From positions 78,227 through 142,226 of the forward strand of contig JARKPR010000035.1 in NCBI GenBank assembly GCA_029975165.1: a stretch of DNA of 64,000 nt, in the 5' to 3' direction. Made by a program: the position numbers and the translations under genes. The stretch comes from Selenomonadales bacterium. Lineage in GTDB: Bacteria; Bacillota; Negativicutes; Sporomusales; UBA7701. Positions within the stretch are counted from its first letter, which is position 1. Each line of letters begins with the position of its first letter. Under the pieces are notes generated by a model. The model was not told where the DNA came from, made no database searches, and saw only the letters and a list, made by a program, of their open reading frames with translations. Below are positions 1 through 64,000 of the stretch, piece by piece.

Positions 1-903
1 CATAGTGAGGAACATGCCAATGGATACGTCGGCGATGATGTCGATGGAGTTAAGCCGCAGTTTTACGGCGGAGGCAGCATCGTTGAGGTTGCGGAAGATG
101 ATGGCCACAAACATGGCACCGACGTATCCGGGCAGTACGAAGCCGGTGAATTCCTTGATCTTGCCGGATGCCCAGGCTCCCAGGACCATAAGGACAAGGA
201 CGAGGCACATCATGCTGAGGACGTTGCGGCTGGTAACCTTTTCGCTTTCCTTGGTCAGTCCCACGGCATCCTGGTAGCTTTCGTAGCTTTCATTGCTGGT
301 GCTGATGGAAACATTGTACTTGTCGATAAGCCATTTGGTCAGCGGACCGCCGGTAAGGCCACCGGCGATAAGGCCGTAGGTAGCCGAAGCGATGGCGACT
401 GCAGTGGCACCCTTGACACCGAGTTGCTCGGCGGTGGGCCCAAAGGCCGCGGCGGCGCCGTGGCCGCCTTCCAGGGAAACGGCGCCGGCCATGACCCCCA
501 GTACGGGGTGGATGCCAAGCAGATAGGCCAAGCCGGAGCCGAAAGCGTTCTGGAAGACAGCGATGAACCAGCAAGACACGAGATAAATAATGAGGGCGAT
601 GCCGCCTTTACGGAGAAGAGACAGGCTGCCGCCGATGCCGACGGTGGTGAAGAAGGCGATCATGAAGGGGGTCTGGAGGGTTGTGTCCAACTTGAAGCCA
701 AGAACCTTCCCTTGCATCAAAAACAAGGCCAGCAGCGAAAAGGCGAAGCCGCCGATAACCGGCGCGGGGATGCAGAATCTTTCGAAGAAGGAGAATCGGC
801 GCCGCATCTCGTAGCCGAACATAAGCAGCACCGCTGCCAGGGCGGTCGTGGTGATCAGATCAAGCTTGAGAGTCAAAAGTTTGCCTGCGTACTCGAAACC
901 CAT
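1..903 (-). CDS. gltS: Sodium/glutamate symporter GltS (C-terminus beyond window)
   Basis: Inner-membrane Na+-coupled glutamate carrier. The minus-strand reading frame is open from ATG at 903 to the window edge, giving about 301 residues; the family is about 400, so roughly 100 C-terminal residues lie outside. Seen: strings of hydrophobic helices, an early IPAPVIGGF segment and the family-typical SLEGGHGAAAAFGPTAE stretch. AGGAGGTG sits just before the ATG. A sigma54-like promoter lies 34 bp upstream, and a sigma54-dependent regulator with an amino-acid-type sensor kinase is encoded next door. I therefore infer that glutamate or a related solute induces this gene. Confidence 0.9.
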   Translation of the reverse strand, partial: MGFEYAGKLLTLKLDLITTTALAAVLLMFGYEMRRRFSFFERFCIPAPVIGGFAFSLLALFLMQGKVLGFKLDTTLQTPFMIAFFTTVGIGGSLSLLRKGGIALIIYLVSCWFIAVFQNAFGSGLAYLLGIHPVLGVMAGAVSLEGGHGAAAAFGPTAEQLGVKGATAVAIASATYGLIAGGLTGGPLTKWLIDKYNVSISTSNESYESYQDAVGLTKESEKVTSRNVLSMMCLVLVLMVLGAWASGKIKEFTGFVLPGYVGAMFVAIIFRNLNDAASAVKLRLNSIDIIADVSIGMFLTM

Positions 904-936
904 AATGCACCTCCTGATTTTAGTGCCTGTAATAAT

Positions 937-952
937 CGCACGAAACATGCCA
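937..952 (-). promoter_or_regulatory. Sigma54 (-24/-12) promoter for gltS
   Basis: The minus strand reads TGGCATGTTTCGTGCG. It has GG and GC at exactly the spacing of the sigma54 consensus TGGCACGNNNNTTGCW, with three departures from it. It would start transcription near 926, leaving a short leader with the gltS ribosome site. The adjacent gene encodes a GAFTGA-type sigma54 activator, which supports the call. Confidence 0.7.
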
Positions 953-973
953 AGATGCGGCGGCTAAAAGATT

Positions 974-1007
974 AAAGACCTGTCGCCATCAGGCGTCAGG
1001 TCTTTTT
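974..1007 (-). terminator. Hairpin terminator between regulator gene and gltS
   Basis: AAAGACCTG and CAGGTCTTT form a stem around a loop, with A/T runs on both sides. It can end transcripts of the upstream response-regulator operon. It lies just upstream of the sigma54 promoter, so gltS is insulated from that operon. Confidence 0.7.
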
Positions 1008-1050
1008 AAGTATGCGGGGGCATTTTTTGCCGGCCGGCCGGCAGAAAGGA

Positions 1051-2451
1051 TCATTTATCAGCGGCAGATTTTGCCGCTGCGGCAAAATCTGCCGCTGACG
1101 ACGCGTATTCTTTCAGCTTATAGCGCAGATTGCGCTCGCTGATGTTCAGGATGCGGGCCGCTTCTTTGCGGCTGCCGCCGGTATGCTGCAGAGTATGGAG
1201 AATAGCCTTCTGCTCAATGGTGGCCAGGTCGTCGCCGACGAAGGCAGGGATAAGGCCGGCGCCCTCATGGGCGATGACCGCCTGTCCCAGGTAGACGCCG
1301 TTCGGCAGATCCTCGGCGTAGACGCAGGACTCGCCGGCTAGTGCCACGGCATGCTCAATAATGTTTTCGAGTTCCCGGACATTGCCGCGGTAGGCATAGG
1401 CTCCGAGAATGCGCAGGGCGGCTGGATCGAGCTGGGCAACTTGCTTGCCGAACTTTTTATTGAACTTGTCGACAAAGTAGCCGACAAGCGGCGGTATGTC
1501 CTCCCGCCGCTCACGTAACGGCGGCATATGGACGTTAATGACGTTCAGCCGGTAATAGAGGTCCTCGCGGAAACGACCGCGGGCGATCTCCTGGCGAACG
1601 TCGCGGTTAGTGGCACAGATAATCCGAACGTCAACGGTCTTGGCGAAAGCCGAGCCGACCGGGGTGATCTCCCGTTCCTGAACAGCCCGCAGCAACTTCG
1701 CCTGAAGATTGACATCCATTTCACAGACTTCGTCGAGAAAAATAGTGCCGCGATGGGCGGCTTCAAAGGCTCCGATCTTGCGCTGGACGGCCCCCGTGAA
1801 GGCGCCGCGCTCATGGCCGAAGAGTTCGCTTTCGAGAAGGCCTTCCGGGATGGCGGCGCAATTGACGACGACAAATTGCTCGCCCCGCCGGCTGCCGGTG
1901 AAGTGTACGGCCCGGGCGGCCAGTTCCTTTCCCGTGCCGCTTTCGCCGGTTATCATGATATTGGTGTTTATGTCTTTTACTTTTTCGATAAGCTGGAACA
2001 CTTCGCCCATGGCCGGCGACTGGCCGATCATGCCGGCCTGCTCGGTCCAGGCGGCCTGCTGATCCCGCCAGTAAACGACCTTGTTCTTCAGGCTGAGGGT
2101 TTCGACGGCATTTCCCAGCAGTGTGTGAAGTTCGTCGGTATTTATGGGTTTTGTTACATAGTAGAAGGCGCCCCTTTTCATCGCTTCGACCGAGGATTTT
2201 ATGCTGCCGTAAGCGGTCATTATTATAACCACAGTATTGGAGTTGAAGGTTTTTATCTTGGACAACAACTCAAGACCGTCACTTTCCCCAAGACGCAGAT
2301 CGAGCAGTACAATGTCAAAGTCCTCGCGTTCCGTGAGTGCGAGGGCCTGTTCTTCACTGTTGGCAACGAAAACATGGTAGTCGCTTTCAAGAGCAAAGGA
2401 AAGCGATGCACAGATGGCTGGTTCGTCATCAACTACGAGCAGTTTGTACAT
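1051..2451 (-). CDS. Sigma54-dependent response regulator (NtrC family)
   Basis: 466 residues: receiver domain at 1-120 with phospho-acceptor Asp51 (VLLDLRLG), AAA+ domain at about 145-380 with Walker A GESGTGKE and an intact sigma54-contact GAFTGA loop, then a C-terminal Fis-type helix-turn-helix (NISERNLRYKLKEY). Start chosen at MYKLLVVDDE, where GGGAGG precedes the ATG; the frame is open further upstream, but that stretch overlaps the kinase gene. It overlaps the kinase stop by 23 bp, so the two are translationally coupled. The likely target is the sigma54-type promoter of gltS just downstream. The last 15 codons are Ala-rich and encoded by a perfect palindrome. Confidence 0.93.
   Translation of the reverse strand: MYKLLVVDDEPAICASLSFALESDYHVFVANSEEQALALTEREDFDIVLLDLRLGESDGLELLSKIKTFNSNTVVIIMTAYGSIKSSVEAMKRGAFYYVTKPINTDELHTLLGNAVETLSLKNKVVYWRDQQAAWTEQAGMIGQSPAMGEVFQLIEKVKDINTNIMITGESGTGKELAARAVHFTGSRRGEQFVVVNCAAIPEGLLESELFGHERGAFTGAVQRKIGAFEAAHRGTIFLDEVCEMDVNLQAKLLRAVQEREITPVGSAFAKTVDVRIICATNRDVRQEIARGRFREDLYYRLNVINVHMPPLRERREDIPPLVGYFVDKFNKKFGKQVAQLDPAALRILGAYAYRGNVRELENIIEHAVALAGESCVYAEDLPNGVYLGQAVIAHEGAGLIPAFVGDDLATIEQKAILHTLQHTGGSRKEAARILNISERNLRYKLKEYASSAADFAAAAKSAADK
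1058..1098. repeat. Perfect 20-bp palindrome in the 3' end of the regulator gene
   Basis: Positions 1058-1077 and 1079-1098 are exact reverse complements around a single base. The palindrome codes the Ala-rich tail after the helix-turn-helix. It could fold as a hairpin in either transcript or serve as a protein site; no poly-T follows immediately. Confidence 0.85.
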
Positions 2452-4417
2452 CCTTGCCTCCCGGATTTCCTGTCTGAAGTTGAATATAAACTTTCGTACC
2501 AGTGTCGGGCACGCTTTCGACCCAGAGCTTGCCGTCGTTTTCGACAATATATTGGTAGCTGATAGCCAGCCCAAGGCCGGTTCCGGTCGGTTTTGTCGTG
2601 AAAAAGGGGTCGAAGATACGGCTGCGGGTTTGTTCGTCCATACCGCAACCGTTGTCCTCTATAACGATGGTCCCAGCCTTGTCAGCCTCAGTCCATCTTA
2701 TTGCTATCTGAGGCCTGTCAACTCCGGCCAAAGCGTCAATGGCGTTGAGCAAAGCGTTGATGACAACCTGCTGAATTTGCTGCCGGTCGCCGTAGGCGCG
2801 GGCATCATCAGGCACCAGCAGACCAACCCGTACACCGGCGCTTTTGAGGCGGCCGCCGCATAATACCAGGACTTCTTGAACCAGGCCCTGAACATTGGTG
2901 AGCTGCCGCGAAGGCTTGCGGGGCTTGGCATAGTCGAGGAGGTTATTCACCATGGCGTCAACTCTTTCGACTTCCTGGGGCACGTAGAAACTGATTTTTT
3001 GCCGGAAGCTGGGGTTGTCGTATTTGGCCGGCAGCAGTTCGGCAAAAGTCTTGATTGATGTTAGTGGCGTCCTTATTTCGTGGGCTATGCCTGCGACCAG
3101 GCTACCGAGGGCTTCCATCTTATCCTTGCGATAAAGCTGCTCGCGCAGCCGGCGTTCGACAGTGACATCGCGAAACTCCAGCACCAGGACTTCAAGATGC
3201 CCAGAAGCCGTAAGACGGGTTATGGTGTACTCCATCAGATAGCCAAGGATAACGCGTTCGTCAGCAATCTTACCTTGGCCGGTTAGATCGCTCAACCCCG
3301 CAGGGAAGAATTCACCGATGGCGGTGGCGGTGTAATGGCGGCTGATGGCGTCGCGGCAGGCCAGATACTTGTCGGCATAGTCATTGACATACTGGACATA
3401 ACCTTGTCCATCCAGGGTAACGATACCGTTGTAGCCGCTATTGAGGACTTTTTCTTTGTATAGATTTTCCTTTTTGATGTACTCATTACGTTCAAGCAGT
3501 TCTCTGTTGATGGCGGCGATTTCAGCGGTGCGGCGGTGGACTTCCTGCCGCAGGGCGTAACTAAGGTAAAGCATAAGCGCAAGAGCTAATAGCAGGACGG
3601 CCAGAAAGGATAAAGCCATAACCAGCCTATCACGGTAATAGGCCGACGGGTAATCGATGGATTGACCAAACCACTTACTATAGATTTTGTCGTATGTGCC
3701 GTTCTTCTTTATTTCCTCGATACCCTTTTGCATGATTCGCAGGGTCTGCATATCGCCTTTGCGGACGGCGACACCATACCTGCCCGGCTCAATGTCGCTA
3801 CCGGCTATTTTAACGAGGTCGACCTGCTTGTTTTTCTGGAGGATGTACTGGCCGGCGAGATTATTGCCGATTACGGCCATAACCTGGCCGGCCAGCAGGC
3901 GGCTGAAAGCTTCTTCCTGGTCGGCGACTACGACAAGGTCGTAGTCGCCGCTGGCCTGCAAGCGTTGAAAGGCGACGTCGCCGCCCTGGACAGCGATCTT
4001 GTGCCCGCGCAGGCTATCGAGATCGGTAACGACCGTTTCTTTGCGAACGAAGATACTCTGGGCGCTTGTCAGATAGTCAACGAAATAATACTTGGCCGCT
4101 CGCTGCGCGTTGTATTTCATACCTTGGATGGCGTCAAGCTGGCCGACGTCGAGAGCGTCCAAGGCACTTGCCCACGTCATTGGCTGGAATTCGATTTCGA
4201 TGCCCGTCTGTAGAGCGACCGCTTTCATAATGTCGACATTGAAGCCTCGGTAAGCTTTAACGCCATCGACCTCTACTACAAATTCGTAGGGCGGGAAGTT
4301 TTCGTCACCCCCCACCACATAGACGCGGTGCGGTTCAAGTCCCGACTCGGCATCGACCGGCACGGGGCCTGCGAGCATGGTTAACAGGGCAACACAGACA
4401 ATTATGGCGGCTTTCAC
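2429..4417 (-). CDS. Histidine kinase with periplasmic solute-binding sensor domain
   Basis: 662 residues. Signal peptide at 1-23, then a family-3 bacterial solute-binding domain at about 30-255 (the amino-acid-binding type), a membrane helix at about 266-289, a coiled stretch, a PAS-like domain at about 320-420, a HisKA domain with His446 in AHEIRTPL, and an ATPase domain with an N-box near NALLNAIDA and DNGCG and GTGLGL boxes. The fused binding domain suggests direct sensing of an extracytoplasmic amino acid. It lies between a PAS protein gene (26 bp gap) and the sigma54 regulator it overlaps, so it most likely phosphorylates that regulator. Confidence 0.93.
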   Translation of the reverse strand: MKAAIIVCVALLTMLAGPVPVDAESGLEPHRVYVVGGDENFPPYEFVVEVDGVKAYRGFNVDIMKAVALQTGIEIEFQPMTWASALDALDVGQLDAIQGMKYNAQRAAKYYFVDYLTSAQSIFVRKETVVTDLDSLRGHKIAVQGGDVAFQRLQASGDYDLVVVADQEEAFSRLLAGQVMAVIGNNLAGQYILQKNKQVDLVKIAGSDIEPGRYGVAVRKGDMQTLRIMQKGIEEIKKNGTYDKIYSKWFGQSIDYPSAYYRDRLVMALSFLAVLLLALALMLYLSYALRQEVHRRTAEIAAINRELLERNEYIKKENLYKEKVLNSGYNGIVTLDGQGYVQYVNDYADKYLACRDAISRHYTATAIGEFFPAGLSDLTGQGKIADERVILGYLMEYTITRLTASGHLEVLVLEFRDVTVERRLREQLYRKDKMEALGSLVAGIAHEIRTPLTSIKTFAELLPAKYDNPSFRQKISFYVPQEVERVDAMVNNLLDYAKPRKPSRQLTNVQGLVQEVLVLCGGRLKSAGVRVGLLVPDDARAYGDRQQIQQVVINALLNAIDALAGVDRPQIAIRWTEADKAGTIVIEDNGCGMDEQTRSRIFDPFFTTKPTGTGLGLAISYQYIVENDGKLWVESVPDTGTKVYIQLQTGNPGGKDVQTARS

Positions 4418-4443
4418 TTTCAGGCCTCCGGAAGGGCTGGCGG

Positions 4444-4779
4444 TTATTTACGGATGAAATGAGGCATTTCGGAGGGAATTTCCATGGATAGTTCGACAAG
4501 GCCGCCGAGTTCACCGTCCCGATACCAGGGAGTCTGGTAAATTAGTTTTTTGACGCCGTTCTTTTCAATAGTATAGCTGTTGGTCTCCCGGTTGGTTATG
4601 AGGCCACCGAGCTTTTGCCTCGAATCGGGCGAATGGCAGTCGTAAACACTATGGCCGATTAGCTGCCCGCCGCCGTATTTTTGGAATACTTCCTGCGACT
4701 TGTCATTCATTTCGAGGATTTTGCCGTCCTTGTCGATAACGGTAATCGCTACCTTAATCTCTTTGAACCATTCTTTCAT
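4444..4779 (-). CDS. Stand-alone PAS-domain protein
   Basis: 111 residues, essentially one PAS fold: ITVIDKDGKILEMNDKS near the N-terminus and IGHSVYDCHSPDSRQKL in the middle. No output domain or membrane segment. ATG at 4779 is preferred over an in-frame GTG three codons upstream because GAGGTGAG lies at normal spacing before the ATG. It is first in an operon with the kinase and regulator, so it may feed cytoplasmic redox or ligand information to that kinase; this role is inferred. Confidence 0.75.
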   Translation of the reverse strand: MKEWFKEIKVAITVIDKDGKILEMNDKSQEVFQKYGGGQLIGHSVYDCHSPDSRQKLGGLITNRETNSYTIEKNGVKKLIYQTPWYRDGELGGLVELSMEIPSEMPHFIRK

Positions 4780-5042
4780 TTTTCTCACCTCATAATTCTT
4801 TTGTTCTATTCAATATCGCCATAGCAAATCCTGCGACGAAACCAAAGCTTCACCGCATACCTCTATCCATGAATACATGCAAATTATATGCCACTGTCAA
4901 CCCGGGTCGCTATCACGGCGATCGAAGGAGAGAAACAATATTAATTCATTATTGGCCGGGATTCGCTTTGTAAATAAGCGGGTCGAGTTTCCGGAGACAC
5001 CCCATTTCCCCGGCGCTACATGTAACAGGATAGAGCCGCCTC

Positions 5043-5081
5043 AAAAAGGCAGAGCCGCACTATTAAGCGCGGCCCTGCCTT
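5043..5081 (-). terminator. Terminator after uracil-DNA glycosylase gene
   Basis: On the minus strand GGCAGGGCCGC and GCGGCTCTGCC form an 11-bp stem with one mismatch, followed by TTTTT, directly after the stop codon of the glycosylase gene. Confidence 0.8.
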
Positions 5082-5096
5082 TCCGGCCCCCCGACC

Positions 5097-5768
5097 CTAT
5101 CGCCCTCCCCGCCGCTCCAGCCTGCGCCCCTCGTACATCGCCAATAGATCCGGCTTCTCCGCCGACGCCAGCTCATACCCCGGCGCCAGCTCGCGGCATC
5201 TCTCCACCGCCGCCTTCAGGTCGTAGAAAACCTCCCACTTCGCTTTCACCACGTCCTGACCGGTCAGCCGCAGCAGATACGCCGGGTGGTATGTCGCCAT
5301 CGCCGGCACGCCGTACTTCGTCTCGAACCAGCGGCCCCTGTCCTTCGTGATCCGCGCGTCCGGACCCATCAGGTACTTCAGCGCCACGCTTCCAAGGGCT
5401 ACGATAACTTTAGGCCGCACGAGTGCCATCTCCCCGTCCAGCCAGTTCATGGCGCAGAAGCGGCCCTCATCGACCGTCGGTGTCCGGTTGCCCTTTGGAC
5501 GGCATTTTAAAATATTCGAGACGTACACGCGGTCACGGGTCACGCCGACGCTGGCCAGCGCCTTGTCCAGCAGCTGCCCCGACGGCCCCACCAGCGGCAC
5601 GCCGTACTCGTCCTCCACGCCGCCCGGCCCCTCGCCGACGATGACCAAAGGGCTGTCTATCGCGCCGTTGTACGATGTCGGCCCGATGGCGTCGCGGCGC
5701 AGCGGGCAGCGGTCGCACCCCAGCAGCGCCTCCTCCAGCTCGGCATGAGTCGCAAAAGACGTCAACAC
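5097..5768 (-). CDS. Type-4 uracil-DNA glycosylase (Fe-S family)
   Basis: 223 residues. Removes uracil from DNA to start base-excision repair. Seen: CDRCPLR near residue 18 and the later cysteines in ILKCRPKGNR and GRFCAMNW, matching the four Fe-S ligands of family-4 enzymes; GEGPGGVEDEYGVPLVGPSG (motif 1); and HPAYLLR (motif 2). Start is GTG after GGAGGTGATG; there is no in-frame ATG near it. A monocistronic unit with its own terminator. Confidence 0.9.
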   Translation of the reverse strand: MLTSFATHAELEEALLGCDRCPLRRDAIGPTSYNGAIDSPLVIVGEGPGGVEDEYGVPLVGPSGQLLDKALASVGVTRDRVYVSNILKCRPKGNRTPTVDEGRFCAMNWLDGEMALVRPKVIVALGSVALKYLMGPDARITKDRGRWFETKYGVPAMATYHPAYLLRLTGQDVVKAKWEVFYDLKAAVERCRELAPGYELASAEKPDLLAMYEGRRLERRGGR

Positions 5769-5987
5769 CCTACATCACCTCCGGGCTAACATTCGCCTCC
5801 CGCCGGCAAAATCCTCTTGCCGTCCGTGCCCGCCGCCGCTATTGACGCGCCCTCTGTCGCGATTTACAATAAAGAAGTAAGAGCTGGCGGAAATTGCCAC
5901 AAAATCAGCGCCACTTACGCCACCCGCGTATACTGCGGCCCGCGGCCGCATACAATATCAGGCACACCGCCAAGGAGGACCCCCGTC

Positions 5988-7259
<1,272 letters not shown>

Positions 7260-7348
7260 CAAGGCGGCAACATCCGCCGCATATCGACGGAGGGGAGCAC
7301 AGCCTGCACGCACCGCCGCCGGGCCAATCGCCTTCATAAATGCGAAAG

Positions 7349-7384
7349 AATAGGCCACTACTATAACAGTAGCGGCCTATTTTA
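7349..7384. terminator. Bidirectional terminator between serS and FAH gene
   Basis: AATAGGCC-A-CTACT and AGTAG-C-GGCCTATT form a 14-position stem with A and T tracts on both sides. It serves the convergent serS and hydrolase genes. Confidence 0.85.
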
Positions 7385-7399
7385 TCGATACCTGAGCTA

Positions 7400-8260
7400 T
7401 CAGCCGACCGTGTTGCGCAGCACGCCGAGGCCGTCGATCGCCAGCTCCAGCTCGTCGCCGGCCTTCAGGAACCGCGGCGGCGTGAAGCCCATCGCCACGC
7501 CCGCCGGCGTCCCCGTCGCGATGATATCGCCCGGCTCCAGCGTGATGCCCGCCGAAATCGTCGCAATCAGCTCGGGAATCTTGAAAATCAGGTCGCCGGT
7601 ACTGGCATTCTGCCTCAACTCGCCGTTCACCTTCGACGAAATCGTCAGCTTCTCCGGGTCCGGCACCGCGCTCTTGTGCACCAGGTACGGCCCCATCGGC
7701 GCGAACGTATCCAGCCCCTTGCCCATCAGCCACTGGGCGTGCTTCTTCTGCAGATCGCGAGCCGTCACATCGTTAATGATCGTATACCCGAAAACATGCT
7801 CCATCGCCTGCGTCGCCGGGATTCTCGCGCCCTGGCGGCCGATGACCACCGCCAGCTCCACCTCGTAGTCCAGCTCCGCCGTCAGATCGGCGTGGCTGTC
7901 GATCACCGCGTCCGGGCCGATCACCGCCGTCGGCACCTTCGAGAAAATCACCGGGAACTTCGGCACCGCCGCCGCTGCGTCCTTGGTCTTCTCGAACTCC
8001 AGCGCGTGCTCGCGGTAGTTCTTGCCGATGCAGAAAATATTCTTGCGCGGCCGGGGGATGGGCGCAAGCAGCCGCACCGCCGCCACGGCGATGCCCTCGA
8101 CGTCGCCGGCGGCCAAAGCCTGCGCCGCCCTATCGAGGGCCGCCTGGCCCTGGTCGATAAACTCCAGCATCGTGCCGCCCAGCGGCAGCACCCTCTGCTT
8201 GTCGCCGCTCAGCACCCCTGCCTCCGCTTTGCCGCCATACTCGAATGTTACCAAATACAT
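7400..8260 (-). CDS. Fumarylacetoacetate hydrolase family protein
   Basis: 286 residues. C-terminal FAH fold acting on 2-oxo or beta-keto acids (hydrolase, decarboxylase or isomerase; substrate not predictable). Seen: FCIGKNYREHALEF, metal-binding acidic segment DLTAELDYEVELAVVIG, NDVTARDLQ, and GDIIATGTPAGVAMGF near the end. Start at MYLVTFEYG with AAGGAGG eight bases upstream. The same frame stays open much further upstream, but the added residues do not resemble the family. Confidence 0.88.
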   Translation of the reverse strand: MYLVTFEYGGKAEAGVLSGDKQRVLPLGGTMLEFIDQGQAALDRAAQALAAGDVEGIAVAAVRLLAPIPRPRKNIFCIGKNYREHALEFEKTKDAAAAVPKFPVIFSKVPTAVIGPDAVIDSHADLTAELDYEVELAVVIGRQGARIPATQAMEHVFGYTIINDVTARDLQKKHAQWLMGKGLDTFAPMGPYLVHKSAVPDPEKLTISSKVNGELRQNASTGDLIFKIPELIATISAGITLEPGDIIATGTPAGVAMGFTPPRFLKAGDELELAIDGLGVLRNTVG

Positions 8261-8587
8261 ATCGTCAGCCTCCTTAAATATTGGCGTCGGCCATAGACCG
8301 AGAACCTTCCGCCATCCGGCCCTACTGGTAACCCCTTTTATAGTTTGCCGCTCATCCCCCTTCTTCCTCCTCCCATTTTCCCCTCGGTTCCCGCATTCGT
8401 GCGGCCTCGCCAGCATCATAAAACACGCGAGAATGAACGCCATTGCCATCGCAACCGCGGTTTTCATTCTCCGGCCACCGCCGGCGCGCCAAACCTGACT
8501 AAATCGGCGATACTCTTTCCAGCAAAAAATTGCTATAATTAACATCAGTTTTTATAACAGCTTTATAAACAACCTGGAGGGATAACG
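8261..8587. other. Divergent intergenic region with a kimA promoter candidate
   Basis: Divergent FAH/kimA spacer. A consensus TATAAT lies at 8534-8539 on the plus strand, 49 bp before the kimA start, with a poor -35. I looked for a c-di-AMP (ydaO-type) riboswitch because kimA often carries one, and could not recognise its conserved motifs here. Confidence 0.45.
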
Positions 8588-10432
8588 GTGCTGCGCGCCA
8601 TCAGGCGGCTGCTGATCGGCAGGCCGCTGCACAACAGAGACCTACCCCACGAAAAACTGCCCAAATGGAAAGCCCTCTCCATCTTCTCCTCCGACGCCCT
8701 CTCTTCCGTGGCCTACGGACCCGAGCAAGTCATGCTCACCCTCGCCCTCGTGCCGGTCGGCGTCGCCTATGGCTACATGGCCCCCGTCGTCCTCGCCGTT
8801 ACCCTCCTCCTCGCCATCGTCGTCCTCTCCTACGTCCAGGTCGCCCGGGCCAACCCCGGCGGTGGCGGCGCCTACGCCGTCGCCAAAAAGAACCTCGGCG
8901 AAATGCCCGCCCTCGTGGCCGCCGGCTCCGTCTTCGCCGACTACATCCTCACCGCCGCCGTCAGCGTCGCGGCCGGCACGGATGCCATCGTCTCCGCCTT
9001 CCCGGTCCTCATCGGCCACGAAGTCGTCCTCGACCTCGCCGTCCTCTTCGGCATCCTCATGCTCGTCAACCTGCGGGGCGTGCGCGAATCCTCCAACGCC
9101 TTCGTCCTGCCCACCTACGCCTTCCTGTTCGGCATGCTCGCCCTCATCGCCGCCGGCGTCTACCAGGCCTTCACCGCCGCCCCGCAGCTCGTGCCGGCCG
9201 CCTCGACCGCCCGCCAGCCCCTCGACCTGGCGCTCCTCTTCCTCGCCCTGCGCGCCTTCGCCAACGGCTGCAGCTCCATGACCGGCATCGAAGCCATCGC
9301 CGACAGCGTGCCGATGTTCAAAGACCCGGCGCCCGTCAACGCCGTCCGCACCACCTACTGGATGGCCGGCATCCTCGGCCTCATGCTCGTCGGCATCTCC
9401 TTCCTCATCATCCACCTCCACATCATGCCGGCCGAAAACGTCACCGCCCTCTCCCAGATCAGCGAACAAATCTTCGGCCGCACCATTCCCTACTACTACA
9501 TCCAGATAACCACCATGCTCGTCCTCTACCTTGCTGCCAACACCGCCTACAACGGCCTGCCCATCCTCCTGTCCATCGTCGCCCGCGACGGCTACATGCC
9601 GCGCTACCTCGCCACCCGCGGCGAGCGGCTCACCTACTCCAACGGCATCATCCTCATAACCGTCGCCGCCGCCATCCTCATCGTCGCCTACGGCGGCAAC
9701 ATCGAGCACCTCATCTCCCTCTACGCCATCGGCGTCTTCATCTCGTTCACCATCGCCCAGACCGGCATGGTCGTCCACTGGCAGCGGGAAAAGAGCCCCG
9801 GATGGCGGTTCAGAACCCTCCTCAACGCCCTCGGGGCCACAGCCACCGGCCTCGTCGTCGTCATCATCACCGTCGCCAAATTCCTCTACGGCGCCTGGAT
9901 GATCCTCATCTTCATCCCCCTGATGATAAAACTGTTCAAAAGCATCCGCGCCCACTACGACAAAGTCGCCGCCCAACTCAGCATCCCCGCCGGCTGCAAC
10001 GGCGAGCCGGAAGAAATCGGCCGGCACATCGTCATCGTGCCCGTATCCACCCCGACCCGCGTCGTCTACCGCACCCTCAAATACGCCAGAACCATCGGCG
10101 ACCAAGTAATCGCCGTCCACATCGCCGCCGGCGAAGACCAGGCCGCCGAGCAAAGGCTCAAGGAAAAATGGGCCTGTTGGCAGCCGGGCGTCGAACTCGT
10201 CATCCTCCACTCCCCTTACCGCCTCCTCATGCAGCCCCTCATCGCCTTCATCGAAAAGCAAGAACGGCGCAAAGCCCCCAACGACTACATCACCGTCGTC
10301 ATCCCCGAATTTGAAACCAGGAAATGGTGGCACCGCCTCCTCCACAACCAGACCGGCTGGATCCTCCACACCACCCTCGTCCTGCGGGAAAACGTCGTCG
10401 TCACCACCGTCCCTTATCATCTCAAAGATTAA
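8588..10432 (+). CDS. kimA: KimA-type potassium importer (APC superfamily)
   Basis: 614 residues, close to KimA/YdaO (about 607). Proton-coupled high-affinity K+ uptake in the inner membrane. Seen: the KWKALSIFSSDALSSVAYGPE N-terminus typical of the family, about 12 hydrophobic segments to residue 450, NPGGGGAYAVA in the unwound-helix region, then a soluble universal-stress-like C-terminal part from about residue 470. GTG start with TGGAGGGAT upstream. It lies convergent to a trkH-trkA operon, so two K+ uptake systems sit side by side. Confidence 0.85.
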   Translation: MLRAIRRLLIGRPLHNRDLPHEKLPKWKALSIFSSDALSSVAYGPEQVMLTLALVPVGVAYGYMAPVVLAVTLLLAIVVLSYVQVARANPGGGGAYAVAKKNLGEMPALVAAGSVFADYILTAAVSVAAGTDAIVSAFPVLIGHEVVLDLAVLFGILMLVNLRGVRESSNAFVLPTYAFLFGMLALIAAGVYQAFTAAPQLVPAASTARQPLDLALLFLALRAFANGCSSMTGIEAIADSVPMFKDPAPVNAVRTTYWMAGILGLMLVGISFLIIHLHIMPAENVTALSQISEQIFGRTIPYYYIQITTMLVLYLAANTAYNGLPILLSIVARDGYMPRYLATRGERLTYSNGIILITVAAAILIVAYGGNIEHLISLYAIGVFISFTIAQTGMVVHWQREKSPGWRFRTLLNALGATATGLVVVIITVAKFLYGAWMILIFIPLMIKLFKSIRAHYDKVAAQLSIPAGCNGEPEEIGRHIVIVPVSTPTRVVYRTLKYARTIGDQVIAVHIAAGEDQAAEQRLKEKWACWQPGVELVILHSPYRLLMQPLIAFIEKQERRKAPNDYITVVIPEFETRKWWHRLLHNQTGWILHTTLVLRENVVVTTVPYHLKD

Positions 10433-10434
10433 TC

Positions 10435-10620
10435 TCAGACTGGCGATAAAGGCCCATCTGCGGCGTTGCTCCTTGGCTGCCATCCTCAGCGTACGTTCGT
10501 GTACGCGCGATGCTGTCAAACCGGTCCTATGCAAACAACGCATCTAAACATTGTCGCGGAGGAAACGGTGGTGTCAGCCTCCGGTGCGCCTTGCATCTGG
10601 ACCTTTTTCACCAGTCTGAG
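10435..10620. repeat. Inverted-repeat-bounded intergenic element, copy 1
   Basis: A 186-bp element with ends CTCAGACTGG and CCAGTCTGAG. Inside the ends lie CCCATCTGCGGCGTTGCTCC on the left and GGTGCGCCTTGCATCTGG on the right. Two more copies occur at 16840-17005 (inverted) and 26099-26222. It lies in the gap after kimA and before the trkH terminator. It carries no plausible gene and can fold into a long hairpin. Confidence 0.85.
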
Positions 10621-10636
10621 GCTTTACCTACTAACT

Positions 10637-10664
10637 AAAAACGCCGCTCATCGAGCGGCGTTTT
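10637..10664. terminator. Bidirectional terminator after trkH
   Basis: AAAAACGCCGCTC and GAGCGGCGTTTT form a strong GC stem with A and T tails on both sides, between the convergent kimA and trkH genes. Confidence 0.85.
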
Positions 10665-10675
10665 CCCTTGCCTGT

Positions 10676-12160
10676 TCACAACCGGGAACTTCCCCGCCTG
10701 GCCGCGTACGGCCGCCAGAACTCGGGGTGGAACAGCACCAGCAGCGTAAACAGCTCCAGGCGGCCCAGCAGCATATCGGCCGTCAGCACCGCCTTGGCGA
10801 ACGGGTGGACCGCGGCGTACGTCGTCGTCGGCCCCACCACGCCGAACCCCGGCCCCACATTGCCCAGCATCGCCGCCACCGCCCCCATCGCGTCGAACGG
10901 AGCCAGCCCGGTCGCGGCCACCAGTAGCACCGACACGAAAAAGATTAGGATATACAAGAAGAAAAACTGCAGCACCATATGGAGCACCTCGGCGTCCACC
11001 GGCTTGCCGTCGATTTTCAGCGCCGCCACCAGCCGGGGATGGACGGCGTGCAGCAGCGACCAGGCGGCATCCTTCATCAGAATGAGCAGCCGCACCACCT
11101 TGATCCCGCCGGCCGTCGACCCGGCGCAGCCGCCGATAAACATCAGCAGCAGCAGGATAATCTTCGTCGCCGGCGGCCACTGATCGAAATCGGCCGTCAC
11201 GAACCCCGTCGTCGTCATAATCGACACCACCGTGAACAGCGCGTCGCGCAGCCCCGTCGCCGGCGCGATCCCCGGTCCGCAATACAGCAGGGCGGTTACG
11301 GCAAGAGTGGAAAAAATCACGATCGCCAGATACACCTTAAACTCGCTGTTCGCGAGCAGCTTCCGCCAGCCCTTCTGCCACGCCAGGTAATACAGAGCGA
11401 AATTACCACCGGCCAGGAACATGAACAAAACGATGATAAGCTCGATCGCCAGGCTATCGTAATACTTGATGCTGGCGTTCTTCGTCGAAAAACCGCCCGT
11501 CGCCATCGTCGCGAACGTATGATTGACCGCATCGAAAAGATCCATTCCGGCCAGATAGAGGAGGACGACCTGCGCCGCCGAAAAAACCACATACATCTGC
11601 CACAGCCGTAGGGCCATCGTCCTGATGCGCGGCAGCACCCGCTCCACCGTCGGCCCGGGCGACTCGGCCTGGAAAAGATTCACCGCGTCCGCACCCACAT
11701 TCGTCAGGAACACCACGAACAGCACGATTATCCCCATGCCGCCCAGCCAGTGGGTCATGCTCCGCCACAGCAAAAGGCTCGCGGGCAGCGCCTCCACGTC
11801 GGCGATGATGCTCGCCCCCGTCGTCGTCAGGCCCGACACCGTCTCGAACACCGCATTCAGATACGTCGGCACCCAGCCCGACAACCAATAAGGCAGGGCC
11901 CCCAGCGCACTGGCCAGCACCCACGTCCCGGCGGCCACCAGAAAACCCTCGCGGGTGCCGATCCGCCCCGGCTCCTCGCCGGCGTAATAAAGCATCGCCC
12001 CCAGGACCAACGTTATCGCCACCGACCAAACAAACGCCATAAAATCCGCTTCCCGGCGGACTAACGAATAAACGAGCGGTATCGCCATGAACAGGGCGTA
12101 AGCGGCGATAATCCGCCCCAGCAGGCGCGCGACGACCTGTATTCCCATGGTCTGCGTCAT
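10676..12160 (-). CDS. trkH: TrkH/KtrB-family potassium channel subunit
   Basis: 494 residues. Membrane pore of the Trk/Ktr K+ uptake system. Four pore-loop repeats are visible through filter-like TTTGAS, ATGGFSTKNAS, TTTGFVTADF and GNVGPGFG segments. The ATG overlaps the trkA stop (ATGA), so it is coupled to trkA. It works with the cytoplasmic NAD(P)- and nucleotide-gated TrkA subunit. At 494 residues it is nearer to TrkH than to the shorter KtrB. Confidence 0.93.
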   Translation of the reverse strand: MTQTMGIQVVARLLGRIIAAYALFMAIPLVYSLVRREADFMAFVWSVAITLVLGAMLYYAGEEPGRIGTREGFLVAAGTWVLASALGALPYWLSGWVPTYLNAVFETVSGLTTTGASIIADVEALPASLLLWRSMTHWLGGMGIIVLFVVFLTNVGADAVNLFQAESPGPTVERVLPRIRTMALRLWQMYVVFSAAQVVLLYLAGMDLFDAVNHTFATMATGGFSTKNASIKYYDSLAIELIIVLFMFLAGGNFALYYLAWQKGWRKLLANSEFKVYLAIVIFSTLAVTALLYCGPGIAPATGLRDALFTVVSIMTTTGFVTADFDQWPPATKIILLLLMFIGGCAGSTAGGIKVVRLLILMKDAAWSLLHAVHPRLVAALKIDGKPVDAEVLHMVLQFFFLYILIFFVSVLLVAATGLAPFDAMGAVAAMLGNVGPGFGVVGPTTTYAAVHPFAKAVLTADMLLGRLELFTLLVLFHPEFWRPYAARRGSSRL

Positions 12161-13500
12161 CCCCTGCCTTCGACGAAATCGAGCACCTTGGCCGCGTTAT
12201 CCGGCAGCGTGAACAGCACGATCCGGTCGCCGGGGGCCAGCACGCTGTTCCCCGTGGGGATGAAAGTCGCCTCGTCCCGCACCACCGCGCCCACCAGAAC
12301 CCGGCGGGGGAACTTTATATCCTTCAGCGGCTTGCCCGCCACGCGGCTGCCCGCCTTCACCACCAGCTCGATCGCCTCCGCCTTCGCGCCCTCGAACAGC
12401 GTCACCGCCACGACCTCCTCGCGCCGCACCTGGCGGAGGATCGCCCCCGCCGTTAAAAGCCGCGGCGAAAACACCACATCCACGCCCACCTGCTCCATCA
12501 GCGCGATGAACTCCGGCCGGCCCACGCGGGCGAACGTCTTCTGCGCCCCCAGGTGCTTGGCCATCAGCGCCACCAGCAGATTGAGCTTATCGTCGTCCGT
12601 CAGGCACACCACCGCGTCGTAATCGCCGATGCCCTCCTCGGCCAGCAGCTCGGCATCCGTGCCGTCGCCGCAAATCACCGTCGTTTTGTCCGTCACCTTC
12701 GCCAGCTCCTCGCAGCGGCGCTTGTCCCGCTCGATCACCTTCACCGTATAGCCGCCATTCTCCATCAACTGCGCCAGATTGCGGCCGATCCGCCCCGCGC
12801 CGACGATCAGAATCCTTTCCACCCGCGAGCGCGTCTGGTCGAACTGCGCCTCGAGCTCGCGGATAGCATCCCGTTCGCCCAGGAAAAACACGCTATCGTT
12901 ATCCTCCACAGCATCGCTGCCGGACGGAATAATCATCTTATTATGGCGCAATATCCCAGCGATAAGCACATTATCGGGCAGCGGCAGATAACGCAGCGCC
13001 ACCCCGCTGTACGGCGAATGCTCGCGCACCTTCACCTCCAGCAGCCGCACCTTGCCGCCGGCGAAATCCTCCACATCCAGAGCCGCCGGCGTCTTCAGGA
13101 TCTGGCTTATCTCCACCGCCGTCACCATCTCCGGATTAATAATCAGATCGATCCCCAGCGTGCGGCCGAACGCCTGGCAATCCTCCTCCAGATACTCCGT
13201 ATTGCGCACCCGGGCGATAACCTTCGGCACCCCATGCTGTTTCGCGGCCACGCAGGCAATCATGTTCACCTCGTCGCTGTCCGTCACCGCGATCAGCAGG
13301 CCCACATCGCCGGGGCCCACCTCGGCCAGCACCCTGGGGCTGGCGCCGTTGCCGGCGATCGTCATCACATCGAGACTATGCTCGACGATCGCCCGCCGGT
13401 CGTCATCCTGCTCGATGACAATCACATCATGATTCTCCTGGGTCAGCCTCTGGGCCAGCGTAAACCCCACCTTGCCGGCGCCGACGATGACGATCTTCAT
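12157..13500 (-). CDS. trkA: Trk potassium uptake regulatory subunit TrkA
   Basis: 447 residues with two RCK halves, each with a Rossmann nucleotide site: MKIVIVGAGKVGFTLA at the start and ILIVGAGRIGRNLAQ near residue 230. Each is followed by an RCK_C domain (for example RLLEVKVREHSPYSG near 150-160). It gates TrkH in response to nucleotides. Start at MKIVIVGAG with GGGAGAGGTG upstream; the frame is open 24 codons further but without family similarity. First gene of the trkA-trkH operon. Confidence 0.93.
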   Translation of the reverse strand: MKIVIVGAGKVGFTLAQRLTQENHDVIVIEQDDDRRAIVEHSLDVMTIAGNGASPRVLAEVGPGDVGLLIAVTDSDEVNMIACVAAKQHGVPKVIARVRNTEYLEEDCQAFGRTLGIDLIINPEMVTAVEISQILKTPAALDVEDFAGGKVRLLEVKVREHSPYSGVALRYLPLPDNVLIAGILRHNKMIIPSGSDAVEDNDSVFFLGERDAIRELEAQFDQTRSRVERILIVGAGRIGRNLAQLMENGGYTVKVIERDKRRCEELAKVTDKTTVICGDGTDAELLAEEGIGDYDAVVCLTDDDKLNLLVALMAKHLGAQKTFARVGRPEFIALMEQVGVDVVFSPRLLTAGAILRQVRREEVVAVTLFEGAKAEAIELVVKAGSRVAGKPLKDIKFPRRVLVGAVVRDEATFIPTGNSVLAPGDRIVLFTLPDNAAKVLDFVEGRG

Positions 13501-13621
13501 GTCCACCTCTCCCGTAGTCAGAGCGCAGAAATATTGTTGCAAAATATGCAATCTTGAATACATTCGGTCCACCGGGAAAAAAACCTTCTCCCGGCAACGC
13601 GGCCCCGTCTCAATATTTTAC

Positions 13622-13651
13622 TTGACGGACCGGACGGCAACCGCCTATAAT
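13622..13651 (+). promoter_or_regulatory. feo promoter
   Basis: TTGACG at 13622-13627, an 18-bp spacer, and a perfect TATAAT at 13646-13651. The predicted start near 13658 falls inside the first Fur-like box. Confidence 0.8.
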
Positions 13652-13656
13652 TTAAA

Positions 13657-13722
13657 TGAGAACAATTTTCAGCTGCCGCCCGGGGCGGCGATTTTTAACC
13701 GGTAAGTTGAGAATGATTATCA
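13657..13722 (+). promoter_or_regulatory. Two Fur boxes upstream of feoA
   Basis: Box 1 at 13657-13671 (TGAGAACAATTTTCA) overlaps the predicted start site. Box 2 at 13708-13722 (TGAGAATGATTATCA) is close to the 7-1-7 Fur consensus TGATAATNATTATCA with one clear mismatch. The arrangement fits iron-dependent repression. Confidence 0.8.
13675..13695 (+). terminator. Leader hairpin followed by T-run before feoA
   Basis: GCCGCC-CGG-GGCGGC forms a six-pair GC stem and is followed by GATTTTT. It lies between the feo promoter and feoA, between the two Fur boxes, so it could act as an early terminator or attenuator. A start at 13675 leaves only a short leader upstream. Confidence 0.45.
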
Positions 13723-13746
13723 ACGCAATGCGAGGAGTGATTTCCC

Positions 13747-13965
13747 GTGACCCTTGCCCAAGCCAAGCGCGGCCAGCGCGTAGAAATCGTCGCCATCCCC
13801 GACCCCGTCGTCCGGGCCCAGGCCATCCGCTTCGGCATTGCCGCCGGCGAACGCATCGCCTGCGCCGAAAAACTGCCCGCCGGACCAATCGTCATCGCCA
13901 AAGGCCGCCAGGAAATCGCCATCGGCCGGCGCCTGGCGGAAAACATCGAAGTGCGGCCCGCCTAG
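13747..13965 (+). CDS. feoA: Ferrous iron transport protein FeoA
   Basis: 72 residues, a single SH3-like FeoA domain (MTLAQAKRGQRVEIVAIPD at the start, AIGRRLAENIEVRP at the end). Cytoplasmic partner of FeoB. GTG start, with AGGAGTGA six bases upstream. 21 bp from feoB and under the Fur-box promoter, so clearly one operon. Confidence 0.88.
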   Translation: MTLAQAKRGQRVEIVAIPDPVVRAQAIRFGIAAGERIACAEKLPAGPIVIAKGRQEIAIGRRLAENIEVRPA

Positions 13966-13986
13966 CGGCCGGAAGGAGGAACCGGC

Positions 13987-15831
13987 ATGCACTGCCACGA
14001 CTGCCTCAGCCACATCGCCATCCCGGCCGGTGCCCGGAAAATCGTCCTCGTCGGCAACCCCAACGTCGGCAAATCCGTCTTCTTCAACGCCCTCACCGGC
14101 TTATACGTCGACGTCGCCAACTTCCCCGGCACCACCGTCGACATATCCCACGGCCGCTACGGCGGCGACGTCGTCCTCGACACCCCAGGCATCTACGGCA
14201 TCTCGTCCTTCAACGACGAAGAACGGGTCGCCCGCGACGTCGTCCTCGCCGCCGACCTCATCATCAACATCGTCGACGCCGTCCACCTCGAGCGCGACCT
14301 CTTCCTCACCCTCCAGCTCATCGACACCGGCCTGCCGGTCATCGTCGCCCTCAACATGCTCGATGAAGCCCGGCATCAGGGCGTCGCCGTCGACGCCGAC
14401 CTCCTGGAGCACCTGCTCGGCGTACCGGTCGTACCCACCGTCGCCGTGAAAGGGGAGGGGCTGGAAGACCTCAAAACCCGTCTTGCCGACGCCCGGCCCG
14501 GCATCAGCCCCCCCGACCTCAAGAAACAGCTGGCCGACATGGTGCGCACCGTCGCCGTCCCCGCCGAAGCCCTGCTCGTCCTTGAAGGCGACCCCGAAGT
14601 GGCCGACCGCCACGGCCTGGAGCCCGGCGGACAACGGGAAGAAATCTACCGCCAGCGGCGAGCGCGGGTCAACGACATCGTCGGCCACGTCGTCCGGGAA
14701 GAAGCCTCCGGCGCCGGCTTCGCCGCCCGCCTCGGCCACTGGGCGCTCAGGCCCCTCACCGGCATCCCCCTCTTCGCCCTCATCCTCTACTGTATGTACT
14801 ACCTCATCGGCGTCCTCGTCGCCCAGGACATTGTCGGCTTCACCGAGGAAACCCTCATGCAGGGACTTTACGAGCCGGCCGTCCGGGCCCTCGTCGGCCG
14901 CTTCGTCAGCGAAAGCTCCATCCCCGGCACCATCCTCATCGGCGAATTCGGCCTCCTCACCATGACCATCACCTACATCCTCGGCCTGCTCCTGCCGCTC
15001 GTCGTCGGCTTCTACTTCGTCCTATCCCTGCTGGAAGACTCCGGCTACCTGCCCCGTCTCGCCACCCTCGTCGACCGCCTCATGAACACCATCGGCCTCA
15101 ACGGCCGCGCCATCATCCCCATGATCCTCGGTTTCGGCTGCGTAACCATGGCCACCATCACCACCCGCATCCTCGGCTCGCAGCGCGAGCGCACCATCGC
15201 CACCGCCGTCCTCGGCCTCGCCATCCCCTGCTCGGCCCAACTCGGCGTCATCGCCGGCATGCTCGCCGCCCTCGGTCCCAAATACATCGCCATCTACGGC
15301 GGCGTCATCCTCCTCATCCTCGGCCTCGTCGGCCGGATCCTCCACCGCGTCCTTCCCGGCCAGTCCACCGACCTCCTCATCGACCTGCCGCCGCTCCGCC
15401 TGCCGCGGGGCGAAAACGTCCTCAAAAAAACAGTCACCAAATCCTACGCCTTCCTCAAAGAAGCCGCACCCCTCTTCATGATCGGCGCCCTCCTCATCAC
15501 CCTCCTCCAAGTCACCGGCCTGCTCGAAGTCATCCAGGACGGCCTCGCCCCCCTCACCCAAGGCCTGCTCAAGCTGCCGCGGGAAACGGCCACCGTCTTC
15601 ATCATGGGCATGATCCGCCGCGACTTCGGCGCCGCCGGCCTCAGCGACATGGTCCTCGGCCCGGCCGAAACCCTCGTCGCCCTCATCGTCATCACCCTCT
15701 TCGTCCCCTGCATCGCCGCCCTCATCGTCATCCTCAAAGAGCGGGGCGTAAAAGAAGGCATGCTCATCTGGCTCGGCTCCTGGCTCGCCGCCTTCGTCGT
15801 CGGCGGCCTCGTCGCCCACATCATCATCTGA
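13987..15831 (+). CDS. feoB: Ferrous iron transporter FeoB
   Basis: 614 residues. N-terminal G domain with P-loop GNPNVGKSVFFNAL, switch segment GTTVDISHG, G3 DTPGIYG and NMLDEA; helical linker at about 170-240; then two Gate regions and about 8-10 membrane helices. Takes up Fe2+ across the inner membrane. The sequence ahead of the P-loop carries CHDCLSHI, a CxxC pair, before the G domain starts. RBS GGAAGGAGG precedes the ATG. Somewhat short of the typical 650-700 residues. Confidence 0.95.
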   Translation: MHCHDCLSHIAIPAGARKIVLVGNPNVGKSVFFNALTGLYVDVANFPGTTVDISHGRYGGDVVLDTPGIYGISSFNDEERVARDVVLAADLIINIVDAVHLERDLFLTLQLIDTGLPVIVALNMLDEARHQGVAVDADLLEHLLGVPVVPTVAVKGEGLEDLKTRLADARPGISPPDLKKQLADMVRTVAVPAEALLVLEGDPEVADRHGLEPGGQREEIYRQRRARVNDIVGHVVREEASGAGFAARLGHWALRPLTGIPLFALILYCMYYLIGVLVAQDIVGFTEETLMQGLYEPAVRALVGRFVSESSIPGTILIGEFGLLTMTITYILGLLLPLVVGFYFVLSLLEDSGYLPRLATLVDRLMNTIGLNGRAIIPMILGFGCVTMATITTRILGSQRERTIATAVLGLAIPCSAQLGVIAGMLAALGPKYIAIYGGVILLILGLVGRILHRVLPGQSTDLLIDLPPLRLPRGENVLKKTVTKSYAFLKEAAPLFMIGALLITLLQVTGLLEVIQDGLAPLTQGLLKLPRETATVFIMGMIRRDFGAAGLSDMVLGPAETLVALIVITLFVPCIAALIVILKERGVKEGMLIWLGSWLAAFVVGGLVAHIII

Positions 15832-15852
15832 CGACATCCCGAGGTGAAAACA

Positions 15853-15996
15853 ATGGCCAAGCAAACCTGTCCCCAATGCGGCAACCCCGTCAGCACCCCA
15901 GCCCTTCGCTGCCCGCGCTGCAACAAACTCCTCCTCGCCCCCTGCGGCGGCAACTGCAGCCAATGCCGCAAAGGCAAACAGGGCGCCTGCTCCTGA
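15853..15996 (+). CDS. 47-residue eight-cysteine protein in feo operon
   Basis: Tiny gene starting 21 bp after feoB, with GAGGTG before the ATG. The product has cysteines at 6, 9, 20, 23, 31, 35, 38 and 46. The first four form two CPxC-type knuckles (CPQC, CPRC), as in zinc-ribbon or rubredoxin-like folds; the last four are spaced CxxxCxxC...C near a Lys-rich tail. It probably binds Zn or Fe. Its position suggests a FeoC-like accessory role in iron uptake, but it has no FeoC helix-turn-helix. Function not assigned. Confidence 0.75.
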   Translation: MAKQTCPQCGNPVSTPALRCPRCNKLLLAPCGGNCSQCRKGKQGACS

Positions 15997-16005
15997 CCGC
16001 GCGGC

Positions 16006-16719
16006 CTAAAACCCTCCCAGCGCCGGCCGCCGCTCGTTCAACCGCAATAGCTCGCTCACCGTCACCAGCTCGTACCCCTCCGCCCGCAGCCGGTCGATGA
16101 TAATCGCCAGCGCCCGCGGCGTCGGCAGCGGATACTGGCCGTCATGCAACAGCACGATACTCCCCGGCGTCGCCTGCCGCAGCACCGTCTTCACCACATC
16201 CTCCGCCGGCGGGCGGGCCCAGTCGTGGGGATCGACATCCCACAGCACCATCGTATAGCCCCGTTCACGGGCCGCCGCCACCACCGCCGCGTTGTAATGG
16301 CCACCGGGCGGGCGGAACAGCCGCGGCTTCACCGCCGTCCCGCGCCCGATCGCCTGCTCGGCGCGCTCCAGCTCGGCGGCCACCGCCGCCTTGTCCTGCC
16401 GCGTCAGCGAAATATGATGATACCCGTGCACCGCGATCTCGTGGCCGTCCGCCACCTCCCTCGCCAAAAGCTCCGGGCGGCGGTCCACGTTCTCGCCCAG
16501 CACGAAAAACGTCGCCCGTACGCCCTTCTCCTTCAGCACCGCCAGAACCTCCGGCGTCGTCTTGTAATGCGGCCCGTCGTCGATCGTCAGCGCGACCGCC
16601 CGCACCGCCGTCGACACATGGGAGACGACCTGCTCGTCCCGCCACAGCTCCGGCCGGGTGCCGACAGCCGCCGCCACCATGAACACCAGCACCGGCAAAA
16701 GCAATCGCCTCGTCTTCAC
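16006..16719 (-). CDS. Exported polysaccharide deacetylase (NodB domain)
   Basis: 237 residues. An N-terminal membrane or signal segment (LLLPVLVFMVAAAVG) is followed by a NodB homology domain: TIDDGPH (motif 1 with catalytic Asp-Asp), HGYHH (metal His pair), RPPGGHYN (motif 3), WDVDPHDW (motif 4) and LLHDG (motif 5). Probably removes N-acetyl groups from peptidoglycan or a related polymer, as in the PdaA/PdaB group. GTG start after GGAGGTG; upstream in-frame codons look non-coding. It converges with the feo operon, stop to stop within 10 bp. Confidence 0.88.
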   Translation of the reverse strand: MKTRRLLLPVLVFMVAAAVGTRPELWRDEQVVSHVSTAVRAVALTIDDGPHYKTTPEVLAVLKEKGVRATFFVLGENVDRRPELLAREVADGHEIAVHGYHHISLTRQDKAAVAAELERAEQAIGRGTAVKPRLFRPPGGHYNAAVVAAARERGYTMVLWDVDPHDWARPPAEDVVKTVLRQATPGSIVLLHDGQYPLPTPRALAIIIDRLRAEGYELVTVSELLRLNERRPALGGF

Positions 16720-16791
16720 ACGCCCACCTCCGCCGTCCCTTCTCCTAAAAATATGCCGCACAGCCCAAATAATTCCCAACCGAGCAAAATG

Positions 16792-16829
16792 AAGCTGAAA
16801 CGCCGGACCCAAGTCCGGCGTTTCAGCTT
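16792..16829. repeat. Perfect 17-bp inverted repeat upstream of deacetylase gene
   Basis: AAGCTGAAACGCCGGAC and its exact complement flank CCAA. It lies 73 bp upstream of the deacetylase start and directly next to element copy 2. No clear T-run follows on either strand. It may be a terminator variant or part of the repeat block. Confidence 0.6.
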
Positions 16830-16839
16830 GTAGACAAAG

Positions 16840-17005
16840 TCAGACTGGTGAGAAAGGTCCAGATGCAAGGCGCACCGGAAGAGCGCGCCGCGCCGCGGAC
16901 AGCGGGAAGTACGCAAGCAAGCGCTCTGATAAGTCAGACGCACGACGCTTCAGCGACGATGCGGTCGCTTACAACGCCGCAGATGGGCCTTTCTCACCAG
17001 TCTGA
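16840..17005. repeat. Inverted-repeat-bounded intergenic element, copy 2 (inverted)
   Basis: Ends TCAGACTGGTGAGAAAGG and CCTTTCTCACCAGTCTGA pair perfectly over 18 bp. Next to them lie CCAGATGCAAGGCGCACCGG and GCCGCAGATGGG, the reverse complements of the same blocks in copy 1. The central 90 bp differ from copies 1 and 3. Confidence 0.85.
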
Positions 17006-17037
17006 ACGGCGGCCCTCCGGCCGCCGTCTTCTTATCC

Positions 17038-19011
17038 TTATACCCTGAACCTGGCCGCAGCCGTCTGGAGATCCTGGGCCAGGCCCGCCAGCTCCTGGCT
17101 GGAAGACGCGATCTCCTCCATCGCCGCCAACTGCTCCTCCGCGGCTGCCGACACAGCCTGCGTCTCGTCGGCCGCCTTCCGGCCGAGATCATCGATCTGC
17201 CTCACCGAACCGACGATCTTCTGGCTGCCGGCCGCCAACTGCTGCATGGCCGCCGAAATCTCCCTCACCTGATCGGACACCTGGGCCACAAGCGCGGCGA
17301 TCTCCCGGAAAGCGGCCCCGGCAGCGTTCACGACCTCCGCTCCCGTCCTCACCTCGCGGGTGCCGGTATTCATCGCCGCCACCGCCTCGTCCGTATCCCC
17401 CTGGATCTCGCCGATCAGCGCCGCGATCTTCTTCGTCGCCTCCTCCGACTGCTCGGCCAGCTTCCGGACCTCCTCGGCCACCACCGCAAACCCCCGTCCC
17501 TGCTCGCCGGCCCGGGCGGCCTCGATCGCCGCGTTCAAAGCCAGAAGGTTGGTCTGGCCGGCGATACCCGCGATCGCGTCCACGATCTGGCCGATCTCCT
17601 TCGAACGCTCGCCCAGCTTCGCCACCACCGCCGCGGAAGAAGTCACCGTCCGCTGCAACTGCTCCATCTGGGCGACCGCCTTCTCCACCGTCCTGTCGCC
17701 GTCGTTCGCCTTCTCGGCCGCCTGGGCCGACCGGGCGGCGACCTGGTTGGCGTTCGTCGCCATAGCCTGGATGCTCGTCGACATCTGCTCGACCACCGCC
17801 GCCGTATCATTGGCCGCCGCCAACTGCTCGCCGGCGCCCGTCGCCACGCTGCCGATCGACACGGCGATCTGGTTAGCGGCCTGGGCCGACTGCTGGGCGC
17901 TGGCCGTAAGCTGCTGCGACGAAGACGCCACCCGCTCGGTGGCCCCCAGTACCTTCCCGATCAGCTCGCGCAGATTGCCGGCCATCTGCTCGAAGCCCCG
18001 GCCGAGCCGGCCGATTTCGTCATTGCCGCTCACCTCGAGCTTGACCAGCGAAACATCGCCGCCGGCGATACGGCCGGCCGCCGCCTCCAGCATCCTGATC
18101 GGCATGGCCAGGCGGCGGGCGAACCACACGATCATCAACCCGGCCAATACCGTTACCACCACAATCGTTGTCAGCGAAATCTGCGTCAGCGTCGTCACCG
18201 CCCCGGTCACCTCGGCCGCCGGCACCGTCACCGCCAGCCCCCAGCCCATGCCCGGCACCGGCGCATACGCGTAATGCCGGTCAATGCCCATCGCCGCCAA
18301 AGTCACATGTCCTCGCTCGCCCTTCACGATCCGCTCGGTAAGCGCCTTCCGTCCGGCGTCGGCCTGGGGATCGGTAAGAGGATTAACCTTCATCGCCACC
18401 GCCTTGTCGGGGTGGATAATCGTCAGGCCGTCCTGCTGGGAAACCAGCGCGTACCCCGTCTCGCCGACCTTGACCGACAAAATCAGCTTGCTCAGCGCCT
18501 CCATATTGACCCCGCCGTACACCACCCCGGTCACCTGGCCGTCCTTCTTCACCGGCATCGCCACCACCACAATCGTATGGCCGGTGGCCTTCGACACCAG
18601 CGGCCCGGTGATCGACGCCTCGCCCTGTATCGCCCGGCGAAAATGCTCGCGGTCGCGGAAATTCCCTTTCACCCCGGTCGAGCTCACGAACTCGCCGGCC
18701 GGATTGGCGTAAGAAAAATCGTCGTAAAGCGGGCTCACCTTGGCAACACTATGCAGGAACGGTAGTATCGCCTCATGGTCGCCGCTTTCCACCACCGGCA
18801 CCGCCGCCATCATCGTCAGCTCGGCCTTGCGGGCCGCCAGCCAGTCGGCCGTATTTGCGGCCGTTACCGTCGCCTTCTCGTCCATCTCCTTCAATATGCT
18901 CTCGGAGATGATCTCCCGGGCCTTCCAATAGTTCAGCCCCCCCAGCACACTCAAGGAAACGAGGAAAATCGCCAGAATTATTACCGTCAGCCTAGTTTGG
19001 ATGCTGCTCAA
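17038..19011 (-). CDS. Methyl-accepting chemotaxis protein (dCache type)
   Basis: 657 residues. Membrane helix at about 8-28, periplasmic double-Cache sensor at about 35-275, second helix at about 283-303, HAMP at about 303-357, and a cytoplasmic signalling domain with the hairpin tip ([20 protein letters not shown]) and [18 protein letters not shown]. The start is TTG with AGGGGG upstream. It has the same length and organisation as the receptor at 28659-30632, so the two are paralogues. Ligand unknown; small organic acids or amino acids are usual for dCache. Confidence 0.93.
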
Positions 19012-19228
19012 TGTTTGTTCCCCCTGTCTGATGCAATCCCAATAAAAATAATACGATAAAATTTGACAAAAACCCTTGTATTTTTTAACAAAATCGCTGA
19101 ATTCTCCATCCCCGGCCGGCAGCTTCCTCTAACGGCGCACTTGCCACAGGTGAACTAACCGGCGAAAAAATGAAATAAATTTAAGCAATAGTAATATTAT
19201 TTTCGCTTTATGGTAGGAAAAGGAATAT

Positions 19229-19277
19229 ATTTGTCGAAAGAAATGCTTTGGCCAAATAATAGCTTTTGTCGAAAGAA
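19229..19277 (+). promoter_or_regulatory. Two Spo0A boxes
   Basis: TTTGTCGAAAGAA occurs twice, at 19229-19241 and 19265-19277, each containing the 0A-box core TGTCGAA. The second ends 26 bp before the gene at 19304. This suggests direct Spo0A control at sporulation onset. Confidence 0.65.
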
Positions 19278-19303
19278 GTATTTTCGGGCAAAGGAAGAAT
19301 GTA

Positions 19304-19873
19304 ATGGATTTTCTTAAAACCCAAAAAAACCAAATCGCTGACGTCATAATCCGCAACGGCTTTAAAATCAGCGACTTTATTTGGGAAAAAGAACAAAGCC
19401 GGTTTCTCCATGACGGCAAAAACAAATCGCTGGTCTATAAACTCAAATATCAGCTCACCGACTACTACTTCATCTTCGACAATACCGACGACGGACAGGA
19501 ATACAACACCTTCTCCCCCGGCGAAAAAAAACTGACCCAGAGCGTCGAATCCGGCAGCTGGGAACAGCAGCTGTACTACCTCGGGCGGTGGCTGGAATAT
19601 CTAAAGCGGGAGACCAACGCCCCCGACCTGTGGACGGAACTGACGAACCTCACGAAAACCGCCGACCCCGGCTTCGTCAACGTCACCGAACTCTTCGAAT
19701 CGCCGGCCGTGAAAAAAGCTATCGACTACTCCGACATCACCTTCACCGGCGAAGAGAAAAAAGCCTTGTTCAGCGAACCGAAAACGCAGCTCGAACGGGA
19801 AGAAGAGATCGAAAAACTCATCGCCTTCGGCAAAGGCGACCTTGAACCCGGAAAAACCAACAAACCCATCTGA
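19304..19873 (+). CDS. Uncharacterised protein under Spo0A boxes
   Basis: 189 residues, soluble, charged, without signal peptide or cysteine motif. Not recognised. It is rich in Lys/Glu and aromatic residues (DYYFIFDNTDDGQEYNTF near 60), with a Glu-rich helix near the C-terminus (TQLEREEEIEKLIAFGK). AAAGGAAG precedes the ATG. It is transcribed alone; the terminator hairpin follows. Codon use is less GC-rich in the first third. The two Spo0A boxes are the main clue, pointing to a stationary-phase or sporulation role. Confidence 0.75.
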   Translation: MDFLKTQKNQIADVIIRNGFKISDFIWEKEQSRFLHDGKNKSLVYKLKYQLTDYYFIFDNTDDGQEYNTFSPGEKKLTQSVESGSWEQQLYYLGRWLEYLKRETNAPDLWTELTNLTKTADPGFVNVTELFESPAVKKAIDYSDITFTGEEKKALFSEPKTQLEREEEIEKLIAFGKGDLEPGKTNKPI

Positions 19874-19875
19874 AC

Positions 19876-19912
19876 AAAAAACGACGGGCGGTCCTCGAAA
19901 CGAGGACCGCCC
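19876..19912. terminator. Terminator between convergent genes
   Basis: CGGGCGGTCCTCG-AAA-CGAGGACCGCCCG, a 13-bp stem. The minus strand follows it with a T-run (19876-19882), so it mainly serves the 68-residue gene and probably also the gene at 19304. Confidence 0.85.
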
Positions 19913-19936
19913 GTTCAATCTGCCGATAAAAAGCCG

Positions 19937-20143
19937 CTAACCCGATATATGCAGCGGTTGCCCATGATTGAGATGCTTGCTTAAATCGGCAAAATACCCT
20001 TCATATTGTTTGGCGACATCGGCTAAAACCTGCCGGCCCGGCAAATCCGTCAAATTGCTTTCCAAAGCGTATAGCACCAAGGCTTTATTCTTCAGGAGAG
20101 ACAAACATTCGTCCAGATTGGCCAGCTCCCTTTGTGTAAGCAT
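19937..20143 (-). CDS. Small uncharacterised helical protein
   Basis: 68 residues. AAGGAG precedes the ATG and a strong terminator follows. Seen: mostly helix-forming sequence with LTQRELANLDECLSLLKNK at the start and a DVAKQYEGYFADLSKHLNH helix near the end. This resembles the size and helical style of small spore-coat or ferritin-like fragments, but I cannot assign it. The neighbouring Spo0A-box gene makes a sporulation link conceivable. Confidence 0.65.
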   Translation of the reverse strand: MLTQRELANLDECLSLLKNKALVLYALESNLTDLPGRQVLADVAKQYEGYFADLSKHLNHGQPLHISG

Positions 20144-20506
20144 ACTCTACTCTCCTTACAGAAATTGCCCCTTAACCCCGAAAACTTCCCGCAATCTCTC
20201 AGGCCTAGAAAATAACGCATACATAGTATCCCTGAACAGAAACAAATTATGCGGCCAACTGCTGCCCGCCGCCGGGAAAATGTTCATCCCCGTCTACCGC
20301 CCTCCTTTTCCCGCAACTAACCTAAGGCATAGCGGATATTTCTGAAGTCAGTACGCCATTTCCGGCAACAGCGGGAAACCTGAGCATCATACCCAAGCCC
20401 GCGACCGGGGAAGGCTTATGAACGAATTAACCACACAAGGAATATCGGACATAAAAAGCGCAATCTATGCAACCTTCGCTTCCCAAGGAAACCTCCGCGT
20501 TACAAT
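20144..20506. other. Intergenic stretch with little content
   Basis: About 360 bp. Apart from a possible 32-codon gene starting at 20418, I see no convincing gene, terminator or repeat. Confidence 0.5.
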
Positions 20507-20516
20507 TCAGTGGTGA
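20418..20516 (+). CDS. Possible 32-residue small ORF
   Basis: ATG preceded by GGGGAAGG; it encodes MNELTTQGISDIKSAIYAT plus 13 more residues and ends ten bases inside the 3' end of yitT. Composition is protein-like, but length and lack of context make it uncertain. Confidence 0.25.
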   Translation: MNELTTQGISDIKSAIYATFASQGNLRVTIQW

Positions 20517-21370
20517 ATAGCCTTCTTCTTGACCCTGCCGCCAATCACCTCGTGGACCTCCTGGATCGTCACAAAAGCCTTCGGATCCTTATCGTCGATG
20601 ATCGCTTTCAGCTTAGCAATCTCCAGCCTGGTTACCACCGAATACAAAATATTCTTCGGCTCTTGGCTAAAGCCGCCTTGGCCGTGGATTACCGTAACGC
20701 CCCTGCCCAGCCGGGCCAGAAGCGTTTCCGCTATTTCGTTGGCGTTATCCGACACAATCATGACCCCTTTTGATTCGTCAAGCCCCTCGATAGTGATATC
20801 GATCACCTTGAAAGCGACGAAATAAGCCACCAGCGAATACATCGCCTTGTCCCAGCCGAACACCAGCCCGGCGCTGCCCAGAATAAACACATTGAAGAAC
20901 ATAACGATTTCACCCACCGTGAAGCCGCTTTTTTTATCCAGGATGATCGCGACAATCTCGGTTCCGTCCAGTGAGCCCCCATAGCGGATAATCAGCCCGA
21001 CCCCGGCGCCGACCAAAACCCCGCCGAAGGCGGCGGCCAAAAAAAGATCATGGGTCAACTCCGGGATGGGTTGGAAATAATACACCCAGTACGCAAGGGA
21101 CAAAACGGAAAATAACGTAGATATGCAGAAAGTCTTGCCGATCTGCAAGTAACCGAGATAAAGGAAAGGCAGATTCAGGAATACGATGAAAAGGCTCAGC
21201 GATATACCGGTGATATGGCTCGCCAATATCGAAATCCCCACGACGCCGCCATCGATCATCTGATTGGGTATCAGAAAGAACTCCAAGCCCGCCGCTGCCA
21301 CCACCGAGCCGATAAAAAGCATAATATACTTTTTGCCATACTTGATAAACAGACTGCCTTTTGTTACCAT
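20507..21370 (-). CDS. YitT family membrane protein
   Basis: 287 residues. About five to six membrane helices to residue 200 (the YitT_membrane part, with GGVVGISILASHITGISL and GGVLVGAGVGLIIRYGGSLDGTE), then a cytoplasmic DUF2179 domain (GVTVIHGQGGFSQEPKNILY). Function in the family is unclear; transport of small molecules has been suggested. ATG with GAGGAG upstream. A promoter and an early terminator lie in its leader. Confidence 0.88.
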   Translation of the reverse strand: MVTKGSLFIKYGKKYIMLFIGSVVAAAGLEFFLIPNQMIDGGVVGISILASHITGISLSLFIVFLNLPFLYLGYLQIGKTFCISTLFSVLSLAYWVYYFQPIPELTHDLFLAAAFGGVLVGAGVGLIIRYGGSLDGTEIVAIILDKKSGFTVGEIVMFFNVFILGSAGLVFGWDKAMYSLVAYFVAFKVIDITIEGLDESKGVMIVSDNANEIAETLLARLGRGVTVIHGQGGFSQEPKNILYSVVTRLEIAKLKAIIDDKDPKAFVTIQEVHEVIGGRVKKKAIHH

Positions 21371-21461
21371 AAATTAACTCCTCTCATTACTAAAAATATC
21401 GCTTAACCTCCTTCCGGCCACGAGACAGGCCGTTGATTTTCCCCCTGCTCCGCTGTACAAG

Positions 21462-21489
21462 AAAAAAAGGAGGCCGTTTACCAGCCTCC
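21462..21489 (-). terminator. Early terminator in the yitT leader
   Basis: On the minus strand GGAGGC-TGGTAAACG-GCCTCC is followed directly by TTTTTTT. It lies between the putative promoter at 21524-21553 and yitT, about 90 bp before the start codon, so transcription may be attenuated or a short RNA of about 55 nt may be made. Confidence 0.6.
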
Positions 21490-21523
21490 TCCCTGAGCAC
21501 ATGCTTCGTATACTCTTAAAATA

Positions 21524-21553
21524 ATAGTACTAGCTAATCGTTGCCTTTGTCAA
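21524..21553 (-). promoter_or_regulatory. Putative yitT promoter
   Basis: Minus strand TTGACA (21553-21548), 18-bp spacer, TACTAT (21529-21524). The perfect -35 box supports the call; the -10 matches four of six. Confidence 0.5.
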
Positions 21554-21610
21554 GTTTTCCACAATTTATCTCCTAAAAAAACAATTATTTCCTTGCCCTC
21601 CGGCCCTGAC

Positions 21611-21651
21611 AAAAAGTGGCGGGCGGTCCCCGCAAACGAGGGCCGCCCGCC
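21611..21651 (-). terminator. Terminator after pckA
   Basis: On the minus strand a GGCGGGCGGCCC / GGACCGCCCGCC stem is followed by ACTTTTTG, 22 bp after the pckA stop. Confidence 0.8.
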
Positions 21652-21672
21652 TATGTGGGAGGAGGGGGTCAA

Positions 21673-23232
21673 TTATGCGTTCGGTCCGGCGTCCGTAATC
21701 GCCGCCGGCACATCCTTGCCGAACTTCACGAAATTCCTCACGAACCGCTGCGCCAGGTCGGCCGCCGTCTTATCGTACGCCGCCTTATCGGCCCACGTCT
21801 GCCGCGGCCGCAGCACCTCCTGCGGCACGCCGGGGCACGTCACCGGCACATGGATATTGAACACCGGATCGAGCTCGTAGCCAACCTCGTCCAGTCCGCC
21901 CTCGATCGCCGCCGTCACGATTGCCCGCGTATACGGCAGCGACATCCGCTTGCCAACCCCGTACGGCCCGCCCGACCAACCGGTGTTGATCAGGAAAACC
22001 CGCGTGCCGTGCTGGGCCAGCCTCTCGCCCAGCAGCTTCGCGTACGCCAGCGGCGACAGCGGCAGGAAGGGAGCCCCGAAGCACGACGAGAACGTCGCCT
22101 CCGGCGCCGTGATCCCCCGCTCGGTCCCGGCCAGCTTGCTCGTATAACCGGACAGGAAATGATACATCGCCTGCTCGCTGTTCAGCTTCGCCACCGGCGG
22201 CAGCACCCCGAAAGCGTCGGCCGTCAGGAACACGATCGTCTGCGGATGGCCGCCCACGCCGGGGATGACTGCGCCGGGGATATAATCCACCGGATAAGCC
22301 GCGCGGGTATTCTCCGTTATCGCCTCGCTATCGAAATCCGGCTCGCGGCTGGCCTCGTCAAGCACCACATTCTCCAGCACCGCCCCGAACCTGATCGCCT
22401 CCCAGATCTGCGGCTCGGTCTCGTGGCGCAGCTTGATGCACTTAGCGTAGCAGCCGCCCTCCACATTGAAAATCCCCCCGTCCCACCAGCAATGCTCATC
22501 GTCGCCGATCAGCCGCCGGCCGGGGTCGGCGGACAGGGTAGTCTTGCCCGTGCCGCTCAGCCCGAAGAACAGGGCGGTGTCGCCCTTCGCGCCGATGTTG
22601 GCCGAGCAGTGCATCGACAAGATGCCCTTGCGGGGCATGATATAATTCATATACGTAAAGACCGACTTCTTCATCTCCCCGGCATAATGGGTACCGCCGA
22701 TAAGCACCAGGCGGGCGGAAAAATCGAGAATGATGAACGCCTCGGAATTAGTGCCGTCGCGGGCCGGATCGGCCTTGAACCCGGGCAGGCAGATGACGGT
22801 AAAGTCCGGTTTCGGATTCGTGGGCGGCGCGTCGGGGCGCACGAACAACTGATGTACAAACAAATTCTGCCAGGCGAACTCGTTGATGAACCGCACGGCC
22901 AGGCGCTGGCCGCCTGCGCCGGCGAAGCCGTCGAAAACATAGAGCTCGCGGTTTTCGGCGTAAGATAACATCCGCTCGTACAGGCGGGCGAACTTATCGG
23001 CGGCAAAAGGCTTGTTGTTGCCCCAATCGATGACCTCATGGGTGTCCACCGTGTCGACGACGAACTTGTCGTTAGGCGAGCGGCCGGTATACTTGCCGGT
23101 CGCCACCCTGAGCGCCCCGCTGGCGGTCAGAATGCCCTCCCCGTTCTTGACAGCGTGCTCCATCAGCACCGGCGCCGGCAAATTGTTGTAACTCTTAGCC
23201 GCTTTCTTGAGCATCGTCAGATCGTAATCCAT
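21673..23232 (-). CDS. pckA: Phosphoenolpyruvate carboxykinase (ATP)
   Basis: 519 residues, the ATP-dependent type: converts oxaloacetate and ATP to PEP and CO2, or runs in reverse in fermenting bacteria. Seen: [10 protein letters not shown], the [14 protein letters not shown] segment, kinase-1a loop [12 protein letters not shown], metal-binding DDEHCW with GGCYAK, and [24 protein letters not shown] start. Monocistronic, with its own terminator. It is the central carbon link for organic-acid and glycerate use encoded nearby. Confidence 0.96.
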
Positions 23233-23465
23233 ACGTCCTCTCTCCCTCGCTGTTAATATTCCTTAGTCTATGCAAATGCGCCTTTCCAATGCCAGCATCT
23301 TATTGCGGGACATTTTTTGACCCGCCACTTACTTTTACGTCCCGCCAGTTGCAAAAAGATGCGCCGGAGGACGTTGGTCTCCGTCACACAAACCTTCCGT
23401 CTATCGTCCTGCCGTGCCGGGCCGTTTCTTTCCTGTCGCCCGTACTGGCCCGGCGGCGCCGTTTA

Positions 23466-24614
23466 TTAAAAAAACTCGATGGCCGTGCCCACCTTCACCA
23501 GCCGGCACAGTCGCGCCGCGGCCGCCTCGATCAGCTCCGCCGCCGACCCCATGCACTCCTCCAGCGTCAGCGGTCCGGGCACGATACTCATCAGCCCGTC
23601 GATCCCCTGGGCCAGCACATCGTTGCTGCCCTTGCCCAGGCCGCCGGACAGACACACCGTCGGCACGCCGAACTGCTTGGCAACTTTCGCCACCCCTACC
23701 GGCGCCTTGCCGTGGGCGGTCTGGAAATCAGTATTGCCCTCGCCGGTGATAACCAGCGTCGCATCCTTGACAAGCGCCGCGAAGCCGGTCGCCTCCAGCA
23801 CGATCTCCACCCCCGGCCGCAGCTCGGCCGCGGTGAAAAACATCAGCCCCACGCCGAGGCCGCCGGCCGCGCCCGCGCCCGCGCAAGCGGCCACGTCCTT
23901 GCCGGTCGCCGCCTTCGCCACCGCCGCGTAATTCGCCAGCGCCGCGTCCAGCTCCGCAATTATCTCCGGGGTCGCCCCCTTCTGCGGACCGTACACCGCC
24001 GACGCGCCCCGCGGGCCGCACAACGGATTGTCGACATCACAGGCCACCATAATCTGCGTCTCGGCGAGCCGGGGATCGAGACCCGTCAGATCGATGCTCG
24101 CCAGACCGGCTAAAGCAGCCCCGCCCTCGGCGAGCTCCTTGCCGTCGCCGTCCAGAAAACGGGCGCCCAAAGCGCGGGCCAGGCCCATCCCGCCGTCGTT
24201 CGTCGCGCTGCCGCCGATGCCGATGATCAGCTTGCGGATGCCCCTGTCCAGGGCCGCCTTCACCAGCTCGCCCGTGCCGTAGGTCGTAGTCACGCGGGGA
24301 TCGCGCCGCTCCTTCGGCACCATCGTCAGACCCGAAGCGGCCGCCATCTCAATAACCGCCGTCTCCCCGTCGCCCAGCAGCCCCCAGTACGACTTCGCCG
24401 GCTCGCCCAGCGGGCCAGTGATGTTCTGCGGGATGACTGTCCCGCCGGTCGCCAGGACCAGCGCCTCCACCGTGCCCTCGCCGCCGTCGGCGATCGGCAC
24501 CTTCTTCACCACGGCCGCCGGCCAAACCGCCAAGATGCCCCTCTCCATCGCCTTGGCCACCGCTACGGCCGACAGACTGCCCTTGAAAGAATCCGGGGCG
24601 ACAACGATACGCAC
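23466..24614 (-). CDS. Glycerate kinase
   Basis: 382 residues, the GlxK/GarK family size (about 380). Phosphorylates D-glycerate. Starts IVVAPDSFKGSLSA, the family signature; GIGGSATNDGGMGLARALG is the conserved Gly-rich region and TGEGNTDFQTAHGKAPVGVA lies in the last third. GTG at 24614 chosen because the family begins there and AAAGGACGTGAG lies upstream. Divergent from a CdaR-type regulator, with a GntP permease following that regulator: a glycerate uptake and activation module. GarK and GlxK differ in which glycerate carbon they phosphorylate; I cannot tell which applies. Confidence 0.92.
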   Translation of the reverse strand: MRIVVAPDSFKGSLSAVAVAKAMERGILAVWPAAVVKKVPIADGGEGTVEALVLATGGTVIPQNITGPLGEPAKSYWGLLGDGETAVIEMAAASGLTMVPKERRDPRVTTTYGTGELVKAALDRGIRKLIIGIGGSATNDGGMGLARALGARFLDGDGKELAEGGAALAGLASIDLTGLDPRLAETQIMVACDVDNPLCGPRGASAVYGPQKGATPEIIAELDAALANYAAVAKAATGKDVAACAGAGAAGGLGVGLMFFTAAELRPGVEIVLEATGFAALVKDATLVITGEGNTDFQTAHGKAPVGVAKVAKQFGVPTVCLSGGLGKGSNDVLAQGIDGLMSIVPGPLTLEECMGSAAELIEAAAARLCRLVKVGTAIEFF

Positions 24615-24927
24615 AACACTCACGTCCTTTACAATATGGGTAAGTATGCCCATTCCGACCACAAATGATCGATTATCCTAATTTTAGCGGCAAGCACCTT
24701 TTTTTTCAATTGTCTGACAACGCTAACCGTTTTTACCGGTTGCCCTGCTTTACTGTATATATTGCACAATAAACCTGGCCGCTTTACGTCCCGCCACCGC
24801 CAGATCAACAGTGGCCAAAAACGCCCGTTTTTACCTATAATCACGCCCTATAGTCCAACATCGCCCCTTATTCTCGCCGAAGATATGTTGTATAATAGAG
24901 CCATAACCATGAAACGAAGGTGAGACC
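24615..24927. other. Divergent promoter region glycerate kinase / cdaR
   Basis: AT-richer 313 bp. TATAAT at 24891-24896 (preceded by TTATTC at 24868-24873) can drive cdaR. ATTGCACAAT near 24767 and the AACCG...CGGTT stem near 24725-24742 are candidate operator sites, but nothing ties them to CdaR. Confidence 0.4.
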
Positions 24928-26094
24928 GTGATCCTCACAAACGAGCTGGCCCAGCAGATCGTCGACAACATCATGCCCATCGTCCGCCAGAACGTCAACA
25001 TCATGAACCACGCCGGCATAATCATCGGCTCCGGCCAGAAACACCGGCTCAACAGCTTCCACAAAGGCGCCCGGGACGTAATCGACAGCGGCGCCGTCCT
25101 CGCCATCTTCCCCGAAGACCTCGACCGCTACCCGGGCGCCCTTCCCGGCCTCAACTGGCCGATCGTCCTCGCCGGGCAGACCGTCGGCGTCGTCGGCGTC
25201 TCCGGCCACCCCGACGCCGTCCGCAACACCGCCGAACTCGTCAAAATGATCACCGAACTCATCATGGAACGCGAACTCCTCATGGAAGAATTCCGCTCCC
25301 AGTCCCACCTCCACGAACAATTCGCCCTCCAACTCCTCTCCGAGCACGCCGCCGCCAGCTACAGCCAAATTGAAGCCCGCGCCAAACTCCTCAAATTCGA
25401 CCTCACCCTGCCCCGCCTCATCACCGCCCTCGACGTCAGCCCCATCCTCGAGAGCGCCTTCAGCCAATACGGCCCCTACGACCTCGTCTCCGCCCGCGCC
25501 CAGGAGAGCCTGCTCCAGCGCGTCGTCGCCGCCGGCGCCATCGCCGCCGAAGACATGGTCGCCTTCCTCGAAAACAGACTGGTCATCTTCAAGCACTTCC
25601 CCCGCGGCGCCCTGCCTGCACGCATCGGCGAATGGGGCGCCTCCCTCGCCGGCCTGCTGGCCGCCGACAGCCGGGAAACCCCGCTGACCCTCGGCCTCGG
25701 CAGCCTCGTCGGCTCCCCCCTCAGGCTGCACGACTCCTACCAGGAAGCCCTCTTCGTCCTGGCCAGCCGCCGAAGCGGCGCCGGTCCCGCCTCCATCTAC
25801 GACTTCGACCTCCTCACATCCTACCTGCTCCGCAACCCGCGCGGCATCGCCTCCTGCTCCGCCGCCCGCGACCTGCAGGACAAACTCAGCGAAAAAGTCG
25901 ACGCCAGATACGACATGCGCAACACCATCCAGCGCCTGCTCGACAACAACCTCAACCTCGCCCTCACCGCCAAAGCCCTCTTCATCCACCGCAACACCCT
26001 CGTCTTCCGGCTCAAAAAACTCGAACAACTCACCGGCCTCACCCCGGCCCAGAAGATAAACCATGCTATACTCTGCAAAATCCTCTGTGGTTGA
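24928..26094 (+). CDS. cdaR: CdaR-family sugar-diacid/glycerate regulator
   Basis: 388 residues. N-terminal putative sugar-diacid recognition domain at 1-135 (ELAQQIVDNIMPIVRQNVNI; DLDRYPGALPGLNWPIV), a GGDEF-like middle part, and a C-terminal PucR-type helix-turn-helix (NLNLALTAKALFIHRNTLVF). CdaR proteins activate glycerate, glucarate and galactarate genes, which matches the kinase and permease on each side. GTG start with GAAGGTGAG at good spacing. Confidence 0.88.
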   Translation: MILTNELAQQIVDNIMPIVRQNVNIMNHAGIIIGSGQKHRLNSFHKGARDVIDSGAVLAIFPEDLDRYPGALPGLNWPIVLAGQTVGVVGVSGHPDAVRNTAELVKMITELIMERELLMEEFRSQSHLHEQFALQLLSEHAAASYSQIEARAKLLKFDLTLPRLITALDVSPILESAFSQYGPYDLVSARAQESLLQRVVAAGAIAAEDMVAFLENRLVIFKHFPRGALPARIGEWGASLAGLLAADSRETPLTLGLGSLVGSPLRLHDSYQEALFVLASRRSGAGPASIYDFDLLTSYLLRNPRGIASCSAARDLQDKLSEKVDARYDMRNTIQRLLDNNLNLALTAKALFIHRNTLVFRLKKLEQLTGLTPAQKINHAILCKILCG

Positions 26095-26098
26095 ACTT

Positions 26099-26222
26099 CG
26101 ATTGCCGAGAAAACCCCATCTGCGGCGTTGCTCCTCGGCTGCCATCCTCAGCGTACGCTCGTGTACGCTTCCGGTGTCAGCCTCCGGTGCGCCTTGCATC
26201 TGGGGCTTTCTCGGCAACCTCG
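26099..26222. repeat. Inverted-repeat-bounded intergenic element, copy 3
   Basis: A 124-bp copy beginning five bases after the cdaR stop. The internal blocks CCCATCTGCGGCGTTGCTCC and GGTGCGCCTTGCATCTGG match copy 1, but the outer arms are different (TTGCCGAGAAAACC and GGCTTTCTCGGCAA) and still pair with each other. Confidence 0.85.
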
Positions 26223-26242
26223 GACTTTTCTTATCATAAATC

Positions 26243-26275
26243 AAAAAAGCAGGCGGTCCATACCGGACCGCCTGC
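26243..26275 (-). terminator. Terminator after gntP
   Basis: GCAGGCGGTCCGGTATGGAC... stem on the minus strand (arms GCAGGCGGTCC and GGACCGCCTGC) followed by TTTTTT. The plus side also has CCCTTT, so it may serve cdaR as well. Confidence 0.85.
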
Positions 26276-26293
26276 CCTTTGTACCGTATCTTA

Positions 26294-27637
26294 TCAGATA
26301 AGGATCAGCGACAGCACCCACACCACAATCATGCCTGTCACGCCCTGCACCAGCGTCGCCAGCGTCTGCGTCTTATACGCGATATCCACCGGGATATTCG
26401 AAAACTGCGACACCACCCAGAAATACGAATCGTTGGCGTGCGACACCACCATCGAGCCGCAGCCGATCGCCATCGTCACCAGCACCGCCCCCAGCGGCGA
26501 CGCCATGCCCAGCGTCGCCAGCAGCGGATAAACGATCGTCGACGTCGTTATCAGCGACACCGTCGACGACCCCTGGGCCGTCTTGATCGCCGCCGCAATG
26601 ATGAACGGCAGGAAAATGCCGAGATTGAACTGCGCCAGGCTCGTGCCGAGATAATTGCCCACCTTCGTCGCCGCGATCAGCGCGCCCAGCGAACCGCCGG
26701 CCGCCGTAATCATGATGATGGCCGCCGAATCCCGCAGCCCCTGTCCGACCCAGCCCGACAGCACCTCCTCGTTCAGCTTCGGCACCAGGAACAGGCACAG
26801 CCCCACGCCGATCAGCAGCGAAATCATCGGCTCGCCCACGAAATCCAGCGTCAGCTTGAACACGCCCTTGCCGAACGGCAGCCCCGGGAAATTGGCCACC
26901 GACTTCAGGCCAATGAGCACGATCGGAACGACCAGCGGCGCGAAAGACGCCAACGGGCCCGGCAGCGTCTTGAACTGGGCCATCAGCTCCTCGAACGTCA
27001 TGCCGCCCTCGGGAGCGATATCGAACCGCTTCGAATACCGGGTCGCCCAGATATAACCGGCCAGCGCGCAGGGAATCGCCACGATCAGACCCAGCGCGAT
27101 CACCATCCCCAGGTCGGCCTTCAAATTATTGGCCGCCGCGATCGGCCCCGGGGTGGGCGGAACCAACACATGGGTGGAGTACAGGCCGGTCGAAAGCGCC
27201 ACCGCCAGCACCGCCATCGACATGCCGGCCCGCTTGGCCAGCGACTTGTTCAGCGCCGACAGGATGACGAACCCCGAATCGCAGAACACCGGGATGGAAG
27301 TGATATACCCGATAACCGTCATCGCCAGCGCCGGGCGCTCCTTGCCCACGATCCTCAGGATAGTGTCCGCCATCGTCAGGGCCGCGCCGCTCCGTTCCAG
27401 CATCACCCCGATGATCGTCCCGCAGATGATCACGATGCCGATGGCGCGCACCGTATTGCCAAAACCATTGGCCACGTTCGTCGCCACCTCGACCGGATTC
27501 ATCCCGGCCGCGAAGCCCATCAGGAACGCCGACAGCAGCAGCGCCAGAAACGCATGGATCTTATACCTGGAAATAGCAAGGACGATAAAAGCGATGACCA
27601 CGAAGAGAATAACCAGCAACATCGGACCTTGAACCAC
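26294..27637 (-). CDS. GntP family permease (probable glycerate/gluconate importer)
   Basis: 447 residues, exactly GntP-family size, with about 12-14 hydrophobic helices. Seen: HAFLALLLSAFLMGFAAGMN at the start, IGIVIICGTIIGVMLERSGA, PPTPGPIAAANNLKADLG (a conserved GntP element) and SHANDSYFWVVSQFS near the C-terminus. GTG at 27637 chosen since CGGAGGG precedes it; an ATG six codons upstream is possible. Next to cdaR and glycerate kinase, so glycerate is the favoured substrate by context. Confidence 0.9.
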   Translation of the reverse strand: MVQGPMLLVILFVVIAFIVLAISRYKIHAFLALLLSAFLMGFAAGMNPVEVATNVANGFGNTVRAIGIVIICGTIIGVMLERSGAALTMADTILRIVGKERPALAMTVIGYITSIPVFCDSGFVILSALNKSLAKRAGMSMAVLAVALSTGLYSTHVLVPPTPGPIAAANNLKADLGMVIALGLIVAIPCALAGYIWATRYSKRFDIAPEGGMTFEELMAQFKTLPGPLASFAPLVVPIVLIGLKSVANFPGLPFGKGVFKLTLDFVGEPMISLLIGVGLCLFLVPKLNEEVLSGWVGQGLRDSAAIIMITAAGGSLGALIAATKVGNYLGTSLAQFNLGIFLPFIIAAAIKTAQGSSTVSLITTSTIVYPLLATLGMASPLGAVLVTMAIGCGSMVVSHANDSYFWVVSQFSNIPVDIAYKTQTLATLVQGVTGMIVVWVLSLILI

Positions 27638-27905
27638 GATAATCCCTCCGTTCATTTTCCCTTTATCCCATGCCGGGCCGCTCCCTCCGCGCCCCCTTTC
27701 CCGGTCCGGCGTCACGCCGCGCCATGAACGCCGCCCGGCCGAACACGCGCTGACCGTAACGGCCGTACCGGGCGTCCATCTTAATTTTATAAGTTTGCCG
27801 CCAATATTTACAATTGTTAATAATAATAACAAATAATGGGAAATAAAGCAAATATTATCTAAAATGCCCAATGGCCTTGGACGTTTTTTGTCCCGCCCCA
27901 CCGGC
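27638..27905. other. Upstream region of gntP
   Basis: AT-rich at 27780-27860. TTGTTA and TAACAA arms at 27814-27832 form a small inverted repeat that could be an operator for gntP. The same minus-strand frame stays open through this region, but it is not gene-like. Confidence 0.35.
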
Positions 27906-27940
27906 AAAAAAACGGGCCGTCCGCACCGGACAGCCCGCCT
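27906..27940 (-). terminator. Terminator after cheX-like gene
   Basis: Minus strand GCGGGCTGTCCG-GTG-CGGACGGCCCG followed by TTTTTTT; one mismatch in the stem. Confidence 0.8.
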
Positions 27941-27970
27941 GCTCTATTTCCCTTGCCGCCAAAGAGCGGC

Positions 27971-28432
27971 TCACACCATGATGACATTGATCTCCATCGG
28001 GATATCGTCCACGAACATCTCGATATTGATCCGCTGCGCGTTGCTCACCGTGCTGGCGAAACTCTCGCCGGTTATCACCGTCGGCGGGGAAATATCCAGC
28101 TTCGTGCCCCGCTTCTCCAGAATCATCGACGCGTTCGCCGCCAGCATATTGCCGAGCTCGGCGATCGCCGACTCCGCCATCGCGTCGAAAGAAGCCACCG
28201 GCATCCCCATCATCATCGTGCTGGCAATCTTCCTGGCCGCATCCACCGTCATATTATAAGCAATATTGCCGCGCATCTGGTGGGTAAGGCCGATCACCAC
28301 CATCACCCCGCGGCTGGCGATCTTGTTCGTCTCGCCAATGCTCATCTTGCCCCGCCTCACGCTCGAAAAGCCTAGCCCCGGCATAACCGTGCCGATGGCG
28401 GTCAAAAAAGGTTCGATCGCTCGTGCGTCCAT
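27971..28432 (-). CDS. CheX-like chemotaxis phosphatase domain protein
   Basis: 153 residues, one CheX/CheC-like domain. Seen: MDARAIEPFLTAIGTVMPG at the N-terminus, MTVDAARKIASTMMMGMP, and SAIAELGNMLAANA, which contains the ExxxN-type dephosphorylation signature of CheX. Predicted to dephosphorylate CheY-P or a related receiver. ATG at 28432 with GGAGGACGAG upstream; the longer frame adds unrelated residues. It lies just downstream of the second chemoreceptor gene on the same strand, so the two may be functionally linked. Confidence 0.82.
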   Translation of the reverse strand: MDARAIEPFLTAIGTVMPGLGFSSVRRGKMSIGETNKIASRGVMVVIGLTHQMRGNIAYNMTVDAARKIASTMMMGMPVASFDAMAESAIAELGNMLAANASMILEKRGTKLDISPPTVITGESFASTVSNAQRINIEMFVDDIPMEINVIMV

Positions 28433-28658
28433 TGCTCGTCCTCCGCGAAAATCGTTTCTACGTGTAATTGCCTTCACGTCTTTTGTGAATATTTTATCCC
28501 ATGGCGGAGGGAGCGTCAAGGAAAATGCCTCCAGGGCGGCGCCCAAGCCCTGGAAGCGACGACTTATGCGGGCACGCGTCAACCCGCCGCCGGCAGCCGG
28601 TCAGCCTGCTGGCCAACGCCCCGCAGGAAACCGCTGCCGTCATGCACGCCGCCTCCTC

Positions 28659-30632
28659 CTACAGCCGGAACCTGGCCACCGCGGCCTGCAGCTCCTCGGC
28701 CAGCTTCGCCAGCGCCTGGCTGGAAGAAGCGATCTCCTCCATCGTCGCCGACTGCTCCTCGGTCGCCGCCGACACCGTCTGGGCCTGGCCGGCGGTCTCC
28801 TTGCTGATCGCATCGATATCGCGCACCGCGGCCACGATCTGCTGGCTGCCGGCCGCCATCTGCTGCACGGCCGCCGAAATCTCCCTCACCTGGGTGGCCC
28901 CGTGCGAAACCAGCGCCATAATCTCCTGGAACGAGTGTCCGGCGCCGGCCACGATCTCCGTGCCCGCCTTAACCTCCTGGGTGCCGGCATTCATCGCCGT
29001 CACCGCCTTATCCGTATCGGCCTGGATGACATTGACCAGCTCGGCGATCTTCTTCGCCGCACCCTGCGACTCCTCGGCCAGCTTGCGGACCTCCTCCGCC
29101 ACCACCGCGAACCCCCGGCCCTGCTCGCCGGCGCGGGCCGCCTCGATCGCCGCGTTCAACGCCAGCAGGTTGGTCTGGCCGGCGATACCGGAAATCGTAT
29201 CCACGATCTGGCCGATCTCCTTCGACTGCTCGCCCAGCTTCGTTATCGCCGCCGCCACCGTCTGCACGGCCGCCTCGATACTCGTCATCTGGCCGACCGC
29301 CTTCTCCAGCGCCTGGCCGCCGTCCTTGGCCTTATCGGCCGCCTGGGCCTGCTGCTCGGCCACATGATTGGCGTTGGCCGCGACCTCCTGAATGCCGTCC
29401 GACATCTGCGTCACCACCGACGCCGCATTATCCACCGACTTCAACTGCCGCTCGGCGCCGTTCGTCACCTCGGTTATCACCTGCGCCACCTGGGCCGCGG
29501 CCTGGGCCGTCTGCTCCGAGCTGGCCGTCAGCTCCTCGCTCGCCGCCGCCACATGATCGGTGGCCGCCCGCACCTGCCTTATCAAAGAACGCAAATTATC
29601 GCGCATCTTCACCAGCGCATCGGCCAACTGGCCCACCTCGTCCCGGGACGCGAACATCCGCTGCCGCTCGGAAAAATCCCCGGCCGCCACCTCATTGGCG
29701 AACGCCACCATATTACGCAGCGGGCCGACGATCCGCCGCGCCATAACTATCACCGCCAGCGCCGCCAGCACCAGCACAACCGCGATCGTCACCCCCGAAA
29801 TCAGCGTCAGGGACGCCACCGCCCCCGTAACCTCCGCCACCGGCACCGTGACCCCCAGCGACCACTTCATCCCCGGCACCGGCGCATACGCCATAAACCT
29901 GTTGGCCCCACCCAGCTCGTACTGGTCCTGGCCCTTTGCCCCCTTTGCCATCTTATCCGCGATCTCCTTGATCTTCGGGCCGACACTGGCATCCGTCAAG
30001 TTATTGCGCTTCATCGCGACATCCTTGCTGGGATGGATGATCGTCAGGCCGTCGCCCTGCTGCAAAAAGGCATATCCAGTCTGGCCAACCTTGATCGCCA
30101 GCAGTTCTTTGGTCAAAGCCGACATATCGATAGAACCGTAAAGAACGCCCGTCAGCCTGCCGTCCGTCTTCACCGGCACAGCCACCACCGTCACCAGATG
30201 GCCGGTCGTCTTGGAAACCACCGGATCCGAAACCGCCGCCTCCCCCTTGACCGCCTTCTGGAAATAATCCCGGTCGGCGAGATTAAGCGTATTCCCGGCA
30301 GAATTCACGCCCTCGCCGTTCGGCAGCACATAACCGATAGTATCGTAAACCTTGTTCACCTGCGCCACATTCGCGAGCAGCGGCACGATCGCCTGCCGCT
30401 CGCCGCTCAGCACCGCCGGCGCCACCGACAACACCGTCACCTCCCCCTTGCGGGCCTCCAGCCAATCGCCGACATTGCCGGCGGCATTATCGGCGATGAC
30501 GGCCATCTCCCTGGCGATACTCTCGCTGATAATCTCCCTGGCCTTCCAATAATTCAGGCCCCCCAGCGCTCCCAGCGCCACCAGGAAAATCGTCAGAATC
30601 ACCACGGTAAGCTTCGTTTGCAAACTTCTCAT
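28659..30632 (-). CDS. Methyl-accepting chemotaxis protein (dCache type), paralogue
   Basis: 657 residues, same length and architecture as the receptor at 17038-19011: helix at about 8-28, double-Cache periplasmic domain to about 275, second helix, HAMP to about 360, then signalling helices with [20 protein letters not shown] at the tip. The N-termini are almost alike ([20 protein letters not shown] here), while the sensor domains differ more, as expected for duplicates with different ligands. ATG at 30632; GGAGGT lies upstream. Confidence 0.93.
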
Positions 30633-30840
30633 CCCCAGACCTCCTTCATTATTGCTGCAAATGCTACGGTGCTTATATAACAACGTCCGTGCCCACGGGC
30701 CCGGCACGAAATCACAGTGCCGCCCCCGCCGCTGACCGGCGCGGCATCCTGCAAAAAAAATACAAATAACAACAATCTTCGTCAAAATGCAATTTTATTT
30801 TACAATATTTGCCGGCGACAAATAAATCCGCCGCCGTCAC

Positions 30841-30884
30841 AAAAAAACCAGCCGCCCGTTGTTGTCCGACAACAACGGGCGGCT
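30841..30884 (-). terminator. Terminator after PAS-PucR regulator gene
   Basis: Minus strand AGCCGCCCGTTGTTGTC and GACAACAACGGGCGGCT, a 16-17 bp stem, followed by a GGTTTTTTT tail. Confidence 0.9.
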
Positions 30885-30897
30885 GGCATCCGGCTCG

Positions 30898-32868
30898 TCA
30901 ATTAAGCCCCGCAAGCCGCCACACCTTCAGATAAAGCGACACCAGTACCCTCGTCTCGAAAGAATCGAGCGACATCCCCAGGATCTTCTCGATCCGCCTC
31001 TTGCGCCACAAGGCCGTGTTATGGTGGATGTACAGCCTCTGGGCCGTCGCCTTGAGATTCCCGTCCTCCAGGATGCGCTCCAGCGTCGCCAGCAGATTAT
31101 TTCCATGCCCCCGGTCATAGGCCGCCAGACCGCCGATCGTCCTCTCCGCGAGCGCCAGGCAATTTTTATCCTTCAACATCTGGAACGCAACCCGGAAAAG
31201 CCCGATATCCGCGTGATGAACGACACTGCGGGCCGCCTCCGCGCCGCCTACCAGCAAAGCATCCACCGCCTGCCGGTACAAACTCCGCAAATCCCAAGGC
31301 CCCTCGCCGGCGTCCGTCGTCGCCGCCACGCCCGCCTTCACCCGCAGGAACGCGAACCGCCCCTCCGCATCGCGCACAAGCCGCTCGGCGAACCGCGTCT
31401 GGCCATCCTTCGTCCGCAGCCCCTGGCCGGCCGGCACCAGCATCACGATATCCCTGCCGTTATTCCACGCCCAGCCCGGCTCCTTCTCCGCCAGCCAGAC
31501 GGTAATATCCTCATTGCTCGCCGCCCTCGCCGTCACCCTATCCCCGGAAGGCCCCTCCAGGGCCGGCGGCTCGTCCCGCTCCGTCCGCAGCACCAGGCAA
31601 CAGTGGTCGCCGCCGGTATCCACCCCGTATTGCGCCAGCCTCTCCGCCACAAGCGCCTCCGGGTCCTCTCCCGTCAACAGGCCGTTGAAAAACGCCGTCC
31701 GGCCGTACAACTGCGCCAGCAGCGTCAATCTGCCGGCCGCGGCCCTCTCCGCCGTCACATCGCGGACCTGCAGCGACACCGCCCGCCGCCCCCGGTAACA
31801 GCGCGCCATCGGCGTCGCCGCCACCGTCATCGTCCTCGCCGCCTCGCCCGCGCCGGCGCAAAACTCCCTCGTCCGCGGGCCACCATCGGCCAGCGCCGCC
31901 GCCACCATCCCCACAATATCTGCCGCTGCCGGCGGGGGCAGCACCGCCCGCACATTCTTCCCCTCCGGGCTCGCCCCGAACAGCGCCGTCTCCCCGAAAA
32001 AACGCAGAACGACGCCCGACTCGTCAAGGACCGCCAGCGCCGCCCCCGCCACGGCCCCCGACACCTCCTCCAGCATCCCCAGCGTCTCCTTAGCCTTATC
32101 CTCCGCCCGTTTGCGCGCGCTGATATCCAGCGCCGCCGCCATCACATGCTGCTTCCCGCCGATCTCGATAAACCCGGCGCTCAACAGCGCCGTCAGCAAC
32201 CGTCCGTCCTTCCGCCGCACCCTGGTCTCCCGCTCGCGCACCCTGCCGTCGGCCAGCAGACTCTCCCGGATCCTCGCCGGCGTCGTCGCCTCCGCCCACA
32301 GCCCCAGCTCCGTCGGCGTCCGGCCGCAGGCCTCCTCCCTGGCGAACCCCGTATCCCGCAGCCACGCCTCGTTCACCTCGGCATACCTCGCCTCGGGCCA
32401 CGTCATGATCGCCATCGCCAGCGGATTATCGAAAAAAGCCTTCAGCATACACTCCTGCGCCCGGTGCCGGTCGCCCGCCTCGCGGCAGAACACCGCCAGC
32501 TGCCGCCCGGAAACATCGTGCGCCAGCGCATAATAGCACCGCGGCAGCCCGTCTGTGCCCTTCAGGGAATGCAGCCACGCCTCCACCGGCACCCGCCGGC
32601 CGTCGCTGCGCAAGCAGTCCGTCTCCAGCCGCGCCGGTCCTCCCGACCTCAGATGCTCCTCCAGTATCGCCGCCAAGCGGTCGCGCTCATCGTACGGGAT
32701 CAGGCCGGGCGGCTGCGGCAGAGCCAGCAGCTCCGCCCGCGTATACCCTGTCAGCCGGCAAAAAGCCTCGTTCACCGCCAGCGGCCGGCCATCCGCGTTC
32801 CAGGCCGCGAACGGCAGCGGACTATGTATCGCCAGCGTTGCCAAAACATCTTCACAACAATAACACAT
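30898..32868 (-). CDS. Multi-PAS regulator with PucR-type helix-turn-helix
   Basis: 656 residues from ATG at 32868 (the frame is open to another ATG at 32967, but that one lacks a ribosome site; AGGGGGAT precedes the chosen start at slightly long spacing). PAS at about 15-120 (FAAWNADGRPLAVNEAFCRLTG), a second at about 145-265 (NPLAMAIMTWPEARYAEVNE), a probable third at about 275-380, a GGDEF-like linker, then a C-terminal PucR helix-turn-helix (GNLKATAQRLYIHHNTALW). Cytoplasmic transcription regulator; the signal is unknown. The nearest genes are a chemoreceptor and a small membrane protein. Confidence 0.83.
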   Translation of the reverse strand: MCYCCEDVLATLAIHSPLPFAAWNADGRPLAVNEAFCRLTGYTRAELLALPQPPGLIPYDERDRLAAILEEHLRSGGPARLETDCLRSDGRRVPVEAWLHSLKGTDGLPRCYYALAHDVSGRQLAVFCREAGDRHRAQECMLKAFFDNPLAMAIMTWPEARYAEVNEAWLRDTGFAREEACGRTPTELGLWAEATTPARIRESLLADGRVRERETRVRRKDGRLLTALLSAGFIEIGGKQHVMAAALDISARKRAEDKAKETLGMLEEVSGAVAGAALAVLDESGVVLRFFGETALFGASPEGKNVRAVLPPPAAADIVGMVAAALADGGPRTREFCAGAGEAARTMTVAATPMARCYRGRRAVSLQVRDVTAERAAAGRLTLLAQLYGRTAFFNGLLTGEDPEALVAERLAQYGVDTGGDHCCLVLRTERDEPPALEGPSGDRVTARAASNEDITVWLAEKEPGWAWNNGRDIVMLVPAGQGLRTKDGQTRFAERLVRDAEGRFAFLRVKAGVAATTDAGEGPWDLRSLYRQAVDALLVGGAEAARSVVHHADIGLFRVAFQMLKDKNCLALAERTIGGLAAYDRGHGNNLLATLERILEDGNLKATAQRLYIHHNTALWRKRRIEKILGMSLDSFETRVLVSLYLKVWRLAGLN

Positions 32869-33105
32869 ACTCTGCAAATCCCCCTGGCCGCTTCCCGCCT
32901 GCCGCCCGACTACTCCGGCGCCGCCGCCAGGCCCCGAAACCAAGCCTTCATCGTCATATCCCCCCATACCGACAATTAGCGACTATTTCCCTGCGCACCA
33001 TCCCTATTCCTGCGTCAGGCTGCCGATAAAGCCCCGTCCGTGGCAGGGAAGGGCGGGGGGCGCGGCGAATCAAACCGGGAGAAAAACTCAAGGGGGGCGG
33101 AAGAC

Positions 33106-33459
33106 ATGATCACCGAATGGATGGCGCTCGCCACCGTCGTCCTGCTGCTGGCCATCTCCGGCGCCGCCAACGCCGGCGCGATCGCCGGCAGCCTCGCCGG
33201 CTTCTCCGTCTGGCTGGGCGTCTTCGCCGGCTACAAACTCTCGCGGCGCATCAACGGCGAGTACAGCCCGCTGGCCTACGTCTACGCCCTGGCCTTCACC
33301 GCCGTCCTGCGCTACCTCGAAATCGTCCACCTCATCCCCGCCGCCGGCGGCTTCAACCCCGAAACCGACCCCGCGCGCATCGTCTGGCCGCTCGTCGCCA
33401 GCCTCATGGTCATGGCCTTCGTCCGCATCGCCCTAAGGCTCCGCGCCGCGCGGCGCTAG
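33106..33459 (+). CDS. Small integral membrane protein, unassigned
   Basis: 117 residues with about three to four hydrophobic segments (WMALATVVLLLAISGAANAG; the Gly/Ala-rich middle; IVWPLVASLMVMAFVRIAL) and an Arg-rich end. Not recognised. Start ATG at 33106 with AGGGGGG upstream. Alone between a regulator gene and the P-II/Amt operon. Confidence 0.65.
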   Translation: MITEWMALATVVLLLAISGAANAGAIAGSLAGFSVWLGVFAGYKLSRRINGEYSPLAYVYALAFTAVLRYLEIVHLIPAAGGFNPETDPARIVWPLVASLMVMAFVRIALRLRAARR

Positions 33460-33487
33460 CCCGCGGCCCCGCCGCCGCCCCGAAAGC

Positions 33488-33526
33488 AAAACGCCCGGCA
33501 GGGGTCCCCCCCCTCCGGGCGTTTTC
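33488..33526. terminator. Terminator after the small membrane protein gene
   Basis: AAAACGCCCGG and CCGGGCGTTTT enclose a C/G-rich loop; followed by TTTTCC on the plus strand, 30 bp after the stop codon. Confidence 0.8.
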
Positions 33527-33630
33527 CGTACCCGCGCCTCAAACCACACTGCCAGCCCTTTCCTCTAACCGCATACTGTTTTCTACTGGGTGTCAAACGG
33601 CGGCAGTCATATCGACTGCCGCCGCCGTTT

Positions 33631-33660
33631 TAAAAAGAATGCCGGCCCGGAGGCCGGCGA
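33631..33660 (-). terminator. Terminator after P-II gene
   Basis: Minus strand GCCGGCCT-CC-GGGCCGGC followed by ATTCTTTTT, 18 bp past the P-II stop. A second hairpin (33597-33630, CGGCGGCAGTC arms) follows it. Confidence 0.8.
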
Positions 33661-33677
33661 GAGAGGTAGCAAAGTTG

Positions 33678-34055
33678 CTATTTCTTCGCCGGTATATCCT
33701 TGGGGTCCTTGATAGCGTCGGGGCCTTCCTCGCCGGTGCGGATGCGGACCGCGTTCTCCAGCGGGTAGACGAAGATCTTGCCGTCGCCCACATTGCCGGT
33801 GCGGCAGACGCGCTTGGCCGTCTCCAGCACCCTTTCCACCGGCACCTCGCACACCACGATTTCGATCTTGACCTTGGGCACGAGATTGATCGACACTTCC
33901 TTGCCCCGGTAGATTTCCTTATAGCCCTTCTGCAGCCCGCAGCCATAGACCTGGGTCACCGTCATGCCCGTTACGGCGATGGCGTTCATGGCCTCCTTAA
34001 GCTCCTCGAGCTTCTCGGGGCGGGTAATGATCTCTATTTTCGTTATCTTTTCCAC
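33678..34055 (-). CDS. glnK: P-II nitrogen regulatory protein
   Basis: 125 residues. Trimeric signal protein that binds ATP/ADP and 2-oxoglutarate and plugs Amt. Seen: N-terminal KITKIEIITRPEKLEELKEA, the T-loop region GCGLQKGYKEIYRGKEVSIN, and the B-loop TGNVGDGKIFVYPLENAVRIRTGEEG. The T-loop has a Tyr at QKGYKEIYRG, but not the classic RGAEY context, so uridylylation is uncertain. 15 bp downstream of amt in one operon, the standard amtB-glnK pairing. Confidence 0.9.
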   Translation of the reverse strand: MEKITKIEIITRPEKLEELKEAMNAIAVTGMTVTQVYGCGLQKGYKEIYRGKEVSINLVPKVKIEIVVCEVPVERVLETAKRVCRTGNVGDGKIFVYPLENAVRIRTGEEGPDAIKDPKDIPAKK

Positions 34056-34070
34056 GCAGATCGCCTCCCC

Positions 34071-35507
34071 TTATGAATTCAAGCCGACTTCAGCCGCCTT
34101 TGCCTGCTGGATGGCGAACGGCGCCTGCTGGGTTATGGGCGAGCCGGCCGCGAAATCCTGGTAAGCGTAGCCGCGTTCGCCGTGCTCGGTGATATCGAGG
34201 CCCTGCACCTCCTGCTCCGGAGTTGCCCTGAGCGGCATGAACGCCCCGACCAATTTCAAAATGATGTAAGTGCCTGCGATGGCGATTGCCCAGCTTGCCG
34301 CCACGCCGATAACCTGCGTCGTGAGCTGGCCGGCGTTGCCGTAGAACAGGCCGTCGGCGCCCGCCTCGTTGACTGCCTTGGAGGCGAACAGGCCGGTGGC
34401 GATGGCCCCCCAGGTGCCGCCGATGCCGTGGACGCCGAAAACATCCAACGCGTCGTCGTAACCCAGCTTGGCCTTTGCGATGCTGACCGCGAGGTAGCAA
34501 ATGACGCCTGCGCCCAAGCCGATTATTACCGACGGCAGGGGAGCGACGAACCCGGCCGCGGGGGTGATGGCGACAAGACCGGCTATACAACCCGAGGCGG
34601 CGCCCAGAACGGTGGGTTTGCCATGATGGAACCATTCGGCGAAAACCCAGGATAGAGTGGCGGCGGCGGCGGCGGTATTGGTGGTGACAAAAGCGCTGGC
34701 CGCCAGGCCGTTGGCGCCGAGGGCGCTGCCGGCGTTGAAGCCGAACCAGCCGAACCACAGCAGCGCGGCGCCAAGAACCGTCATCGGCAGATGGTGGGGC
34801 AGCATGGCTTCCGAGCCATAGCCGCGGCGCTTGCCGATAACCAGGGCCACAACAAGACCCGATACGCCGGAAAGAATGTGAACGACAGTGCCGCCGGCGA
34901 AGTCAAGGACGCCGAGGGCCGTCATCCAGCCGCCGCCCCAGACCATGTGGGCCACGGGATCATATATTATCGTAGCCCAGATCAGGATGAATGCCAGAAA
35001 AGCGGGGAACCGCATGCGCTCGGCGAAAGCGCCGGTGATCAGGGCGGGAGTGATTACGGCAAACATCCCCTGGAAAACCATGAAAGCCAGATGAGGAATA
35101 GTGGCAGTGGCGCTGTTCGGTTCCATGCCGACACCCTGCAGGCCTAAAAAGTCAAGGCCGCCTATTATGCCGCCGACATCGGAACCGAACGCCAGGGTAT
35201 AACCCCATAGAACCCACTGCACGGAAATGAGAGCAACGATGAAGAAACTTTGCATAATGGTCGATAAAGCATTCTTCGTTCTAACCATGCCCCCATAGAA
35301 AAGGGCCAATCCCGGCGTCATCAGCATTACCAGTGCGGCCGACGCCAGCACCCAGGCCGTGTCGCCCGTATCGATCTTAGGCGGCTCGGCGGAGGCCGCG
35401 GCTGCGGCGGCAGGCGCAACCTCCTCGGCCGCAAGGGCGATAGGGGCGAAAATAGCGGCAATCAGCAAACATAAACCGATAACAGTCCAAAACTTTCCTT
35501 TCGTCAC
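34071..35507 (-). CDS. amt: Ammonium transporter Amt
   Basis: 478 residues. Signal-like N-terminus (FWTVIGLCLLIAAIFAPIALA), an Ala-rich spacer, then 11 membrane helices: DTAWVLASAALVMLMTPGLA, the pore signature DFAGGTVVHILSGVSGLV with the twin-His partner, and DVFGVHGIGGTWGAIATGLF. Start is GTG after AAGGGGTG. Operon with P-II downstream. In anaerobes this pair responds to nitrogen limitation; I looked for a sigma54 site upstream and did not find one. Confidence 0.95.
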   Translation of the reverse strand: MTKGKFWTVIGLCLLIAAIFAPIALAAEEVAPAAAAAASAEPPKIDTGDTAWVLASAALVMLMTPGLALFYGGMVRTKNALSTIMQSFFIVALISVQWVLWGYTLAFGSDVGGIIGGLDFLGLQGVGMEPNSATATIPHLAFMVFQGMFAVITPALITGAFAERMRFPAFLAFILIWATIIYDPVAHMVWGGGWMTALGVLDFAGGTVVHILSGVSGLVVALVIGKRRGYGSEAMLPHHLPMTVLGAALLWFGWFGFNAGSALGANGLAASAFVTTNTAAAAATLSWVFAEWFHHGKPTVLGAASGCIAGLVAITPAAGFVAPLPSVIIGLGAGVICYLAVSIAKAKLGYDDALDVFGVHGIGGTWGAIATGLFASKAVNEAGADGLFYGNAGQLTTQVIGVAASWAIAIAGTYIILKLVGAFMPLRATPEQEVQGLDITEHGERGYAYQDFAAGSPITQQAPFAIQQAKAAEVGLNS

Positions 35508-35624
35508 TTGGGAACACCCCTTCCATTCTCATTTTTCATGATATAATGGCGCGTTCCACCTCTCGAAATAAACACAGGAGGCGCCGGCAAAAGTCGCCGA
35601 CGCCATCGTCGCCCGCAAAACGCA

Positions 35625-35653
35625 CAAAAGCCTCCGTAGCTGAACTACGAAGG
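35625..35653 (-). terminator. Hairpin upstream of amt
   Basis: Minus strand AGCCTTCGTAG-TTCAG-CTACGGAGGCT followed by TTTTG, about 120 bp before the amt start. It may be a leader terminator or the end of an unseen small transcript. Confidence 0.45.
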
Positions 35654-35826
35654 CTCCGTCGCCTGCTTCTCTATTTATGGTATAAAATATACCAGGCTTC
35701 GCCCCGGCTGTCAACAGATTTCTTCCGTCTGAAAATTCCCTTTTTCGTCCCGCGGTCATTTGACATTTTCCCCCGTCTCTGCCATACTCATTTATGAACA
35801 ACCACCGACCGCGAGGAGGCATGCGC

Positions 35827-36648
35827 ATGGCCAGACTACGGGTGGGCGCCGTCGCCTGCCCCGCCGGAGTAAACGCCGTCGACGGCAACCTTGCCGCCGC
35901 CGCCTCCTGGGCTTCCCGGGCGGCCGGGGAAGGTCTCGACCTGCTCCTTTTCCCCGAGCTCAGCCTCACCGGCTACCACACCGCCGGCCGCGAGGCCGCG
36001 CCGCTTGCCGCCGGCCACGCCGCCTGCCGGCGCATGGGCGAGCTGGCCGCCGAACACCGCCTTGTCCTTGCCGCCGGCCTCGCCTGGCGCGAAGGAAGCG
36101 CCAAATACATCGCCCACGGCCTGTGGCTCCCGGACGGCGGCTTCCATCTATATAAAAAAACCCACCTCGGCCAGCGCGAGCGCCGCGAATACGCCGCCGG
36201 CGACGACCTGCCCGTCTTCGCCCTCCCCCAGGTCACCGCCGGCATCCAGCTCTGCCTTGAGCAGCATTTCCCGGAAATAGCCCAAACCCTCGCCCTCAAA
36301 GGCGCCCAACTCATTCTCAGCCCCCACGCCACCCCGCGCCTCACCGCCGCCGACCGGCGCGAAAGCTGGCACATTTCGCTGCGCGCCAGGGCCTACGACA
36401 ACTGCGTCTACATCCTCGCCGCCAACCAGGTCGGCGACAACGGCCAGGGCACCGTCTACCACGGCGGCGCGCTCCTCGTCGGCCCCACCGGCGCCGTGCT
36501 CGCCGAGGACTTTTCCGGCCGGGAGGCCATGATCGCCGGTGAGATCGACCTCGACCAGGTCGCCGGCGCGCGCACCACCCCCCAGGGAATGTGCCGGCGG
36601 TTTTACGCCCGCGAACGCCGCCCCGAACTTTACCGCTGGGAAAAATAA
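35827..36648 (+). CDS. Carbon-nitrogen hydrolase (nitrilase superfamily)
   Basis: 273 residues. Hydrolyses amide or nitrile C-N bonds of an unknown substrate. Catalytic triad visible: Glu in LLFPELSLTGY, Lys in LYKKTHLGQRE, Cys in GIQLCLEQHFPE. ATG at 35827 preferred because AGGAGG lies seven bases upstream; the ATG at 35821 is too close and the one at 35794 lacks a site. Last gene before the tRNA-Sec and the AT-rich island. Confidence 0.9.
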   Translation: MARLRVGAVACPAGVNAVDGNLAAAASWASRAAGEGLDLLLFPELSLTGYHTAGREAAPLAAGHAACRRMGELAAEHRLVLAAGLAWREGSAKYIAHGLWLPDGGFHLYKKTHLGQRERREYAAGDDLPVFALPQVTAGIQLCLEQHFPEIAQTLALKGAQLILSPHATPRLTAADRRESWHISLRARAYDNCVYILAANQVGDNGQGTVYHGGALLVGPTGAVLAEDFSGREAMIAGEIDLDQVAGARTTPQGMCRRFYARERRPELYRWEK

Positions 36649-36675
36649 CCGCATAGCGGTAATGTCAGAATGGTG

Positions 36676-36747
36676 TATAATAAAATGTACGATAAAATAC
36701 CAGTGAAAATGCCAGAAAAATGTTCGTAAATGCCAGATAATGCCAGT
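36676..36747 (+). promoter_or_regulatory. selC promoter -10 and phased 10-11 bp repeats
   Basis: A perfect TATAAT at 36676-36681 with a weak -35. Between it and the tRNA, ATACCAG/ATGCCAG units start at 36698, 36709, 36730 and 36740, with a degenerate unit near 36720: a helically phased set of five 10-11 bp repeats in the leader of the tRNA. Confidence 0.55.
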
Positions 36748-36844
36748 GGGGGCGGAGGGGGCCTGGTGGCTCCTGCGGTCTTCAAAACCGTTTGCGGGGT
36801 GCTAACCCATCCCGGGTGGGTTCGATTCCTACACGCCCCCGCCA
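36748..36844 (+). tRNA. selC: Selenocysteine tRNA (anticodon TCA)
   Basis: 97 nt with encoded CCA. GGGGGCG pairs with CGCCCCC in the acceptor stem, whose eighth pair is a G-A mismatch. Long D stem GGGGCC/GGCTCC, anticodon loop CTTCAAA with TCA at 36782-36784, long variable arm, and T arm GTGGG-TTCGATT-CCTAC. Size and TCA anticodon match bacterial tRNA-Sec. The organism therefore probably makes selenoproteins; selA, selB and selD are not in the window. Confidence 0.93.
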
Positions 36845-36875
36845 CAGTAAAATCAAGGCTTATGGGGTTTTTATA

Positions 36876-36950
36876 AATGGAAGTAATAAATGGCCGTTCG
36901 GCCAATTATTACTTCCATTTGTGTTTGGTCAATTAATACTTCCATATAAA
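36876..36950. mobile_element. Transposon-end-like array next to selC
   Basis: Three sites of a common motif: inverted at 36876-36897 (GGAAGTAATAAATGGCC), then direct at about 36900-36917 (GGCCAATTATTACTTCC) and 36928-36945 (GGTCAATTAATACTTCC). The first two form a near-perfect palindrome. The motif matches the arrays at 48501-48706. It begins 32 bp after the tRNA and ends about 70 bp before the TniQ gene. Multi-site ends of this kind occur in IS21-family and Tn7-like elements. Confidence 0.6.
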
Positions 36951-37015
36951 GCGATAAAGTCTACTGGCCATTGATGGATTGTATAGGATAATATACCAGT
37001 AATGAATATGGGGGA

Positions 37016-37756
37016 GTGAATTTTTATTGGAGGGACAAAATATTCTCAAGAATACAAATATTGAGTAGAAGAATGAACAATAATAGCTATAGTACACTTT
37101 ACAAAATTGAGCCTATTGGGTTTGGTACTGCTTATGTTGAATCATTAACAAGCTATATTTATCGGCTTTCACGTGAACACTGTGTGAGCGCCGGAGACAT
37201 TTTGTCCGATGTAATTACTCCGGTGACAGGTAAAGCATATTTAACTAATGGGTTTCAAAGATCTTGCGATCCGGTTTATAAAAATTCTTATAAAATTAAC
37301 GGAATGGATCAAGAAGCTAGAGATTTTGTAAGTGCTTTACAAGAATTAACTCACGTCAATTCATTAGAATTTTTGACATTGCTACCTCTCAATTGGCTAC
37401 CAGCTAAAGGAATGATAAAACCTTTTCAGTCTTGGTGTCCACTGTGCTATGAGGAATGGTCATCCACAAAACAGCCGTTATATACTCCGTTGATATGGAG
37501 TATTATTCCCGTAACATTTTGTAATCGTCATCAAGTTCCCTTAGTGAATAGTTGTCATAAATGCAATAAAAAAATCCTCTATCTCTCCCGAAACGGACGA
37601 ATTGGTTATTGCCCCAATTGCGGCGCATGGTTAGGACAAGAATACAATGATGTTGCGTACAGCGCATTTTTTACATATGATCAATGGGCTTCTGAAAAAG
37701 TCGCTCTAATTATTGAGAAGTGCAAGAAAGCTGCCTCAAGAACCGTAAATTTATAG
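37016..37756 (+). CDS. TniQ-family transposition protein (TnsD-like), short
   Basis: 246 residues, AT-rich gene. Seen: a TniQ N-terminal domain (LYKIEPIGFGTAYVESLTSY; YIYRLSREHC), then SWCPLCYEEW and CNRHQVPLVNSCHKCNKKI with a later CPNCG, the zinc-finger cysteines of TniQ. TniQ proteins choose the target site for Tn7-like and Tn5053-like transposons. Start uncertain: GTG at 37016 has GGGGGA too close; ATG at 37073 is an alternative. Shorter than most family members. The end abuts a beheaded ATPase gene, so an internal deletion may have joined the two. Confidence 0.8.
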   Translation: MNFYWRDKIFSRIQILSRRMNNNSYSTLYKIEPIGFGTAYVESLTSYIYRLSREHCVSAGDILSDVITPVTGKAYLTNGFQRSCDPVYKNSYKINGMDQEARDFVSALQELTHVNSLEFLTLLPLNWLPAKGMIKPFQSWCPLCYEEWSSTKQPLYTPLIWSIIPVTFCNRHQVPLVNSCHKCNKKILYLSRNGRIGYCPNCGAWLGQEYNDVAYSAFFTYDQWASEKVALIIEKCKKAASRTVNL

Positions 37757-38424
37757 CATTTTGCATTGATGAGGCGCAACATATTTTTAAAGGAATTCGT
37801 CCAGACAAATTTTTGCATCAGTTCGATATTGTGAAAACACTAGTGGAAAAAACTCAAGTCGACCACATATTATTCGGCGTATATGACTTAATAAATCTGA
37901 TCCACATTAGTGGACAGATGACCAATAGAACCAAAGTCGTGCACTTTTCAAGATACATGCCTGAGAATATTACATACTTTCAGGAGGCGCTATCTGCATT
38001 GCGGAATGTACTGCCAATAGAATCCGACATTTTTGAGGATATTTATCTTGAGTATTGTTACAACCAAACGATCGGGTGTGTAGGAAGTTTAAGTAAGTGG
38101 CTTACAACCTCACTAAACACAGCCTTGAGGGCAGGAGATAAACAATTGACTATCCATCACTTAAAGCAGCATGCTCTATCAAAAAGGGATGTTGCCACAT
38201 TATTGGCTGAAGCTCAACGAAACGAGAAAAAAGTCGAAGCCTTACTAGAAAAGGCCGATTTTAATGACTTCGACAATAATATAAGGCAGGGTGCAATTAG
38301 TATAGAGAATTTGAAGAGTGATAATGCGAGAGTGCATAGTAAACATACACCTTTCCAGAGAACCCCTACCCGGGATGAAACGGGAGGATACTTTAAACGA
38401 AACACAGGGACTGATAAGGAGTAA
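37720..38424 (+). pseudogene. TnsC/TniB-like AAA+ ATPase lacking its N-terminus
   Basis: 234 residues open. Begins just before the Walker B strand (FCIDEAQHI) and continues through the sensor region (LFGVYDLINLIHISGQM) to a helical C-terminus. Walker A and everything before it are absent; the frame overlaps the 3' end of the TniQ gene. The best reading is a deletion that removed the tniQ tail and the ATPase head. The encoded fragment cannot bind ATP. Family assignment (TnsC/TniB regulator of transposition) is based on Walker B context and the neighbouring TniQ. Confidence 0.65.
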
Positions 38425-38466
38425 GTCTAACACAATAGATAACATTTCGGAGGTGTATAAACTAGT

Positions 38467-38994
38467 ATGGCCATTGTAAACGATGTACTCGTTGAAGAAT
38501 ATATCCGCTTATCTGAGAAATTGGAGTTCTACTCGATTAAGAAATCAGATGCCCCCCTCAAAATCATGGTGGAAATAAAAAAGGATATAGACTTTATCGA
38601 GAAGGCCTTTGCTGCGAACAACATCGATCTAGCTCAAGAAGTTGTTTTAATGCAAATAAATGAGTGTGAGCGAGATAGGAGGAGAAAGAAACAAAATTAT
38701 GAGAGTACCGAATCTCCAGAAAGGAAGAACGAGCCCCAAAAGGGATACCGAGAAGAAATGAAAAAGGCCTCTCAGGACTTGCGCTTCATGCAAGATTGTA
38801 ACGATGTCATGAAGCACTTCTCGCAAGCAGACGAAGAGGTATTAGCTAAGCCAGGGACTGACAGGAGGGATTCTTGTGAAAGTATTTTGGACGAAAGAAA
38901 AGATCAACGATTTCCTGAGGGCAAATTATCCCCTAAGCTGACTAGCTCGGCCCAAAAGATGAGTCCGACGGGCACCAGGAACAAAATGAAATAG
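38467..38994 (+). CDS. Unrecognised charged protein, 3' end probably replaced by an IS fragment
   Basis: 175 residues, Lys/Glu-rich and helical (LVEEYIRLSEKLEFYSIKKS; IDFIEKAFAANNIDLAQEV). It starts 42 bp after the ATPase fragment, with GGAGGTG at long spacing, so it is probably part of the same transposon operon. The last 30 or so residues read antisense through the end of the IS481-type remnant, so the natural C-terminus is likely lost near 38900. Confidence 0.55.
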   Translation: MAIVNDVLVEEYIRLSEKLEFYSIKKSDAPLKIMVEIKKDIDFIEKAFAANNIDLAQEVVLMQINECERDRRRKKQNYESTESPERKNEPQKGYREEMKKASQDLRFMQDCNDVMKHFSQADEEVLAKPGTDRRDSCESILDERKDQRFPEGKLSPKLTSSAQKMSPTGTRNKMK

Positions 38995-39431
38995 CAACTC
39001 ATACTAACTAGCGCCAATAGTTTTCTAAGCGGGGTGCCCTCCCCCGCTTTGTTACGGTAGCCCAGATGCGGCCTTTCGGTGTTGTAGTCGACCAACCAGG
39101 TATCCAGGTCTTCCTGCAGAGCCTCGACTGTCTCGTAGAACTTCTCCCGGAATACGATCCGGAAGAATTCATCCAGCGCCGTCAGGTTGAACCGTTCAAC
39201 GAAGCCATTGGTTTTGGGATTTCGCACTTTTGTCCGCCGGTGTTCAATGTCGTTAAGCGCCAGGTAAAGCTCGTAGGGATGAGTTTCCCGCCCGCAGAAT
39301 TCGCGTCCGTTGTCCGTTAATATGGCGCCTACAGCTAGTTTCTTTTCTTGATAAAACGGCAGTGCTTCGTTACGTATTGAATATCGGGAGTATCCCACAA
39401 TCTGTGTAAACGCAAGATTGGCGCAAAACAA
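38904..39431 (-). pseudogene. IS481/IS3-type transposase C-terminal fragment
   Basis: The integrase core is visible in part: ILTDNGREFCG (second catalytic Asp with DNG) and KVRNPKTNGFVERFNLT with the catalytic Glu (EFFR...), then LVDYNTERPHLGYRNK. The N-terminal helix-turn-helix and first catalytic Asp are missing, and both ends run into unrelated sequence, so it is inactive. Confidence 0.85.
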
Positions 39432-39524
39432 CAGAAATTTTCAGGGGGCAGATCAGCCGGTATGGTTGGTTTGTCCTTGCTAGCATTATTGAAAAGGTTT
39501 TGGCTGTCAAGCTAGTCGAGCCTG

Positions 39525-40049
39525 TCAGCAAAGAATATTTCCAGTTGGGAATGGATTTGGCTCCAGTCCTGGCGGCAGCCTGTCCATTTTTTCGTAATAT
39601 CGAATCATCGCCAGGTACAGCATTTTTAGCAGACTGTCGTCCGTCGGGAAAATCGATTTGGATTTCGTTACCTTACGAAGTTGACGGTTAAAACTTTCAA
39701 TCGCATTGGTGGTATAGATCAAGGTTCTGCCTTCATGCGGGTATTTAAAATAGGTGGATAAATTGGCCCAGTTGGCCCGCCACGACAAAGCGATCTTCGG
39801 GTATCTCTTGCTCCATTTTTCATCGAAGGAATCAAGCTGGTAGGATGCCGTCTGCTCATCTACGGCGGTATATACCTTCTTCAGATCGGCCATCAGCTCT
39901 TTGATATCCTTGTAGGAGATAAACCTGGGTGAATGACGCACTGCTGGTGCGACGTGACCACCGGTGAAGTAGTCTCGATGGTCCGGGAGGCCATCCGCCG
40001 CGGTGAGCAGGCCATGGCTGGGGAAGCCAAGGCGAACGGCGCGGTGCAT
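39525..40049 (-). pseudogene. IS256 (mutator) transposase C-terminal fragment
   Basis: The frame carries IS256 C-terminal features: DIKELMADLKKVYTA, KWSKRYPKIALSWRANW, then IYTTNAIESFNRQLRKVTKS with the catalytic Glu. Everything before RHSPRF is unrelated to the family and reads antisense through another gene scrap, so roughly the first half is gone. Confidence 0.85.
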
Positions 40050-40368
40050 CAGGATGCGGAATAAAAGGTAATTAAAGAGTAGTACATAAGTGACCAGTAT
40101 TCGCAGGAGGTTTTATCAAAAAGGTGACAAAATAGGAACGTCCCTTTCGTTACTCTTTCGTTACCTTTATGGCGGAGTTAAATTAATTTGCGATTTTTAC
40201 CGGATTGGAAAACAACACCCGTATATCAACATGTGTACAGGTGTTGTTTTTTTATTCGCCCGAAATGGGCGGTTACTATAGGGTGAAAATCCCGAACGGG
40301 CCTGGTTAACGCACAGCTTATGAAAAGCAGGGGCTTAGAGCGGCTAGCCATCAGATAAATACAAAAGG
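40050..40368. other. Junction region with a plus-strand terminator
   Basis: Contains AAAACAACACC ... GGTGTTGTTTTTTT at 40209-40253, a good plus-strand terminator for a lost gene. The stretch GGGTGAAAATCCCGAACGGG near 40279 looks structured, but I cannot name it. Upstream, 39955-40068 reads on the plus strand as a 30-codon gene scrap (GEVVSMVREAIRRGEQAM). Confidence 0.45.
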
Positions 40369-42201
40369 TTACTCACTCAGTCGCATATACACCAATGTGC
40401 AAAATACGCCGTCCTTGGCGCTGAACCTTGCCGCGCCGCCGTATTTTCGCGCAACGGCAGCGACTGAGGACAGTCCCAGGCCCTCTCCCTCTTGCTTGGC
40501 GGAAAGGAATATGCCGTCTCTCTCCCGCAGCTGCCCGGCAAAGCTATTCTCCACTGTGAGCGTCAAGCGGCCGTATTCCAGGCAGCTGTTCAGCCGGATG
40601 AAGCGTTCCCCTGCCGTCATGCGCTCACAGGCTTCTACCGCGTTTTCTAACAGATTGCCGACCAAGATGCACAAATCGCTTTCCAGCATTTGGTCAAGTT
40701 CGCTGGGAATGGTAAAGAAAAGCTCTGTTGTAATACTCGCGGTTTTGGCGGTAGCAGCGTAATGGGTGGCGACTGTGTTTACCGCATAGTTTTCGCACAG
40801 CCGGATGTCTTTGTCTGCAGGTACCTGCCTGATTAGCGAGTCTATATATGCACTCAGCTTTCCCAGATCACCTTGTTGGCCCAGCCCCCGCAGGACGGCA
40901 AGATGATGGCGGATATCATGCCGCTGCGCTTTCACCGCTGCATTGTTTTCCTCCATTTTGCGGTATTGCTGCCTTTGCTGTGCCAACTGGCGGGTAGTGG
41001 CGGCTATCTTGTATTCTAGACGCGTTTTTTCCATAGCCGTGCGCAGCGACTGACGCGCATACAGGCCGCTGATAATAGCGAGGGAAATGACAAAGATCCA
41101 TATACCGAACTGAAAGATAACCGTCAGCAAATTGGTCAGACGCAACCAGTAATTGAGCACCTCCATCACCATAGCTGCCGCCAGCGGAATTACTGCGGGA
41201 GCAAACCACTTTGCCGCCGGATTCTGGCACCGGAAATGGTCCCACACAAGGCTGACGGCGAATGCCACAAACCCCAGTGGCATAATGACGTGAAACCAGT
41301 ACAGGCTCCTGATAAAATCCATTTTGCCGATGAACTGCAGTATCAGAGCGACGGCTATGGCGGTATAATGCACCCACAATATGATCTGGAGCGGCCATCT
41401 GCCTTTATGACTTAGAATCACCAGTCCGAAGCGCAGGAGTGGAATGGTAAAGAGAAACAGTCCCATATAGTCCATGTTATACAGCAATACAGGGTATGGC
41501 AGTAGGAAAGCGCTCAGTTCGCACTCTCCCAGATCCCATACGCCAACCGACAGGGAAAACAGTCCCAGCCACAAAAGGGACGAGCCGGAGGCATCCTTAA
41601 ACAGGAACATCAGGGATAACAAGCTAAGGGCCAGTCCAAGGAAAATCAGGATGATAGAAAGCAATAGCGTAAAACCGTCAGTGCGGACTTGATCGGCCAA
41701 AAGGGCCGCCTCAGTGCCCGCCGCCAGCGCCGGCACCGACAGTGTGCTTCGCTGTGTTGGCGACAAATATTCCGCCCGCAGGTCAACCGTCCCCGCATAG
41801 CCAGCCAGCGGCACAATAGTCAGTATGGCCGGCGGATCATTCATATAGGCTGGATAGCTGCCGGGCTGTCCGGTTTCCAGTATCAAAGCCCCGTTCACAT
41901 ACAGCCGCAAGGGTGCAAATATCGCCTTAATCAGCAGGCTGTCGCCGTGATTTACTTCCGTTTGCGCCGTCAGGACAACCAGGCTGCGGGGCGCGAGGTT
42001 GTCAAGCTTGGCAGGCAGGCTGATGGCGGCGGGTTCCTGGCCGTTAATCTGTACTGTCATGCCGGTGACCGGGCGTGGCTGTTCCTGATAGGCTGAGGCA
42101 AGCGGCTTGTACGGCAGGGAAAACCATACCAGCGCAGCCAGCGTCGCCGCCAGCAGGATAACAGAGAGGGCGGCTATTGTTTTTGACTTTGTTGTGGTCA
42201 T
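40369..42201 (-). CDS. LytS-like sensor kinase, 7TM-DISM plus GHKL domain
   Basis: 610 residues. N-terminal helix, an extracytoplasmic beta domain at about 35-175, seven membrane helices at about 178-395 (7TMR-DISM arrangement), coiled coil at 400-430, then a GHKL histidine kinase with H-box AQRHDIRHHLAVL and N-box NLLENAVEACERM and GLGLSSV. Its ATG overlaps the stop of the LytTR regulator gene (ATGA), so they are coupled. Similar pairs control peptide signals, murein or extracellular proteins. GC content is closer to the backbone than its neighbours. Confidence 0.9.
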   Translation of the reverse strand: MTTTKSKTIAALSVILLAATLAALVWFSLPYKPLASAYQEQPRPVTGMTVQINGQEPAAISLPAKLDNLAPRSLVVLTAQTEVNHGDSLLIKAIFAPLRLYVNGALILETGQPGSYPAYMNDPPAILTIVPLAGYAGTVDLRAEYLSPTQRSTLSVPALAAGTEAALLADQVRTDGFTLLLSIILIFLGLALSLLSLMFLFKDASGSSLLWLGLFSLSVGVWDLGECELSAFLLPYPVLLYNMDYMGLFLFTIPLLRFGLVILSHKGRWPLQIILWVHYTAIAVALILQFIGKMDFIRSLYWFHVIMPLGFVAFAVSLVWDHFRCQNPAAKWFAPAVIPLAAAMVMEVLNYWLRLTNLLTVIFQFGIWIFVISLAIISGLYARQSLRTAMEKTRLEYKIAATTRQLAQQRQQYRKMEENNAAVKAQRHDIRHHLAVLRGLGQQGDLGKLSAYIDSLIRQVPADKDIRLCENYAVNTVATHYAATAKTASITTELFFTIPSELDQMLESDLCILVGNLLENAVEACERMTAGERFIRLNSCLEYGRLTLTVENSFAGQLRERDGIFLSAKQEGEGLGLSSVAAVARKYGGAARFSAKDGVFCTLVYMRLSE

Positions 42202-42932
42202 GTTTTGCCGCCTTTTTCCTTTAGCTTGCGCAACAGATAATTCTCGTAGGCTTCAGACGCTTGCTTCATACTCTGATGACGGATATACACCCTGTCTCCG
42301 TTGTGCATAGTGAAGATTTTTTGCTCCCAGTCAAGGCTTTTCACATGCTTTAGATTGACAATATAGCTTTGGTGGCAGCGCAAAAAGTATTGCGGCAGCA
42401 GGGGTTCGATGTGTCTGAATTTTACCGTCTGGCTGGTTCTGAGTGTGCCTGACAGTGTCTTGACGATGGCGGCACGATTCTGTTGTTCAAAATACAAGAC
42501 ACTGTCCAACGGAATGTCCCGGTACTCGCCCCCTATGAGCAGCTGGATATAAGCGGCGGTCTTGCGTTTTTCTTGTGCAATGCTCAGAACGTCAGCTACT
42601 TCTTCCGGCATGACCGGCTTTTCGATATATTTCGGCGCGTTCAGCCGGTAGCTTGCCAGCGTATGCTCGGTACTGGTGGTGGTAAAGACAAGCGTCACCG
42701 CCGTATCTGTCTCACGGATTTTGGCGGCGGCATCAATTCCTAGCAGTCCGCTCATATAAATGTCCAGAAAAATCAAATCATATCGTCCTGTTTGATGTGC
42801 CGCCAGCAAAGCTTCACCGGAGGAAAAGGTCTCATATTCGACAGGTATGGTGCTTGCAGTCATGCAGGAAAGCAGGTGGGACATATCCTGTTCGTTATCT
42901 TCGCAAACGGCAACTTTGAGTGGTGTGGGCAA
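42198..42932 (-). CDS. LytTR response regulator
   Basis: 244 residues. Receiver domain (KVAVCEDNEQDMSHL; phospho-Asp in LIFLDIYMSG) and a C-terminal LytTR DNA-binding domain (IPLDSVLYFEQQNRAAIV; FLRCHQSYIVNLKHVKSL). TTG start at 42932 preferred: GAGGTGACCG sits just upstream. An in-frame ATG 17 codons earlier has no ribosome site. First gene of the pair with the GHKL kinase. Likely targets are accessory genes nearby, but no LytTR repeat pair was located. Confidence 0.88.
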   Translation of the reverse strand: MPTPLKVAVCEDNEQDMSHLLSCMTASTIPVEYETFSSGEALLAAHQTGRYDLIFLDIYMSGLLGIDAAAKIRETDTAVTLVFTTTSTEHTLASYRLNAPKYIEKPVMPEEVADVLSIAQEKRKTAAYIQLLIGGEYRDIPLDSVLYFEQQNRAAIVKTLSGTLRTSQTVKFRHIEPLLPQYFLRCHQSYIVNLKHVKSLDWEQKIFTMHNGDRVYIRHQSMKQASEAYENYLLRKLKEKGGKT

Positions 42933-43333
42933 AACGGTCACCTCACAGTATAGTATAGCAGAAAACAAATTATATTTCGTCAACGTAAAGTATGATAAAA
43001 GGCAATTTATTTTTTGGAATCATATATTCGCATCATTGTCAAGTGTGAAACTCACTGGATATCCAAGCGTTTTCGTCGCTGGACACGCCGATAACTTCTC
43101 TGCATAATTTAAAGCAGAGAAGATAGAGAAGATGCTGATACTGTCAAAAGGATGTGATTGCCAACAATCAAGCCGTGATCGACGAGTTGAACAACGTGAC
43201 CAAGAAAGGAATAAAGCTAGTTTACGTTATTGGAAAATTATTTACGCATTTGAGAAAAAATAAGCTGGCTGATATTTTGTAATAAGTAAAGTTATTACGA
43301 TCTAGCAGTGATAAAAAAAGGTATGGTAGTACT
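42933..43333. other. Spacer with a phosphoesterase gene scrap
   Basis: AT-rich. Holds the divergent control region of the LytTR operon and the outer-membrane pore gene, plus an 83-bp coding relic at 43154-43236. The ribosome site of the pore gene (AAAGG) is weak. No clear operator seen. Confidence 0.5.
43154..43236 (+). pseudogene. Fragment of a second phosphoesterase gene
   Basis: Translates to NNQAVIDELNNV and GIKLVYVIG in one frame. This matches NNQIVIDELNKV and GIKLVYVIG of the phosphoesterase at 45397-46788, about 2.6 kb away. DNA identity is moderate, so it is an old paralogue scrap rather than a recent duplication. Confidence 0.75.
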
Positions 43334-44812
43334 ATGAAATTAGCAGCGTACACAAAAATCTATCGACAGATACAAAAAGTTATTATCCTTCCTGTAGCAA
43401 CTGTTTTACTAGCACAAGGAGCGGTAGGGTATGCAGATCCCGTTGCGGTTGCACCGCCTGATGTTGAAAGTGTCCTGCGTGTCACTCCTCCAGACAAGGC
43501 GATAGTTCCCCGGGAGAATCCGAAAGTTGGTGCTACCCCTAACGAAAATCCACCAATTATTGGCGATATCATACTAATAAACAATTCTGGAATTAATGAT
43601 GCTGTTATCCGTCTTCAGATGGACGCTCTGAAACCGGGTGACTACATAACTGAAGCCAAGCTGGAGCGTTCCTTGCTATTGATCAATGACCTGGCGGGTG
43701 CCAGGGCTAAAATTACTCCGAAGCCGGGCAAAGAAGTCGGCACCATCGACTTGATTGTGGAGATAACACCGGTTAAGAAACTTGCTAATTTCGCACTTAG
43801 TATGAACAACGTCGGCAACGCAGAGTACGGTACTAATCAAATCGGTCTGGCGGGGGGCTTTAGCAACATTAGCGGAATTGGCGACAAGCTGTCTTTTAGA
43901 AGCATAACCACTGGTCAGGATTTGGGTGGCGCCATCTTGGTGTATCAAAGGCCGGGATTCACTTCGGGCAGTCAATTCATCTTCTATACGTTCAAACTTC
44001 GCTACACGCTCGGCGGACAACGTAGCTACCTTAATGCCTACGGCGCCGTCAATGGTATTCATGCCGGTTGGAACTACTACTTGCATCGGTCACGCGATTT
44101 CAACCTCCAATTTCAGTCAGGTTGGGAATACAAGCAACGGCAAGATACGATAAATCTGATTCATCAGGAAGCCGACAAAACAATGCATAACGTTATTGCC
44201 GGATTGGTTGGTGACAGCAATGATAGTTGGGCCGGCGGCGGTAATAACAGCTTTTCCATAATGTACAATAAGGGCCGATTAATTATGGATACCGGCTATG
44301 CGCAATACGCAGATACCCAATATCAAAGTGCGGGCGATTTTGATCGCTGGAAATATAGTTTTATTCGCCAGCAGTATATTGCCAAGCGACTTAGCGGAAC
44401 ATTCTCTTTTAACGGCCAATATACCGACAAAAACCTGGAGATATCCCAACAACTGGCTATGAGTGGAATTAATGGAGTACGAGCCTATCCCCAGGGTGAA
44501 GTGTCCGGTAACAAGGGGTGGCTGGCTAGATGTGAAGTAAAGTGGGCTATGACACCCAGCCAAAAAGGGCGAGAACAATGGCAACTTGTTGGTTTTTATG
44601 ATGCCGGTAAGGCGGAAATCAATGCGAAACCATGGCCTGGTGTTACCGATAACAGCATCTTTCTGCGCGGTACCGGTATCGGTATCAATTGGAATGATCC
44701 AGGCAAGAGGTCGATAAAAATCTCCTATGCTTGGAAGGTAGGGCATGTGCCGGCTAAATTCGCTACGAATGCCAAGGGCTATCTGTGGATACAGACAGTG
44801 AGCTACTTGTAG
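43334..44812 (+). CDS. Two-partner secretion outer-membrane pore (FhaC/ShlB family)
   Basis: 492 residues. Signal peptide at 1-34, Pro-rich linker to about 75, a POTRA-type region at about 76-155 (ITEAKLERSLLLINDLAGARA), then a beta-barrel of about 335 residues ending WIQTVSYL with a terminal aromatic-rich strand. GINGVRAYPQGEVSGNKGW is the conserved L6 region, VRGY being VRAY here. Only about one POTRA domain seems present, where FhaC has two. No TpsA exoprotein gene with a haemagglutination-type secretion domain lies next to it. Supports a diderm cell plan. Confidence 0.87.
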   Translation: MKLAAYTKIYRQIQKVIILPVATVLLAQGAVGYADPVAVAPPDVESVLRVTPPDKAIVPRENPKVGATPNENPPIIGDIILINNSGINDAVIRLQMDALKPGDYITEAKLERSLLLINDLAGARAKITPKPGKEVGTIDLIVEITPVKKLANFALSMNNVGNAEYGTNQIGLAGGFSNISGIGDKLSFRSITTGQDLGGAILVYQRPGFTSGSQFIFYTFKLRYTLGGQRSYLNAYGAVNGIHAGWNYYLHRSRDFNLQFQSGWEYKQRQDTINLIHQEADKTMHNVIAGLVGDSNDSWAGGGNNSFSIMYNKGRLIMDTGYAQYADTQYQSAGDFDRWKYSFIRQQYIAKRLSGTFSFNGQYTDKNLEISQQLAMSGINGVRAYPQGEVSGNKGWLARCEVKWAMTPSQKGREQWQLVGFYDAGKAEINAKPWPGVTDNSIFLRGTGIGINWNDPGKRSIKISYAWKVGHVPAKFATNAKGYLWIQTVSYL

Positions 44813-44817
44813 AGTGT

Positions 44818-45079
44818 GTTTACTCGGCCATTTCCAATAGCATTATCAGCGGACTGTCCCTGGTTGCCCTTTTGCTTTGCTCCGGTTTCAGTTACTGGGT
44901 GGCGCGCTCGATCGTCAAATCGGTGGGCTTGGTCACCAATGCACTGGGGGAGGATGCCAACGGCAGTTTGAGAGTGCAGGAATTGGATATCGCGACAACC
45001 AATGAAATGGGTAAACTGGCGGTTTGTAGATACCATTTCCGGCATCGCCGGTCAGACAAATTTTCTTGCCCTTAATGCC
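44818..45079 (+). pseudogene. Methyl-accepting chemotaxis protein remnant
   Basis: First part: a membrane helix and HAMP domain (GFSYWVARSIVKSVGLVTNA; IATTNEMGKLA). It then jumps directly to [19 protein letters not shown], the signalling tip. About 150 residues between them are missing and no sensor domain precedes it. An internally deleted scrap. Confidence 0.8.
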
Positions 45080-45083
45080 GCTC

Positions 45084-45194
45084 CGCCTCCACCATGTAAA
45101 TCCGGAATAGCCAAAAAGCTTGGTAGGGTTCGGGTACCTCCACCAGCCAAAACCGGATATATGGGGAAGATCGGATTAATGATACAAAAGAACC
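45084..45194. repeat. CGCCTCCACC-type repeats, left side of phosphoesterase gene
   Basis: CGCCTCCACCATGTAAATCCGGAAT at 45084-45108 in outline (CGCCTCCACCAT..AAATCCGGAAT) and a diverged copy at 45136-45160. ACAAAAGAACC at 45184-45194 is the inverse of GGTTCTTTTGT at 46851-46861. A third copy of the first motif is at 46906-46930. These bracket the phosphoesterase gene. Confidence 0.6.
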
Positions 45195-45396
45195 GTCCCC
45201 GTGCATCCGGGAATTCTCAAAGGTATGAGCGAACAGGCATAGAGTATCTATCATGAAGATATTGGCGGTTTTACCGTCAATAGGTATTGAATTTGCAATC
45301 AATGGTTTTTTACATCAAACTGTGATTGACAGGGGGGAGCGGGACGATGAGCCTGTCTCCTTGCCCATCCTATCCAGACAAAGGGGGAAGCAAGCT

Positions 45397-46788
45397 TTGA
45401 CAAGAGTAAGCGGATTATCCAGACGGGAGTTTTTGAAAAGGGCGGCTATGGGGGGGCTGGCTCTGACGACAAGTGCAATGGCCGGTTCATTTTTATTTAC
45501 CGACAGTGCTGCGGCTGCGGGGTTGACAGCCGGGCGAGATATACAGCCGCTGTGGCAAGCCGGTAGCCGCAAAAATAAAATTGTTGTCGTAAGTGATCTG
45601 CATTTTGGTATTGACGATAGTTTTACTGAGACTGTACATAACAGAGAGCTTTTTGTTAAATTTTTGCAGAAGCTGCAGCAGACGACAGACGTAAGAGAAC
45701 TGGTTATTGCCGGTGATTTTCTTGATGAATGGTTTTTGCCGCTGGATTATGGCCCGGTAAATGATTTACAAGAATTCTTTTTCCAGGTAGCGAGGAATAA
45801 CCAGATCGTTATCGATGAGCTTAACAAAGTGATGCACGCAGGCATCAAGCTGGTCTATGTCATAGGCAACCACGACATGAATATGGATGCCGGAATATTG
45901 GGCAGCCTGTTGCCTGGAATTATCGAGATACATGATGCGAAAGGGGTTGGAAGATATATCACCGGAGATCGCGAGGAAATTGTCATCGAGCATGGCCATC
46001 GTTATGACCCTTATTCAGCCCCTGATCGGGTATCAAACCGGGAGCTATGTAAGAGTGATGCCACGATGTACCCGCCGGGCTATTTTTATGCTCGCATGGG
46101 GGCTAGTTGGGTCATGGAGCATAAGCCAAAGATAAAAAAGAACTATCCGGTGATTAATAATGTTCCTGATTCAACGAATACGGATCAAATGGGAGCTTAT
46201 GTGTATGCCAAATTATTGGAGAAGTTATTTAACAGGATTACAGAAAAAAGCAGCTTTGAGGATAAAATATTTACGGTAAATACCTGCGGCTTCCATGGCA
46301 GCTATTCATTGAAGGATATGTACCCGGTGGAACAGTCTGACGGCACGATTTCCGCACCGGTATTGTTCCGTAATTTCCAGCGTTCCTGGGAAGAACGGCA
46401 GGAAATGAATGACGTGTGGGTTAAGATTCCGTTTTTGGAAGCGGGAGCTGGCGCTTTGTCACCCAAATATTTTTACGGTTGCGCTGGGAAACAATATTTG
46501 GATGGCAAGGATGCTTCCTATGATGTTGTAGTGTTCGGGCATACGCATGTTCCGGAGTTCCAGCAGAATGGAAAGAAATTTTATGTCAATTCAGGCACTT
46601 GGGTAGATTCCAATTCCAATTATCCAACAGCCACTAGAACATTTGTGGTAGTAGAAACGGGAGCTGTGGACAATGCCGTTTTGTATGAATATAGGCAAGA
46701 CGGTTCTCTGAATGATTTATCCTTACAGGTGGGGTCAGTTGCGGCGAACCGTGCCACTGGTAATGGCGAAGAATGGCATAAAGTTTGA
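45397..46788 (+). CDS. Tat-exported calcineurin-like metallophosphoesterase
   Basis: 463 residues from TTG at 45397 with AGGGGGAAG upstream. Twin-arginine signal (LSRREFLKRAAMGG, then a hydrophobic stretch to about 45). The metal ligands of the family are all visible: VSDLHFG, AGDFLDEW, GNHDMN, EHGHRYDP and FGHTHVPEF. Substrate unknown; possibly nucleotides, phospholipids or teichoic-type polymers. The mature enzyme would act in the periplasm. The frame continues upstream another 48 codons without a recognised signal. A gene scrap at 43154 is a paralogue. Flanked by short repeats. Confidence 0.88.
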   Translation: MTRVSGLSRREFLKRAAMGGLALTTSAMAGSFLFTDSAAAAGLTAGRDIQPLWQAGSRKNKIVVVSDLHFGIDDSFTETVHNRELFVKFLQKLQQTTDVRELVIAGDFLDEWFLPLDYGPVNDLQEFFFQVARNNQIVIDELNKVMHAGIKLVYVIGNHDMNMDAGILGSLLPGIIEIHDAKGVGRYITGDREEIVIEHGHRYDPYSAPDRVSNRELCKSDATMYPPGYFYARMGASWVMEHKPKIKKNYPVINNVPDSTNTDQMGAYVYAKLLEKLFNRITEKSSFEDKIFTVNTCGFHGSYSLKDMYPVEQSDGTISAPVLFRNFQRSWEERQEMNDVWVKIPFLEAGAGALSPKYFYGCAGKQYLDGKDASYDVVVFGHTHVPEFQQNGKKFYVNSGTWVDSNSNYPTATRTFVVVETGAVDNAVLYEYRQDGSLNDLSLQVGSVAANRATGNGEEWHKV

Positions 46789-47280
46789 TGCTAGAGCATT
46801 TGTCATTAAGCTTGGTCAGAAAATCACCGTAAGGCAGGATACAAAGGGAAGGTTCTTTTGTGTTATTTTGCCTCCCAATTAGGGTGGATTTGCAAGGTCA
46901 CGGTTCGCCTCCACCATCCAAATCCGGAATTCTGACAATTTCAACAAAAAACCTTCTTTGCCAGCCCTGGCAGAGAAGGTTTTTTGTCGTCTTTAGCGAA
47001 GAAAAAGCTTGCAACGATACGGGAAGCGAGTTAGATGACGACATACGCTCCGAGAGAAAAAACTGCGAAATCTGGTTATAGAAAAGATTAAGGAAAAGTT
47101 TCCTGAATCAAATGTTGATGACGTTAAATTTAGTGTGGTAACATTTCCTGATGACGAAAAGAGATGCCAGTTATGAACCTAAGGAGAAGAAATAGACCTG
47201 AACGAAGCCAGTAATACTTGGTTTAGAAAGTATGGTTGGGATGGTGCTAAAATTCATAGCCATTTTGACAATATTGAATT
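46789..47280. other. AT-rich stretch with decayed coding scraps upstream of the RT
   Basis: Holds a third CGCCTCCACC repeat (46906-46930), a plus-strand hairpin-like AAAAAACCTTCT/AGAAGGTTTTTT pair at 46947-46987, an open stretch ending at 47176 (LRNLVIEKIKEKFPESNVDD) and AAGGAG followed by ATA GAC CTG at about 47190-47200. The latter opens into 46 codons (NTWFRKYGWDGAKIHSH) ending at 47340 and looks like a small gene that lost its start. A retron msr-msd RNA would be expected here; I could not define one. Confidence 0.4.
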
Positions 47281-48320
47281 GGTTTGGGATCCTCAACCCC
47301 GCTTTACATCAGGGTTGAATGGACTTTACTTAAATTGATAATTTCGGCGAACCGAAAAAGAGAGTCTGCCAATTATCGAATGTATGCAATAAAAAAATGA
47401 TCTGGTGGACAGAGATTTATCCATTCGGTAACTAAAGATTTATTCCTTATTCAACAATTTATAAATCAGGAGATTCTTCAAAAATGCCATCCTCATTCTT
47501 CCTCTTTTGCCTTTCATTCCGCTGGTGGAATTAGAAAAGTGCATCAGTACACTGCGGTGCGAAATGGCTTTTCCAATTTGACCTTACCGATTTTTTTTAC
47601 GATGTTACCGAAATTGATGTGTATCAAGTTTTCAAAGCAATGGGATATCGAAATTTATTGTCTTTTGAACTCGCGAGGTTGTGTACAACTACCCGCCTAC
47701 CACGAGGCCAGAAACGACTTCTTTCACATAATGATGGGGGTTATGGCGATTTCCCATATTCTGAGAAATTTGGCGAGGTTGGTGTACTTCCACAAGGAGC
47801 ACCGACAAGTCCAATGTTAAGCAATTTAGCGTCGTTAAAACTAGATGAGTCTTTAAATAGTTTTGCTTTAGAACACGGGTTTGTATATACACGTTATGCT
47901 GATGATATTACTTTTTCTGCAAGTTATCTACCCAGAAGCCATAGCGTTCGTGATATTCAGAGAGCCATTATCAATATCATTAGGAGAGAAGGGTTCAAAA
48001 GGAGAGAAGGGTTCAAAGAAAATGAAAACAAATTACGTATTGCAGGGCCTGGGTCAAAAAAGGTTGTACTAGGGTTATTGATTGATGGCAGTGTACCTCG
48101 AATATCTGAGGAAATATACAAACGTATAGACCGTCATCTTTATGCATCTACAAAGTTTGGTTTAGTAGATACGGCAGCTCATGAAGGTTTTGATTCAGCT
48201 TTCGGATTTTACAATCATCTCTCGGGACTTATAGCTTTTATTAAGGATGTTGATTTTAAGCGATGGGAAGAATTTTCGACTCGCTTTAAAATAATACAAA
48301 CACCATGGAGGGATGGTTAA
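47281..48320 (+). pseudogene. Retron-type reverse transcriptase, decayed
   Basis: About 345 codons, the size of retron RTs. Seen in order: YRMYAIKK then an in-frame TGA (47398) followed by SGGQRFIHSVTKDLFLIQQF (motif 0-1), a frameshift near 47535, ASVHCGAKWLFQFDLTDFF (motif with first catalytic Asp), VLPQGAPTSPMLSNL, the catalytic YADD in RYADDITFSAS, KLRIAGPGSKKVVLGLLIDG (thumb). An 18-bp tandem duplication (47982-48017) inserts six residues. RNA-templated DNA synthesis is ruled out for the full protein unless the TGA and the frameshift are bypassed. Stays in the AT-rich island. Confidence 0.8.
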
Positions 48321-48500
48321 TGACACAGGGGGACGCCACATTACCATCATCAGAACCGTTAGCCATGGCAAACCGCCACGAAGGGCGCGCCGAGCCCTAA
48401 AATTCGCCATTACTTATGATACGGAGATCCGCGATTGATTTTGAACGGATGATTAGAAAGGGGATCGGGACCAGAAATGGTCACATGACCCACATAAACT

Positions 48501-48706
48501 ACGGCCATTATATGCTTCCAATTTTGAATCACGGCCGCTTTATGCTTCCAACATCGAAATTAATGAAAAAATGGACCCACGAATTCCGTGGGTCCATTTC
48601 CGTACCTCGGCCATTTTATGGTTCCAAGTCCGGCCAAGATATGGTCATATTCACAGTTTTTGCAAAGGGAAGCATAAAATGGTCAATTGGCCACTTTATG
48701 CTTCCC
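48501..48706. mobile_element. Transposon-end-like array, right side of the island
   Basis: Sites at 48503-48520, 48533-48550, 48609-48626, about 48631-48648, an inverted one at 48667-48684 and a direct one at 48689-48706, all fitting GGCC(A/G)..TTATG.TTCC. The last two form a palindrome like the one at 36876-36917. A GGACCCAC hairpin (48570-48598) lies between the second and third. The array at 55305-55425 repeats the hairpin plus two-site part. Confidence 0.65.
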
Positions 48707-48763
48707 TTTGACTTGCTTCTGGAACGGTCTTTTTTTGTTTTTGGGGCTTGTGGCGGCGGCGGG

Positions 48764-50203
48764 CTAGTTCGGTGCAGGCAAGGTCTTTATGTCTATTTTC
48801 CCGCTGAAATTGAGCGGCATCCGGTCGAGTTTGATGATGTATGAAGGAAGCATGTAATCCGGCAGGTGCTGCGCCAGCGATTTCAGCAGAGATTCCGCCG
48901 CAACACCGGGGTCGGCGACGATGTAGGTGCAGAGGAACTTGCTGCCCGCAGGATCGAGCCTGTCGACGACAACGGCTTCGTGAACACCGTCCTGCCGGAT
49001 GATGGCTTGCTCTATTTCGCCCAGTTCGACGCGGAAACCGCGGATTTTCACCTGATAATCGATCCGGCCGAGAAACTCCAGGTTGCCATCGGCAAGTTGC
49101 CTGCCGAGATCACCGGTACGGTACATCTTTTGCCCTGGTCGGAAGGGGTCGTCGACAAACTTTTCGGCGGTGAGCTCGGGCCGGTTGAGATAGCTGCGGG
49201 CATTGCCCGCACCGGCGATACATAGTTCGCCGGGTTCGCCGACCGGCTGACGCCGGCCGTTATTGTCCATGACATACACGGCGGTATTCCAAATCGGTTT
49301 GCCGATGGGAAAATTGTCGTATTGGCGGTCAACGGGAAAATCACTGGTGCATACCGTGTATTCCGTAGGCCCGTACGAATTGAGCACCTGATAGTTCCTC
49401 GGGGTGAAGCGTTTCAACGTGTCGCCGCTGATATCGAGAAGCCGCAGCGAGCGGTTGTCGAACAGCCGCATGAACATCTCGCCCAAGGGAGTGGTCAGGG
49501 AGGCGATCGTTATCTGATTGCGCTCGAAGAATTTGTTCAGGCCGCTGAGCCACTGGAGGAGCTTGTCCGGCACGATGTAGAGCGTGGCGCCGGCGATCAG
49601 GCAGGGGAAGATTTCGAGCACTGACGCATCGAACGTGAAGGAGACGCACTGGGCTTTGTGGTCGTCCGGCTGCAGGCCGTGGGAGGCTTTGTACCAGCAG
49701 CACATATTGAGCAATGATTGGTGTTCGATCATCACCCCTTTGGGGTTTCCGGTCGAGCCGGAGGTATATATGACATAGGCAAGGTCGTCCCTGGCCGGCT
49801 TTCGCCGTGAATCACCCGCCGGCCCGCTCCATGTCGCCGGGTCGTCCAGGCAAACCGCGCCGGCCGGCAGGCCGCCGCGGGCGGCATAAGTCTTGCTGGT
49901 CAGCAGCAGGGCGCATTTGGTGTCATCAAGGATGTAAAGCTGCCGTTCAGGAGGGTAGTGGGGATTTATGGGGACATAGGCGCCGCCGGCCTTCCAGATG
50001 GCCAGGACGGCTACGACCATTTCCACCGACCGTTCGATGAGGATGGCGACTAGGTCGCCATCCTTTACGCCTTTTGCGGCGAGCAGGCGCGCCAGCCTGT
50101 CGGCTCTGGTGTTCAGTTCCCGGTAACTGATGCTTCTGTCCCCGTCGACAATTGCCGGATGGTCGGGCGAAAGGCCGACCTGTTCCAGGAACAGATCCAG
50201 CAC
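48764..50203 (-). CDS. Stand-alone NRPS-type adenylation domain (possibly starting at 50340)
   Basis: 479 residues. Activates an amino or carboxylic acid as adenylate. Core motifs: YVIYTSGSTGNPKGV (A3), FDASV (A4), NSYGPTEYT (A5), GELCIAGAGNARSYLNRPELT (A6), YRTGDLGR (A7), GRIDYQVKIRGFRVELGEIE (A8), NFSGKIDIKTL (A10 with the catalytic Lys). GTG at 50203 has AGGAG upstream. However, ATG at 50340 with GGGAGTG would add 46 plausible residues, were it not for an A7 tract that puts it one base out of frame. Downstream of GNAT and carrier genes in one operon. Confidence 0.88.
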   Translation of the reverse strand: MLDLFLEQVGLSPDHPAIVDGDRSISYRELNTRADRLARLLAAKGVKDGDLVAILIERSVEMVVAVLAIWKAGGAYVPINPHYPPERQLYILDDTKCALLLTSKTYAARGGLPAGAVCLDDPATWSGPAGDSRRKPARDDLAYVIYTSGSTGNPKGVMIEHQSLLNMCCWYKASHGLQPDDHKAQCVSFTFDASVLEIFPCLIAGATLYIVPDKLLQWLSGLNKFFERNQITIASLTTPLGEMFMRLFDNRSLRLLDISGDTLKRFTPRNYQVLNSYGPTEYTVCTSDFPVDRQYDNFPIGKPIWNTAVYVMDNNGRRQPVGEPGELCIAGAGNARSYLNRPELTAEKFVDDPFRPGQKMYRTGDLGRQLADGNLEFLGRIDYQVKIRGFRVELGEIEQAIIRQDGVHEAVVVDRLDPAGSKFLCTYIVADPGVAAESLLKSLAQHLPDYMLPSYIIKLDRMPLNFSGKIDIKTLPAPN

Positions 50204-50379
50204 CGTTACTCCTGCGGGAAGTTCGCGGTCCGATGCGGCGTCGAGGCGGCGCAGGTATTCGATTTCCGCCGAGGTAAGCAGCGACAGCCCGGCAACCCGG
50301 CCGCGCTCCTCGTCGGGAGCAGTATTTTTTTGGCAGTCATGATTTCTTCACTCCCAGCCATGGGTTTTGCTCTCGGACG

Positions 50380-51380
50380 TTACCGGCCGACCGCTTCCCG
50401 GTCGGCGCGAATGAAAGCGAGCAGATCTTTGGCTATTTGGCTGCACAGCTTCGTGCGGGCGTAGTCCGGCTCCGCGCCGAGCACCTTTTGCATCAGCAAA
50501 CCGTCGCTGCCGAACCAGCGGGGCAGCAGACCTCCCAGAAAAAATCCTCTGGCCCGCATGGCGCTGACGGCGGCGCCCAGATAAGGCAGGGCGGCGTTGA
50601 CGGCGATCTGTAGGCTGATAACCCGCCTCTCGACAGCCTGGGTCAAGAGTTCATCCAGGAAGGTCTGCCAGTCGGCGCCGATTTCCCGGACCGCGATTTT
50701 CCAGGTCCGGGCGGCCGGGTAATAGGTATCTTGCCTGGCGGTCGGGCCCGCCGGCGGCAGAGGCGCAGCGGCCGGCCGAAAGGTTCGCGGCTTTAAGGCC
50801 TGGGCCAGATGGCGGATAACTTCGTCGTATTCCGCCGGAAGGTAGACGGCAGCGGTTGGCGCGGTGAGTTCGAGAAAATTGAACACGCACGATACCCGCG
50901 CGGGGGCCATTTCCCGATGTTCTTTGAAGCTGTCGCCCGACATCTGGTCGAGTTCGACGGCGCAATCGCGCATCCCCGCTTTTATGGAACCGACTTGTGA
51001 AGCGTAGTGGTGGCACACCGCTTCGCCGAAGATACCGTCACAGCCGTCATTCTCAAGAATTTCCGGGCTGAAATACCGTTTAGACAGGCCAGACGCCAGG
51101 CCGGTGAGTTTATGGGCAGGATGGACATCAGGTTCCCGGCCTCCCACAGCCGGGGGTTAGGAGCGCTTTTGAAAAGCGATACATAGCCTGCCGGCTGACC
51201 TTGGCGGTCGAAGGCCAGAAAGGCCGTTACCCGTCCGGCCGCGATCTCCCGCGCCAAGACGGCGGAATCATACACATCCTTAACCGGGAAGCCGTCGCCA
51301 TACACCGAGGGGAATACGCCGCCGACATCCCCGGCGTTGGCACTGTCGACAGGGACAATCTTAAACTCGCCGTCAATCAC
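50380..51380 (-). pseudogene. GNAT-like acyltransferase, frameshifted
   Basis: The N-terminal part (FKIVPVDSANAGDVGGVF to WEAGNLM) and the C-terminal part (VHPAHKLTGLASGLSKRYF onward) lie in two frames. Adding one base near 51125 joins them as NLMVHPAHK, the normal GNAT context. About 333 residues if repaired. The GTG at 51380 has CGGAGG upstream. Sandwiched between an acyl carrier protein and an adenylation domain gene. It may acylate or transfer from the carrier. Could be a real mutation, a programmed event or a sequencing error. Confidence 0.7.
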
Positions 51381-51405
51381 GGTTTTTCCTCCGCACAATT
51401 CGGGC

Positions 51406-51579
51406 TCAGCCGGCCAGGCGACGGTCGAGATAGCCGGCCACGGCGCCGAGAGTTTTGTGATTCTGCAAATCGTCCGGATCTATTTCCAGCGAAAACTCGT
51501 TTTCCATCAGGACAAGCAGTTCGGCCAGATCAAGAGAGTCAAGCTTCAGATCTTCGGCCAGCCTGGCATCGGGTTTCAT
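51406..51579 (-). CDS. Acyl carrier protein (short)
   Basis: 57 residues with LAEDLKLDSLDLAELLVLME, which contains the phosphopantetheine Ser in DSL, and a helix-III/IV region ending AGYLDRRLAG. About 20 N-terminal residues (helix I) usual for carrier proteins are not encoded in this frame, so the start may have been lost or the true start is upstream in a disrupted part. 25 bp before the GNAT start and in the same direction: carrier, acyltransferase and adenylation domain form a mini assembly line. No condensation or thioesterase domain seen. Confidence 0.8.
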   Translation of the reverse strand: MKPDARLAEDLKLDSLDLAELLVLMENEFSLEIDPDDLQNHKTLGAVAGYLDRRLAG

Positions 51580-51787
51580 AACGGATGGGGAATACCTGCG
51601 CCGGGACGACCCGTATCGCCAAGCCGAGGCAGAAAATGTGTTTCTATCCGTGGCATATGTCCTGTTTGCAAGAACTTTCGCATTTGGAAAAAGTGGCGCA
51701 TTGTCGAGATGGCGAGGCTCTCGAAGACTCCTTTAAAAGGTGGAGTCGTTTCGGGGACAGGTTAAGGAGATAAGACGATTTCTGGGC

Positions 51788-52231
51788 CTACACGTAAAAG
51801 GAGACGATGAAGTAATAGAACGCTATCGGTGTGCCATTGGCGATCACCTCATAACGGTACCAGCCCACCGCGGGGAAGAGCACTTGCCAGACGACGGGCT
51901 GGCTATATACGTAGCCATCGGTGGGAGCGCTGAAGGTGATGGGTTGGGTGGCTGTGATCACGGTGTTGGTGTCCATCTTGATGATGCGCATGGAGATATC
52001 GTATTTACCGGCGGTGCAGGTGACCTGATCCAGGGTTCGGAAGGCGATGGGTACGCCCATCGGCCCGGTAATTTTGGCGACGGTGCCGTCGGTTGTCGAT
52101 ACTTCCTCGGTGACCATTTTGAGGTTGGCGGCCATGTAGTGGCTTGTAGGGAGCGCCATTGGCGCCGCCAGAGCGGGGACGGTGAGGGACACAAGCACGA
52201 CGAGGGCCGCAAATAATTTGCCAATTTTCAC
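51788..52231 (-). CDS. Small secreted protein, unassigned
   Basis: 147 residues. Signal peptide at 1-22 (KIGKLFAALVVLVSLTVPALA), mature part rich in Thr/Val and aromatic residues, predicted beta (YDISMRIIKMDTNTVITAT; VGWYRYEVIANGTPIAFYYF). GTG with AGGAGG upstream; a longer frame from 52270 lacks support. No family recognised; an Ig-like or carbohydrate-binding fold is conceivable. It lies between the carrier-protein cluster and the repeat protein. Confidence 0.7.
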   Translation of the reverse strand: MKIGKLFAALVVLVSLTVPALAAPMALPTSHYMAANLKMVTEEVSTTDGTVAKITGPMGVPIAFRTLDQVTCTAGKYDISMRIIKMDTNTVITATQPITFSAPTDGYVYSQPVVWQVLFPAVGWYRYEVIANGTPIAFYYFIVSFYV

Positions 52232-52728
52232 GTTATCGCCTCCTATATGATGCTGCTTTCGTGATGCCATAGCAATTTTCCTCCATAAATTACAATTAAT
52301 GTAAAAATTATCCTAAAGGTGTAAAGCCGCGTCCCGTGAGCATTCCGGGGCATTTTTTAATTTTTTTGTTGCTAAAAACTTTACAATTGGAAATAATTAC
52401 CATAAAATGTAATTAAACCAAATATTTCCAATGAGATAATAATTATTATGGATTAAGTTCATAAAGTTTACCACATATGTATATATCTTGAAACGGGGAA
52501 TATCCTATGGGGTAATCTCCCTGTGGAGGCGGCTTTTGCCATGTCATCTGCACGGGGGAGGTTCCTGACAAGCGGTCGATCGCAGCCGGCGCGGGGGAAA
52601 CACGGTGCCGCCCGGCAGGCTGCGCGGGGAATACCAACTTATACACGTGGGGGGTGGCCATTTTTTTAATGTGACTCGCGCGTTTCAACCGGATATTCAA
52701 TCAAGGGAAAAATGGGAGGTCAAAACAA
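52232..52728. other. Long intergenic region before the exported repeat protein
   Basis: 52280-52480 is very AT-rich (poly-T and poly-A tracts). 52490-52660 is GC-rich and could fold extensively (for example GGAGGCGGC, GGGGGAGG, CGGCAGGCTGCGCGG). I tested the known riboswitch motifs I can recall and none fits. Likely holds the promoter and a structured leader for the repeat-protein gene. Confidence 0.4.
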
Positions 52729-53769
52729 ATGAAAAAACTCGCGATCCTTTGCATGGTCCTGATGCTCGTCGCCATGTGCGCCCCGGTGTTCGCCAACAGC
52801 GGTGACAGCAACCCCGCCACCTACGCTTCCGCCACCGTCAACAGCATCGGGGACAACAACCAAATCGGCATTCTTGGCGCTGGTGTATCTGGCTCCGTCG
52901 ACAACAACACGGCGAGAGCCATCAACGTGTCGATCGTCAACGGCTCCGCCGGCGCCCCGAGCAGCGGCAACAACATTACCGCCATCGGCGCCCAGGTGGT
53001 CGACAGCTATTACTGGAACACCGCCCAGATGGTTCCTACTAGCGGGAGCACTGCCGATGTCACCGCCACCAACCAGGCCCAAGGCCCCAACACTGTCACC
53101 GCTATCGGTGCCCAAGTCATCGGTTCCCACGACGTTAACACCGCTACCGTCCGCGGCGACGTTTCCGCTACCAACTCCGCCGGCACCGGCTATAACAGCG
53201 TCAGCGCAATCGGCGCTTCGGTCTACAACAGTGGTTACAACAACACTGCCCAGACCAACACTCAGTGGGGCACGGTCGAAGCCGTCAACAACGCCGGTAC
53301 CCACCATAACACTATTACCGCCGTCGGCGCCGCCATCGAAAACAGCGGCAGCGGCAACAACGCCTCCATCCAGTGCTACACCGTAGCCAACAACTGGGGC
53401 TGGGGCTCCGGCGGCTATAACAATCTCACCGCCCAAGGTGCCGTCATCATAGGCAGCGTCAATGGCAATACCGCCTTCGCCGGCCATTCGAGCGCCTACG
53501 TCGGCGTAGGCGCATGGGAAAACAACACCGTCGTCACCACCGGCGCGGCCATCGTAGGCAGCGGCTCCGGCAACACGGCCAGTTCCAACTACGCCGGCGC
53601 CAGTGTCTGGGGCAGCAATAACACCGTCACCGCCGTCGGTGCCCAGATCGTGAACAGCGGCTCCGGTAACACCGCCGCCGTCCTCGGTTGGCCTATCGGC
53701 GGCCAGACCAGCGTCAGCGTAACTGGCAGCGGAAACACCGTAACCGCCATCGGCGCCCAGGTAAAATAA
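52729..53769 (+). CDS. Exported 9-repeat protein (NTxTAIGAQV repeats)
   Basis: 346 residues. Signal peptide at 1-23 (MLVAMCAPVFA). The mature protein consists of nine repeats, each with a core like NTVTAIGAQVVGSGSGNTA, spaced 30-45 residues and separated by variable Thr/Ser/Asn-rich stretches. This is typical of beta-solenoid or amyloid-like surface proteins. The same core recurs at residues 43-64 of the autotransporter gene downstream. GGGAGGT precedes the ATG. 107 bp before the autotransporter, same strand. Not recognised as a named family; a partner or ligand of that adhesin is an inference. Confidence 0.8.
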   Translation: MKKLAILCMVLMLVAMCAPVFANSGDSNPATYASATVNSIGDNNQIGILGAGVSGSVDNNTARAINVSIVNGSAGAPSSGNNITAIGAQVVDSYYWNTAQMVPTSGSTADVTATNQAQGPNTVTAIGAQVIGSHDVNTATVRGDVSATNSAGTGYNSVSAIGASVYNSGYNNTAQTNTQWGTVEAVNNAGTHHNTITAVGAAIENSGSGNNASIQCYTVANNWGWGSGGYNNLTAQGAVIIGSVNGNTAFAGHSSAYVGVGAWENNTVVTTGAAIVGSGSGNTASSNYAGASVWGSNNTVTAVGAQIVNSGSGNTAAVLGWPIGGQTSVSVTGSGNTVTAIGAQVK

Positions 53770-53876
53770 GACTACAATGCTTAAGCCGCAGTGGCGGCGT
53801 TACCCTCCGCTGCCATTCCGACGGCGCGAACTATCTGAATCGCGCAAACTGACAAGAAAAGGAGGGGTAATCACCC

Positions 53877-54962
53877 GTGATAAGTAAATACGGCAAAGTC
53901 GTTTCCTTGCTCTGCGCACTCAGCCTGCTGCTCATTCCGGCAGGAGCGTTGGCCAGCAACAACAACGAGGCTACCGGCTCCGCCACCTCAGCCGTCAGCG
54001 GCAATGGCGTTACGGCCACCAGTATCGGCGCATCTGTACAGGACAGCGACAATAGCGTGGCGATCGGCAACAGCTTCCAGTTCGTGAATGTTGGCGAAGG
54101 CGGCCCCGTCTCAGTGGAGAACTACGGCGCGCTGTCGATCGCCGGTATGGGCAACACCGCCATCGGGGCCAACGCCCAGTGGGCCGAGGGTTCCGGCCTG
54201 AAAGCCATCGGCTACGGAGCGGTGGCCGGCTACGGCAACAACAACGTAGCCATTGGCAACTATGCCTATGCGGGCGGCGTACTCAATGGACCTAAAAGCA
54301 GCGAGAACACCGCGCTGGGAGCGTATGCACAGGCTTATGGCGGCGGCAGCGTTGCCCTGGGCGCCGGCTCGATCGCCAACCAGCCATACACCGTCTCGGT
54401 TGGCCAGCCTGGCTACGAACGGCGTATCACCAATGTGGCGCCGGGTGTCTACGGCACCGACGCGGTCAACATGAACCAACTGTGGGACACCCACGACAAA
54501 ATCAACCGCCTCGGGGCCACGGCCATGGCGTTGGGCGCTTTGGCTCCCATGGGCTATAACCCCAAAGAGCCCACCCAGTACACGGCCGGTATCGGCACCT
54601 ACGGTGGCCAGACGGGCTTTGCGCTGGGACTGTATCACTACACTAAGGAAAACGTCATGATCAACGCGGCCATCGGCATGAGCAGCGACGGCTGGGAAAA
54701 AGCCGGTCGGGCCGGCATAACCTGGATGGGCGGCGGCTCCAGGAAAACCAGGAAGGAAGAGCCGGTCAAGACGGTATTCGCCAGCAACATGCAGACCGCG
54801 CAGCCTGCCGATGGCAAGCCCGCGGCCGGCCGCGAGGGGAACATCCAGGATCGCGTGACCAAGCTCCTCGGCAACACCTCGGTCCAGGCGGAAGAGAAAA
54901 AACCTGCCTCCGTGACTGAAGGCGGCATCGTCGACCGGGTGAATAAGTTGCTAAAAGAGTGA
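53877..54962 (+). CDS. Trimeric autotransporter adhesin (YadA type) with C-terminal extension
   Basis: 361 residues. Signal peptide at 1-26; head repeats at about 40-170 of the YadA/Hep_Hag type (NTAIGANAQWAEGSGLKAIG; NTALGAYAQAYGGGSVALGA); neck ERRITNVAPG at 181-190 with GTDAVNMNQL; membrane anchor at about 205-283 (LGATAMALGALAPMG; GYRAGITW-like GRAGITW end). Normally the protein ends at this last strand. Here 78 residues follow, basic first (SRKTRKEEPVK), with two related motifs, IQDRVTKLLG at 323 and IVDRVNKLLK at 351. These would face the periplasm. GTG start with AAAGGAGGGG. Confidence 0.88.
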   Translation: MISKYGKVVSLLCALSLLLIPAGALASNNNEATGSATSAVSGNGVTATSIGASVQDSDNSVAIGNSFQFVNVGEGGPVSVENYGALSIAGMGNTAIGANAQWAEGSGLKAIGYGAVAGYGNNNVAIGNYAYAGGVLNGPKSSENTALGAYAQAYGGGSVALGAGSIANQPYTVSVGQPGYERRITNVAPGVYGTDAVNMNQLWDTHDKINRLGATAMALGALAPMGYNPKEPTQYTAGIGTYGGQTGFALGLYHYTKENVMINAAIGMSSDGWEKAGRAGITWMGGGSRKTRKEEPVKTVFASNMQTAQPADGKPAAGREGNIQDRVTKLLGNTSVQAEEKKPASVTEGGIVDRVNKLLKE

Positions 54963-55089
54963 CGCTGTCGCTAACGCAGGTGATCACGACCCTACTAAGT
55001 AGTGAAATGAACCCCTTAAAGTAGTTTTACCTGGTATGACCCCTCTTGGTAGACAGGAAGTATGGTGAAAACGTACAATTGATTATCAA
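54963..55089. other. Spacer and possible IS end
   Basis: Contains TGAACCCCTTAAAGTAG and TGACCCCTCTTGGTAGACA, which resemble an IS3-type end. Nothing else seen. Confidence 0.35.
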
Positions 55090-55255
55090 GGGGGGTTGTT
55101 CAAATATTCGCCGGAAATTCGAAAGCTGATTTACACAACTAAGTGCCATCGAAAATTTTAACAGGCAGTTTCGAGAGGTCATCAAGACAAAGAGCGCCTT
55201 CGTTCCGATGATGCTCTCATGAAAGTCCTGTACTTGTTTTATATCTTCATTAATA
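55090..55255 (+). pseudogene. IS256 transposase scrap
   Basis: LFKYSPEIRKLIYTT in one frame and AIENFNRQFREVIKTKSAF in another, with a shift near 55140 and a further one near 55207. Same region of the IS256 protein as the fragment at 39525, from a diverged element. Inactive. Confidence 0.75.
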
Positions 55256-55304
55256 CCGGATACCGGAAAGTTCGGTGGTTTAGGGTACTTCGTGCATAAA
55301 ACAA

Positions 55305-55425
55305 GGCTGTAGACATTGACTTTGTCTACAGCCGGGGACCCGCATTTTATGCGGGTCCTTAGACGTATCTTAGCCTTTATGGTTTTAACTCCGGCTAAGT
55401 TATGGCCATATTTATATACGTCAAC
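55305..55425. mobile_element. Second copy of the hairpin plus end-site array
   Basis: Two hairpins (GGCTGTAGACA/TGTCTACAGCC at 55305-55333 and GGACCCGCATTTTATGCGGGTCC-type at 55336-55358) are followed by TTAGCCTTTATGG and CCGGCTAAGTTATGGCCATAT. This lines up with 48570-48655, including the changed but still paired hairpin arms. It marks the right edge of the accessory region. Confidence 0.6.
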
Positions 55426-55491
55426 AGGCCTCTTCACATTCCCGGTTGGCCAGTTATTCGCCGGTGTCTCTCAAGGTGTGGACGTATTCTG

Positions 55492-56409
55492 TCAATGATC
55501 TTCCGCAGTTGGTGTTGTGGCGCTTGTGGCATTGCGACGATCGTTCAATTCAGTCATGAATTTAATGAAGGCTTGGGAGGCCCTGGATAAGTACTTGTCT
55601 TTTTTCCAGGCCAGGCCAAATTCGATGTGCAATGTTTCGGCGAGAGGTATGCCTGCGAAGTCTTTATTCTTGAAAGCGATCGTTTCAATCAGAAAGCAAA
55701 TGCCTATCCCTTTGGCTACGAGACCTTTCATGGTCTCGATCTGATCGGACGTCAGAATGATATTCGGGGTAAAGCCGTATTCCTTGCATTGTTCGAGGAT
55801 GAGTTTGCGATGATACGAGCTTTCCTTGAAAAGAATAAACGGTTCGCCCTTCAGCTCGGCCAAAGATACTGTGGCATTGCCTGCCAAAGGGTGATTCAGC
55901 GGCAGGCAGGCGGCAATCCTCTCTTTGGTGATCGGCAGGGATTCAAGGAGCGGCGAGGGATGATAGAGGTTGACAATCCCCAGGTCGAGCTCGCCCCGTT
56001 CCAATAATTGGCGGATATCGAAGGAGCCTTCCTCGACAATGGAGAGTTGCAAATTGGGGTAAAGTTCCTTGAAGCCGGCCAATATTTCGGGTAACAGAAC
56101 CGAGCTGGGCATTGGGGGGATGCCTACTTTGATGGTGCCTTTTTGCAGTTGACGGTAACTGTTTATTTCAGCGACGGCATCGTGCAGCAGATTCAGAACA
56201 TCGGATATTTTATGCAAAAAGACATGACCTTCGGCGGTCAATGAAAGCTGTTTCTGGCTGCGGTCGAAAAGCTGGATGTCCAGTTCGTCCTCCAGTTTCT
56301 GGATGGCCAACGTGACGGTTGATTGCGATACGTGCATTTGTTCGGCGGCTCGCGTGATGTTGTTCAGTTTTGCAACCATCTGGAAATATTCCAATTGTCG
56401 TAAGTCCAT
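55492..56409 (-). CDS. LysR-family transcription regulator
   Basis: 305 residues. N-terminal winged helix (LRQLEYFQMVAKLNNITRAA; MHVSQSTVTLAIQKLEDEL) and a C-terminal periplasmic-binding-like effector domain at about 92-295 (GTIKVGIPPMPSSVLLPEIL). ATG with GGAGGT upstream. Divergent from the cyclase-TctCBA-cupin-SDR operon starting at 56605, so most likely its regulator, with the inducer being the transported acid or an intermediate. Confidence 0.9.
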   Translation of the reverse strand: MDLRQLEYFQMVAKLNNITRAAEQMHVSQSTVTLAIQKLEDELDIQLFDRSQKQLSLTAEGHVFLHKISDVLNLLHDAVAEINSYRQLQKGTIKVGIPPMPSSVLLPEILAGFKELYPNLQLSIVEEGSFDIRQLLERGELDLGIVNLYHPSPLLESLPITKERIAACLPLNHPLAGNATVSLAELKGEPFILFKESSYHRKLILEQCKEYGFTPNIILTSDQIETMKGLVAKGIGICFLIETIAFKNKDFAGIPLAETLHIEFGLAWKKDKYLSRASQAFIKFMTELNDRRNATSATTPTAEDH

Positions 56410-56604
56410 AAATACCTCCGGGCAACCATTGGTTAAATTAATTATAACATTATGAATATATATTTTTTTTTATAGCAATTAAAAGTTATATTTTAGTTGG
56501 ATGATATTATTGAGTCATCGCCCGCAAAATAAGTGTTTCAGCTGTCAGGATGGTCATTGGGGGCGCCGTCCTTCGACAACATTTTGTAACTGGGGTGTGG
56601 TTAA
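56410..56604. promoter_or_regulatory. LysR/operon divergent control region
   Basis: 195 bp, very AT-rich in the middle. AACCATTGGTT at 56424-56434 is a small palindrome. ATAACATTATGAATAT near 56442 has T-N11-A character. These are candidate LysR sites; a strong -35/-10 was not found. Confidence 0.4.
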
Positions 56605-57273
56605 ATGCAGGAGATCATCGATTTGACTCTGCCGGTGAAAAAACACTGGCGATGGATGTTCAGCCGGACGACCGACCGCGATTATACGAGCGGCGGGCCG
56701 CTTAGGGAAGAAGTGGTGTATATGACGGTGCACAGCTTCACCCATATCGACCCGCCCTCCCACGCTTTCGCCGGCCGGCAGACCATCGATCAGGTTCCGC
56801 TCGCCGATCTTATCGGGACGGCCAAGATCCTCGATTTGTCGGCCAAAGAAGCCAACGCCGAAATTACCGGCGACGACCTCGAACGGACCGGCGTGCCTGT
56901 CGAACGCGGCGATATTGTCGTCGTCAAGACGTGCCAGGGCCGGAAGCAGAGCCTGGATACCGCGGAGTTCTGGACCACGTCGCCGTTTATGGCGGAGTCG
57001 GCGGGGCAGTGGCTGATCGACAAGGGCATCAAGGCGGCGGCGTTCGATTTTCCGCAGGATTATACCCTCAGACGGTTCTTTCTGGGCGACATCCCCGCCT
57101 TGGAGGAGATGACCATGCACAAGATGCTGCTGGGGGCGGGGATCATCCAGATAGAGTATATCACCAACACCCATCTGCTTACAGAGGACAGTATCCCTTT
57201 TTTCGCGATCCCTTTACGGCTGGAAGGTGCTTCGGGGTCGGCTGCGCGGGTATTTGCCATCCGCCGGCGCTGA
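56605..57273 (+). CDS. Cyclase family protein (kynurenine formamidase-like)
   Basis: 222 residues. Metal-dependent hydrolase; the HSFTHIDPPSH motif fits the HxGTHxDxPxH metal site with Phe in place of Gly. Other blocks: IIDLTLPVKKHWRW at the N-terminus, GIKAAAFDFPQDYTLRRFF, NTHLLTEDSIPFFAIPLRLEG near the end. ATG with GGGGTG nearby. First gene of a probable catabolic operon, 47 bp before tctC. The substrate may be a cyclic amide, lactone or arylformamide. Confidence 0.87.
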   Translation: MQEIIDLTLPVKKHWRWMFSRTTDRDYTSGGPLREEVVYMTVHSFTHIDPPSHAFAGRQTIDQVPLADLIGTAKILDLSAKEANAEITGDDLERTGVPVERGDIVVVKTCQGRKQSLDTAEFWTTSPFMAESAGQWLIDKGIKAAAFDFPQDYTLRRFFLGDIPALEEMTMHKMLLGAGIIQIEYITNTHLLTEDSIPFFAIPLRLEGASGSAARVFAIRRR

Positions 57274-57320
57274 ACTCGATTTGAAAATAAGTGCCTAGAA
57301 AACGAGAGGAGTTGTTAGGA

Positions 57321-58352
57321 ATGAGTAAGCGAAAGGCCTGGATCACCGTCGCCGTGGTGTTCTGTATGGCGGCAGCCTTGCTGCTCGGCGGCTGCGGCAA
57401 AGACAGCCAGGCGGAAAAATGGCCCACCCGGCCGATCACGATTGTTATCGGTTTTGCTCCGGGCGGCGGCATGGATGTCATGGCGCGGGCGCTGGCGCCG
57501 GAGATGGCCAAGAAGCTCGGCGTCGAGGTGGTTGTCCAGAATATGCCGGGCGCCGGCAGCGGGACGGCGGCCGATTATCTGATCAAGCAGCCGGCCGACG
57601 GGTATACGATCTTCGCGCCCAGCAGCGCGGTGGCAACTTTCCCGGCCATGGCCAATTCCAGTGTTACCAGTAAGCAGATGGGCATGCTGGCGATCCCGAT
57701 CATCGCCGAGCCCACGTTCCTGGTGCCCAAGGATTCGCCGCTGAAAGACATGAACGACCTGATCGCCCTGTGGAAGAAAGGCGGCTCGACGGCTTCCAAC
57801 ACCGGCGCGGGCGGCCTGTGGCACATTCCCCAGGTGCTGGCGGTCGGCGCCGTCGGCGGCAACGTGAAGTATGTCCCGTATCCCAGCGGCAAGGACACGG
57901 CGTTCGCCGTCGTCAAGGGCGAGGTCGACTGGGGCACCAGCGGCGCGCTGATGGAAGCCGGCGCGTTTATCAAGGACGGCCTTGTCCGCCCGCTGGCGAT
58001 TTTCTCCGATAAACCGTATCCGATGCCGGGCTACGGCGATATCCCGCCGATCACCAATTATATTCCCGCGCTAAAGGATAAGATTGTCGCCGGCGCCGGC
58101 TGGCGCGGCCTTGCCTACAAGAAGGGCATCCCGCAAGACAGGCTGGACAAGCTGCAGGAAGCCGTGAAGTACGCGTGCGAGTCGGAGAGCTTCAAAAAGA
58201 TGGTGAAGGAGAGCGGGCTGATATCGGCCAGCTATTACGGCGCCGATGCCGACAAGGTGTATGAGCAGACCATGCGCGTCCAGTCGTGGCTGTTGCACGA
58301 TTTGAAGATTTCCCGCCGTTCTCCGGAGGAAGTGGGCGTAGCCAGGCCTTGA
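57321..58352 (+). CDS. TctC-type solute-binding lipoprotein (Bug family)
   Basis: 343 residues. Signal with lipobox LLLGGCGKDS, then WPTRPITIVIGFAPGGGMDV, the family start motif, and MPGAGSGTAADYLIKQPADG. Binds an organic acid in the periplasm for the tripartite tricarboxylate transporter. ATG at 57321 chosen with GAGAGGAG upstream; a longer frame at 57291 has none. 35 bp before tctB. Confidence 0.92.
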   Translation: MSKRKAWITVAVVFCMAAALLLGGCGKDSQAEKWPTRPITIVIGFAPGGGMDVMARALAPEMAKKLGVEVVVQNMPGAGSGTAADYLIKQPADGYTIFAPSSAVATFPAMANSSVTSKQMGMLAIPIIAEPTFLVPKDSPLKDMNDLIALWKKGGSTASNTGAGGLWHIPQVLAVGAVGGNVKYVPYPSGKDTAFAVVKGEVDWGTSGALMEAGAFIKDGLVRPLAIFSDKPYPMPGYGDIPPITNYIPALKDKIVAGAGWRGLAYKKGIPQDRLDKLQEAVKYACESESFKKMVKESGLISASYYGADADKVYEQTMRVQSWLLHDLKISRRSPEEVGVARP

Positions 58353-58387
58353 TGAAACTTGCTTCGGCAAGGTAGGGAGATATTCGC

Positions 58388-58864
58388 ATGAAACTGACGC
58401 GCAATGACAAAGAGGTAATAGTCGGTTTTGTTCTCACCATCCTCGGGTTATACCTCATCCATTCGGCGCTGTCTATCAAGCAGGAAGCGGTCTTTATGGA
58501 GGGTGCCGGGGCGTTCCCGCTGATCGTGACGGTATTGTTCACCCTTTTCGCCGTGGCTCACCTGGTCGTCAGCCTTGTCAAAGGCGGGCGCCCGGATGGG
58601 GGCAAGCTGGCCGGTTCGTTCCGGGCGATGCTCAAAAACGCCGAGTTCCGGGAAGTTATGCTGGCGATCGGCGTCGTGTCCCTCTACATTTTCGTGGGCG
58701 TTACCTTCTTCGGCATCTACCTGACGGGAGCAATCCTGATGCTGGGCATCCTGTGGGGATTCGTCCCGCGGATGAAAAAGGTGGTAACATTAGTGGCGAC
58801 CGGGGCGGTAATCGCGACATTGTATTTGACGTTCACCGTGCTGTTCCGGTTGCCGATCTATTGA
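58388..58864 (+). CDS. TctB-type small membrane subunit
   Basis: 158 residues, four helices (VIVGFVLTILGLYLIHSAL; FPLIVTVLFTLFAVAHLVVS; VMLAIGVVSLYIFVGVTFFG; VTLVATGAVIATLYLTFTVL). GGGAGAT upstream. Small subunit of the tripartite tricarboxylate transporter, between tctC and tctA. Confidence 0.88.
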   Translation: MKLTRNDKEVIVGFVLTILGLYLIHSALSIKQEAVFMEGAGAFPLIVTVLFTLFAVAHLVVSLVKGGRPDGGKLAGSFRAMLKNAEFREVMLAIGVVSLYIFVGVTFFGIYLTGAILMLGILWGFVPRMKKVVTLVATGAVIATLYLTFTVLFRLPIY

Positions 58865-58900
58865 CCGGGGCAACGCTTGTGCGGTCTGGGAGATGAGCAA

Positions 58901-60403
58901 ATGGATATCGTTGCCAAAATATTCCTGGAAGTATTTTCGCCTTACGGATTGTTCCTGATTGTCACCGGGGTGGCCATCGGCATCGTAGGCGGCGCCCTGC
59001 CCGGCATTTCCTCGACGATGACGGTGGCGCTCGTGGCTACTTTTACTTTGTCGATGGACCCCTTCTGGGCTATCACCTTCCTGGCGGCCACCCAGGTGGG
59101 CAGCACTTACGGCGGCAGCATATCGGCCGTGGTGCTGAATATCCCCGGCACGCCGGCCTCGGCGCCGACGGCGATCGAGGGCTACGAGCTGGCCAAGAAG
59201 GGCGAGGCGGAGAAGACGCTCAGCGTGAATGTCATCTCGTCTTTCTGGGGCAATACCATCGGCGTGGTTTTGTTGCTGCTTGTCATGCCGGTCATGCTGA
59301 AGCTGGCGATGATCTTCGGGCCGTGGGAGCTCTTCTGGTTCGCGATGTTCGGGTTGATGATCTGCGCCAAGCTGTCGCGGGCGAATTTCCTCAAGGGCCT
59401 GATGGCGGCTTGTTTCGGGCTGCTGCTGTCGATGGTGGGCACCGACCCCATCTGGGGGGTGCCGCGGTTCACGTACGGCAGCACGTACCTGATGGACGGC
59501 ATCGGCCTGATCCCGGCGATGGTCGGCCTGTTCGGCATGGCGGAGGTTTTTTCGAGCCTCAAGGATTGCGGCTATGGCCAGATCCAGTTGAAGGGGGCCA
59601 GCCTGTTCCAGTTCGGCGAATGGGTCAGATACAAGTGGACGTCGTTGCGGGCGTCCGTTCTCGGGTTCCTTATCGGCGTAATACCGGGCGTCGGGGCCAA
59701 CATCGCCTGCTGGGTGGGCTACGATCACGCCTATTCGTCGAGCAAGGAAAAGGAGAAGTTCGGTACCGGTACTATCGAGGGGCTGGTGGGTTCGGAATCG
59801 GCCAATAACGCCTGCGTGCCGGGCGCCTTCGCGCCGCTTTTATCGCTGGGGGTTCCCGGCGATTCGGTAACGGCCGTGGTTTTGGGGATTTTGACCCTCC
59901 ACGGCGTGCAGGTCGGGCCGACCTTCCTCAATACCAACCCGCAATACCTGTACCACCTGGCTATGGCCATGTTTTTCGCGGGCGCCATCTTCCTGTTCGT
60001 CGGCACTTTTGTCGGCCGCGGCATCGTCAAGGTGCTGGCCGCCCCCCTGCCGGCGATCATGGCGGTGGTCATCCTGCTGTGCGTGATCGGCACTTACGCG
60101 GTAAACTTCCAGGTCATGGACGTGTACGTGATGTTCGCCTTCGGTCTTCTCGGCCTGGCCATGCGGGAGTTCAAGTTCCCGTCGGCGCCGCTCATCCTCG
60201 GCATCGTGCTGGGGGGCGAGCTGGCCGACGGCAACTTCCGCCGGGCGCTGATGGCCGGCAAGGGCAGTTTCGAGCCCTTTTTCACCAGGCCGATTTCGGC
60301 GGTCCTGATCGCCATCTTGATTCTGATCATCTTTATGGAATTCGCCTGGCCGCCGCTGAAGGCGTATCTGAAGAAGAGGCAAAAGGCCGGCAACGACGCC
60401 TGA
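58901..60403 (+). CDS. TctA-type large membrane subunit
   Basis: 500 residues, about 12 helices. Family features: GGALPGISSTMTVALVATFT, TYGGSISAVVLNIPGTPASA, GVIPGVGANIACWVGYDHAY and GVPGDSVTAVVLGILTLHG. Forms the Na+- or proton-driven channel with TctB. ATG at 58901 with GGGAG upstream; the ATG-like start at 58877 gives eight extra residues without support. Confidence 0.95.
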   Translation: MDIVAKIFLEVFSPYGLFLIVTGVAIGIVGGALPGISSTMTVALVATFTLSMDPFWAITFLAATQVGSTYGGSISAVVLNIPGTPASAPTAIEGYELAKKGEAEKTLSVNVISSFWGNTIGVVLLLLVMPVMLKLAMIFGPWELFWFAMFGLMICAKLSRANFLKGLMAACFGLLLSMVGTDPIWGVPRFTYGSTYLMDGIGLIPAMVGLFGMAEVFSSLKDCGYGQIQLKGASLFQFGEWVRYKWTSLRASVLGFLIGVIPGVGANIACWVGYDHAYSSSKEKEKFGTGTIEGLVGSESANNACVPGAFAPLLSLGVPGDSVTAVVLGILTLHGVQVGPTFLNTNPQYLYHLAMAMFFAGAIFLFVGTFVGRGIVKVLAAPLPAIMAVVILLCVIGTYAVNFQVMDVYVMFAFGLLGLAMREFKFPSAPLILGIVLGGELADGNFRRALMAGKGSFEPFFTRPISAVLIAILILIIFMEFAWPPLKAYLKKRQKAGNDA

Positions 60404-60447
60404 GCTTCAGCAAAAATAAGTTTCGTCGAAAATAAGGAGGAATATAC

Positions 60448-60876
60448 TTGCCTGACAAACATCGCGCCATCGTTATGTACCGGGATGAAGTGGAGAAAAA
60501 CGTCAACTACGAAAAGCAGCTGTCCCATCAATTCGGCATCGATATCAACACTTGCGGCAGCGAGGACCTGGTGATGAGCTTCGTGCGCATCCCGCCGGGA
60601 CACCGTTCCCGGGCCCATTACCATATCAACGCCGCGCTGGGCCAGTATTTTATCAAGGGCCAGGGCAAGTACTACATCGGCTGCGGCGTAGAAGGCGAGG
60701 AGTCGGCCTACGACCTGAAGCCCGGCACTTTCATCTATATCCCCAAGGGGGTCATCCATATCATCGAGAACACCGGCGACGAGGATATCGAGTCGATTGC
60801 CTGCTACGGCGGCGTTCCCAGCGGCGAAGCGACCGGGAAGTTTTTCTGCGAGGGGCCGCTCAAGGAGAACAAGTAA
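60448..60876 (+). CDS. Cupin-domain protein
   Basis: 142 residues, one cupin barrel: PPGHRSRAHYHINAALGQYF carries the His-rich first motif, and KPGTFIYIPKGVIHIIENTG the second. TTG start, with AAGGAGG seven bases upstream. Likely a metal-dependent isomerase, dioxygenase or sugar-binding role in the pathway served by the operon. Confidence 0.85.
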   Translation: MPDKHRAIVMYRDEVEKNVNYEKQLSHQFGIDINTCGSEDLVMSFVRIPPGHRSRAHYHINAALGQYFIKGQGKYYIGCGVEGEESAYDLKPGTFIYIPKGVIHIIENTGDEDIESIACYGGVPSGEATGKFFCEGPLKENK

Positions 60877-60892
60877 CGTAGGGGGAAGCCGT

Positions 60893-61654
60893 ATGGAGAA
60901 CCTGTTTTCGATCAAAGACCGGGTTATCATCGTCACCGGCAGCGCCCAGGGGATCGGGCTCACGTATGCGCGCGGGCTGGCCGGCCAGGGAGCGAAGCTG
61001 GCGCTGTGCGACCGCCAGGCCGACAAGCTGGCGGCGGCGCAGGCCGAGGTGGCCGCGGCCGGGGCCGAGGTTATGGCCGCGCCGGTGGATGTGACCAGCC
61101 CGGAGCAGGTGCAGGGCTTTGTGGCCCAGACGGTGGCCCGTTTCGGGCGTATCGACGCGCTGGTGAACAACGCCGGGGTGCTGCTGCGCCGCACGCCGGA
61201 AGAGATGACCGCCGACGAGTGGGATTTTATCCAGGACGTCAACGTCAGGGGAACGTTTCTGTTCGCGCAGGCCGTCGGCCGCGAGATGATAAAGCGCCGC
61301 GAGGGGGCGATCGTCAATATCGCTTCGATCGCCTCCCGGCAGGCTTTGAGCCTCCGGCTGGGCTACTGCACGTCCAAGGCGGCCGTCGAGCACTTCACCA
61401 GGACGCTGGCGTACGAATGGGGCCGGTATAACATCCGGGTGAATGCCATTGCCCCGGGGTATATCAAGTCCGACATGAACGCCGATCTGCGGGCCAATCC
61501 CGCGGTTTACGACAAGATGGTCAGCGAGGTGCCCCTGGGGCGCTTCGGCGAGGCCGACGATCTGCTGGGCACGATGGTGTTCCTTTGTTCGCCGGCCGCG
61601 GCGTACGTGAGCGGCCAGACCATTTATGTCGACGGGGGCAAGACCACTCAGTAG
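60893..61654 (+). CDS. SDR oxidoreductase
   Basis: 253 residues. NAD(P) site IVTGSAQGIGLTYARGLAG, NNAG (LVNNAGVLLRR), catalytic Ser/Tyr/Lys in NIASIASRQALSLRLGYCTSKAA, and YVSGQTIYVDGGKTTQ at the end. Classical short-chain dehydrogenase. ATG with AGGGGGAAG upstream, 16 bp after the cupin gene. Last gene of the operon; an adjacent minus-strand gene is truncated 37 bp beyond. Confidence 0.92.
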   Translation: MENLFSIKDRVIIVTGSAQGIGLTYARGLAGQGAKLALCDRQADKLAAAQAEVAAAGAEVMAAPVDVTSPEQVQGFVAQTVARFGRIDALVNNAGVLLRRTPEEMTADEWDFIQDVNVRGTFLFAQAVGREMIKRREGAIVNIASIASRQALSLRLGYCTSKAAVEHFTRTLAYEWGRYNIRVNAIAPGYIKSDMNADLRANPAVYDKMVSEVPLGRFGEADDLLGTMVFLCSPAAAYVSGQTIYVDGGKTTQ

Positions 61655-61690
61655 CGGCTGCAAGCAACACCGGGCGGCGGCCGGGCCGGA

Positions 61691-62209
61691 ATGCTCTTCG
61701 TTGGGCGCTGTGCGAAAATAGCCTGGTTGCCATTTGGGCGCGAGTTTTCCACCCATGGCGGTGAGAAAGGGGGCGCTGTTGTTGCCGGAAATCATGGAGA
61801 GGCCGGCGGCGCTCATGACCTGGGACGCGGCTGCGGCGTCGCCGGAGCAGGTGGTGCCGAAAATGGCGACCACGCCCGGATCGGAGACGATGCGCAACGC
61901 CGCGTTGGCACCGCCTTCGGGACGACAGCCCGTATCCTCGACAATCAGCTTCACCGGATGGCCGAAAAGCCTGTCGCCGCGTTGCGCCAAAGCCAGCTCC
62001 AGGCCGCGCATCTGTTCGGATCCCAGCACCGCGACCTTGCCGCTGAGCGCCTGGATGACGCCCAGGCGCACGGAAGCCCCGGCTGCGACATCCACACAGC
62101 CTAACGCGTCATTGCACTCGAATGTACGCTTTTCCCCAAACGGTCCGGCGATCAGGGCTGCCACGACTAGCCCCAGGATCGTAGCTACCGCAAGCATCGC
62201 GATGCGCAT
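61691..62209 (-). pseudogene. Truncated branched-chain amino-acid-type binding protein gene
   Basis: About 173 residues of an ABC-type periplasmic binding protein: membrane segment IAMLAVATILGLVVAALIAG, RLGVIQALSGKVAVLGSEQM, AIFGTTCSGDAAAASQVMSA, then it stops matching after PGYFRTAPNEE. The family needs about 350 residues. The frame continues only as antisense of the SDR gene, so the 3' half is missing; the break is at the SDR 3' end. Confidence 0.75.
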
Positions 62210-62848
62210 GAACGGATAAACTCCCGACTGGGCATATTGGCGCCCATATTTGGCATAAATCCAACACAAGCTTATCGATAATCATCATGCCTTCTGTCAA
62301 CAACAATTTTGCAGATCCTCTGTGAAAAGAACGATGATTTCCTGTTGGCTGGTGGCAAAGCAAAGCCTGAATCTTCACAACCGCCGCATGTTGCAGCGCG
62401 GATGCCTTGCTGTCGCAACAAGAGGATTGTCGCTCAGTTTCCGCGTAACCATGGTTTCGTTCTCACTTAGCGCTATTGACAAAGCGACCGCCAGATGAAG
62501 GATAAATAAAAATTCGAGCACCGCAAACTACTTTTCACAAAAGAGAGCACAGTCTTTCTGTTAATATAGGAATCGTTAGCTGAAGAAATTTTTATGAGGA
62601 TTTTCCCTTCCGCCAACTAGCACTGTCACTTTTAAAAGAGACTCATTCGATTTAAAAATATATATTGATTCTTGTTTTTACATATGCAATATGCATTGAA
62701 TTTGAATTAGTTGTGCGACAATCAATTCAAGTCGCAAGTCCCTTCTCCTTGACAAACGCATAGGCTGTCCAATTTAGAAGATAATATTCTTGGCATATGC
62801 AATGCTTTCCCTGCACCGTGGGGAAAAATTATGTTCAAGGAGAATCCA
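62210..62848. other. Intergenic region with nothing clear
   Basis: AT-rich between 62500 and 62720. A TTGACA at 62749-62754 lies 95 bp before the next gene, with only a weak -10 (ATTTAG) at 17-bp spacing. No gene, repeat or RNA recognised. Confidence 0.4.
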
Positions 62849-63277
62849 ATGTTAAAACATATGTCGCGCATCGTGCTTCTTCTCCTGGGTATCCTGGCGG
62901 TGGGCGTAGTGTCCGTTTCGGCTCAGGGACAATCGATCAAAACCATGCAAAAAGACGGACTCGGCGAGTATCTTGCCGACAGCAAGGGGATGACGCTGTA
63001 TTACTTCGTTAAGGATACCACCGGGCAATCCGTTTGCACTGGGGATTGCCTCACCAAATGGCCACCGCTTCTGACCGTCGGGGAGACGACCGTTGCGTCC
63101 GGGCTCAACGCCAAGGACTTCGGTGCACTGGAAACGCCCGACGGCAAGCAGGTGACCTTCCGCGGCTATCCCTTGTACCGATTCTTCAAGGACGCAACGC
63201 CCGGCGATACGAACGGTCAGGGGGTCGGTGGCATTTGGTTCGTCATCGATCCCCAGTCCTTTTCGCCGAAGCAGTAG
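62849..63277 (+). CDS. Secreted COG4315-type (Lipoprotein_15) protein
   Basis: 142 residues. Signal peptide at about 1-25 (LLLLGILAVGVVSVSA), then two short repeats of the family: ADSKGMTLYYFVKDTTG with CTGDCLTKWPPL, and TPDGKQVTFRGYPLYRFFKD. The CxxxC pair may be a disulfide. Function unknown in the family. ATG at 62849 with AAGGAG upstream; an ATG six codons earlier lacks a site. Confidence 0.8.
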   Translation: MLKHMSRIVLLLLGILAVGVVSVSAQGQSIKTMQKDGLGEYLADSKGMTLYYFVKDTTGQSVCTGDCLTKWPPLLTVGETTVASGLNAKDFGALETPDGKQVTFRGYPLYRFFKDATPGDTNGQGVGGIWFVIDPQSFSPKQ

Positions 63278-63303
63278 GCGATCGGGACGCGGCGACGCAA
63301 CAT

Positions 63304-63334
63304 CCGGCCCGCTTGTATTGGGCGAGCGGGCCGG
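63304..63334 (+). terminator. Possible hairpin after the secreted protein gene
   Basis: CCGGCCCGCT and AGCGGGCCGG form a ten-pair stem around 11 bases, 26 bp past the stop. The T-tail is weak. Confidence 0.4.
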
Positions 63335-63502
63335 TTGAATCCGAGAGATGCGGACGCAGTCTTCCCGTTTCGTCGCGTCAAGCGATTGCGGCGGGGCGTC
63401 TTCGCTTCGTCCTTGGGGACGCTGTGGAAGCGGTGGGGGAAATGCATGGCCGCGTGTCGCATGTCATTGCAAGCGGGGCCGTGCTGGGATGGGGCACGAA
63501 AC

Positions 63503-63543
63503 AAAAAAAACGGCCCGGTTGCTTTTGGCAACCGGGCCGTTTT
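63503..63543 (-). terminator. rRNA operon terminator
   Basis: On the minus strand AAAACGGCCCGGTTGCC ... GGCAACCGGGCCGTTTTTTTT, a long GC stem with eight Ts, just after the 5S gene. Confidence 0.9.
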
Positions 63544-63550
63544 GAAAAGA

Positions 63551-63667
63551 GCCCTGGCGGCGACCTACTTTCCCACGCAAGAGTACGCAGTATCATCGGC
63601 GAAGGTGGGCTTAACTTCCGAGTTCGGAATGGGGTCGGGTGTACCCCCACCTCTGTGACCACCAGGA
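63551..63667 (-). rRNA. rrf: 5S ribosomal RNA
   Basis: The minus strand begins TCCTGGTGGTCACAGAGG and ends with GTCGCCGCCAGGGC; it contains CCGAACTCGGAAGTTAAGCC, the typical 5S loop region. About 117 nt, end positions accurate to a few bases. It follows the 23S gene. Confidence 0.95.
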
Positions 63668-63714
63668 CAAATGTATAAGTTAAAATAAGGGATGGGATTG
63701 TTTGGATGGCAAAA

Positions 63715-64000
<286 letters not shown>

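Follow-up and report, generated by a model that had tools for sequence, protein, structure and literature searches.

In a Selenomonadales bacterium of the class Negativicutes, the gene for a tailed trimeric autotransporter adhesin, the gene for an anchorless repeat protein, and a small gene encoding a DUF6941-like protein form a three-gene module that is conserved in related genomes (Table 1). Nine loci of this adhesin clade were read, from six genera: the window, by which we mean the whole stretch of 64,000 nucleotides analyzed here, and its counterparts in genomes G001, G002, G004, G012, G013, G040, G046, and G055. A repeat gene coding for 308-385 amino acids with a signal-peptide-like start lies directly upstream of the adhesin gene in all nine, and the DUF6941-like gene adjoins the pair in eight, namely the window and seven related genomes. 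The remaining locus, G046, holds the pair with an adhesin tail free of the motif described below, and the DUF6941-like profile found no match in that genome. Both larger frames lie where a preliminary description of this DNA had located them, and their co-occurrence elsewhere bears out its suggestion of a matched pair; the third gene went unmentioned there. No paper describing the trio or the tail motif was seen among those listed by searches of a library that includes few subscription papers and bioRxiv preprints.

Table 1. Coordinates of the module and its parts within the window.
Feature	Position	Strand	Basis or remark
Small DUF6941-like protein, signal-peptide-like start	51788..52270	-	Divergent from repeat gene; true start maybe about 10 codons downstream
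Repeat protein of 346 aa; start resembles a signal peptide; outer-membrane anchor not detected	52729..53769	+	Frame; AF2 model; relatives upstream of adhesin
Array of repeats, GAx[VI]xxS...NxA eight times in full, then a truncated ninth	52876..53766	+	Sequence
Intergenic stretch with weak stem-loop	53770..53876	+	z -1.6
YadA-type trimeric autotransporter	53877..54962	+	361 aa, GTG start; Pfam stalk and anchor above cut-off; fold matches
Adhesin head, about residues 30-182	53964..54422	+	YadA-like beta-roll in model
Adhesin stalk, residues 183-212	54423..54512	+	PF05662 (YadA_stalk)
Adhesin anchor, residues 227-283	54555..54725	+	YadA_anchor (PF03895)
Adhesin C-terminal tail, residues 284-361, presumably periplasmic	54726..54959	+	Length, charge; tails of relatives
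Tail motif copy 1, IQDRVTKLL, residues 323-331	54843..54869	+	Sequence; model helix 323-335
Tail motif copy 2, IVDRVNKLL, residues 351-359	54927..54953	+	Sequence; model helix 351-360

The adhesin frame is a type Vc autotransporter by its anchor, stalk, and YadA-like head. Pfam scores the anchor at 37.7 bits against a cut-off of 22.7 and the coiled stalk at 38.6 bits against 28.4, while the head repeat reaches 17 bits, under its cut-off of 25; in fold comparison, the AF2 model, which is that of a single chain, matches YadA-like heads and the anchors of Hia, YadA, and AtaA. The protein would form a homotrimer, with three tails and six motif copies per adhesin. The 78 residues that follow W283 have a net charge of +4 and contain two copies of IxDRVxKLL, a tail with two related motifs as had been reported. 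Two tail helices of 13 and 10 residues, covering both copies, are predicted in the AF2 model, and the linkers from the anchor to the first copy and on to the second are long and of low confidence. These helices are modestly amphipathic only: their helical moments, 0.52 and 0.67, are equaled or exceeded by 6.7% and 3.4% of shuffles, and in relatives up to 33% of shuffles reach the moment of the tail helix. Pfam detected no SLH domain in the window adhesin at E values up to 0.1.

The tail has been kept in orthologues. An anchor profile was built from 43 proteins out of the 45 closest homologues. By alignment to it, 44 of these 45 continue for 33-163 residues beyond the barrel, so the tail in the window is no frame error; the exception, P0045, has 0 residues past a barrel whose end is garbled. 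Among more distant homologues, 64 of the 75 listed could be aligned to this profile; 63 have no more than 0-10 residues after the anchor, and one has 61. A loose regular expression for the motif, composed after the tails had been inspected, matches 33 of the 44 nearest tails, against 0.01 matches expected from shuffled tails, and its strict form matches 19. The expression found nothing in the 13,152 residues ahead of the tails or in the 75 more distant homologues. In matching tails the last copy lies 2-9 residues from the C-terminal end, and some adhesins carry two copies per tail, for instance those of the window, P0004, P0005, and P0020.

With a 20-column profile built on the motif, 11 sites were identified in 8 genomes, every one in an adhesin of this type. 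Other proteins of those 8 genomes gave no match below E 0.2, and beyond them no match at E <= 0.001 was obtained over 380 genomes of the class. Because the tails of seven of the eight positive genomes (all except G002) went into the profile, the matches are partly circular, and it is mainly the absence elsewhere that is informative. In a tree of 99 anchors over 90 columns, in which many forks are unresolved, the adhesins of this type group in a single branch (48 rows, support 99/97). An even looser form of the motif matches 41 of the 48, and the G046 adhesin, which is without the motif, represents the earliest split within the branch. Other short tail motifs were observed as well. Another adhesin encoded in the genome of the window (L027, L075; G000:C42) and its relatives L010, L028, and L030 carry one of GSRLLK type, which the IxDRVxKLL profile did not match, and P0018 and P0026, of the same clade as the window adhesin, carry one resembling ESLFMQTLKKH, with several copies in P0026.

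The preliminary description assumed that no YadA-type protein continues past the last barrel strand, an assumption that fails in this class. In the first 30 class loci fetched, 34 of 34 adhesin frames have 25-192 residues past the barrel, one of which (in G051) reaches the contig end. A further 30 loci, taken one each from 30 of the 133 anchor-family genomes among 250 searched, gave 30 tailed frames out of 31, the last one running off its locus; the G051 gene is in both sets, and tail lengths in the second set were measured from the end of the alignment and may include some barrel residues. Two distant loci that came from a scan of genome contigs were left out. For frames readable to a stop codon, a tail behind the anchor is the rule among Negativicutes adhesins.

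Nor is such a tail the unheard-of feature it had been taken for. Excerpts of Poppleton 2017 (PMC5491611) and Bechon 2020 (PMC7549365) already describe tails of this kind in Veillonella and other Negativicutes: three V. parvula adhesins carry SLH after the anchor (Poppleton 2017), and all V. parvula trimeric autotransporters have either SLH or a coiled coil behind it, the SLH tails being proposed to reach the cell wall and the role of the coil being unknown (Bechon 2020). According to a passage of PMC13082670, a 2026 preprint reports periplasmic extensions at the C-terminus, along with auxiliary proteins, in many lineages; that preprint may already include the IxDRVxKLL motif. Among the loci studied here, Pfam identifies SLH behind the anchor in three of six class members tested (L057, L066, and L067), and most other class tails resemble coiled coils by eye. 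The 192-residue tail of L023 (G054:C6) appears SLH-like by eye and gave no SLH match from Pfam at E values up to 0.001.

The window tail is a different version of the class tail: it carries a short motif that is restricted to this adhesin and for which helices are predicted. Like the V. parvula adhesins, as described in those excerpts (PMC5491611, PMC7549365), the window protein belongs to the class Negativicutes and has a YadA anchor followed by an extra part that is presumably periplasmic. It differs from them in having no SLH by Pfam, in the two short motif copies in flexible linkers where the model shows no long coil, and in the linked genes for the anchorless repeat protein and the DUF6941-like protein. 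In Acinetobacter sp. Tol 5, according to PMC13082670, the adhesin AtaA is reinforced from below by a protein of its own in the periplasm, the peptidoglycan-binding TpgA, whereas here the tail is on the adhesin itself; no peptidoglycan-binding Pfam domain was detected among the neighbor genes scanned. With tails after a YadA anchor already known, the linked anchorless solenoid is the more surprising half of the module.

A beta-solenoid fold is predicted for the repeat protein, whose AF2 model is all beta with a mean pLDDT of 84 and a pTM of 0.86. It has 10 GA.[VI] sites, compared with 1.2 in shuffles (the highest of 5000 had 6), and eight full long motifs spaced 32-40 residues apart with a truncated copy at the end, which makes the nine repeats counted previously a fair description. 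Its signal peptide, judged by eye, indicates that it is likely exported. No Pfam family, Curlin included, matches it at E values up to 0.1, and Foldseek returned no significant PDB match. When the repeat profiles were searched against PDB sequences, they returned only weak antibody-like matches (E 0.13 or worse) or none. YadA heads are absent from the best 50 of 229 Foldseek rows and from the 50 listed VIA-align rows, from which we draw no conclusion; the best VIA-align row is a CsgA.

The motif GASVQDSDNSVAIG, from residue 51, which had been noticed in both the repeat protein and the adhesin head, is present. Repeat proteins fall into two sequence types, whose profiles are related at an hhalign probability of 98.6% with signal peptides included; that of the window is type 1. 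For comparisons with heads, the first 32 residues of the repeat proteins and the first 35 of the heads were cut off. After this trimming, the type-2 profile matches 22 heads among those of the 45 nearest adhesins at E < 1e-3 (best 4e-17); at the same level it matches neither any of the 64 distant heads nor any reversed one (best reversed 0.076). The divergent repeat protein of G013 matches the type-2 profile at E 2.4e-6 with its first 32 residues cut, and the type-1 protein P0121 does so at 0.003. The type-1 profile matched no head at E < 1e-3 (best 0.002), and the signal peptide forms part of the region in which it matches the adhesin alignment. At the level of sequence, kinship between the free repeat protein and the heads of this adhesin clade is firm for type 2, the type of the relatives, and suggestive for the window's own repeat protein. 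In 250 genomes there are five full-length type-2 matches, each beside an adhesin of this type; the remaining hits fall within frames that encode an adhesin anchor as well, apart from one in G003. That weak match (on C17) was rejected as a repeat protein, being a barrel-like protein that shares a similar signal peptide.

The third gene lies 458 bases from the repeat gene. Its product scores 16.4 bits (E 0.012) against Pfam PF22091, under the cut-off of 27, and four of five tested relatives exceed that cut-off; the window protein is 43-49% identical to two relatives. A profile made from the window protein and six others, which matches the included window protein at E 3.7e-57, was found in 11 of 250 genomes, 8 of them with modules. 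The carriers without a module are G033, G045, and G061; the matches in G045 and G061 are weaker (E 5e-11 and 1e-17), and neither genome has a YadA-anchor match. In G033, the DUF6941-like gene (L107:7917-8372) lies 26 bases from a coil-tailed adhesin (8399-10246), and no repeat gene was seen upstream of that adhesin. Within the module, this gene and the repeat gene point in opposite, divergent directions in the window, G001, G002, and G004; in G040, G055, G012, and G013, it lies downstream of the adhesin on the same strand. The protein is likely exported, going by a signal-peptide-like start judged by eye. A PDB search with its profile gave one weak match, and the word DUF6941 occurs in no paper of the literature searched. 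Compared by description, the arrangement resembles SadA-SadB of enterobacteria, where a small helper gene likewise adjoins a trimeric autotransporter; SadB is a trimeric lipoprotein, whereas the helper candidate in the window is DUF6941-like.

Stem-loops between the repeat and adhesin genes, scored with the adhesin start picked by us at each locus, reach z <= -3 in seven of the nine loci and are weaker in the window (z -1.6) and G055 (z -1.75). Such stem-loops often raise the yield of the upstream product, and since they sit between the two genes, the repeat protein may be made in excess over the adhesin, as would suit a subunit and its anchor.

No export gene linked to the module was found at the loci. 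CsgG-like genes are present in 20 of 28 genomes of the order, unlinked to the module, and gave no match in module genome G012 (88% complete); the genome of the window has a single CsgG-family match, on another contig (C17), with no curli genes beside it by eye. Two-partner secretion was rejected as the export route of the repeat protein, since ShlB-like pores occur in 53 of 60 genomes and none was matched in module genome G001. A pore of this ShlB/FhaC family is encoded in the window at 43334-44812 (+), 8 kb upstream; no partner exoprotein was recognized near it by eye among frames of at least 120 amino acids.

We tentatively propose, at somewhat less than even confidence, that the three genes build one surface structure comprising a moored adhesin, a stacked repeat solenoid, and a DUF6941-like helper. 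In YadA and Hia, the last barrel strand ends on the inner side of the outer membrane, which would place the three tails in the periplasm, with the adhesin barrel in the outer membrane and the head outside. Given the SLH domains, a kind of domain that binds the wall elsewhere, and the coils found at the same place in sister adhesins and the TpgA below AtaA, the short tail helices can be read as pegs, with one or two on each chain, that would dock onto the wall or onto a partner in the periplasm. Their binding would substitute for the SLH domain or long coil in other adhesins of the class. The repeat protein would cross the outer membrane by some route, and the anchorless solenoids, as kin of the head, may stack end-to-end on it outside the cell. 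The DUF6941-like protein would likely assist the adhesin or the repeat protein.

Other readings share part of this evidence. The tail may have no partner at all, the helices of the three chains bundling to lock the trimeric barrel from below as a shrunken coiled coil. This is suggested by the coil-like appearance of most other class tails and by the I-V-L spacing of the motif, which suits heptad core positions; the long, low-confidence linkers around the two copies would be odd in such a clamp, however, and a coil would not demand such strict conservation of the motif, so that we consider it possible but rather unlikely. Alternatively, the repeat protein could stay in the periplasm and, while the adhesin is being exported, act as a chaperone for its head or mimic it. 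Such a role agrees with its signal-peptide-like start, its kinship to heads, and the finding of neither an anchor nor a linked outer-membrane pore, but a stable-looking solenoid of about 320 residues is unlike the periplasmic autotransporter chaperones known to us, and we regard this role as unlikely.

Comparison with curli, in which CsgA is the subunit, CsgB the surface-held nucleator, and CsgG the pore, raises the prospect of a fibre. Here, a type V adhesin moored by docking peptides would seed, through its head, an amyloid-type filament of excess, anchorless, head-like solenoid subunits, with the DUF6941-like protein as a periplasmic assembly factor, which amounts to curli built on a trimeric autotransporter. 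As in curli, an anchorless subunit, here a predicted solenoid, is encoded beside a surface-held protein with related repeats; in contrast to curli, the part held at the surface belongs to a type Vc adhesin, and there is neither a Curlin family match nor a linked CsgG. Membership of the repeat protein in the curli system itself was rejected, there being no Curlin match and CsgG-like genes being common and unlinked, and the fibre strikes us as a distinctly unlikely outcome. That the genes do nothing jointly, a class-typical tailed adhesin merely standing beside a duplicated and decaying head fragment, is very improbable. Tails after the anchor are usual in the class and head repeats duplicate readily, but the upstream gene is intact, with a signal-peptide-like start, in every one of the nine loci and six genera, and the motif persists across the adhesin clade.

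The tail touches on the question of how diderm Firmicutes hold outer-membrane adhesins against pulling forces, and its motif, 9 residues long and restricted to a single adhesin family, is a peptide small enough for a direct partner test. To our knowledge, type Vc adhesins carry their entire passenger on a single chain, a rule that would be broken if the repeat protein joins the adhesin.

The module is flanked in the window by genes of other kinds. On one side are a YADD-motif frame at 47619-48320 (+), reverse transcriptase-like by eye, and an AMP-binding (adenylation-type) enzyme, including its C-terminal domain, at 48764-50203 (-). On the other, positions 55492-60403 encode a LysR regulator (-), a cyclase-family protein (+), and TctC, TctB, and TctA (+) of a tripartite tricarboxylate transporter.
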